A DNA stretch of 64,000 nucleotides from Cristatella mucedo (lineage: Eukaryota; Bryozoa; Phylactolaemata; Cristatellidae). A program made the position numbers and the translations under genes. Location: positions 1,110,001 to 1,174,000 of the forward strand of contig WPIO01000016.1 in assembly GCA_009760855.2 (NCBI GenBank). The letters run 5' to 3'. Shown piece by piece: positions 1 to 64,000 of the stretch (the first letter of the stretch is position 1; the number at the start of each line of letters is the position of its first letter). The notes beneath the pieces are model-generated. The model was not told where the DNA came from. It searched no databases and saw only the letters and a program-made list of their open reading frames with translations.

Positions 1-444
1 GTGACTGACAATGACTTGCTGAGTACAGGTAGCAGGTTTAGTTTTCAAAAGTGAAATAGGAAAAGTGCGACTTATACTCGTAAAATATGGTATATTTGTC
101 CAAGGTAGGTGCGCACTGGGCTATGCCAGTTGTTAAATTTGATGTGACTTTTCAATAAAGCTTTTCGCGGCGCTAGTGATATTTATTTATACATATATAT
201 CATTTCGCTAGGGATATATATATATATATATTATCTAGTGATATTTTGGCCTTGCCAGCCATTGCAGCTGTGTCGGGGCAAATCCTATCTTCAATGCTGG
301 TGCTGGTTCATCTTTTTAAATTTATTTTTTACTTTGAGTCACGTAAAGTTAACTGACACTAACAAGATTGCAAAAATATCTGCAGCTGCACAAATTGAGC
401 TTTTATTGCCAACGTAACGTCTGCCATGCTCGTTGCCGCTTTAC

Positions 445-554
445 CTCGGAATCAACAACGGCCTCTGATCGCACGTAATCCAAGTCCGAAAGGCTGCTCA
501 GTCTCGAACGGGCGCTTCGATCGTATCTTGACCGTGGAGGCGTGAAAATGGGAC
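445..554 (-). CDS. Serine/arginine-rich exon, gene uncertain
   Basis: Acceptor CTTTGCAG at 560-555 is followed by a 36-codon segment entered in phase 1: PIFTPPRSRYDRSARSRLSS then LSDLDYVRSEAVVDSE, with donor GAG|GTAAAG. The composition (Pro, Ser, Arg, then acidic) is typical of a disordered regulatory region. It may be a downstream exon of the unidentified minus-strand gene, whose 3' end would then lie left of the window, or part of a separate gene. No family was recognised. Confidence 0.4.
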
Positions 555-3500
555 CTGCAAAGATTCGATTTGCAGCATCCCCGCTTGCTGCTGCGCACTG
601 ACCGCCGCAGACGATTTACGGCACTGGCCGAGATTCTTGAATACAGGCAATGGGAATGATCTAGATGAGATTTATTTTCCAAATGCGAGAACTATTGTGG
701 CTGCCATACTCTTGTCTAAGCATGCTACAATTTCGGCAATTTTTATCTGAAAGTTGGCAGACTTAACACTGGAAGAAATGCGCTCATCAAATGACAAGTC
801 GCTTGGGAATAGTACTTTGGCGATTACGCGAAGACGCATAAGTGGACTGACGCTGAGCTGAAGCAATCTTGAGGGTAAGTCTTCTAATCTTTGGGTGACA
901 TTAGGTTTTCCCATAACTATCACGTGGGTCTTATCATCGTTGAGCTTCAAGAAGTGAGTGGCCATCCAAGTGCGAAGATCAGCGCCTAGAGAGAGATTAA
1001 GTTCTCTGAGGGCGCTTTATCAAGTGAATTATTATTATTATGTAGGCGGCGAGGGAATCAAGAGAGTCACGTGTCGAGCAAGGCTTAGAATGGTCTACGA
1101 GTAGGTAGAGCCGAATGTCGTCGGCGTCGGAAGGGAAGCCGAGACTGCGTCTGGCGTTGGCAGCGGCCAAAGAGAGAGTGGCCATATTGGGAATAGAATG
1201 GGCTGGGACCTGGGACCGAAACCTGACGTATATCGAACATTAAGGACTTCCCCGGATGACCGACCAACAGCCATTTATATCTGCACTCTGAAATCTCGCA
1301 GCGAGTCTTGAACTAACGCAGTTTAGCACTGCGCCGGCGATACCTAAAACAAATATCAGCTGATTCAACAGCCTCGTTTGCATAGCGGCAGAAGACCCTT
1401 AACAGCTATCACAAACCACTTGGTGTTGGCAATAACGGATCGCCCACTGCTGGATTCTAGACCACGACCACCGATAGTGAAGAGTGAGCACCTTACCTAC
1501 TGGCGTTTGTAGAAGTGCTCATGGATCTGGTGGTCAATTGTGTCAAATACTGAGAGACCTAAGAGAGTTAGCAGAGATACCCCACTGAGATCAGCATTGT
1601 TATGTCAGGAGGTCATTGTTATATCAGCACGTCAGGAGGCTCGAGCCCACGACCTCGGCCTCGACCTTGCTCAGGGCGAGCACCTTAACCGCCGGGCCAA
1701 ACCTGCGCGGCATTTGAAATTGCTTGAGGTTTCTGTACCCCTGCTGGATAAATGCACTTGTAAACTTAAGGTCGCTGCACTTGTGTTGCATATGGCTGCG
1801 AGAACTCGGTTAACAGGATGCCTCCGGGCGTCCGTCTCGGCACGGTCTCGCTGAGGCCCAGCTGCAGCGTACACGACGCCTACAGGCAGCACCGGCACGA
1901 CCTTCACCTCGCTCCGATGAGCTCTTCATCTTATGTCTGCCAGAGTCTAACCGCTCCTGCTCCAGCGGCTCCTGCTCCTGCGGCGGCTCCGTCGCAGTGT
2001 TGATGCGAATAGATATTCATTCCGAAGCGTACGACCCTTTGCGCAGCGTCCTTCACGTAGCCGAGAGACACCGAGGTGACTCGCAAGGCAGCAGTCTAGA
2101 CTCTAGCCAGAGGCGAAGCCAGCATTGGAGCGCCGGGTCTTGGCACGGGGGGGAGGGGGTCTAGGGGCAGAGCTCGTTACAAAGGGGGTGTGGAGGCGTC
2201 ACCCTTCAGCGCCTGTGGCAAGCTACAATTAAATAAATAAATCCTAGCTGATTAAACAGCCTCTTTTGTATAGCGACAGAAGAGCCTTTGCGGCTATCAC
2301 CACCGCTTGCAGTAGCGATACAGAATCGCCCACCGCAGGAATCGAACCCAAGGCCTCGGGACCGAGGTCGTGAAAGCAACCCCCTTACCTAGTGTGCCAA
2401 CAATTGGCCGATATGACGCCGCAACGGCCAGTCAAATAGACCATGGCCGCTGGCCAACCGACCGGCTGTCCGGCTCGGCTGCCACCTGCCAGGCCAGTGG
2501 CAGGTGGCAGCTGCCACCCCTGCCACCCTCCCGGCATCGCCTCTGTCTCTATCCATCCTCTACTCGTGCGTCCTTGCCCTTGTTCCACAGCACGAGTGAA
2601 CTTCCTAGAAATACGCGCACCGAAATATGATCGGCCTCCTATATCGCACACCTGGTTACCCAGTGCACGCGACTGGTAGCCCCCTGCTACGTTCTGCTTA
2701 GCTGTTCAGCTTTGCAGGGCAATTACACCCGACAATGCTTTAATAAGTTTCAAAGCGAAGCAGGCCGCAACGTTAAAGTGCAGCAGGCCGAGAATAGTCA
2801 AAAGTTCGAAATTTTAATAGGCCAGCACGAAGCGCCCGTCGAGGTACCCTTCACGCCCCAAACGTTAGCAGAAGGAAAACCTTCACGCTTCGCTCCTGAT
2901 CAACTTATCGATGTATCAACGATGTACCAATCTTAGCTGCTTGCCCAGCGCAAACTCGCCCCAATCAGTTCGAGCAGACGAACGCAGCAGACTCCCCAAT
3001 GGACTCTTTGGCTGCCGAGCTTGACATCACAACGTCAAGCACGTCAGTGAGAGACTCTCCTTCGGGTGGGGGTCAGCAGATGTCAGCAGAGGTCTGCAGG
3101 GGGGGGGGTGGCGGGCGTCAAGCACGTCAGTGAGAGACTCCTTCGGGAGGGGTCAGCAGAGGTCAGTAGGGGGTTGGGCTCGGCAGGCGGCGGCGAGCGG
3201 CACACCGTGCTGGCGGCAGAAGCTCTCACCCAAGCTGAAGTCTATGGAGCTTGATTCGTAGTTGAACGGTCTAGCCGTATACCTGACGGTGCCAACGTTG
3301 GTATAGATTCGCCTCGCTTTCGTCTGCCGGTCGACGTAGCCTGATTTACAACGGGAAGCCGCACTGCAGCCGCCGCTGCCGCTGCCACGCAGCTGCCTGC
3401 GCCGGTGGCCGGTGGTGGCGGTGGCCGGCTGCGGCCGCTCGCCGGCTGCGGGCAGTCAGTCGCTCTGATGACAGCTCGCATGCGACTCCGAGGCTCCGTC

Positions 3501-6500
3501 GCTCGGAGTCGCAAAGCGAAACTTCCGACGTCGCGAGCAATTGGCGCAACACTGCACTCTCGTCCGTCGTGAAGCGACCACTCGGTCGGATTCTGCCTTC
3601 CACCCCCCATCCCACGCCCCGTTCGTCGATGCACGCTACCATCGATCTGTCAGAGCCAGTGCTCGCGAGGGACAAAGGTCAAGACTTGCAGGCACCAACC
3701 GGCTATGCCTGGCAGAGGCATGTAATGTGAGATCCTGCTTCGCTGCTCCTGCTCCTGCTGCTCCTCCTCCTCCTCCTCCTCCTCTTCCTGCTCCCGATGC
3801 CTGGCGCCAATACCGCTGCTCAAGTCTATCGCACTGTCGAGACGGTATGTCTGCAAAACAAGCACGAATGAATGAAAGGCGTTGCTGTTCAGCTCGCAGT
3901 CTCCTCGCTCGTCGAAAATAATGATCGCGATGTTGAGTACGAAGACTCGTTTACTCGAGCCAAAACTTGAGCGGATCCGATTGCCGGATGTTCAGCAGCT
4001 GAGTATCCCCGCTCTTCCGTTCCAGCAGCATTCATTTAGTCGCAGCCGCCTTAGCCAGCGCTACGAGTAGCACGGCGAATGGACTGAAACGCAGCCCGGT
4101 CTGCCGGGCTGCTGATCGAGCTGCGACAGCACCCCTCCCTCCCCCCCCCGAAGCTCCTTCTGAGACCAAACGCATAAAATGTAACAATTGCAGAACTTCT
4201 GCATTTTTTTAAAGAAGACATACATAGCAATTCAACACGAATATATTGGAACACAAAGGCCCGGAGACTCCAAAGCCGCCTCCAAAAGTATCCAGTACAC
4301 TACAGTGGGCTTGAACCGTCACGCCATACAGCCCAGGCCACCACTGTCCACTATCAAATAGATTATTTTTTCATGGCGAAGGACTGGCGTGGCGGATATC
4401 TATGTAAGATGCGGTCTAACCGAGACCACTGCCGAATGACTTCAGCCTATGAATCAGACAAAAGAGCACGCGTTCGCTATCAGGTGCTCAAGCAGGTGCA
4501 CGACCAACAGCCGGCTAGCTTAATGTCACGCGACCGACTTCCGATTAGCCGTCCCTCCCTTGGGCCCTCAGGCTTTAGACACTGTTTCCGGCTACTATCG
4601 GGTGAGCTACCCTTATCCTGCACGAACGGTTGCGAACACGAGCGGTCGTGCTCTCTCACCTGGCTGATCCAGCGCTCTCTCACCTTGCTGATCCAGCGCT
4701 CTCTCACCTTGCTGGCCGATGCGGCCGGCTGGGATTGCTGCAGGCTCGATATCCAGACGGCTTCAGCGGGTTCCAGCTTTTTCTGCTGCAGAACGTCTCC
4801 GATGGCTAGGAGAAAGTCCTGTCGTGTCCTTGGCATTAAACTAACGTACTTCTCGACTAGGCGTATTAGTTCGTCCGTATCTGTTAGGTTCTTGACTTTC
4901 TCCAAGATCTCCAAAAGGAAGTCCTTAGGCAGATCCTTCAGCTCGTTTAGCAGCCTGAGTCATACAAAAACTTAATTTCAACGACTCAAAAATAATTGCC
5001 ACAGTTTCGTCACGTAAACCACGCGTTTTTAACAGGCTAGTTCTTCAACGGATCTCAAATTTTAATAGATCTTAAAAACGATAAAATAAAAGAGTGCCTG
5101 TTAATGCATTTGTCTACTGCAAAAAACCTTTGAAAAGTAAAAAATCTTTCGCAAAGATGAGACTCGTCTAGTTAATCTACTTAATTTAATTAATCGGGAG
5201 CGCAGCGAGGGGGAGAGCGGGCCGGAATTTTAACGAACAACAAGCGACGGTCCAATGCAGCACTCTGAAGAATCCGGACTTTCACCTTTCACGTTTACGG
5301 ACGCCTTAAAGTAGAATGATAGCAGTCTGGCAGTGCGAGTTAGCGAAGGACATCGAGGCACAGCAGAAGAATAGAGATAGCATAGCATTGAAGGTGAGCA
5401 GCGCGTTGTCACTATTGCGTATTTAGTCACCGTTCGGATTCCGATTGTATAACTTTAGTTGCGTTCGCGGGTATATGCTTCCCGCTTTGATTTGCGAATG
5501 TCAGCTTTGATCGAATCGTCGGTGCGCCTGCTTTTATCTCAATTGCTACCATGCAGCACCAAGACCTGGGACCCCACAGACAGCTCTAAAGCCACGCAGG
5601 GCCTAGTCCTGGGCAACACAGATAGACATGAAACTTAGCAGAAGCCTGGCAGAGAGCTTGCTTTGCGAACTTGCTCTGTTAAGTACCTCGAGAGCACAGC
5701 TGCAAGCTAAAACGAAAGCCCTCTATGCCACGCTCGTAAGGCAGCTGACCGGAAAAGCTAGCCTGCTGGACGCTGAGGATCTGAGAGACCCACTGTAGCT
5801 TGAGAGCGGTCCTGCATAAGCTACCTTCTTAGGAGGAGGCCTGACACATTGAACTTTCATTATAAACTACGAACAGTGTGATAAAAGTGAAATCTGCTGG
5901 AATGACTGCGAATGACCGAGAAAATGCATAGCAATTGGGTGACCACTTTGACTCGTTGGCAAGTACGATCGTCTCGCTCTCAAAGAGTCTGCTGAGCGAT
6001 GATGGGTCATTTAAGAAAGAAAATCTACGAAAAGCAAAGATCTGGCAGGCTCTGCATCGCCAGGCAAGCGGTTATTCAATCGAAAGAGTCTGCATCGAAG
6101 CAAGCAGCGCACGTCTGCAAGAAAAAGGAAAATACTCGGTCATTTAACAGCCTCTTTTTCGATAGCGACAGAAGAGCCTTTACGGCCATCGCCACCGCTT
6201 GCAGCGGCAATAAAGGATCGCCCACTGCAGGATTCGAACCCACGACCTCGGGACAAAGATCGTAAAAAGCAATCGCCTTACGTAATGTAATGTAATGTAT
6301 CTCCGTCAGTAACTCCACAAAGTCATAAAGACCATGTGGGTGTTACGCAGGAGAGTTTGTATAGCGCACTCACAGCCTAATCGGCTTTCGGTGCCATCAC
6401 GGCTCACCAATTGAATTAGAAAAACCAAAAGAACGAGCGAACGACCGGGCACCTCAATCATGCACCTCAATCATGCACGTATCCCTTGAAGTGTGCGCTG

Positions 6501-8149
6501 CACCTTTTTGCTGACGGATTGTGCTGCCTGCGAACTGCATACTTGCAACAGCAGTGACATGATTAAGCCGAGTCTTGATCGGATCGTAACACCGCGATCA
6601 TCAGTAAGCGCCAAGATTACTGTCTCGACATGGCTAGCCAGAGCTGGCCATAGCGGTCTAGCACGTCTGACCCCGAAAAGCTGAGCTGACGAAGGCTGGC
6701 TCGTGGCCTGTTCGGAGGAAACCTGTTTTCCTCGATACGATATGTAACCCCCGAGACGCTTAAAATTCGCATGGAGATTCGCATTTTTCAATAAGACATC
6801 AAATGGATCAGCATGTTGCTGCTTTGACGTGGAACCAGTTCCGATACTGCAGTTACGCACTGTCAGACACAGAGCGCCTCTTGGCTGCCCCGAGAGCTAG
6901 AGCTACTTACAGCTGCCCGCTACGAGCTCTTGGCTGCGACGATTTCGTTTACAAGTGATCAGGGAAAGAATTGCAAAGGCACTGCTCTAACGTCACCTTG
7001 CGTTAACTGCCTGCTCAGTCAATAAGACGCGTGTGCAGCCCTTGACAGCGCCTAGTTGAGAAGCAGCTGCGGTGGCATGCAGCGGATTGCACGTCCAGTA
7101 ACAGGCTCCAGGTGTCCGAGTGAACGTCGGTCACTTTCAACTTACTGCTGCCGCCTGTCGTGAGGTACTAGTCCGACGTTAGGATACGGCTGGCCACCAG
7201 TTGGAAGCGGCACTTTCTCGTGGATGTCTTTCTTCTGTAACTAAGGAAGTCCACCGCTTGATGTACATAACTACAGGCTAGGCTGCGAAGCGGCTGACAG
7301 ACGGTAACATTAAGGATCATAAACGCAGCCGATTAGCACACCTTTGCTCGAAGCTGTGTCAAAGGGGAATCTCCTTCACATGACTGGAAAAGCTCAGGGC
7401 TTTTATTCTAAAGACGTGTCGTAAGGACTCCCGAAACATTTTGTATAACGAACGCTCAATATTTTCTGAGAACCCAAGCAAACATTATTGCATGCAGCAT
7501 CATGTACGACTTGCGTCCCAACTTGCTGAACCTTGGTACATCGAGGTACATGTTTGCAGCTTGTTGATGTGCATACTTGTGACTTGTATTCTGCTTTCAT
7601 TTACATTGTAGCCTCGTGCCATGTAAAATCCATAACTTGGACAATACTGCACTGATCAACGTGTAATGTCAAATGTGAGTTTAGCTCTGCTTGTGCACCA
7701 GTTCATTAGTTCACCAGTTCATTGCGCATTAGTTCATTACTAAGTTTGGCTGGATAAGTGCTTATACTGGGCCGTGATAGCCCAAGAGGTAAGGTGCTCG
7801 CTCTTCACGACCGAGGTAGTGGCTTGGAATCCTTCAATTGGGTGACTCTTTATTGCAAACTCCAAGCAGTAGTGATAGCCAACAAGGCTCTTCTGCCGCT
7901 ATACAAATAAGGCTGTTACATCAGCTAAGATTTGTTTCTACACCTGTCATCAAGCGTCCTGGAGCTATATTTTCTGCAATCATGGACATGTATGGCAATA
8001 AATATTTAACTTGAATCACAAATAAACTGCTGCAGCAATGTGCAAGTAGAGATGAACTCAAAAAGATCTAAAAGTTGTATGTATTCATGCATTCGTGCAT
8101 GAATGTATCTATCTATCTATTCATGTGGAAGAGAGTCCGGTATGAGTGT

Positions 8150-8200
<51 letters not shown>

Positions 8201-9045
8201 TGCTTACGTGTAAGTGAGTGAGTACATTTTTGTACACGTGCGTTTGTGTGCATACATGAAGGGAGCCAGAAAAAGAAGAGAAGGGTGTACGTATGACAAT
8301 ATTCGCTGATGCGACAGAACTCCTGTTTTTTCAAATCTCTCTGAAATCCTCTCCTTCCTCTATTTTCAATAATTTTACAAGAACTACGGCAATGGCAACC
8401 CGCTTCTAAGTAACGTACAGCTACAGATCTAGCACCATGACCTAGCCGACTCTACTCACGAGGACTGTGGCGTTCTCTGGGAGTAGGGCTGCCTTCTCGA
8501 GGATGTCTTGAGCGGAAGACGGTTGTAGACTAAAAGCTGGTATGAGCTCATTTGTAAGATTCCTTATAGGCAGAACTTCAGGTCCTTTTGTAGCTTTGTT
8601 AAGACACAACCTAAAAGCAGAGACACTCCATCGTAAATATAAGTAATCAGTTCAGTGACCCGTGAGATTGCTATCACCCAAAAGACAATCGACCCAAACC
8701 CACTCCCACAATTCCGCAGCTGCCAATAGCCCTCATCATCATCCTATCCTTGCACTACCAGTTTCAACTGTAAAATATCCCTAGTAACACACACAAAATT
8801 TAATATCCCATTTTGATGTTTACAAGTTAAGGTGTTGAAAATTGTCAACGCAACGACACCGGAGGGCTGCAGAGGGAGTCCATTCTCCAGCAAACATCAA
8901 ACTGACGCTGCCTCTCTGTCGACGAAGCGGTCGACGAGCGGCAGAGCGAACCAATTGCTCGCTTCAAAGTGCGCCAGCTTTTAAGCTGCTTTACCCGCTA
9001 TCGGACGCCTCCTTGTTCTCTTTCTTCTTTCTCGTGCGGGATTTT

Positions 9046-9076
<31 letters not shown>

Positions 9077-10004
9077 GCATCCAGACGTACACTGGCCGAG
9101 CCACGAACGTCTCGTCCCAGTACTCCTTGAGCTCTTCCACGTCGAACACCTCTTGCACTTCGACGCTTCGAAGAGTCTTTTGCATCGAAACTTGCCCGCC
9201 GCCGCCGCCGCCGCCGCGGCCAAGCGCGCCGTCTGCGCTCCTCGACAAGCCGCCGCCTCGCCGAGCGACCTCCGGTCTCCTTCGCAGTGACGAAGCAGCG
9301 TCTGCCTGCGACCTGCTAATGTTTAGCAATCTCTTAAAGCTTCGAGCTCGTCAGTCAGTCAAAATCGCGGACAGCGAGTAAAAACCAGTGCTGAGGCGAT
9401 GAGGCTAATTTAGGTTTTTCAGAAAGGCTACCCGAATTATCTATAATTCTTGTAATTATTTATAGTCAAAAAGCAGCGCTCTTGTATAGTGCCATAAGTG
9501 AACCAAATCTCTATCCAGGCGCTATACAGCTCGCTGTAAAATAATCAATAGCCGAGAGTTAATAGAAAGCCCGGTATCACGTAAAGACAAGTATGCAAAA
9601 AGTCACACAAGTATCATGCTTAGACAGGCATAAAAAGGCACGCAAAAAGACACTCGTAGCCACTGGTTAGCAGGACGCGTGGTCATGCACTGAATCATTT
9701 ACTGGCAAGCACGTGAGCGCACAAAGCGAACATGAATGAAGACAAATTCACTGTGGCGCAGCGAAATTGATCTTTAACTGGGGCTTAAATGGCGCTAAGT
9801 CAAAGCAGATGGCTGCAGAAGCCAGAAGCGATATTGATGCTTTCTGTGCAAACGAGCTGAAGCCACGATCACCAAGAGATTCTAATCCACTGCAAGGGGC
9901 GGCAAGACGGCTAGAAGCTGAGGAGTGAATGGACTGCGAGAGCGCACAATGGAGCAGCAATGAGGTCAGTTATCTGGGCTGGTGCAAGCAAGTGAAGCTA
10001 CGTG

Positions 10005-10047
<43 letters not shown>

Positions 10048-10156
10048 GAGAGAGCAAGTGAGAGAGAGAGAGAAAGAGAGAGTGGGAGAGAGAGGAAGAG
10101 AGAGGAAGAGAGAGAGGGAGGGAGAGAAGGGAAGAGAGAGAGAGGAAAAGAGAGAA

Positions 10157-10187
<31 letters not shown>

Positions 10188-10255
10188 GAGAGTGGGAGAG
10201 AGACGAAGAGAGGGAGAGAGAGAGAGGGAGAGAGAGGGAGAGAGAGGGAGAGAGA

Positions 10256-10296
<41 letters not shown>

Positions 10297-13200
10297 TGGG
10301 AGAGAGAGGAAGAGAGAAAGGGAGAGAGAGAGAGAGAAAGAGAGATGAAATTTAGAGAGAGAGAGACAAATAGAGACAGAGAAGAAGAGAGATGAGAGAG
10401 AGAGAGAAAGGGAGAGTGGGAGAGAAAAGAAGAGAGGGGGTGGGAGAGAGACGAAGAGAGAGAGGGGGGTGGGAGGGAGAGAGAGAGAGGAAGAGAGGGA
10501 GAGAGAGATTGGGAGAGAGAGGAAGGGAGAGAGAGAGGAAAAGAGAGTGGGAGAGAGAAGAAGAGAAGGAGTGGGAGAGAGACAAAAAGAGAGAGATTGG
10601 GAGAGAGAGGAAGAGAGAGAGAAAGTGGGAGAGAAAGGAAGAGAGAATGAGAGAGAGAGAGAGCGGAAGAGAAATGAAATTGAGAGAGAGAGAGACAAAT
10701 AGAGACACAGAAGAAGAGAGAGAGAGAGAAAGAGAGAGTGGCAGAGAGAAGAAGAGAGGGGTGGGAGAGAGAGGAAGAGAGAGAGAGAGAAAGAGAAAAG
10801 GAGTGTCTTAAAGTCGATTCGATCTATGTTAAGAGAGCCAGTGAAGCTCAGATAGAAGTGATGTGGTGTGGCAGCTATGCCGTTGACGACAGACCAGATG
10901 AGCTTTCGAGTTTTTCACCAGTTGCAAACAATTGAGGGAACAAACCAAGAGTCCTAAATCACAGAACATGAAGTCATTTAGACGCGGTTTCGCAAATGCG
11001 AAAACTAATTTGCCTGTTGCGCACTCACCTATGAAGGTCCTAATTTTAGCAATGTTCCTCTGCTAAAATTAGCGGACTAGACAGTGGAAATGAGGTGCAA
11101 GTGCATGCAGTGTAAGAAAACGACACGTGGTCTAACATAGCGAGACATGGCTGCATAGACTAGGAGTCATGCGAAATAGTCGGAAGCATTTTCTAGCACA
11201 TCAACCAAATAAAGTGCATCGTTACGGACTGCTAATCTCGTGGTCGTCAAATCTGCGTTTTTGTCGCGTCTGTGTTTAGCTGCAACATTATTAAAACGAT
11301 GTACAGGTGATAAAGCTGATAAGGATGATGATGATGATCTAACAGCCTTGCTCCGCTTGTTGCAGGCAATGAAGGATTTTCTGCTGCAGAACTCACCCAC
11401 GACCTGGATAGTGAAGAACAAACACCTTATCCCTAAGCTAAGAAACCGAACTGCTGCTCATAGGATACCCTAAGCGTGCGGCTGGATTAAAATGCTTTGA
11501 TCTTCTAATAGTTGATGCTGTCGTGCGACCATCACCATGTGCTCAAATTTAGGTGTCGTTTTAGACAGCTGCATAAGTTTTAAAAGCTTCATTCAGAAGA
11601 CTGTTTCTAAAGCTAGCTATCACGTTCGATCCCTATCTAAGATTAGGAGCTGTCTTCTACACTGGCTTACAAAAAATTTAACTAGCTCCTTAGTTTTGCC
11701 TCAGCTTGATTATTGCCATTCCTTTTTGGCTGGTATACAAAGAAAGCAACTAGGCTACTACAGCTGGCTTGAATATGGCTGCAAGGCTAGTTTCAAGTCT
11801 CAAAGGTTTGACAACGTGTCTCCTTTGCTAAAAGAGCTGGGATGGCTGACGGTTGAGCAGCGGATACAGAGCATAGTTATTACGCTGACCCACAAGGCCC
11901 GCCATGGCTTGGCTCCTCCATACCTAGCTGAACTGCTGCATCAGTTTCAGCCTCTTCGTACCCTCAGGTCCTTATGGACGATTAATTGGCTGTTCCATTC
12001 CTCTGCTTAAAGACCTTCGGTGACAAAAGCTTTAGCTCTGTAGGTCCAAGACTGTGAAACTCGCTTCCACTATTCTTACGCAACAACAACTACTCTCCTG
12101 CTGCCGACTATGGCTCATCTTTTTCAGCGGTCCTGAGCTGCTACTTCGATGCTACTCACTACCTCAACTGATCTCCTGACTCTGCTATGCTTCCCACTTT
12201 CTCTTGGTTGCGTGAGATGAAGTCTGTTGGCTACCGAATGCGTACCAAAAGCCGCTTAGGCTATGAGTACGCTATACAAAACTCTCCTGCGTAACACCCA
12301 CAGAGTTTTTGTGGCTTTGCGGAGTTACAGACGGATATACATTACATCCAGGTGTACTTAATGCTGCTTACAAGCTCAATACATGTATAGCCAGAGACAT
12401 ATCAAACAATTTTCTGCACATAAAGCGTTTTGTCTTGCACTATTTCCTAGTCTGTATTCAGCATATAGTTTACATATTATTAAGCCTACCACAGGCTTCC
12501 TTTGAGCTCAAGATTTCGTTCCAATTAAACACTTTACATCAGATACCGGCTATTGACGTCTTTTAATTCATATTTCATTTTGAATTGCCTTTTACCGGAA
12601 AAAAACATGAAATAAAATGCTCTCTGTCGCTGCATATATCCAAATACTTCAAATCTATTAAGCTATCTCGAATATTTCACACGTGTGTCATCCTTAAATT
12701 ATTCATGCAATTACTTTTAAATAAAACATGCTCGCTCTTTCACTCCTTTATTCTCTCGTTCCATCTCTGTCTACCTCCGTGTGGGCAAATGTAGTCCTGT
12801 GCATTGTTAGCAACCCGTAAGCAAAAGAAATGAGTTTGAATACGCAATCTCCCAAACACTCGCGGCCTGTGCAGAAATACCTTACTCGCCTGGTGCCGTA
12901 CACAATGTCGCCTCTTTGATGACTTGCACGGCCGCCGAATTTTGATGGGAAGAGATCAAGAGGACTCTCTCCATAATCATCCAGCATGTTCGAGACTTTG
13001 AGTGTGGGCAGACCCTCTAAAAAGCATTAATAATTGCTGCTTAATGCAATTTGTAAAACATTTGCCTCGACATATTCAGTCGCAGCTACCCAAATATGTG
13101 TGACCGTGCTGGTACAGAAAGTACAACGCTTCCAGTTACAACGTACATATCAAAATCACAATCGAGCTTCAAATTACAATCGAGCAGAGCTTAAGTGATT

Positions 13201-14393
13201 CCATAAAAAAACATATAGAGTCCCTTGGTGACTTTTATACAATCTGCTAAAGTCCCATGAGCACCATTCTTAGCGAGGACTTCATTTGGTTTAAGATATT
13301 TATAACTTACCTTTGGTTCTTCAATGTCAAGCTACCAGACTTCGGTTAAAATTATGCCCAGTTGAGATGGAACTAAGTGAGTTGTTAGACTTTGGCTGCG
13401 AGCAGACTTCCGAGATTATAGGTTGGTTCTAAAGGACGATGCACCCAATCTTCTCAAGTTATCTGGACTTACAATATAGTCAAGCAGGGAATTCATGTTG
13501 TGGTTGAGAATGCTCAACTTCATCCACATCAAGCACGACTGATTAATTTCCAAACACTCACTGTATGTCTTCGATCCCAAGTATCCAATAAGCTTTCAGT
13601 AACAGATACGCTTTCAGCGATCATCCGGATTGGCTGTGAATTTTGTTACCTAACACGTTTAGTTGGTGATAATTTTTCTTTAATCGAGGTTTTTAAAACT
13701 ATTTTTAAGAATCCCCTCTCGATGTTGCTAGGGCGGTGTAAGACGTTGCCTTTCACTCAATGACTGAAAACACTTGTTAGAATACATAGGTCAAAATGTG
13801 CATTATTGTGATACAATGAATACAAACATTATACCATGTGGAAAAATCGTCGTTTGTATGCCTTGTCTATTTAACTTTTTCAGCATTCCATCAGCTACTA
13901 ACGGTAATACATACCGCTATACATTACGTCTTTTTTGATGAAATAGCTCTCTATCAGTTCTCTTGAAAGCTTAGCTACATTCTAAAATGTCATACTTAAA
14001 ACCCGACAGTATCTGCATACCTAAATTGTACGTAATTGTGACGTTACATACCCATCTAGAAATTCTTCACAAATCAATGAGAAATATTTGAAAATGTACC
14101 TTTCTTTCTAAGCTTCTGCTAATCAATGGGTATTTCAGTATGAGAGTAGTCTACTGTGCGCTTAGAGCCTCGCCAACTTCAAAGGGCAAATTGACGGCGT
14201 GTCGACATGGTCTGCCTATCAGCAAGCTCTTGGGAGTCGATTCAGATAATAAAAAACGGCTGCGACCATAAGGTAAAAAAATGCACCGTATTTCTCGCGC
14301 AGCATCTATTTACCAGAGCCTATTAGGCTAAGGTCTTGCTCGGCGAGCGGCTCTAGCATATCCGCGATGTGTTGTCGTCTTTCGATGTCAGAA
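445..14393 (-). CDS. Unidentified multi-exon gene (exons only partly resolved)
   Basis: I do not recognise this protein. Minus-strand exons with good splice sites and protein-like composition are, in transcript order: 14393-14314 (reads SDIERRQHIADMLEPLAEQD then LSLIGS, leaving phase 1), 13016-12886 (enters phase 1, GLPTLKVSNMLDDYGES, donor CGA|GTAAGG), 9889-9752, 9312-8995, 8610-8460, 4954-4708 and 554-445. The first two join in frame, and the block of three at 8.5-9.9 kb joins in frame, which is strong evidence that they are real. Phases do not connect the other gaps directly, so small exons are missing, and the last exon could belong to another gene. No catalytic motif or signal peptide is visible; short helical LLxxL-type stretches are common. 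Start and stop codons were not found. It lies downstream of RIOK1 on the same strand. Confidence 0.55.
672..965 (-). pseudogene. LINE reverse-transcriptase fragment
   Basis: A 97-codon minus-strand frame contains FLKLNDDKTHVIVMGKP, the FLKLNxDKTE-type block that follows the catalytic YADD region in CR1/L2-type reverse transcriptases. It continues with VLFPSDLSFDERISSSVKSA, matching the LGVxLDxxLSFxxHIxxxxKSA block. Only this short piece survives. A plus-strand LINE A tail (about 976-1042, ending in TTA repeats) abuts it, so two fragments in opposite orientation meet here. Confidence 0.7.
976..1042 (+). repeat. LINE A 3' tail fragment
   Basis: Contains the family signature (gcgcctagagagagatt, then aagttctctgagggcgcttt and atcaagtg) ending in ATT repeats. 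The same signature recurs about 20 times in this window. Confidence 0.75.
1358..1503 (-). repeat. SINE S1 (tRNA-derived), diverged copy
   Basis: On the minus strand this follows the S1 order: tRNA-like head, degenerate B box, 'gggcgatcc', 'gtggtgatagc' body, then 'cttctgccgctatgcaaa' and 'ggctgttgaatcagctgat'. Several bases have decayed compared with the 21.2-kb copy. Confidence 0.7.
1636..1712 (-). repeat. SINE S2 head (tRNA-like), partial
   Basis: The minus strand reads GGTTTGGCCCGGCGGTTAAG, then GTGCTCGCCC and a B box-like GTGGGCTCGAGCC. This matches heads at 20.5, 40.7, 43.3 and 56.1 kb. Confidence 0.6.
2236..2399 (-). repeat. SINE S1 copy
   Basis: Nearly full length in minus orientation. 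The head GGCACACTAGGTAAGGG is followed by a B box (GGGTTCGATTCC), the 'gcggtggtgatagcc' body, 'ctgtcgctatacaaaa' and 'ggctgtttaatcagctagga'. It ends in a T-rich tail on that strand. Confidence 0.8.
2400..4360. other. Non-coding, locally GC-rich stretch without recognised genes
   Basis: No exon with convincing splice sites was found. It contains a (CTC)n tract near 3758-3785, an 83-bp-spaced tandem duplication near 3034 and 3117, and CpG-rich sequence at about 3180-3550 with short open frames on both strands. These frames look like by-products of high GC. Confidence 0.4.
3034..3176. repeat. Two-copy tandem duplication, about 83 bp spacing
   Basis: 'gtcaagcacgtcagtgagag' begins at 3034 and again at 3117. 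Both copies continue with 'actc...cttcggg', a G-rich stretch and 'ggtcagcagaggtc'. The copies differ by small indels in the G-runs. Confidence 0.75.
4708..4954 (-). CDS. Exon of the unidentified gene ending at a triplicated 5' splice site
   Basis: Acceptor GACTCAG precedes an 82-codon open segment, entered in phase 2. It reads LLNELKDLPKDFLLEILEKV, then TDTDELIRLVEKYVSLMPRT, and ends QPAASASK before AAG|GTGAGAG. The sequence is strongly helical, with leucine/valine heptad-like spacing. I cannot name the domain. The donor lies in a 24-nt tandem repeat, so two further in-frame donors follow at 4684/4683 and 4660/4659. Use of these would add 8 or 16 residues (VRERWISK, then VRERWISQ). The exon probably belongs to the same gene as the 8.5-14.4 kb exons, but at least one linking exon is missing. 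Confidence 0.55.
6148..6403 (-). repeat. SINE S1 split by an inserted LINE B tail
   Basis: S1 body and B box (GGGTTCGAATCC) occupy 6148-6279. The missing S1 head (GCCGTGATGGCAC) reappears at about 6391-6403, beyond a roughly 110-bp LINE B 3' fragment that ends in (ATTAC)n. This is a nested insertion: LINE B jumped into S1. Confidence 0.75.
6280..6390 (-). mobile_element. 5'-truncated LINE B insertion (3' tail)
   Basis: The minus strand reads 'cgaaagccgattaggctgtg', then 'gcgctatacaaactctcctg', 'cgtaacacccacatgg' and 'ggagatacattacattac'. This is the same 3' end as the copies at 12.3, 15.5, 45.6 and 59 kb. Confidence 0.8.
7486..7990 (+). repeat. Unclassified dispersed repeat R1, interrupted by SINE S1
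   Basis: The segment 'tcccaacttgctgaacc' through 'gtgagtttagctctgcttgt', then 'cctgtcatcaagcgtcctgg' and 'agctatattttctg', is repeated at 23505-23790. A piece also occurs at 35866-35906. Copy 1 is split by the S1 SINE at about 7770-7935. No coding capacity or terminal repeats were seen. Confidence 0.65.
7770..7935 (+). repeat. SINE S1 copy
   Basis: Head GGGCCGTGATAGCCCAAGAG, then 'gtaaggtgctcgctctt', a decayed B box (GGAATCCTTC), the body 'gtagtgatagcc', 'cttctgccgctatacaaat', and 'ggctgttacatcagctaaga' before a short T-rich tail. Confidence 0.75.
8152..8197 (+). repeat. (TG)n microsatellite
   Basis: About 23 uninterrupted TG units. Confidence 0.95.
8460..9889 (-). CDS. Three-exon block of the unidentified gene with two poly-glycine runs
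   Basis: Exons 9889-9752, 9312-8995 and 8610-8460 join in one frame. The first follows a CCCCTTGCAG acceptor and reads GLESLGDRGFSSFAQKAS, then an alanine/leucine stretch and DLAPFKPQLKI; it ends CA|GTGAAT. The second enters phase 2 and is arginine- and glycine-rich, with runs of about 7 and 10 Gly encoded by (GGC)n. These runs flank VEVQEVFDVEELKEYWDE and a segment ending VYVWMP; the exon closes with a basic stretch (KSRTRKKKENKEASDSG), donor GG|GTAAAG. The third enters phase 2, reads LCLNKATKGPEVLPIRNLTN and ends PENATVL before GTGAGT. Phases match at both junctions (2/2 and 2/2). The glycine runs are probably disordered linkers. Family unknown. Confidence 0.6.
10006..10803 (+). repeat. ~800-bp (GA)n polypurine tract
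   Basis: An almost pure purine strand made of GAGA with AAGAG and GGGAG variants, interrupted by imperfect longer units ('gagatgaaatt...gagacaaatagagacaga' occurs near 10343 and again near 10673). It lies in an intron of the minus-strand unidentified gene, so the transcript carries (CU)n ending about 115 nt before the 9890 acceptor. Long RERE/SLSL frames here are low complexity, not genes. Confidence 0.95.
11537..12350 (+). mobile_element. LINE B fragment: reverse-transcriptase C-terminus plus 3' tail
   Basis: The plus frame 11537-12010 carries LGVVLDSCISFKSFIQKTVS, then LVLPQLDYCHSFLAGIQRKQ and LLKELGWLTVEQRIQSIV, followed by GLAPPYLAELL. This is the typical C-terminal end of a CR1/L2-type reverse transcriptase. 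A deletion in the AARL region and later frameshifts break it. The 3' non-coding end ('gctatacaaaactctcctgc', 'gtaacacccacagag', 'ggagttacagacgga') closes with 'tacattacatc'. The element is dead and 5'-truncated. Confidence 0.85.
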
Positions 14394-15521
14394 CTACATC
14401 CGTACGCGATCAAGTAAGCATAAACGCAGTAAATGATTGAGAATTAGTACAGCTGTTCAATGTTAGCGTCTGGATTTCTTGAACATCTTATATACGTGCA
14501 GATATATATCATGATTTCATATCATACATGCATGCAGCTACTTACAGATACATAACATTAATTCGGTTTCTTTCGTGTCTTCGAATCTGTCCACTCTTTG
14601 CCTGTCCACTTTTCCGTTTCATCATATCTTGGCTTAGAGTTGAAACTTAAGCCCATCTCCCTGACCACCCTTATGACATGAGGCCTGTAGTCAACATATT
14701 GTTTGACTAAACTAAGTCACTTCTAAGGCTTCCTGTGCATGAGTCGTAGCCCGACACGCAACTAACAAAGAAATCTTGGGAAATAAATCTAAGAAAACCC
14801 ATTTTATGTTTTTTCTGTAAAGATGTCAATTGTATTTCTAGATTATGTTATCGCATATCTAATTCATTAGCCACCTCGAGTTTACTGGCACTTTAGTGGT
14901 GATAACGGTACTGGCAAGCTTACCATCCTCCTGAGAAGTCTGACGGCCTCCAATCGACTCAGAACAGTAGCTGGGAGATCTGTTGAGTGTTCTGAGCACA
15001 CGCCAGCAGTGCGGATGCCCACAGGAGAGGCTGCATACCGAGCCGTCGCGTGAGCACTTGAACTCAGCCATCGCTGATCTATAGAAGACAAGCGTCACGA
15101 GCAGCCCATCGAAGCCAGTCCGGACTTGATAAATTCAAAGGGAAATTATAGAGGGCCTTTCAAACTTCCAAGAATCTTTTCGCAAGGTATTACCACACTC
15201 ACACTCACTTAACACAATTGTTTAGGGACAGTCGCAACACAACAGCCGGCCTTCAACGGAAGCATTGCGATTGAAGGGAATGCAGACACCGCTCCGTGCT
15301 TAAACTCGAACCATGCTGCGCATTTTGCCTAATACTCACAATAATTTCCGGGTTGAACATATACTGATAATCCTTGCACCAGCTCATGAGGCAAACAGGG
15401 TGGGCTGGTTATAGCGCTCAACCGGATGTGGAACTGGCCGCCATATTGTAGTTGTTCCCCTGGCAACCAATCAAGCGACCTTGGCCTTAGAAGTTATATG
15501 GGTTGCAAGTGGCCGGCACTT

Positions 15522-15745
15522 GTATCTCCGTCTGTAACTCCACAAAGTCAGAAAAACTGACTGCGTGGGTGTTACGCAGGAGAGTTTTGTATAGCGAACT
15601 CACAGCCTAAGCGGCTTTCGGTACGCATTCGGTAGCTAAGAGACTTCGTCTCACGCAACAAAGAGAAAGTGGGAACCATAGCAGAGTCAGGAGAGCAGTT
15701 GAGGTAGTGACTTGCGTTCTTGATGCCGAGATCGGTTTACGTAAT
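15522..15745 (-). mobile_element. LINE B 3' end, minus orientation
   Basis: Reverse complement of the LINE B tail: starts 'tgtatctccgtctgtaactc', continues 'gtgggtgttacgcaggagag' and 'cctaagcggctttcggta', and runs into 'caacaaagagaaagtgggaa'. Confidence 0.8.
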
Positions 15746-17679
15746 TTCTCCTTTACTCAGTCCAAAATGAGTCGCAGTCTTTTCTGGCACTCGCTAAGGA
15801 ACAGTCGGCTACCTTGTTCACGGGAATCAGTTATCGACTCAATTTCCCTCGGTCATCAACAGTCAAGAGTATTCTTTCCACACTTGTCACTGATGGAGGG
15901 CATGGCGCCCTGCCTTGCAGCGGAGAATGCTCCAAGCGGCGGTTTTTGGCTCTCTCAGTAGCCCACGCCTTCCACCGTTATATAGCCAAAGCCGGGGCAC
16001 GCGGAAGCGCCCGACCAGCGATCGGCATCGAGGCTTGGTCCACTCGCGGACTTGTACAGGGTGTTAAAAAGCCCGCAAGTGGTGCGATAGCCGCTAGGAC
16101 TCTTCTGTCGCTATATAAATGAGGCTGTTGAATGAGACGACCTTTTCTGTACTCAATTATACTCTATCTAGTTATCTATCTCTCGTCTACCTCTTTCTGT
16201 GCTGCCGGTCTTGCCGGCTGTGTGTTTCGCTACCTCTTCTGTACCATCAGAAGTTCTGAGAACAAGTATTTCCTTCCTTTCTCTTCTTTCTGAATATCTG
16301 CCTTGTACTGGCAATGCGCTGATACACCCGCCCCCTCTGCGATCACGATATGCTTTCGTAATCAGATCGTCTTGGAACTGCAGATTGCCAAAGGCATGCT
16401 TCGAAAGAGATACTGCTCTCGCCTTCGGTCAACAAGGTCAACTTCCGTTAAACAGAAAAGCGACAAAAAGCAAAATCAAGTCACACTCGGCTAATTTTTA
16501 TGCACCTCAAAACTCAAATCGTCTATAGTTTCTGCTGCCAATATCAACGCTATCCTCACACCCATGAGATTTCTGCATGATTTTCAGCCACCAGTTGTCG
16601 TAAATCAAGCACTAAACGCAAACACGTTCTAGCAAGGACATAAGTACCCAAACGGATTGCTCAGCGGTTATGGTTTTTGTTAAAGCGAACAGCCTGCAAG
16701 ATTAAAAAGAAGAAACTGGTACGTGCGCATGAGCATCTGAGCATATAAATAAAGGAAGGCTGTGAGCTATTGGTAGGTTTTAAACTTCCTCTCTTTAAAG
16801 ATACCGGGCTGAAAGCCGGCTATAATACCAACAATAGCTATATGACGATGACATATATATATATATATATATATCGGTATACGCCGTGCTTTTCAAAACA
16901 GTACTCTCAAAGCAAGGGCGACTTAGAATCGCTTTTAGTGGCCAATAAAAAAAATGCTTCTCACGAAATGAAGCCAGAGAAGTTCATAGCTGTAGTTTCA
17001 GAATAGCAGATAGAGGTGACATAATTACCTAATACTGTAAGTAGCAGCACACACAGTTCTTCCACCTTGTTCCCCAGCATTAGCAGCAATGTAGGATATG
17101 CTAGAATGATTTGCCAAAACTGGTGCACCTACGGATTACCACTTATCAACGGCTTACGTGTGGCCGATTCGACTACAGTGATTGGTCGCACAAGTCAGTG
17201 CAGAAGCAAATTCTGCATCACGTTGTAAGAATCAGGAACCTTGACATTCTAGAACAAATAGATCTATCACCAGCTTTTAGCAAACAAAAAAGATTGCTAA
17301 TCTACTGAGAGAACGTGACGCATAGAGAAGGCATATACCCTGAAGTAGCTTTTCTAAATAACGACCCATTCAGCAGTAGGTCATCACGGTCAACCGAAGG
17401 ACTCACTTTAATTCGCTGTTGGAATGGGAGAGATTCAATTGCCTCTATAGCTCGCTCAGCTCAGCTTCGCCTGCACTGCTCAATTCACTGTATTAAATTA
17501 CTGTCCGCACCGGTATAAATGCAATGCAAAAGCTTACTAAGCAAATATGTCAAGTGCCCAAGAACTGCAGCAGTGTTTACAAAGATTATTAACGATGGAC
17601 AGACATTGTGCACCACAAGATCACACAGCAGCTTCTACGGTTCGAGTGTGCAAAGCTCGAGAGGGAAGGGACAAGAACG
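15746..17679. other. Intergenic stretch, no gene recognised
   Basis: Between the unidentified gene and the RIOK1 3' end. It contains the partial S1 SINE at 16.1 kb and an (AT)n run near 16853-16873. Short open frames on both strands lack splice or family support. Confidence 0.4.
16075..16135 (+). repeat. SINE S1, 3' portion only
   Basis: Body 'gtggtgcgatagccgctagg', then 'ctcttctgtcgctatataaa' and 'gaggctgttgaat'. The tRNA-like head is absent. Confidence 0.6.
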
Positions 17680-17685
17680 TTTATT
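17680..17685 (-). terminator. RIOK1 polyadenylation signal AATAAA
   Basis: The minus strand reads GGAATAAACG about 165 nt past the RIOK1 stop codon. It is the nearest canonical signal, giving a short 3' UTR. Confidence 0.6.
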
Positions 17686-17850
17686 CCTCGAAAACGTTTG
17701 CAGGTAGCAGCGAAGGCCATCGGTGACGGAGGTCAGCAGCAGCCACAGACCACGATGTTCTATATCGAGAGAAGACAGTGGAGATCTGGGGAACAGCCTC
17801 GCTCCTGATCTCGCCGGCTGGCTCTCGAATGCTGGCCGTGACAGCTCCAG

Positions 17851-20310
17851 CTACTTCCCTTTGACCACTTTCTCTTTCCGTTTCTTGACGTGCTTTGGCA
17901 CCTTGGTCTTGCGCTTTTCGGCCTTTGCGTCTTTGGCAGCTTTCTTTCGCTCCTGAAATTAATCACTCGCGAATAAACTGGCGATTGCACGCACTATACA
18001 GGCTCTCTCGAGCCAGCGGCGGCAGTCATCTGGTAAAACACTCGAACGAGCTGCTCTCCGGGCAAGCAAGCCCAGCCGCAACACGGAGCTAGTGCCCTAG
18101 ATGGGCTAGATTGGTCCAGTTACACAGAACTAGGCACACGACCTTCACAGGTGCTCACATTGAAAGGCCTAGGAGCAAAGCCAACAGCAAGCGATGCTAA
18201 AAAGATTTTTGCATCTGTTCTTCTACTCATGTTCGAACAGATTAGAAATTCAACCACACACAAATATTAATCGTTGCCAGAAAACAACACCGACCGCTGC
18301 CTTCTCCACTAGACAGCAAAATATAGCATAATCACGGTATTGCATGTACAGGCAGGATGAAATGCAGCTCGTCAAAAAAAATGCCAGCGTTTTGCAAATG
18401 CACAACTGAATCCAAAACTTGAAACTGGTGTAAGGTAAGATTACACTACCGCTGCATTCAGCTGTTCACGCCGCCGAGATTGAGCCTTCTGATTGGCTGC
18501 TGGGTAAGCATGGGACAAAGTAGCATCCCAGGATTTGGTGGTGCCACCCTGCACCGAAGGAGCAAGAAGGCGGAAGTGCTTGACTGCTGGAATATGATAG
18601 GTCACACATGCTATATATTAGCTTGTTGGTCATACAGCGACAAATCAAGGCACGACATCAATGATCTCTCTTGGTAACTGATAGAACCCAACTTTCTGCT
18701 GTCGAACAATAGCAGCTAAAAAAAAAAGCCCAATGGCAGCCAAGGAGCACTCCAAATGCCAATGCCGCTGTACAAGCTTCGTGAAGAGACCAGCGATACT
18801 CAACTGGATTCCGTCTGTGTGTGTAGTAGTAGTAGTGATAGTACTGCTCACACGTGGGCTCGAATGATGTCACCAAGCCATCAACAACCATAGCCGTGTG
18901 TAAAATGCAGAAGAAAAGTGACCCAACGGCTGACCCCTGCGCATACCCCTTGCCTCGCCCAAAGAAAGGACTTCACGAGCAGATAGGCGAGTGCAGGAGT
19001 CTGCGTGCATCTTCCTTACAGATAAACCTGTCCAATGCGCGACCAGAATCACTCGTTCGTTGCAAAGGGTTTCGCGGTTTCCGCCGCAGCATCTAACGAG
19101 GCAGGCAGGCAGGAGAGTTGCAGTAATGCAAGTCGTCCCTCGGCTTTCCAGCCTCACTCGTCGCGAGCATGCGATCCGTACGTCGATCGCTGTCCTACCC
19201 CCAATAGCAGGCATCGACCTGGGCCGCCCGTTATTCCTACACCGCCTGACCGTCAACGACGACGAAATTATGTCCAACTCTATGAGCAACCACCTAGCTG
19301 GCGTCGAATAAACAATAATAATAAATAAATAATATAAGAGTGAGCTACAAAGTTTCTTTACAGGCGTGTCTTGCCGGCCCTACATGAAAATCTCGTGGGT
19401 CTTGCACCACACAGATGAAATCCTGGCTCTCAGACTGAATTGCATCTCGGATCTCCTCCTCCTCCTCCTCCCCCCCCCACCGTGATGTTGGTGGCCATGA
19501 GACATCAGCTGCAGCAGGCTGCCACAGCAGCTCCGCAGGACGAGCGAGCGCACCTCACCTTTCGCTCGATTGCTGACTCGCCTCGAGGTCGCACAATCGT
19601 GGGACCATCGGACGTGCCCTTCTCTTCATCGTTGCAATCGCTGCCACTGTCGTCACTGCCGCTGTCGCTTTCCGAGTCACTGCAGCTGCCTGCCTTCGAC
19701 CTCGCCGGTGTGACAAAGGTGCAGCGAAGCGGAGACGTCACCGAGACCCCGACAGCGCCGACACCGGCAGCAGCGTCCGGCTCGCACGTGTCCCTTGAGG
19801 CGGGGCACGGCCGGTCGGCAGCCGAGGCTTGGCCGGAGGCGCCGCCCGAGCTGACCGCAGAGCGAGGCTCTGACAGCAGGGCAGGAGTGGTGCGCACCGC
19901 CGACAGGTCGGCAGCAAGACCGGTGATGGTGCTGTACACGAGATCCCGACGCAGTTGCCTCGCATCGCGACTGGACGTCAAGGCTGTGTCGTCACCTCCA
20001 TGTCTACTGCCAGACAAGGCCTTTGCTATGTCAGCCTCAAAATCAACCACCTGGCCAAGGTTTTGTGGAATGAATACATTCTTAAACACTTCCTCGTCAA
20101 CCTACAAGACCGAAGACTTCTGGCTATTGGATGTGACAGTATGTAAATCGCCCATCATAAACAAAATAAGTAAGCTAAGCTAACAAACTTGTAAAGCCTG
20201 TACACAAATGCACACCGACTCACATGCAACCGCACTACCTCACGCACCCACACGTACACATCTTCACACACGCATGTCTGCACGTGCACAGGTGCATGCA
20301 CACGGACTGG

Positions 20311-20384
<74 letters not shown>

Positions 20385-23300
20385 TGTGGGTATGTGTTTG
20401 TGTCTCGTGGCTATGAACTCGCTAGCAACGACAGACACAGCTGCATCGGTCACCCACAAAAATACTTCATTTGTATAGCAGCTTAAAAGAATTTAATCTT
20501 TATCCAGGTGCATTGCATTTGCTGCAGCGCTCGAGCCCACGACTCGTTAAAAGGCAAGCACCTTACTCCTAGGCCGAAACCGAGGTCGTGTCCTCTCTGT
20601 ATAAATGCATGTCTTTTCACTTAGCTCAAACCGGACCTTTCCCACCCACCACAGAAGCCACCATAAAAAGACAGTTTGTGCATTAGCATTATATAAAGAA
20701 AAACCAGCGCTAGCATGAGGTCGGTTGGAATCTGTAGCACCTGTAGCAATCACAATACAAAAATCCTGTTAGCACGACAGCTAGAGCTCTATGCCATGTT
20801 ATGTTGTTTACCCCATGATACCACTCACCACTCGATCGTGTTTCCTTTGCAGCAAATGTAAAGTGCCTAGAAAGAGATTGAGTTCTCTGAAGGCGCTTTG
20901 TCAAGTGTATTATTATTATTATTATTATTATATGCAAAGAGGCGCCTGGCCATCAGCTCAGCTAGACTTGAAGTGTAACACCAATGACTCAGCTGGCTCT
21001 GATGCAGCTCTCCATTAGGATAACAGGTCAAGAAACACGAGTAAGCCTAGGGAATTCTAATTCTTTACAGCCTAGAAACCCCAAATCGTGGTGGTAAGAA
21101 CAAGTCAGTGAACCAAATCTATGTACAGCAATTTACATGTGCTGTAGTGGACGCACGTCGTTTGCTTTGGGATAGCATGTTTTTCATGACCTCGGTCACG
21201 AGGTCATGGGATCGAAAAAAAATCCTAGCTGATTAAACAGCCTCTTTTTGTATAGCGACAGAAGAGCCTTTACGGCTATCACCACCGCTTGCAGTGACGA
21301 TAAAGGATTGCCCACCGCCGGAATCGAACCCATGACCTCGGTCCCGAGGTCGGGAAAGCAACCGCCTTACCTAGTGTGCCATCACGGCTTGACCCATTAT
21401 ACAACCACACGGTACTTGCTTGCCTCTAGGACGAGCTAGTTAGGCTATCAACTGACCGCTCGTGGCACTGTTCTTCTTATTCCCAACTTTACAAATTGGA
21501 CCACGCTTTCGAATTCTGTCACCACCTGCAATGACTTCCCGTCAGTTAAGTCTAACCTAAAAACCCAATCGTTCTGCTCAGCTTTGCTGCACATCAGAAC
21601 TTTTCTCTTTTTTTTGCCCCGTGTGCTTTTCGTGCTAACCTGTACACGATTCAGTGCATGCTACTTACTAACCGGGGGCTCTAATAATCTGTAGTCATGA
21701 GTGTCTTCTTTTGTGATTGTGCATGCTAACCAAACCAAGATAATTGTTGCTTGTGCATGCTTTTCTTCTAAGCATGATACCGCACACATCACTCATCCTA
21801 GGTCATCGCTCCTCTTTTAGCGAGTTGTAAAGCTCTTTCATGGAGATCTGGTTCTGCTGAGGTGTGTTACAAACTACTATTTTCATTACTTTTATTTATA
21901 TCATTATTAGTGTTATTCTTCCTATCATTATTATAGCTTGCTGGCATTACGTGCACGAGTCACGATCCAAAGCATATACAATGTAAGCAGGCTGATGTTG
22001 TCGGGATGAAAAAGAAAAAGAGCAACTTGCCTTCTCCTGAGCAGTGCGATCCGTGTCCGACCTCGCTGCTGCCATGCTCATGCAGCGATCCAGGTAGGCA
22101 TCGATATTTGCAGAAGTGATGGTTGGATCCGTAACGAAGTCGAACAGCTCCTTCACCGTGAGTGCGCAAACACCTAAGTTAGGCAAGTGGCTTTAAAACG
22201 CCGACGCCCAATCATGACTGTTGGCCAGCGGTCGACCGCCCATCGCAAGGCAGGCAAGCAGGCCAGCACAGAGCGGTCAGCACTGGATCGCAGCAAGCTA
22301 GCAGAATCAGGATAATCACTTTCGCACCTGCCTTTCTCAGGAAATCTCGTATACACAAATGCTATCTAACAGGTGGCAAAACCAGGCCATGGCTACAGAT
22401 TGCAAATCAGATATGCCACGAAAGACCAATCAAATTACTAGGTCTCACCGTTCTTAGCAAAGAAGTCGTTAATGTTGGTGATGTCCTTACGAAGGAAATC
22501 CAAAGCGTGCGGATGATCGTGCTCCACCGACTGCGACACATCAATGACGTACGCTGAGCCGTTGTGATAGAGTAAATTGTACTCCGACAAGTCTGCATGC
22601 ACGAGTCGGCAGTCACAGTACAGAGTACGCAGCATTCGTACACACTGCAGGTACAGCTCTCGTGCTTTGGACTCTGTCAAACGAAAGAAATGCGTGTGAG
22701 CGCGAAATCGACGGAAAAGAAAAAGCAAGAAAAAAGAAAAGCCAAGAAAAGCAAGCGATGAAGACGAGAGCAGCGGCGGCAGCAGCGCAGGATGCGAGCA
22801 GGTGGCTACAAAGTGAACAAGGATTTTTACATCATTAACATACCACTAGGCAACTGATGCAGCATTCTTCCCACCTGAACTGTGCAAAACGTATCTCAAG
22901 CAAAAACAGTACCACTCCGCATGCCATGGACATATGGAAACTTCCGAGGTTTGGTCCCGTGCTATCACTATTTTGCTCGGGTACAACTGAACTTGCCTCT
23001 ACAGCATGCACTATCGTGGCAGTGGATGATTATGAAAGATGATTTTGAAAGAAGCAAGATATAAAATCCCTAAGACATCTTCAGCTACAGTCAAGTCGGC
23101 CTACTATCAGCAACGTACTATCGCAAAAAGCCAGCTTAGGCAAGGATACCACTACCTAGCTGATCATACATTTGTGACATCGTGTTTAAGACTTCTGTAA
23201 CTCACTACTCACAGGTCTTCCGGCAACAAGACGTAGCAGCTGGTGCAAAACTCGGGTAGGCCTACCTGTCGAGGACTTTATCACATTACAACATTACTAC

Positions 23301-26300
23301 ATTACAACACTTCTCACCAACCTGCACTGGCTCCCCGTCAAGAAGTATCGATATCGTGTATCGATTTCAAGGCTCAGTCACTACCTTCTAGGACCTGTCA
23401 CCCGCTTGTCCTACAATGTCTAAACTCAATGTATACAATCCAAACAATGTCTAACCCGTATGTAAACCTGAAGAAACATAGCTAAATATAGAAATATTAA
23501 CCGATAGCTGCATTATATGCAATCTGTATCCCAACTTGTTGAACCCTGGTTGATCCTTGAACCTTGATAGATCGAGGTACATGTGTGAAGCGTTTTGAGG
23601 TGCAAGCTTGTGACTTGTATACCACTTCATTTCCAGTGTAGCTTGATGGCTTGTACACTCCATAACTCGGCTAATACTTCAAGCATCGGAGTAAAATTTG
23701 AAATGTGAGTTCAGCTCTGCTTGTATCAAATTATTAAGTTGCTATACGTGTCATCAAACGTTCTGGAGCTTTATTTTCTGAAACCATGGACACGGAATGG
23801 AGGTAGTTAGGAAGTGACAAGCGCAAATCAGTCAGCAAGTAACAGAGAGCCAGAGACATACACCAAGAGACAAGATGAAGAGACACAGGTCTGAGAAAGA
23901 GACTAAGAGACAGAGAGTGAGAGATCCAGAAACTCCACCGCCCTTCTTGAATACACTTGCCACTGAGCAGCACGTCCTTGAGCTTTGGAGCAGGCCAGCC
24001 GTCCGAGCCTATGAAGTCCATTACGAGCACGTGACTGCGCAGATAGTGTGGCCGTGGAGCCGGCAAACCCTCTCGCTGTAGACGCAGCAGGTTCCGCATC
24101 TCCTTTTCTGCCCATGTGCGTACCATCTTACGTGGGTTGTGCTTACAGTAGCCACGCCGGAACCGGAACTCACCAGTCACATACTTATCTCTGAAAAATC
24201 ACGGATCTGCTGCAGGTGGAGGCAGCAGAGCACCAGACACGAGTACCACGTATACAACCGAGGACGAGGCTATACTACCTGCGACTTCCACAGAATAATA
24301 AAGTCGGGACTAAGCTATTTTGCCCTAAAAAGAATGTCAGCCTAGAATCTGACAGTATTAAGTAAATAAGAGATGCTTAACTTACTGATCGCCACAGTCG
24401 TGCGATCGAATAACTGCATGCAGCTAGTTTTTGCCAAGTATTAAGAATCAGCTCGGTCCTAACTACTGTAACGTATTTCAATATGTCACATGCTTTACCA
24501 AGTTGAAGCATTTTGTATTAATAAAAGCATAGCTGCTCACGACTTAGCAAGGAAAATCGAAGCCAAATGTGTTTGTAGTTTGGTACACTCGGGCAAAACA
24601 CAGCTGGCAATATGCACAAACAATAAGTCACCTTATCAAATACATCTTAAAAATCTTACATTTTGAACACAGTCCAACAAGCACGACATTCTTAACACAA
24701 GCTGCTACTGTTATATGGTGTTAAGCACAGCACTGCTTACTCTACAGCACATGCCAAGTGCCTAGAAAGAAAGAGACTTAGTTCTCTGACGGTCTATACA
24801 AATGTATCATTATAATTATTAGTCTTGCGAAAAAACCATTGCCGAGATATCCTGCATCTGCCACAATAATTTCAAGAGGCACCAGCACTAATCGCCGGCT
24901 AGTGTAAATGCAATTACATTGTACAACAAAGCAGTCTCATTCTTCTGCCAACAGCACCGAGACTGAGCTTAATCAGTGCAGCACCAAGAAAACATGGCAA
25001 ATCAGATCAATCACCAAGGCATCGGGAAATAGATTAAGAAAATCGGGGCACAGTGACGGATTCAGCAAATTCGTTCCACTAAATTGGCCACATTAGCAAA
25101 ATTCACGAATGCCAGCAGCAGCGACATACCTATCCTTAAACACGAGGATTGACGTTTTGTAAACTTTGATGGCCCGGTGCTCTCCCGACGGTGTGACAGC
25201 GTGATACACATTGGCTTCTTTACCTATGCAAGCAGAGCATAATAAAAGCTACGACTTCACCGTGTAATAATAATAATAATAATAATACATTTGATATAGC
25301 CCCTCAGAGAGCTTAATCTCTTTCTAGACACTTCACATTTGCTGTAAAGGAAGCACGATCGAATGGTTAGGGGTATAGGGGTAGCATACTCAATAAACAA
25401 CAACTTGGTTAGGAGTGACATGCACAGGGTCAGCACGCAAGTATGTCATTTAAAGCATTATCACATAAAGGATGAATCACAGGGACCCACTAAATGCTGT
25501 CAGAAATAGATGTTTCAAGTTTCTTTTTAAAGGTGGTCAAGTCACGAATGTCATGACGCAGGTCGGGAGTCAGTTCCACGCTTTGGGAGCATACGAACTA
25601 CAGGCATGGTCTCCAAAGGATTTGAGATTTGTACGAGGTATAGTTAAACACTTAAGACTCCCAAAAGCGGGTAGTACAAAGCTTAGCCTGGTGGGGCAGT
25701 AGATCAGATACGTAGGCTGGAGTCAAAGAATAAAGAGACCTGAAAGTGAGTGACATTGACCCTTCCCTTGAATTCGATGTGTTGCCTGACTGGGAGCCAG
25801 TGCGGGTCGGCGAGAAATGGTGTCATGTGGCAACTTCGACACTCACGACAGACAAGCCTAGCTGCAGTGTTCTGAATCATGCACAAGTACTCACACGCCT
25901 GTACAGCCTGCCTGCAGTGACGACTGAATTCACACAGCACCTGACATGGAATGTCGATTTAAAAAAAAGTCACAGTGAACACTATACAAGTTGCCAAGGT
26001 GCTTGGAGAATGTAGGACCAAGACAAAAAAGCACTTCCGTGCGGCGAAAGGAACGGCAGCAGTATTCAGTGAGTCCTGGTCTTTCACAAAAGTCCCATTA
26101 TTTCCAGTGGAGGCAGAACTATAAGTTCTGACCTGCCAGTAGCTATGCACCACAGACACCTCCATCAGGCTCCAATACATCTCGCAGGCAGACGACCCAT
26201 CCTAATGGCTAAAATGAATTGCAGGCTAAAGTCAAGATAACAGTATACTCAAAGGTTATGCAAAATGTCGTTTAAATGCTAAATATGCCTTAAGAATTCA

Positions 26301-29300
26301 AAAGAGACAAGACTGGTAGACCATTTACTAATTACGTGTACGTCCCACCAATAATTTAAAGCTACACGCCATAGCTGGGCATAGGGACGCCGAGATAAGG
26401 GCATGCAGCCATGAAGAATCACGTGAGTACACGAACCCAGACCGGAGCCACATTTTGAGAACTAGATGCGCAGCATGAGCACCAAACTCGCCAGCCGAAA
26501 TGCATTTGACTTCATCACCTGATACATTCATTTAGCACCTAGAAAGAGATCTGAGTTATCTGTGGGCGCTTTATCAGGTGCATTATTATTGTTATTATCA
26601 TTCCAAACCGCTCTCAAACCCTGCCTTCATCGAATGCCAGAAAGCAAGTCTAAGTAGGCAGATAAATTGCTCGGTGGCATGCTTCAAATCTTTTTCCCAG
26701 ACATGAGTGTAAGCAGTGCAAGTGCAGCCGTGATTGCTGACCAGCTCATTTCGGAAGGGGGTGTGCATACCGGGGACATGAGGTTAAGCGGTGTAGCCCT
26801 TGCTGAGCTGAACACGAGCAAGGGCATCTGCTGCTGAGGCTGCACCGCCGTGTCTCTACCACAGACGAGCCATCAGAAGAAAGCGCATATGCAGGCTACA
26901 AAGCTTCGCCATCGTCGCGTGATCTCCAATCGCGTCAATACCACACAGCCGAAGGACCGTGGCTTCATGTGACACGCGCGAGTATTTACGAGCAATCAGA
27001 CAAGACTGGATGGTGCGAGCACGGCCAGCTATTGGTCTCCCAATGAGGTCCCCAGACCACTGTCTCCCAATAGCTCTGCAAGCTCGTCCAACCATCGGCT
27101 ACCTTTTTCAAACAAACAAAAAACAGCAGACAATACTCCGGTGGCGGGCACTTCCCGGCAACGACAGTCACTCTATTCAGAGGCTCCGCTACTCCAGCAT
27201 TCCTCGACAGCCACGCATGCCTGCGACGTGTCCAAGCATGACCGATTGCTACGCTGCAGGCCCGAGAGAATCACTGCACGAGCATTCAATTCAACACATC
27301 GATGCACTTCACTAAGAACGAAAAGCTGAAAGGAAAGGGGTGAGGCAGTGGCCCGGCGGAGAGAGGCATCGCGGCAGCAGCAGCAGCAGCAGCGGGGCGG
27401 TGGCTCCGCCCACCTGTGCTTATGCAGCCGTTGATTTCGCCAATCTCGCCACGGTTGAGCATCTTGAAGAGAATCATTCTCGTCCTCGGATCGAGCACCT
27501 GCTCGACGGTGGCTCGATCGGCCTTGTCCTTGCCTGCGAGGCGCCAGGGAATGCGCTGCTGCAGCGCTGCTGCTGCTGCCGCGCTGCTGCTGCCGGAATG
27601 GCTATCGCAGCCGGCAGGGAAGGCGAGGGCGTGTGCCGTGCTCAGCCAGACGACGTTTAGCGCTTCTCGTCCTGCGCTTTCTTGGCAGCGCGCTGCAGAG
27701 ATGCGTCGCCGCGCCGCCCGAAGCCCGGAGGCCCCGGAAATGCACGCCGCCTCGCGGGCAGGCGGCAGCTGAGGCACGGACCGAGCGTGCGCAGCAGCTC
27801 GCACCTCGAACGCTACACTTTGGCTAGCTTTCATCATCGCACGGCACGCCGCGATCACCTGAGCAGCAGCCAAGCCCGAGCGCCAAGCACCAGGGCCTGG
27901 CCACCGAGCAGACAGAGATGGCTGCGGCTGCGCTCGGAGGCGGCGGCGCTCGGAGCTGATGCAGCGAGGCAAACGAATAACGCCCACCCCTGGCTCGGTC
28001 GCCATCCATCCTCAGCGATGCATCGCGAATCGCGCTCGACCCTCTGTCGCCGGCCATGTCCATCGTCGGACCGCTGTACTTGTCCACCGATATGCGGTCC
28101 ACGTATTTGGCGTACACCTTCTCAGCTGGCTGAAACTCGGTGAGTCGGTGCGCCGCCGTCTGGACGTTCGGGTGCGAACCGTGGTAGCTCGAGCCTTTCG
28201 AGGTGCCATCCTAAACGATCGCCCATCGAATTGGCTGAATTTCGAAGAAAAGTATCCGAGCACCAGCAGAGAGCAGCCATCATCACGAATCGGCTGAAGG
28301 AAGTGAGCGTGTCAGCATGCTGCTGAGGCCAGGCATGCCCGCCCGCCCGCTCGGGCTCGGCGTGCCTGGCCTCAGCACGGCAGTGCCCCCCCCCCATTCA
28401 GTAGACAGTCTGACGTGACTCGCAACAGCTGGACAGTAAGAGTACAGCTTCGGGGGCGGAGGTATACAGCAGTGGAGGCGGCTTGCTGCACTGAGCGCAG
28501 GTTCGCGCACAGCCTTGCGAGGCAGCAGCCCGACTACTCCGGTCAATTCCAAAAACGAGCATGGCTCATGCGCAAGAACGCTCTTGCTTGGCCCTTCCTA
28601 ACTCAGCTGCCAGCGCGTCTCCAATCCTGAGGCGTGCACAACCAGAAGACCACAACAAGACGGCTGTAAAGCTCGGCATGAATGGGGCGGCAACATTTCT
28701 CCTGCAGGGCGACAGTTTGCCCACCTCCCCAGAGGCTGGTAGAAAAACGACACAACAAATGAACGGAGCCTCGTGAGCAGTAGCTGACATGCTGTGACGG
28801 ACGGCTAGACTTCGGCTGTGCAGCTGGGCAAGCGGTCGAGCACCGAATCAGCACAAAATGGCTCTGACCAAAACAAAAAAGCCATCAGCAAAACCATGAA
28901 GAGAACCTGATCGCATTTAGCTGAAATGAAATGACATTGAGCATAAACATTGCGCCCAGCTGGTGCTAATCACGGTAGTAACACGATACTTGGCGAATCG
29001 GTGCAAGCTACTGATCTACGGTCATGCTGCATCTGCTTACATAAACTCATATTAGACTGGGCGCAGTGGGTTGCTGGCGCACCAATTTATGAAACCCACA
29101 GGGAAGTGCAGTGTAAGATGGCAATAGGGACCAAAGATAGCTGAGACAGACTGGCAAGACATCAGACACTGAATGAGACATAAACAGAAATAAAGACTTC
29201 AAGATATATAGAGAGAAACAGAAAGAGATAAATAAAGGACAGACAGACACACAGCGACGAGAGAGACAGACATCAAGGTAGACAAATGGGTAGACAGACG

Positions 29301-32160
29301 CAGAATCACAAGAGATGTAAAGAGTGTGACAAACTGATACAACGAGTGACGCCAGAGACAAGACTAGTTGAAAGTGAGAATGAGAAACAGAGAGGCAGGG
29401 ACCGACAGGGTGATAAAGGGAAAGAGAAGGAATAAAAAGATCATTAGAAATTCGAGCCAACAAGAGGAACATGCAGACAGAGAGACGAGGAGAGATCAAA
29501 AGTCTGAGCTCAAACTGGGGGTCCTAGAGCCGAAATTGGTATGGCAATAGAAGACAGCATATATACACTAGTCAGATCTTTGCATAGTCGTCACAGATTC
29601 GACAAGCCCGTGAGTGAGAGAGACTAGGCTGGTATGTTAATGGCCTTAGGTTGCATTCCTGTGGGCAAACACATTAAAACATATGATGAACGCAAAAGAT
29701 TAAAACGGTTAAGTGGCAAACCAATCGTTCTTTCACAAGGACTTAAAACTTGGCCAAGGATGACAAGAAGGGAATAGGTGGCACTGATATTGCTAAAATT
29801 CGGGCTTGTTTAGATAAAAAAAAACACATCTAAGTTGGTCCATGCATTTGTGACATCCCGTCTTGACTTCTGTAACTCACTGTTTGCTGGCCTACCGGCA
29901 TGTGCAATCAGGCGCTTACAGCTGGTGCCAAACTCTGCAGCTAGGCTTGTCTGTCGTGAGCGTCGCAGTTGCCACATCACACCACTTCTCGCCGACCTGC
30001 ACTGGCTACCAGTCAAGCAACCCATCGACTTCAAGGTTTTCTCGCTCATTTTTAAGTGACTTCATTACTTGGCTCCAGCCTATCTCTCAGATCTACTCCC
30101 TCACCAGGCCAAGCATCGTACCACCTACTTTTCGGAATCCAACAGTTTATCAATCAAACCTCGTACAAACCTCAAACCCTTTAGAGACCCTGCATTTAGT
30201 TCATATGCTCCCAAAGCTTGGAACTCACTCCCGACTTCGTCACGACATCCCCTGACTTGACCACATTTAAAAACAAATTAAAAACATCTATTTAGGACAG
30301 CATTTAGTGGGTCCCTTTGATTTGTCCTTTATTTGCTTATGAGTGCTGACACTGTGCATGCTGACACTAACCACACTTGCATGCTGACCCTGTGCATGTC
30401 ACCCCTAACCATGTTATGCATGTTCTTCATCAAGCATGATATTACTCACGATTCAATCGCGTTCCCTTGCAGCAAATGGAAAGCGCCTAGAAAGATTGAG
30501 TTCTCTGAGGGCGCTTTATCAAGTGCGTTAATATTATTATTACGCTGTTTTTAAGACCATACAAGATAGCATGGAGTTCACATCCAACACATGGTAGCTT
30601 TGAACTCAGCCATCGACCAGTCACCAATGGTTATGGAGAGGAGCAGTGACTAACTACGGCCGATCATCGCCATTACAGAATGAACTTGAGCAAATCAGGT
30701 AGACCGTATGACAATTGCACAGCAGTAGCTCAGCACGATATTTGTTCAGATTACATCAACCTATTGTTCAGGACGATTCACAAGATTAGAATTTTGTGAA
30801 TTAGGCAACTGGTTGCCTCCTATAATACTAATTTTAGCATCGACACAAAATCAAAGTGCCCAGCATTAACCATGAACACAGTATATCCTCTCTACTGCAG
30901 ATTCACTTTAAATGGGGAAATGCAAAAATGGCAATCATAAATATTAAGATCGGCAAAATTTTTCAACTAAAGAACTAAGAACTGGCACAGAGAACTAGCA
31001 CCGAGACGGGTAAGGTATGCAATGATGCAACAGCCACCGGTAGCTCACCTGATTCCGAGTCTTAAAACCACTTGCTGACACCCCTGCCTCACTCAGCCAA
31101 TCGTAGTCGTCCTCATCGTCATCGTCTTCCTCACTATATTCTTCATGGTACTCGAATTCCTCAGGGTGATCTAGTATAAGATTGCTGCAGGCTAAACTTA
31201 TAACTGCTGAAAGCATACCATTAGACCGATGGCAATTGCTGGTAAAAGCTCAGCACACACCTTCCGGTGGCACTGTGTTGGACTGATCACAGACCATTTC
31301 GGAAGCCGCGTTGAAGGCAGGTGAGGCATTCGATGGCTGCTTCAAGGTTTCCGTGGGTGAGCAATCCGCGTCATCAAACTGACCCTCACAGGGCTCTTCG
31401 TTAGCTGCATGCCTTGGCGTTTTCGTTATGAACGTCGGGCGCTGCAATTAGATTACATCACAATTCAAAACCGTAGTCGATCTTACAGAAAAAACTACCC
31501 CTAAAACAGTAGCTTCAGACGACGACGCAAGCGCACACACTTAATGCGCACACTTCCAAAGGTTACTGTCAATGGTGAGCACCAAGACACAGCTGGCTGT
31601 GGGCTTACTACGAACTCTTCAGCAGTGAGCCTAGATTGAAACATCTGGGCCGTCAAACTAAGCAAAAGAAGTATTTATTTATTCATCGTTTACGTTCGAC
31701 TTTGACGAAGTCAGTCGTGCCTCATTCCCCTTCAACCTTTAAAGTTCTCTTGCAGCTACACATTGAAGGAGGCCGCACTTCCATCAGAGATAGCCTGAGA
31801 GAAAAAATTCAGTTAGCAGGCTCAGCTAGGATTTTCAGCTAACTGATAGATTTATACCAGAAACTGTATTGAATAGTGCATCCAACATCAGAATTATAGA
31901 GAGGTAGTGGAAAAGCTGGAGACAGATTCACGCGGTTGACTTTTCTAACTGGGGAGCATTTTACTGCCACTACAAGCCACTTTTTACAAGCCACTACAGG
32001 GAGCATTTCAAGCTTGAGCTGCCCTCTCCTTTGCACAAATTAAATAACTCACGAGAGATTTCGACTCCGCATGTTTATCATCTTACCCCCTCCTCCGCAG
32101 AATCGCCGAGCCTAGGACGATCAATCTCACCTGAGGCGCAACACTTGTACCACCAACCAT
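17851..32160 (-). CDS. RIOK1: RIO kinase 1, complete, 11 coding exons
   Basis: Atypical serine kinase/ATPase of late cytoplasmic 40S subunit maturation and a PRMT5 adaptor. Exons (minus): 32160-32131, 31441-31261, 31170-31049, 28129-27988, 27533-27414, 25223-25130, 24190-23961, 22673-22449, 22173-22031, 20101-19559, 17952-17851; all phases agree and total 643 residues (human is 568). Visible parts: PRMT5-docking motif GQFDDAD at ~30-36; acidic stretch then DYDWLSEAG at ~90-100; RIO domain with P-loop [11 protein letters not shown] (~197-207), Lys ~218 (AIKVYKTS), [12 protein letters not shown], catalytic [10 protein letters not shown] (~331-339) and metal-binding [14 protein letters not shown] (~350-363); [26 protein letters not shown]; lysine-rich C-terminus [15 protein letters not shown] to KVVKGK. 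The extra length is mostly an alanine/serine/acidic insert at about 480-600. Introns after residues 306 and 429 use GC donors. First exon [10 protein letters not shown] is short, so the start is the least certain point. Confidence 0.95.
19455..19482 (+). repeat. (TCC)n/C-run in the last RIOK1 intron
   Basis: CTC triplets running into a C homopolymer, within the intron between RIOK1 exons 10 and 11. Confidence 0.8.
20317..20383 (+). repeat. (CA)n microsatellite in a RIOK1 intron
   Basis: More than 30 CA units, preceded by a CA-rich imperfect region from about 20210. The RIOK1 transcript carries (UG)n. Confidence 0.95.
20496..20585 (-). repeat. SINE S2 copy, partial
   Basis: The minus strand shows the S2 head ending in GTGGGCTCGAGC, then 'gctgcagcaaatgcaatgca' and 'cctggataaagatt', the LINE A-like tail. 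Confidence 0.55.
20795..20933 (+). repeat. LINE A 3' tail fragment
   Basis: 'ctcgatcgtgtttcctttgc', then 'agcaaatgtaaagtgcctag', 'aaagagattgagttctctga' and 'aggcgctttgtcaagtg', ending in (TAT/ATT)n. Confidence 0.75.
21214..21390 (-). repeat. SINE S1, best-preserved copy
   Basis: In sense: GCCGTGATGGCACACTAGGT, then AAGGCGGTTGCTTTCC, 'gacctcgggaccgaggtcat', B box GGGTTCGATTCC, 'ggcgg...gggcaatcc', 'gcggtggtgatagccgtaaa', 'ggctcttctgtcgctataca', 'aaaagaggctgtttaatcag', 'ctaggatt' and a T8 tail. Well-kept A and B boxes suggest a recent insertion in a RIOK1 intron. Confidence 0.85.
23160..23400 (+). mobile_element. LINE A reverse-transcriptase fragment
   Basis: The plus strand encodes, with frameshifts, the blocks for FVTSCLDFCNSLL, LQLVQNSG and [20 protein letters not shown]. 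This corresponds to the LDYCNSLLAGLP...LHWLPV region. It lies in a RIOK1 intron, opposite in strand to the gene. Confidence 0.65.
23505..23790 (+). repeat. Unclassified dispersed repeat R1, copy 2
   Basis: Aligns by eye to 7486-7730 plus 7940-7990: 'tcccaacttgttgaaccctg', 'agatcgaggtacatgtgtga', 'cttgtgacttgtat', 'atttgaaatgtgagttcagc' and 'gtcatcaaacgttctggagc'. This copy is not interrupted by S1. Confidence 0.65.
24735..24822 (+). repeat. LINE A 3' tail fragment
   Basis: 'gtgcctagaaagaaagagac', then 'ttagttctctgacgg' and an AT-rich end. Confidence 0.6.
25265..25940 (-). mobile_element. LINE A copy: reverse-transcriptase end plus 3' UTR
   Basis: The minus frame at 25940-25704 reads [20 protein letters not shown], then [20 protein letters not shown], the AARLV...ITPLLxxLHWLPVRQRIxFK block. 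The 3' UTR runs to the (TTA)n tail at 25265. Frameshifts make it non-functional. It sits in a RIOK1 intron. Confidence 0.8.
26526..26603 (+). repeat. LINE A 3' tail fragment
   Basis: 'agcacctagaaagagatctg', 'agttatctgtgggcgctttat' in pieces, then 'caggtgcattattattg'. Confidence 0.65.
28321..28377. other. 19-bp inverted repeat (hairpin) in a RIOK1 intron
   Basis: TGCTGAGGCCAGGCATGCC at 28321-28339 is mirrored by GGCGTGCCTGGCCTCAGCA at 28359-28377, with one mismatch in 19 and a GC-rich 19-nt loop. Confidence 0.85.
29770..30545 (+). mobile_element. LINE A, most complete copy (RT C-terminus and 3' UTR)
   Basis: CR1/L2-like non-LTR element. The frame at 29835 reads [61 protein letters not shown] shifted frame continues [20 protein letters not shown] and [20 protein letters not shown]. 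The 3' UTR has repeated 'tgctgac...ctgtgcatg' units, then 'gcgcctagaaagattgagtt', 'ctctgagggcgctttatcaa' and a (TTA)n end. It is 5'-truncated and frameshifted, lying antisense in a RIOK1 intron. Confidence 0.85.
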
Positions 32161-33249
32161 GCTCCTCGGGACCGGAAACGACATAGCACAGTTGTCAAGG
32201 TCGTTGATTGCGCAAGTAGCCGCACTGTGATTAGCTTTTCCGGTGATTCGGTAGCGATTTTTTTTAATTATTATCTTTATATTTGTATAATTTAATATAT
32301 ATTAACTCCCACCATAAACGGACACACGTTTTTTTGCACATGCTCGCTAGCGGCATGCGCTTTCTGGCGCGTTCGCGTTTGTCAGTGGATTGGTAATAAT
32401 AATAATAATAATAATACATGTGAATATATTGTAACAATAAATTAAATATAATTATACATTTAAATAATAACATTAATAAAAATTATTGTGGGTATTTTTT
32501 GCGTACTTGCACGCGCACACGTACAAGCGAGTGTATGCGTGAGTGTGCGCGGCCAACTAATAGGTCTGTCTGAAGCCCGCTGAGGAATCTTCATACCCTG
32601 TTATGTATTGGTGATATGTACTAACTTACGTCCGTGAACAATCACGACAAGTTCAGTGCGATATTGCAATGTGGGCCTGGGCGTCCGCAGACCAAGCGGC
32701 GAGCCCGGCCTACTGTTCGGCAAGGAGAGCGCAGCGGTCGACCGGTCGCGCGCGCTCTCGACCTGGCCGAGCGACGGCAGCACGAAACCAGACCCGTCAC
32801 GATTGGTCGGCGCGCCTGCGACCGACTTCTTCAGTCTCTTCCTGCAGTAGAGTCTGTTGTACGCGAAGTTTCGCTTGAGCTTCGGCACTGAGTGGCTCTC
32901 ATTGTTGCTTTCTCGTTCTTCTCGCTGCTGTCTGCGAGCGGTGCGTGCTTGTATTCTGCTCGCTTCGCTCCATTTTGCTTCCAATTCAGTGCAGCGAAAA
33001 CTCGCCGGTCCACAATGGCGGTCGGAAACCGCAGACTGTACGTGGAAATAGAAATTAGCGTGCACCTTTTCTAGAAAAATCAGCCTGCACCCGCGAGACG
33101 GAAAATTGCACAACTTGTCGTAGGAAAGTGGGCCCGAGTATTCGCCGGCCGAGCCCGAGTTAGTTCGCCCTCTCGGACTGCCAAGCTTAGAGTTCTTAGT
33201 TAATGGAACAAAATCTGTGTAGCAGGAAAAATGAAAGAAAAAATGCTTC

Positions 33250-33420
33250 AAAATTGTGGTTAATAGTATACACCACTCACACGTGTGCACGTGTGCGTGT
33301 GCGTGCGTGCTCGCGTGCGTGCATGTGGGTGGGAGTGTGGGTGGGCGTATGCGTGTGTGTGTGTACGTACAAATAGGATACGTGTGTACATATATATATA
33401 CACCTTATAACCGCTCACCC
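33250..33420 (+). repeat. (GT)/(GCGT)-rich imperfect microsatellite
   Basis: Alternating purine-pyrimidine sequence made of GTGT, GCGT and GTGGGT units, then an (AT)n run near 33390. Confidence 0.8.
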
Positions 33421-33434
33421 ACATACATCTACAG

Positions 33435-33621
33435 CAGTAGTTTTAAACCTTCCTAATGCCGCAACCCTTAGATACAGTTCCTCATGTTGTGGCGACTCCC
33501 AACCACAAAATTATTGTGTGAGAAATGTGGAAATGCGTGTTTTCCGATGGTCTTAGGCGACCCCTGCGAAAGGGTCGTTCGACCCCCAAAGGGATCGCGA
33601 TCCGCAGGTTGAGAACCGCTG
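33435..33621 (-). mobile_element. hAT MITE resembling SPIN ('SPACE INVADERS')
   Basis: A 187-bp non-coding element flanked by a perfect 8-bp direct repeat ATCTACAG (33427-33434 and 33622-33629), the target-site length of hAT transposons. Imperfect terminal inverted repeats start CAGCGGTTCTCAACCTGCGG (minus strand) and CAGTAGTTTTAAACCTTCC (plus), 12 of the first 16 bases matching. Inside, the minus strand reads GGGGGTCGAACGACCCTTTC, then GGGGTCGCCTAAGACCATCG and GAAAACACGCATTT, then GGTTGGGAGTCGCCACAACA and TGAGGAACTGTAT. From memory these match the non-autonomous SPIN hAT family known in several vertebrates and some invertebrates. Orientation is given as the strand beginning with the better-kept inverted repeat. 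It lies upstream of the RIOK1 start. Confidence 0.85.
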
Positions 33622-33776
33622 ATCTACAGTATTTGTATATAAGTGTATGTGGTTTAGCATGAATGCACGGTGTTTGTGTGAGTTTGAGTGTTTCCCGTTT
33701 GCAATTTCCCAAACCCCCAGGACTAGGGTTGTTAGCCAACAGGTTTCACCTCGACCGAGAAAGAAAAAGCGAAGCA

Positions 33777-33860
33777 CAAATAATAATAGTAATGATGCAC
33801 TTGTATTGCGTACCCAGAGAATTTAATTCCTTTCTTGGCACTTTACATTTGTAAGGGGAC
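33777..33860 (-). repeat. LINE A 3' tail fragment
   Basis: Reverse complement of the LINE A end: AAT repeats, 'gatgcacttgtattgcg', 'cagagaatttaattcctttc', 'ttggcactttacatttg'. Confidence 0.65.
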
Positions 33861-33986
33861 TTCCGATGAGGTTAGTGGCAACAAAGTAACGAAAGTATGG
33901 CTTTGAAGAAATTTCCAGAATAAGCAGTTGGGAAAACATTTCACCGACGCGAAATATTGAAAAACATCAATATTAATATATAGACT

Positions 33987-34020
33987 AATACTATATATAT
34001 ATATGTATATATATAGTATT
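33987..34020. other. Perfect 15-bp AT-rich palindrome
   Basis: AATACTATATATATA (33987-34001) and TATATATATAGTATT (34006-34020) form perfect arms around a 4-nt loop. It is a candidate cruciform. Confidence 0.85.
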
Positions 34021-34984
34021 ATTATTATTAAAATACATTAGAATTTTAGTAGTTCAGTGAAGAATAGTAAATTATTAAGTCTAGGGCCCTCAGAAAAAAG
34101 CGTGTATTACTACGAGTCCTTATCGATAAGCGGCAGAAAGGTAAAACCAACCTATAACCTCTACCTCTAACCTCAACTGACATCTACGACCAAATGGGAT
34201 ACGTAGCTGGATGTGTTAGATTTGGGGGCACTCTACCAACAATGTTTATGACTAATTGTGAAAGCTTACCTTGCCCTTTTTCGCCAGCCTCTTAAACGAA
34301 TTGAATTACAGTAACTTATCGAAAGAGGATAGTGAAGCTACTGACACCTCTTGATTAGCTATTAGCGTAAGTAACGCCAAGTTATGGATCCTTTGCAGCG
34401 AAACTATGTTTGTTCCGGGGATTGTTTTTAGAATAGCTCTTGCTCGTAATGCTGAATTTCAGCCTGAAGTTCACTTCCTACAGACGGAGCGACATGGTCT
34501 GATTTGACGACGCTGAAAGCGAAGCTAAAACGCACCTTCTCCACACAGCGTTTGCTGTTGCTGGGCCATTACGAATTGTTCTTAGTGTTGTTATGCGTGC
34601 TGACATTGTGCATGCAAAATTTCTGTAGTTTGAGTGTATGCCGGCTCCTCTGATGAGCCTGTGATGTGGCACGGACACAGGCCGGTAACCGCTGGTGGCC
34701 AGATGGTGGATTCACCATCAGGGTCGGCCGCTGCACAGTTGTGGTCCTCGATGAATCATCGGGGTCGACCAGAGGAGTGGAAGAGGGGAGTCTCGAGTGT
34801 GAGAAGGGGGCGAAGGCAGTCGTGCGTCTTGCTGCTCCGTGCCTTGTACAATAAACCGTTGGCGTTGTTCTGGACCAGCGTTCTGTATGCCGAACCACAA
34901 TTTCAGCTGAGGTATTCGTCACAGTCAGACTCTTCAAAGGAATCGTGGTCACGCCTATGGCGGCTTATAACATAAAAATGCCAA

Positions 34985-35400
34985 AACTTAGGAATGCTTA
35001 GACAGGGATATCACAATTGGTCCATATGTTCGTGACATCCCGTCTCGACGTATCTCGACTGCTTGCTGGTCTACCGGCCTGTGCAATCAGGCTCTTATAG
35101 CTCCTGCAAAACTCTTAACAGCGGCGCTTGTCTGTCGAGTGGATTGCAGTTGCCACACCACACCCCTTTTAGCCGACATGCACTGGCTCCCAATCAAGCA
35201 GCGTACCGATTGTATTGTTCTGTCACTGACCTGTGGATCCCTTTACTCTGTGGCTGCAGCCTACCTATTAGAACTATTCCCCCCCCCACCAGGCTAAGCA
35301 TCGTACCGCTCGCTTTTCTGGCTCAAGGGGGAATGTCAGAAAATACTTATACAATTTGTCCGACAATCGAGTATTTGCTTAGGCGGCCTTTCGAAAGACA
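34985..35400 (+). mobile_element. LINE A reverse-transcriptase fragment
   Basis: Broken blocks for VTSRLD...[17 protein letters not shown] and MHWLPIKQRTD are readable across frames in the 35.0-35.2 kb region, followed by the tail of the protein. Confidence 0.65.
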
Positions 35401-35503
35401 AATATGTTAGAACTCGGGGATCGGAAGATCTTAGCACTTTTGCATAAAACGAAAATGGCTGTGCAAACAACGTCTAAAACGCGTGTATACCAGAAGCAAC
35501 ATA

Positions 35504-35690
35504 ATAATAATAATGGTAATAATGCACTTGATAAAGCGCCCTCAGAGAACTCAATCTCTTTCTAGGCGCTTTACATTTGCTGCAAATGGAAATGCAATTG
35601 AATGATCATGCTAGATAAACAAACAAAATGAATAGCATGGTTAGGGGTGACATGCTCATGGTCAGCATGCAACATATCCACGAATGAAAA
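35504..35690 (-). repeat. LINE A 3' end, minus orientation
   Basis: Starts with AAT repeats, 'gcacttgataaagcgccctc', 'agagaactcaatctctttct', 'aggcgctttacatttgctgc', then the 'ggtgacatgc' 3' UTR unit. Very close to the family consensus. Confidence 0.8.
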
Positions 35691-36095
35691 ATTTACAAAT
35701 TTCGGTGTAGCTTTGGCTATCGTCGCGAATATCACGAAACGCCAGCCGACGAGCAACACCACCAGATTATTTAACCGGGCACGGAGCACCTCTCTTCGCC
35801 CCTCTCGCACACCGGAGTGCCAGCGACGCCCTTGTCACAACAATCACTAATAGCACATCCCGACCGCATAACTCGGCTTCACGTATCGGAGTGAAATTTG
35901 AAATGCGAGAGAAAATGAATAGAGAGGGAGTATATTCTCAGCTTTCGAATCTTACTCCAGCCAGCATGGCCGAAATCCCTGTATTTAATGTGCTTCACAA
36001 GTTGCAGCGGGAGTTTAAATAACTTATTATTATTCTTAACAGTGACAGAGGCGCGTATCATTAGGACTAGCAACGTTCAATGTTCTGCTTTTGTG

Positions 36096-36625
36096 ATAAA
36101 ATAATAATAATACTTTTGATAGTGCGCCCTCAGAGAACTAAATTTCTTTCTACGCGCTTTACAATCGCAGCAAAGTGGTAGCAAACTCAATAAACTATAA
36201 GAATAACATGGTTAAGGTGACATGCACAGGGTCAGCATGCAAGTGTGGTTAAATGGCAGCATGCATAGTGTCACCACGAATAAGCACATAAGGGTTGAAT
36301 CACAGGGACCCACTAAATGCTGTCATACATAGGTGCGTTTTTAAGTTCTTTTTAAATGTGGTCGTCAGATGTCGCAACACAAGTCGAAAGTGAGTTCCGG
36401 GCTTTGGGAGCACGCAAACTAAAGGCACGGTCTCCAATTTGAAGTTTGTACGAGAAATAAGTAAACAGTTAGATTGCGAAAAGCTGGTGAGACGACGCTT
36501 AGCCTGGTGGGGGAGTAGATCGGATGGGTAGGCTGGAGCCAAAGAATGAAGGGATCTGAAAGCCAGTGACAAAACCTTGAAGTCGATGCGTCGTAAAACC
36601 GTAAGCTCCGTAAGAACGGCTGCAC
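36096..36625 (-). mobile_element. LINE A copy, minus orientation
   Basis: Tail (AAT)n at 36096, 3' UTR with 'acaggg...cagcatgcaa' units, then 'cacagggacccactaaatgc'. The minus frame at 36572 reads [20 protein letters not shown] and LETVPLVCVLPKPGTHFRLV. Frameshifted and dead. Confidence 0.75.
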
Positions 36626-36900
36626 GAGCTAGTCAGTTACTGTAACTCGCCACTCTTAGGTCTTTCGGTCTGAGCAGTAAGATGCCAAAAGTAGTGCAAA
36701 GCTCTTTTGCTCGGCTTGCCCACCGCGACCTCGATAATTGTCCCATTACACTACTTTCTAAAGACCTGCACTGGCTCCCCGCCAGACAGCGAATCGAGTT
36801 CAAGGCTTAGTCACTCTCCAGCCCAACTTAAGAAAAGACTTCCTGATTCCAGGCTTTGCAGCGTAGCGCCCGCCCTGGTGACTCGTCGTTCGGCAGCCCA
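36626..36900 (+). mobile_element. LINE A reverse-transcriptase fragment, plus
   Basis: Encodes the block equivalent to LTCTGSPPDSESSSRL and, in other frames, CNSPLLGLSV and CPITLLSKDLHWLPARQRIE. It faces away from the adjacent minus-strand copy. Confidence 0.6.
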
Positions 36901-37579
36901 TTTAATTAGCCTGACATCTATTTGAGACCGTGCCTTCAGTTCGTTCGTGCGCTCACAAAGCTTGTAGACCGGCATCCCGAGTGGCATCGCGACTTAATTG
37001 CACTACTTTATGGCATTTAGAGGAAGCTGAAAATCCACCGGCGCCGCACATCGATTCGCTCCATCTGATTGCATCATTCTTCTTGTATGCTTAAGCGTCT
37101 TATCGGTGCTTACGCTGCGAATGCTATCACCAACCAATTGATAGGCTTTCCTTCCAGCGTCTGTCAGGTGTGTAGGAATATTTGGTTCTCATAGGTTGCT
37201 GTACTTTTAATTATTGTTGATATTATTACTAGCATTATTTTTGTCCTTACCAACGGCAGTGTGAGTCAATATCGAGAGCTTTCAACCCCGGGTATGTCCG
37301 CTTTCGGATAAGCAGCAAGCTTGTAAGAGCAAAATGGTGAGCGAGAGTTCTTCTCCAATCAAGATCGGGGCAGCTCGGGCACCACACCCCCCCCCCCGCT
37401 GCTTTCCCTTCTTGCGTGCGGCTGCCGATTCCGAAGGCCGCACGATTCAAGGACAGGGCGGCGTCCGAGGCTCAGGGAGGCGTGTAGCGGTCTGACAAGA
37501 TTCTTAAGCCGTTAGGTTTGGTATTATTGGTAATAAAAATCTGGATAAAATATATACATTATTTTTCTAAATGGTTTTT

Positions 37580-37697
37580 AGAAAGAATTGAGCTCAACCT
37601 GTTTTCGGCGGTGGCGCGCCGGCTCCTTGCGATTGTCGCTGCACGCCGTAGCGGCGCTAGATAGACCGTTTTGCCGCCCTTATTCGCTGTAGCAAAC
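37580..37697 (+). promoter_or_regulatory. Probable FUBP promoter/5' UTR
   Basis: GC- and CpG-rich sequence ('ggcggtggcgcgccggctcc' and 'cgccgtagcggcgctag') immediately before the start codon, which sits in context CAAACATGG. No TATA box is evident. The transcription start cannot be placed. Confidence 0.35.
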
Positions 37698-52059
<14,362 letters not shown>

Positions 52060-54118
52060 TGGCTTGCGTGCTCTGCGGTCAGCAGGTAACGTTGCCTTTC
52101 TGTCTTGATAGCTTTAGATTTTCATTCGTTAGCTACCACTCTCCGAATCATATTATGTTTGTTGCTGTTGTTTATTGGGTCCCCGTGGTTTTTGCCCATA
52201 TAGGAATGACATCTATGAGCATGCTTGTGCTTATCTGTGACTAGTTAGTGCCTTTGATGGCCGGTTTAATGGGGCAGTTGTTCGTGAGGTACTGAGCCGA
52301 TCGTGCAGTGACCCGAGTCACGTGGCAGCACCGCTGTAACAAATCGTCCTGCTTTGCTACCCACATGCCCGTGCCTCATTTGGCCCACAAACAGCTGCGA
52401 ATAAGCATCTTGAGGCAAACCTAGCAGGACTTCAAATTCAGCTCTGCGACAACGAAAGTAGTCGGTTCCGGCATGCAGCACATCCCTCACCTTTCTCGCT
52501 ATGTGTTGCGCTCGGTTTTAAGCACGGCTGAAGGAGCAGTCGCCAGCGGTTTTCGGCCTGTGTAGCTGGAATGTGTTCGCACATCCTGCTGTGCTAGATC
52601 TGCTTACCTATTTACTCAAATGATTGGATTGTTGACAGAGATTTCGTGCTATAGCATTTGACAACTTATAACGGGGCAACTTGCTGGGCTGTTTATCTAC
52701 CTCTTTCGTTTTGACGACCAAGAAAGTGTGTAATATAGACGACCGATCCAGCTTGCCGATGCTGTTGGGAGTCGACCTCGTGACCTCGATGTCTGCCGAA
52801 TTTTCTGGTTCTGTGGGCGTCGGCCTGACGAACCTGATGCCGGCAAGCATGGACACTTAACTACTCAGTCTCATTGCTTGGTCGTGGTGCAGCACTTCTG
52901 TACAGGTTTCCTTTGCTCACTTTCTTACCCGGACTCGAATGAATTAACTTAGTTACCGGCTACTTGGTTGTCTTTTTGACCTCACTGTCGTCAGTTAGTG
53001 TCTGGTAATATGCCGCGATGCTAACATGTAATTTATCTCCCATGAACTATTTTGAGCTAATGTTGTAGCACATTTGCTATGCCTATGTGGCTTTAAGTAG
53101 TTATTCATTTCTCCCGATAATCTAGGTTAAATTAAGCCTTTTTATTTATGTAAGCAATATAGGTTCTATGAATTTGAGCCGGTATTTTTGGTCATACATA
53201 TGTTAATGTAGCTGCTGTGGTTGGCACATGCTGAGCTCGTTGCATTACTCGCATGCTCGTTTTGGGCGCTGTAACGATACTATGCTGTATGGTTGTCCAT
53301 CGTTCCATTTTAGGTTGTGCCTCAACATGATGACTTTGTTGACATGCATTGACCTGGTTGCATTGTTGAAATAGTTGCATATATACGTTAAAGCACAAGG
53401 ACCGTGGCCGTATATATTAGTGATATTGCTGCTGCTGCTGCTAAAGTCATTGTCCTAGCTGGCCTCGATTTTCTATTGTCTTGACACTTTCACATAGTTA
53501 TCATGTGTGACCACGTGTCTTGTGAAAAGGGAGTGACCGTGGGACTTCCTTTAATGGAAGCAATAGGTGGAACGACCAAGCCCAAACGACAGGCGGCTAT
53601 GTAAGTAGCTGTTCTTGATTAAATGAACTCGGGATATATGAGAGTACTTGTCTGATGCTGTTGTCGGATGCTAACCTGTCAGCACTGCTGTGCAGCTTTG
53701 CTGCTGTACTGATTCCCTACTGAAACGTCTAAAACTGTGCATGATTGGTGCCTTAGCTGTTCTCATCTTGAAATTGTGTTACTAGTAACTGAGGCTCAGT
53801 AGGTGGCACCATCATTGATAGCATGCAGGAATGGCCAACCAAGCCTTCACGAGGTATCAAATCCGTGCTCATAAGGCAGGATGCACTGAGCAGCACCATT
53901 CATTTTTGTACAGCTTTGCTTGCAATTTCATGTAAATAAAGATTCTGGAAAAGTTGTTTTAAGCATGCTATAATTAACAAGAATGACTTTTCTAGAACGG
54001 CCGTATTTGTCTTCACAATTGTGTGTCGATCTTTGACCAGTATGCTGGAATACATGCACATAACCTTCGCTGCTACTTTACCGTATCCCTGTGTCCATCG
54101 TGAGTCAGAACGGTAAAA
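52060..54118. other. Shared 3' UTR space of convergent FUBP and PSMD5
   Basis: No exons here. It holds a FUBP AATAAA at 53935. On the minus strand candidate signals are ATTAAA (53550-53555) and AATAAA (53141-53146); either would make the two transcripts overlap tail to tail. Confidence 0.5.
53935..53940 (+). terminator. FUBP polyadenylation signal AATAAA
   Basis: 'gtaaataaagattc' lies about 1.88 kb past the FUBP stop, the last canonical plus-strand signal before the converging PSMD5 coding exon at 54119. An earlier site cannot be excluded. Confidence 0.5.
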
Positions 54119-57100
54119 TTACGATTCTGTAGCGACTTCGGCTTGTGCATATACGAAGAAGGGTCCCTGTCGCTCGTAAACGCGTAGGCGTAGAACAAAA
54201 GCAGCATCAAATACTAGGCAGGTCGTTGGAGAGGCAACAAGCTTCTGGATCACTTTGAATTTAAGCTCTTTACCTTCTTTATCTTGTTCTGTATCTCTGT
54301 CCAGCAAGTACTCGCAAAACAGTGGAGTGTCGTGCATGATGGACTGTCCCCACTGACACGTGGCTAGTGCCGCGTATACCCGAATGCAAGCAAATCGAAC
54401 GTCAGCAAATGGCTGTCGAGACAGTTTTAGCAAGTGCTCTAGCAGAGGTCGTTGCCCGGATATGCACTGGTACCAGTTTGCAGTAAGCTGGAGTAGCTCA
54501 TCGGTCTGGTCTTCCACCTGTAACGAATGCCCACAATGTGAGGTCTGTAGTAGATCCACATAGGATCTGTAGTGAGCATGAGGCTTGGGATCTAGCAGGC
54601 AGCACATTAAGTGTTCTGTACGGTTCTTGAGTTAGGTCAAGTGAAGAGTGAAATGGGTTACTGATGAAAGACTTCAGACGACCGAGGAGATTTACCAGGA
54701 GCCTCTCTCTGTATAGCATCGGAAAAAGCCTTCATGACTATCACCGCTGCTTGCAGCAATAAGGGGGTCGCCCACGGAAGGATTCGAACCCACGACCTCG
54801 GGATCGAGATGGTGAAAAGCAACCGCCTTACGTAGTGTGTCATCGCCACAAAAAATGCCTGGCGCTGGCCTTACCTATATTTACCTGTAACCATATTAAG
54901 ATTGTGTGCAGCTGCATTCTACGAGGGAAACAGGTTTTATTAGCATGCCATAATATTAAGACTTGGGCCACGAATCACTGACTGGCATCAATTAACCGTC
55001 CTTGTCAGACTTTATCTTATACATCCATTCCTCAGAGATAACCTACCTTTTTAAGACGGATCTAAACAATGCCCACATCTGGCCTATTAAAAGCCTGGTA
55101 AATCGTTAATTCACCTAATTAAAGAGCTCTGACCACACGCCTGTCTGTTATCAAATAATTTTTACTGCATGATTTTATTTCCACCTCAAGCTTAATGGAA
55201 AGGCGATCGAAATTGTACATGTGCGGATCTCCAGTTTGCTTGGCCAGCAATAATTCAAGAGCCAACAGAAGCTTGCAGGCAGGGCAGATTTATTGCGACG
55301 AGTTTTTCGGCAGCACAAATAGCACGGGATAGAAATTTCAAGGTCGCTGCCAATACTTAATGAGCTGCTCAATTCAGAACATGACTGATGGTTGGTTGAC
55401 AGCTGGCTAGATGTGGTGGTGACTAAAAATAACAGGAGTGCCGTGGTTCAAAACTGGTGGATTTCAATACCCTTTTCCGGCAGCCAGCCGGTTTGTTTCG
55501 TGCTAGCAAAGCAGGAACTAGAATCAGTCGGTAGCTACCAGCGAAACTAAATGATGCACTAGCTTAAATGTGGTTATAACTTTGTGAAACGTTGCATGCC
55601 TCATGCTGACATGGATGTACCCAGTAGTACATCCCCAGACGGAGGTACAGGTAACTTGATTTGGTACTTGATTTTAACCAAATGAAACGAGTTAATAATA
55701 ATATATTTGTATAGCACCACCAGAGAACTTAATCTCTTTCTTATTACACTCATTAAAAATATGACAATACCTTGAGATAAATTAGCTTCGATATAGTGTT
55801 GAGTACTTTAGACTTCACCTCGTTTGGTCCTCCTCGGTAAGTTGCCTGTCCGAGCTGGTTGAGAGTTTCACTGAGACGTTGACCTTAAAACAATTAACAA
55901 TTACGACTTAAAAAGTAATACTTCGGTCAATGCCCTAGTCTGGAACAGACTATCCCAGTACAAATACAGCTGTGGCAAAAGAACCTGCAGTTGTCAAAGT
56001 AGCGATTTCAACAGCCGGGATGAACGGGGAATGAGCTTAGGCTGCTTCCCCGACAACCATTCCTTGCAGAAGGGTTCCAACGCACGACCTGGGCCAGGGC
56101 CCACTAGACCTCGGCCAGGCCTTGGTCGGGGCGAGCAACTTTACCACTTGGTCAAACCAGCTCGGTAAATAAGCCTGTAGTGGCTTCACAGCCAACGATA
56201 TTTTGGACCTGTCAAGTGTACCCTCTTCGTGTAAAATCTCCCGACTGTGTGCTAGATGCTTCCTCAGATTACTAGTAAAGCTTCGGAATGAGTTTTCACG
56301 TCCGAAACTCGGGGCCATTAGAACAGAGGCAAGCAGGATGTCAGACAGTAGTCGAAATATGCCGAAATCAACCGAGCGCTATATTTCAGATAAACGTACT
56401 AACAATTAGCCGTGTACTATTTTTTTTTACTCATTTAGTGAGAAAACTGCATGCACTTGATAATAATAGTAACTATTTGTATAGCACCCTTGGACAACTA
56501 AATATCTATGCACGTTAAAGATAATAATATAATAATAATAATTCACTTGATAAAGCACCCTCAGAGAACTTAATCTCTCTCTAGGCGCTTTACATTTGCT
56601 GTAAAGTGAGAAAGCAGTACCGGACGATCGGTGGTTACAGCAACAGGCACAGGGTAAGCAGGCATATGCACACGAAGGCCGAATTACAAAGAACCTCTAG
56701 GTGCTGTAATAACCCGGTGTGTGTGAAGCTTATTTTAAAAAGGCATGTCGGGGGACGTTTCAATGACGTCAGGGAGCCTAGATAGTTGGTTCTAGGCTTT
56801 CAGAGCATAAGAACTAAAGGCACGGTCTCCAAAGGTTTTGAGTTTCGTATAATTGAACTTTTTTTTAAAACGGTGATTATAGATAATCGTGATTTTGGTC
56901 GCGAAAGTCGACGATCCGTTGCATACGCTACTACAGACTCATATTTATCAGAAAATAATTGTGTGTGTGTGTGATAATCCTGCCTCAAACAGTTATTTAT
57001 TGCCAGCAGCAAGCGGCGAAAGCAGCAGCAGCTCTCTGGGTGATACTTATAAAGGAAACTAAATAACGTAAAGTAAATAACGGTGTAAACGGTATACATG

Positions 57101-60100
57101 TAGAAAATAAAGGTAATTGATTTAGTGGTTTCACACACACACGCGAGAGACCGCTGAATCAAGTACTTTTATTATCCTTATTCACCTTGTATTCTCGAAT
57201 TCTTGCTCCCCAAGTTTCCATAATATAATTCTCGCTTAGATTCGGACCATGTCGAACTTCGTCAGCCAGAGCACGACTTATTCTGCAAGGCTCCTGAATT
57301 ATAATGGTTTAGAAGCCGGTTATGTAACAATCTATGGCAGAGGCGGTTTCGGCATAAAAGCCGAAGCATTGTAATAGGCAGTTAGCTGTGCCTTAGAAGT
57401 TCGGGAGGTTAAGATATAGCTTGAGGCATTGAGTCAGGCAGGTGTTTCGCTCTACACCTCGAGTCAGGCAGTTGAGAGGTGCTCTAGGCGTCGTACGAGT
57501 TGTCATGGCTGATATTAGATGCCAGCAATCCTCCAGCAATGTCGCACAGACTTCCCTACGCTGCGGATGTGGACTCGTCTTGAGTTATCTTTATCGTCAT
57601 CTCTGTCTTTATCTTACAAGTTCTGCACGGTCTTCATTGCAGCCTCCGGTTGTGGCTGGCTGGCCTTTGCTACTTCCGCGTTCCGACACTTCCGGCACGA
57701 CCTGGGTGCACAAGTCGCTTGCAGTAGCTCAAAGAGGCTCAGAGCGTAGCAGGCGTAAGTCTCGCGTCGGCTGGCTGGATGCGGAAGCCGCTCGAACACA
57801 CGTTTCTACATACTTGGGAATGCACAAATAAAACCTGAGAGCAGCCCTTCGATGCCCCCATCCTTAAGCAAGATCGAGAATTTAAATTGCGATCGATCAA
57901 GACCCTTAGCAGCAGGGCTCACAGTGCCCCTTCAGCACTACTTACCAAGCTAGCACCCCTCGGCACCATGTAATCGCCGAGGTCTGAGCGGAAAGTCGCT
58001 GCCTGAAAATAGCTGCAGGTAACCTGATGGCACAGAAGTATGCAACGTCTGGCACGGCAAGGCAACTGATCGATTCGAAATTACAAGGCACTCAAGACTA
58101 GATCGAGCAGTCTTGGACAAACTAAACGGTATATATAAACAGTGTGGCCGGCATCATGAGCGCGGCTGTTGCTTACGAGCCCCCCCCACACCCGAATCTG
58201 AATTGGATGGGGAGCGGCATTTGCACGAAGCATGACGCACGCATTGCATCAGTGCTGGCTAGTCACTGCCAAGCTGCTTGCAAGGAGGGAGCGACACGCT
58301 CCTAATGTCAAGGCGACAGGCCTCCCTTCCTGTCCCGAAAGCAGCTTCGGGTTTTAGCGCAGGCATTGTCTGCCGCTCTCAGCTCATCGAAGCTGCAAGG
58401 CGCAGGCAGCACGGCCGTCTGCCGCCGAGATGTAAGCGCGTGCAGGCGGCAGCAGGAATGCAGGACTCACCGAGGAGCTGCTGCATCGGTGGCCTGCACT
58501 CGGGCGGCTCGGCGACAAAGCCGAGCGTCTCGATGCACAAGCTCCTGCACTGCTCGTCGGCAGCGAGAACGCCGCGACACGTCGACGAGTAGAAATCCGG
58601 GTAGCTGCTGCACGCCACCTTTGGCTGCAGGCGCGCAAGGCCGGCGAAGAGCTTCATCAGACCTGTAGTGCAGGTGCCGCGGGCGTACTGGTGAGGCGGC
58701 GGCAGCGACACAGAAAGGCACAGGCAGACAGACAGACAGAATGCATGGCACCGGGGCAGCAGGAAGCAGCCGTGGCAGCGACAGGCAAGAATGCGCACAG
58801 AACCTCTGCGTGCTAAAGGCTAATGAGCGACTTTCGAATTTGCTTCGGGTATTCTGTCAGTCGTTCGCGAACAGCGCTGGAGCAATGGGATGACGGCGCT
58901 CGTGCACTCGGAACGCAGGAAAGCTATGTCAGGTATGATCTGGCCAAGTCAGGTATGACCTGGCTAATTACAGAAAGGCTTCCAAGTCCAACCACCGCCG
59001 GCTAATGCAATGTATCTCCGTCTGTAACTCCATATAGACTATGTGGGTGTTACGAAGGAGAGTTTTGTACAGCCCACTCACAGCCTAAGCGGCTTTCGGT
59101 ATGCATTCGGTAGCCAACAAACTTCATCTCACTCACCAACAAAGAGAAAGTGGGAAGCATAGCAGAGTCAGGAGAGCAGTTGAGGTAGTGAGTAGCATGG
59201 AAGTAGCAGCTCAGGACCGCTGAAAAGGACGAGCCATAGTCAGCAGCAGGAGAGTAGTTGTCGTTGCGTAAGAAGAGAATAGTTGGCTAGGCCGCCAGAA
59301 CAAGACATCAGCCATTAGGTCACTGCAACTGGTGCTGAATATATATGGAAGGCTAGCTTACAAATCCCAGAGGGTTGACTGCATGTCTCCATTGCTGAAA
59401 GAGCTTGGATGGCTGCCGGTTGATAAACGGATTTAGTCGAGTTCTTATGCTGACCCGCAAGGTCTAGGCGACGGCATGGCTCCTTCATACCTAGCTGAAC
59501 AGCTGCACAAGTTTCAGCCTCCTAGTGCTGTAAGTTCATCTACGGACGGTAAATTAGCTGTTCCATGTAGGTCCTCTGCTTATAGACCGTTGGCAACAGA
59601 AGCTTTTGCTCTGCAGGTCCTGGACTGGGGGAACTCACTTCCACGATTCTTGTGCAACGACATCTACTCTCCTGCTGCCGACTATGGCTCATCCTTTACA
59701 GCCGTCCTGAGCTGCTACTTCCATGCTACTCACTACCTCGATTACCCTCCTGACTAAGCCATGCTTCTCACTTTCTCTTTGTTGCGTAAGATGAAGTCTT
59801 TTGGCTACCAAATGTGCACCCAAAGTCTCGTAGGCTTTGAATGCGCTATGCAAAACTCTGCTGTGTACAACCCACATAGTCTTTGTGGCTCCGTGAAGTT
59901 ACAGACATAAATCAAATGACATTACATCAAGGTGGCTTAGACGGTCTGCTGAAGACAGCTGCACTACACGATAGGAAGGGGAGTGTAGCCGAGCAAGCCA
60001 CAAGTCACCAGAAGCCACGATGAGACCAAACTTAGCACGTGCAAACAGTGCAGCGCCGCTGTGTGGACGAGAACGCTTTTTCAGTGAGCGGCCACGAGAG

Positions 60101-61475
60101 TGAACTACTCTGAGTGAACGCTGGAGGGCCGCTTTCGGCTAAATTCAGCCTAACAACCACCCAAAGGACTCCCCGAAAGGGTAAAAGGTGCTTTGTGGTT
60201 AATAGGAAAGCGACGAAAGCGGATTCCAATTCTTTGGTTAAAACAATTGGGTTCGAGTAAGCAAAAAAAAAAAGAGGAATGCAGAGGTGACTGCTTGTAG
60301 CACACCGAGACGTACATATCACGTGGTGCCGGGCATATCGCAGACGTACATATCACGTGGTTTGGGGGCTCTTCCAGAGCAGATCTCGGACAGCTGCTCC
60401 ACATTACTTGCATTGTGGACCGGAATGTTTGTGAAGCTATGCAAAATATTGGCATTCCAACGCTCGATACATTTTGGGCGATCGATATAACATTTCAATA
60501 AATACTTATTTAATCATAACTAACATTTAAATGAATACATACTATTTAAATAAATGTTTAAATATAATAAATAATATTTAAATAAATATAGTATTTACAT
60601 AAATACTTTTGGGCTTTATTTATCAGCGACATATTGGGCCAGTTTTCCGACCATATAGTAGGCCTGCATAAATACTTATGGCCCTGAGTAGTGTATAGTG
60701 TGTAGACATCGTCTTTATTTGTCTGAATAGTACACTACAAACCACCTTGAGGGTGCTACCGTACATGCTGAAAAGCTTTCCCACTGCAGGACTCGAACCC
60801 ACTAGCTGGATCGTATAGAGCAAGCATCCAACCGACCCGGCTATTGTCCATCATTCATTGAGCAATTTCCTTGCTGACATGTTTAGCTTTCAGGGTGCTT
60901 GAGCTGAGCTCAGAGACCGGCATCTCCGAATTTGCTAGCATATCGCCCACAGAACGACCTTTGACGACTCCATTGAAATGTTTGCAAATGTATCTCTGAA
61001 TAAGACAGGTGGTTTTTATGTAGGCTTGCCCTCACTGTATTCATTTTCCTATAAAATCAACTAAGATGCTGTCAGCAGGCATTATATTTAAATCCTTTGA
61101 AGCCGGCTGGTGGCAGGACGGCTGCAAATATTAACCTGTGGACAAACGCCTGCAGTGGTCATCTATAATAAGGCTTTGCAGAAGTGTAAGGAACGTTGAA
61201 GTAGACTGTTCATTGCACAATTTATCAAGCAGCACTAACAGGCTCCATTTGCATTCCCTGTGATTCGTCCTTCATGTGCTTATGCGTGCTGACACTGCAT
61301 GCTGCCACTAACCACATTTGCATGCTGACCCTGTGCATGTCACCCCTAACCATATTATTCATTTTTTTTTGTTTTTCAAGCATGATTTTACTTAACATCC
61401 AATTGCATTTTCCTTTGCAGCAAATGTAAAGCGCCTAGAAAGAGATTAAGTTCTCTGAGGGCGCTTTATCAAGTG

Positions 61476-61508
<33 letters not shown>

Positions 61509-62313
61509 GTACTACCGCGAGCTGACCGGGAGTCAGGTACTCACCTGGCTGCAACAATGCCATGACTGGATCGTCTTCGGCACGGCGAAACATGCCGTAA
61601 AACGTACTAATGATGCCGTGCTGCTGTAGGAAGCCGTAGCCGTGCCGTGTGACCATGAGCTCGCCGAACAAGTCGATCAGGCAAAGTTGTGACAAGAGGT
61701 CATCCGTTCGCATGCACTCGTCCATCTTGTTCAGCAACATGCCGAGCAGGCCACAGCCAGCGCAGGCAATCATTGTCGCTTCGCTCGCTTTGCTAGCATC
61801 CACAATCACCTGCAGTGCGCGTAAGTAGAACTATGCTGCTAGCCACACATCAAGGAAAAAGCTGACAGCTGAAGCGTACTGCAACCACGCAAAGTGGTTT
61901 AGATTCTGCGCATATCACATGGAACTAGTAAGGGGCATCAATAAAAAGTGCACACTAAAGCAGAACTAGCAGTCTGACAGCTGGAAGAAGGATGGTCTGA
62001 ACCCATCTGTTGGGCGACTTGCACTGACTGGAGGGCAGGCAGGCAGAATCGTCGGCACATAGTTAAGGTGAGTAACAACCCTAATTAGGATGTCTGCTGG
62101 ATGTTTGCTGGCCGATCTGCTTTAGCTTCACTGCAGTGAAGGCAGCTCCGACTCTGATCCGTGATCAGAACAGTAATCGCTTTGATATAACGTGAAGCAC
62201 TGTTTTGCCAAGCAACAGTTTATGTAATACAGCTTTACTCTTATACAGCATTGTAAAGTCCACGCATCCCCGGGGTCAAGATACTGCCTCGAAAGTAGCT
62301 GAGTCACTGCCAC
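54119..62313 (-). CDS. PSMD5: 26S proteasome non-ATPase subunit 5 (assembly chaperone S5b), 5' end missing
   Basis: ARM/HEAT-type chaperone that helps assemble the proteasome base and is absent from the mature particle. Exons (minus): 62313-62239 (VAVTQLLSRQYLDPGDAWTL), 61809-61545 (SQLCLIDLFGELMVTRHGYG...LLQPG), 58662-58471 (LMKLFAGLARLQPKVACSSY...MQQLLG), 55883-55771 (QRLSETLNQLGQATYRGGPN...ISKLIYLK), 54517-54119 (VEDQTDELLQLTANWYQCIS to VATES and stop). Phases agree; 347 residues, matching roughly the last 340 of the ~500-residue human protein. Recognisable blocks: TRHGYGFLQQHGII, QTDELL..TANWY, QPFADVRFACIRVYAALA and FVLRLRVYERQGPFFV near the C-terminus. The N-terminal ~165 residues are not found, so upstream exons lie right of 62.3 kb, probably outside the window. 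It converges on FUBP. Confidence 0.9.
54705..54842 (-). repeat. SINE S1 copy in a PSMD5 intron
   Basis: Minus sense: GGCGATGACACACTACGTAA, GGCGGTTGCTTTTCACC, B box GGGTTCGAATCC, then 'gcagcggtgatagtcatgaa' and a truncated end near 'tgctatacagaga'. Confidence 0.8.
56060..56165 (-). repeat. SINE S2-like head
   Basis: Minus sense: GGTTTGACCAAGTGGTAAAG, 'tgctcgccccgaccaagg', 'cgaggtc' and a decayed B box (CGTGCGTTGGAACC). Confidence 0.5.
56524..56830 (-). repeat. LINE A 3' end, minus orientation
   Basis: 'aataattcacttgataaagc', 'accctcagagaacttaatct', 'ctctaggcgctttacatttg', then 3' UTR and a remnant of the protein end near 56800 ('ctttcagagcataagaacta'). Confidence 0.75.
59009..59290 (-). mobile_element. 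LINE B 3' end, left arm of an inverted pair
   Basis: Reverse complement of the LINE B end ('tgtatctccgtctgtaactc', 'gggtgttacgaaggagagtt', 'agcctaagcggctttcggta', 'acaaagagaaagtgggaagc'). It is followed directly by a plus-strand copy. Confidence 0.85.
59291..59935 (+). mobile_element. LINE B copy (RT C-terminus plus tail), right arm of an inverted pair
   Basis: Encodes, with frameshifts, LLKELGWLPVDKRI, then MAPSYLAEQLHKFQPPSAVS, SSTDGKLAVPCRSSAYRPLA and VLDWGNSLPRFLCNDIYSPA. The LINE B tail ends with 'catttgatt'-type sequence and 'gacattacatc'. In a PSMD5 intron. Confidence 0.85.
61235..61508 (+). mobile_element. LINE A 3' UTR, well preserved
   Basis: 'gtgctgacactgcatgctgc', 'gctgaccctgtgcatgtcac', 'ccctaaccatattattcat', 'ttgcagcaaatgtaaagcgc', 'ctagaaagagattaagttct', 'ctgagggcgctttatcaagt' and about ten ATT units. 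It abuts the PSMD5 exon ending at 61545. Confidence 0.85.
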
Positions 62314-62829
62314 CTAGGTTTGCTTACCAGGGGTGAGAACGTGCAAAAACGAGGTGGTTTCCATCAGTTTCGGATCGAGTTGCAATTTTTCAAGGATATT
62401 TTTTCTCTTGGCGACATCAGAGCACTGCCAAGTAAGATTGACTTGATGGGCTAAGTATCCACATATTGAAAAATGTATTTCAACGGATTGTGTCTGGCCT
62501 TCTACAGGAATAGTCAAGGTTTAAAGAATCGGGCTTTGCATATGTAACAGTAGGCCAAACAAGAAATCTGAGACAATTAAGACTATAGAGATTAGCCGAA
62601 CCTATGAAATGTTCAATGAGATTATGTTGGTAATTATAGAAAAATGTATAACACCTTAAGAGAACTATATCTCTTTCTAGGTACTTTAACATATTGTAAA
62701 GGAAGCATAGTAATTGGTTAGTGATAATATGCAAATCGATATGCTGTTTGACGGTATTACCAAGAGGTCTGCCAGCATGGCTTGGTCAAAAACAGAGGTA
62801 GTTTAGAGAGCTCCTTTTCCAGTAAAGGT

Positions 62830-62985
62830 ATCAGATCGCTGCATCACATTTCTGGCATTATGGACTAGAATTAGTATCTCGAAGTGCTTCACAACTTATG
62901 AATTCTGTCTGCCAGAAGTCATTTTGGAGGTCAATTTATGCATTAGACAATGACCCAAAGCATACTCTAAAGTAATTTGCAAGAT
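62830..62985 (+). pseudogene. Tc1/mariner transposase remnant 1
   Basis: HHISGIMD (62842-62865), then, about 28 codons on and after a frameshift, LDNDPKHTLK (62943-62972). This is the spacing and wording of Tc1 transposases around their second catalytic Asp (QQDNDPKHTSK). In-frame stops show it is dead. Confidence 0.7.
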
Positions 62986-63689
62986 ATCTTTCTTACTCGA
63001 AAGTGATCATCACAGACCACAAGAAATCGATGGTGCCACTGGAGCAAGAAACTAGCCACAACTACTGTGTCCTCATAAGACAGGACTTCGATACGTATAA
63101 AAATACTACAGAAGTCACGGCAAATACCTGAAATGCCAAAAAAGTGATCTGTATGCATTAGAGTTTCAATTGAGATCACGAGAAATCAGTCCAATTTAGT
63201 ATATGCTTTTGGCAAACCGAGAGTAGGGACATGAGATAGTCTAAAAATAATTCCGTAATCCCTTTTCATCAGAAAATGCTGTTTGGCAGTTTTTCCTTTG
63301 TACATTGCCATCGATTTCTTACATAGTTTTTGAACCATTTTTTTTAGGAAGCTCATAATAGCGTGCTTTAAACCCTTGATAACTGTTGAGAAAATGCCAG
63401 ACATGGTTGCTAAGATACATTTTTAGAGAGGGCGATACTTGGTGCATCCAGTAAATCTTACTTCCCAGTGCTCAGAAGGTGCTACAAAATAATATCCTTG
63501 GAAAATGGCGACTATGTCAAATGCGAGAGATTACTTCAAATCACATGTTTTGACACCTAGTAAGCAAATCAAGGTGATAGCATGCAGATATTTTACAAAT
63601 ATTGTCAGCTCACGTGAATCATGTGTTCTAGCACCTAAGTAAGATAAAGCAAGTCCGATTTCAAAGCTCAAATACTCTGCTTGGGGCTT
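62986..63689. other. Stretch between the two Tc1 remnants, nothing else recognised
   Basis: Short minus-strand frames (for example 63404-63186) are lysine-rich but match no family I know. This could be diverged transposon interior or PSMD5 intron. Confidence 0.3.
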
Positions 63690-63930
63690 GGTACATTTGG
63701 CAGCCAGATAATGACCTTAAGCACAGGCCGGTGAAGCACTTTTAAGTCCTTGTTTGACACACATGCAGTGGCCAGCATAATGCCTAATTTAAAACTCATA
63801 GAACGACCATGGAGCGATATCGAAAGGCGGCTGAGGCCTACAACTCGGCTAATACCAATAGCCGACCTTTTCAGTAAAACTGGAAAGCGCAACAGCAGAA
63901 GAGACAAAGCAGAAGCTTGAGGCCTCTACG
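63690..63930 (+). pseudogene. Tc1/mariner transposase remnant 2 (DD..E end)
   Basis: WYIWQPDNDLKHRPVKHF at about 63692-63739 corresponds to WxFQQDNDPKHTSK. WPA, then after a frameshift PNLKLIERPWSDIERRLR (63783-63836), corresponds to WPAQSPDLNPIENLWxDIKRRL. Asp to Glu is about 31 codons apart allowing for indels, consistent with DD34E. The copy is frameshifted and inactive. Confidence 0.8.
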
Positions 63931-64000
63931 CTTAGCAAGACACGGGAGGTCATAAAGAATCATGATAGGAAGACATCTTACTCAATGCATACGTGCAGAA

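Follow-up and report, generated by a model that had tools for sequence, protein, structure and literature searches.

The 187-bp insertion described here very likely belongs to a large non-autonomous SPIN (SPACE INVADERS) family, from the Buster group of hAT transposons, that has many copies in the genome of an invertebrate. SPIN is best known from vertebrates, and murine rodents carry it. In the window (the whole 64-kb stretch of DNA analysed, which lies within contig 77 of the host assembly) the insertion is a MITE copy of the usual kind, lying between genes: open frames with RIO1 exons (minus strand, 22438-22845 and 23734-24198) stand on one side, and open frames with KH domains (plus strand, 44603-44842, 44917-45144 and 48592-48738) on the other. 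The KH-domain gene is consistent with FUBP, and the placement between RIOK1 and FUBP given in the preliminary description therefore holds; PSMD5 is also among the genes near the copy. Elsewhere in the window, some 790 bp of degenerate GA dinucleotide repeats (10008-10796) give rise to long open frames that are spurious, on either strand.

The coordinates of the element, its imperfect inverted ends and the exact 8-bp duplication that adjoins it on both sides were all confirmed as previously described (Table). The element is non-coding and non-autonomous, and at 187 bp too short for a transposase. The pairing of the two ends is imperfect in the window copy (CAGTAGTTTTAAACCT versus CAGCGGTTCTCAACCT), while the consensus of the family pairs at 15 of its first 16 positions. 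The 64-kb window contains no second copy, only short partial matches.

Table. Features of the element and of its insertion site (positions in the window)
Feature	Position	Strand	Sequence and remarks
Target-site duplication, left copy	33427..33434		ATCTACAG; minus strand CTGTAGAT, TA central
Non-autonomous SPIN-type hAT element, 187 bp	33435..33621	-	consensus 5' end = 33621, 3' end = 33435
3' inverted end, decayed in window copy	33435..33450	+	CAGTAGTTTTAAACCT; consensus CAGTGGTTCTCAACCT
Subterminal perfect palindrome	33592..33603		GGATCGCGATCC; consensus GGGTCGCGACCC; self-comparison
5' inverted end, consensus orientation	33606..33621	-	CAGCGGTTCTCAACCT
Target-site duplication, right copy	33622..33629		ATCTACAG

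Searching the host assembly (572 Mb in 688 contigs) with the element returned 2208 first-look candidates, and all 40 of those scored match, either in full or over most of the 187 bp, and lie on 30 contigs, mostly megabases long; the element is thus not a chance assemblage of letters. From these 40 copies, the window copy included, a 187-bp majority consensus was built, and a search with this consensus gave 2334 first-look candidates, of which 40 were again scored and 40 matched, with a top identity of 96%. The sample of 40 scored candidates was chosen by closeness to the window copy and is biased to that extent; the family is probably large, perhaps amounting to thousands of 187-bp copies.

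The flanks of the 40 copies carry the imprint of hAT transposition. The 8 bp on either side are identical in 13 copies, agree at 7 of 8 positions in 15 and at 6 of 8 in one, and match at five positions or fewer in 11; among 1560 mispaired left and right flanks, used as a control, agreement at 8 of 8 occurred in 0.06% and at 7 of 8 in 1.35%. Exact abutting repeats of 5, 7, 9, 10 or 11 bp were found in none of the 40 copies, and of 6 bp in one. A clear duplication is absent from 11/40 copies and so is kept by some copies only, and in some of these 11 the flanks may have been misplaced by indels at the ends. All 13 exact duplications, that of the window copy included, have TA at positions 4-5, which is the pattern nnnTAnnn. 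Duplications of 8 bp and short inverted ends starting with CAG are those of hAT elements, and 5'-nnnTAnnn-3' is the duplication consensus of the Buster group (PMC3517528). The earlier assignment to a hAT MITE is upheld by these duplications and by the multicopy nature of the family, further genomic copies with 8-bp duplications having indeed been found.

The suggestion of a fairly recent insertion is not supported. The window copy is 7.0% off the consensus (10 transitions, 3 transversions), above the mean of the sample, in which copies differ from the consensus by 3.8-8.6%, and no scored copy exceeds 96% identity to it; outside CpG, K2P distances to the consensus average 0.052 (range 0.025-0.093), with 0.072 for the window copy. 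Nor does the intact duplication argue for recency, since exact duplications also flank copies at least as diverged, such as that at locus L028, which is 7.5% off the consensus. Pairwise distances across the 40 copies average 0.107, near the 0.115 obtained by doubling the mean distance to the consensus, which fits a burst from few master copies.

Identification of the family as SPIN draws on mouse DNA in print, reference sequences and primers being located by a text search of papers with sequence words. A mouse FDH-gene sequence (PMC8376875) is identical to consensus positions 119-187 at 59 of 69 bases (E 8e-21 against the 187-base consensus), and the match stops exactly at GAGAACCACTG. Towards the other end, mouse Ate1 primer R2 (PMC2837401, PMC2767504) agrees with consensus 56-75 at 18/20 positions and a mouse Kcnq1ot1 primer (PMC6221546) with consensus 60-79 at 19/20, neither score being reached by any of 20000 shuffles. 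Mouse Ate1 primer R1 (ATE Scr R1) agrees at 18/19 with consensus 1-19 when its first base is removed, a figure without a shuffle control; the whole 20-mer forced inside the element scores 12/20, reached by 2422 of 20000 shuffles and so at chance level, because its first base falls outside the element. With matches at both ends, a family having both these ends exists in mouse. The four matches bear out the description of the element as SPIN-like, and the likeness to mouse DNA is neither low nor restricted to the terminal inverted repeats, as the mouse match reaches 69 bp inwards. The SPIN consensus also appears to agree almost throughout with both ends of the family, a lead rather than a test. 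SPIN identity is well supported and very probable, judged from a sequence comparison with mouse DNA taken as SPIN.

Since published mouse primers (Kcnq1ot1 qPCR, Ate1 screening; PMC6221546, PMC2837401, PMC2767504) match a repeat family, they may have more than one target among mouse sequences. Viral contigs, prokaryote genome contigs, plasmids and phages, scanned for stray animal DNA, contained no match to the element.

The host itself is likely a lophotrochozoan, perhaps of a mollusc-like kind. On a 21-kb mitochondrial contig, COX1 reads through by codes 5 and 9 and is stopped by the vertebrate code; we chose code 5, by which AAA is lysine at a site where lysine is conserved. The same mitochondrial genome carries nad1-nad6-cob-nad4L-nad4-nad5 as a block on a single strand (genes named by inspection of their translations), which is the arrangement of chiton-type molluscs and some other lophotrochozoans and is not the one known from pulmonate snails. 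Partial COX1 stretches on contig 166 (L080) and contig 83 (L081) are probably nuclear copies of mitochondrial DNA.

That vertebrate DNA contaminating the assembly should account for the element is exceedingly improbable. The idea draws on the vertebrate associations of SPIN (PMC11614815), and against it stand the 40 of 40 scored copies spread over 30 mostly megabase-long contigs, the reading of COX1 by an invertebrate code, and the position of the window copy on one contig with RIO1 and KH-domain genes that are diverged. On inspection, the RIO1 and PSMD5 exons are clearly diverged from the solved chains to which they were aligned.

The preliminary description had called for a search for an autonomous SPIN transposase in this genome, and none appeared among the scored matches of two probes. 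With a TcBuster probe, 69 matches were scored out of 890 candidates, with identities of at most 34%; with a second probe the figures were 74 out of 995, at most 35% and many at the same places. A SPIN transposase is probably absent from the host, and the family is probably immobile today. The 23 of the 69 TcBuster-probe loci that were read belong to two Buster families, mostly broken by stops: 20 to a family A of about 2.7 kb, whose copies are 90-96% identical (L082-L089, L091-L095, L097-L102 and L104), and three to a family B (L090, L096 and L103), among which L096 retains one open stretch of 599 codons. Between the element and these families there is no common end sequence beyond a 12-bp match with E 0.65 (an internal control).

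One of these loci, L090, has a Buster gene with 72 bp of SPIN end next to it; it was considered as an autonomous SPIN and rejected, as the SPIN stretch starts past the apparent family B end. At 2990-3109 of the locus that end (CAGGGGTCGGCAACC, on the other strand) directly adjoins consensus position 72 of the SPIN stretch, as if a family B element had landed in a SPIN copy older than itself, a reading based on one copy read at one end; in the sole full-length comparison, that of L096 with L090, the match ceases 107 bp short of the apparent family B end. A further hAT family, with end TAGGGCTGTACCGG (L049-L078; for example L060 from about 1062), looks very young: 63 of 138 PF05699 matches in the host genome score 69.4 bits or higher, open frames of some 640 codons being frequent among them, and each of the 30 PF05699 loci read aligns to L060, in most cases with an identity of 99% or higher along some 2.2 kb. 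It is a different family from that of the element, and SPIN ends are absent from its 30 loci read (E up to 0.01).

The abundance of Buster elements in the host invites the suggestion that the element belongs to a resident, vertically inherited Buster-group MITE family, whose SPIN-like ends reflect binding sites shared by related transposases. Buster elements can resemble one another over about 106 bp at their ends (PMC4298943), and similar ends alone are therefore no proof of a common family. We nevertheless regard this explanation as improbable, since the host's own families A and B share with the ends of the element only that 12-bp match, since the 72-bp SPIN piece of L090 sits outside the Buster gene and so represents no shared end, and since an identity of 59/69 with a mouse copy over 69 non-coding bp would be hard to maintain from the deuterostome-protostome split onwards. 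Slightly less probable again is that a SPIN-ended MITE was mobilised by the transposase of family A or B rather than by that of SPIN: both families are present, one of them with the long open stretch of L096, and a SPIN transposase was not seen among the scored matches, but their ends diverge from those of the element soon after the first CAG (CAGGGGTGTCCAAC, read in three family A loci, and the single family B end read), and a hAT enzyme is as a rule specific for the ends of its own element.

We thus prefer a SPIN origin, by which a SPIN-type transposase, supplied in trans, would have bound both ends and cut the element from elsewhere; the element would then have been pasted at a target with a central TA, and repair of the staggered cut would have left the 8-bp duplication. 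Horizontal transfer would have brought the family into the host lineage, a burst in the past would have raised its copy number, and for want of its transposase it is probably inactive now. Horizontal acquisition by the host lineage fits the sequence comparisons, because descent does not readily account for such a likeness between non-coding sequences of mouse and of an invertebrate.

Among known systems, the closest are the SPIN elements of mammals, other tetrapods and Rhodnius prolixus, which resemble the element in hAT class, in 8-bp duplications and at both ends (the ends as seen in mouse DNA), and whose non-autonomous forms are likewise short, non-coding and of high copy number. The host family differs from them in its lophotrochozoan-type host, and the comparison covers the ends rather than the interior or length of named SPIN_NA subfamilies. 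SPIN is also found in Lymnaea. SPIN is known in Rhodnius (PMC11614815), and a hAT significantly identical to SPIN is present at about 1,000 copies in a mollusc, the snail Biomphalaria glabrata (PMC5440852). The snail family, like ours, is multicopy, and no intact transposases were detected in the Biomphalaria assembly; our host has a mitochondrial block that is not the one known from pulmonate snails. Buster-group MITEs (Drosophila Mar, and those of Buster1 and Buster2 in planarian, insects and bats) have the nnnTAnnn duplications in common and derive from autonomous Busters (PMC3517528, PMC4298943), but their ends differ from those of the element: CAG(G/A)GGTAGGC in Mar, CAGGGCTTCTTAAAC in Buster1 and, in one species, CAGGGGTGGCCAACCT in Buster2.

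In a literature search largely without subscription papers, we recognised no further report of SPIN from lophotrochozoans, which is a weak indication of novelty. With confidence a little short of even, we suggest that a lophotrochozoan lineage other than the pulmonate snails may have been invaded by SPIN independently, with amplification that perhaps reached thousands of 187-bp copies. Among transposons that have crossed between distant animals SPIN is one of the clearest examples, and each further invertebrate host narrows the routes and timing of these crossings. If true, an independent lophotrochozoan invasion would widen the known reach of the wave of transfer between vertebrates and invertebrates. 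A lophotrochozoan SPIN family, once dated, would make it possible to ask which lineages were donors and which recipients.
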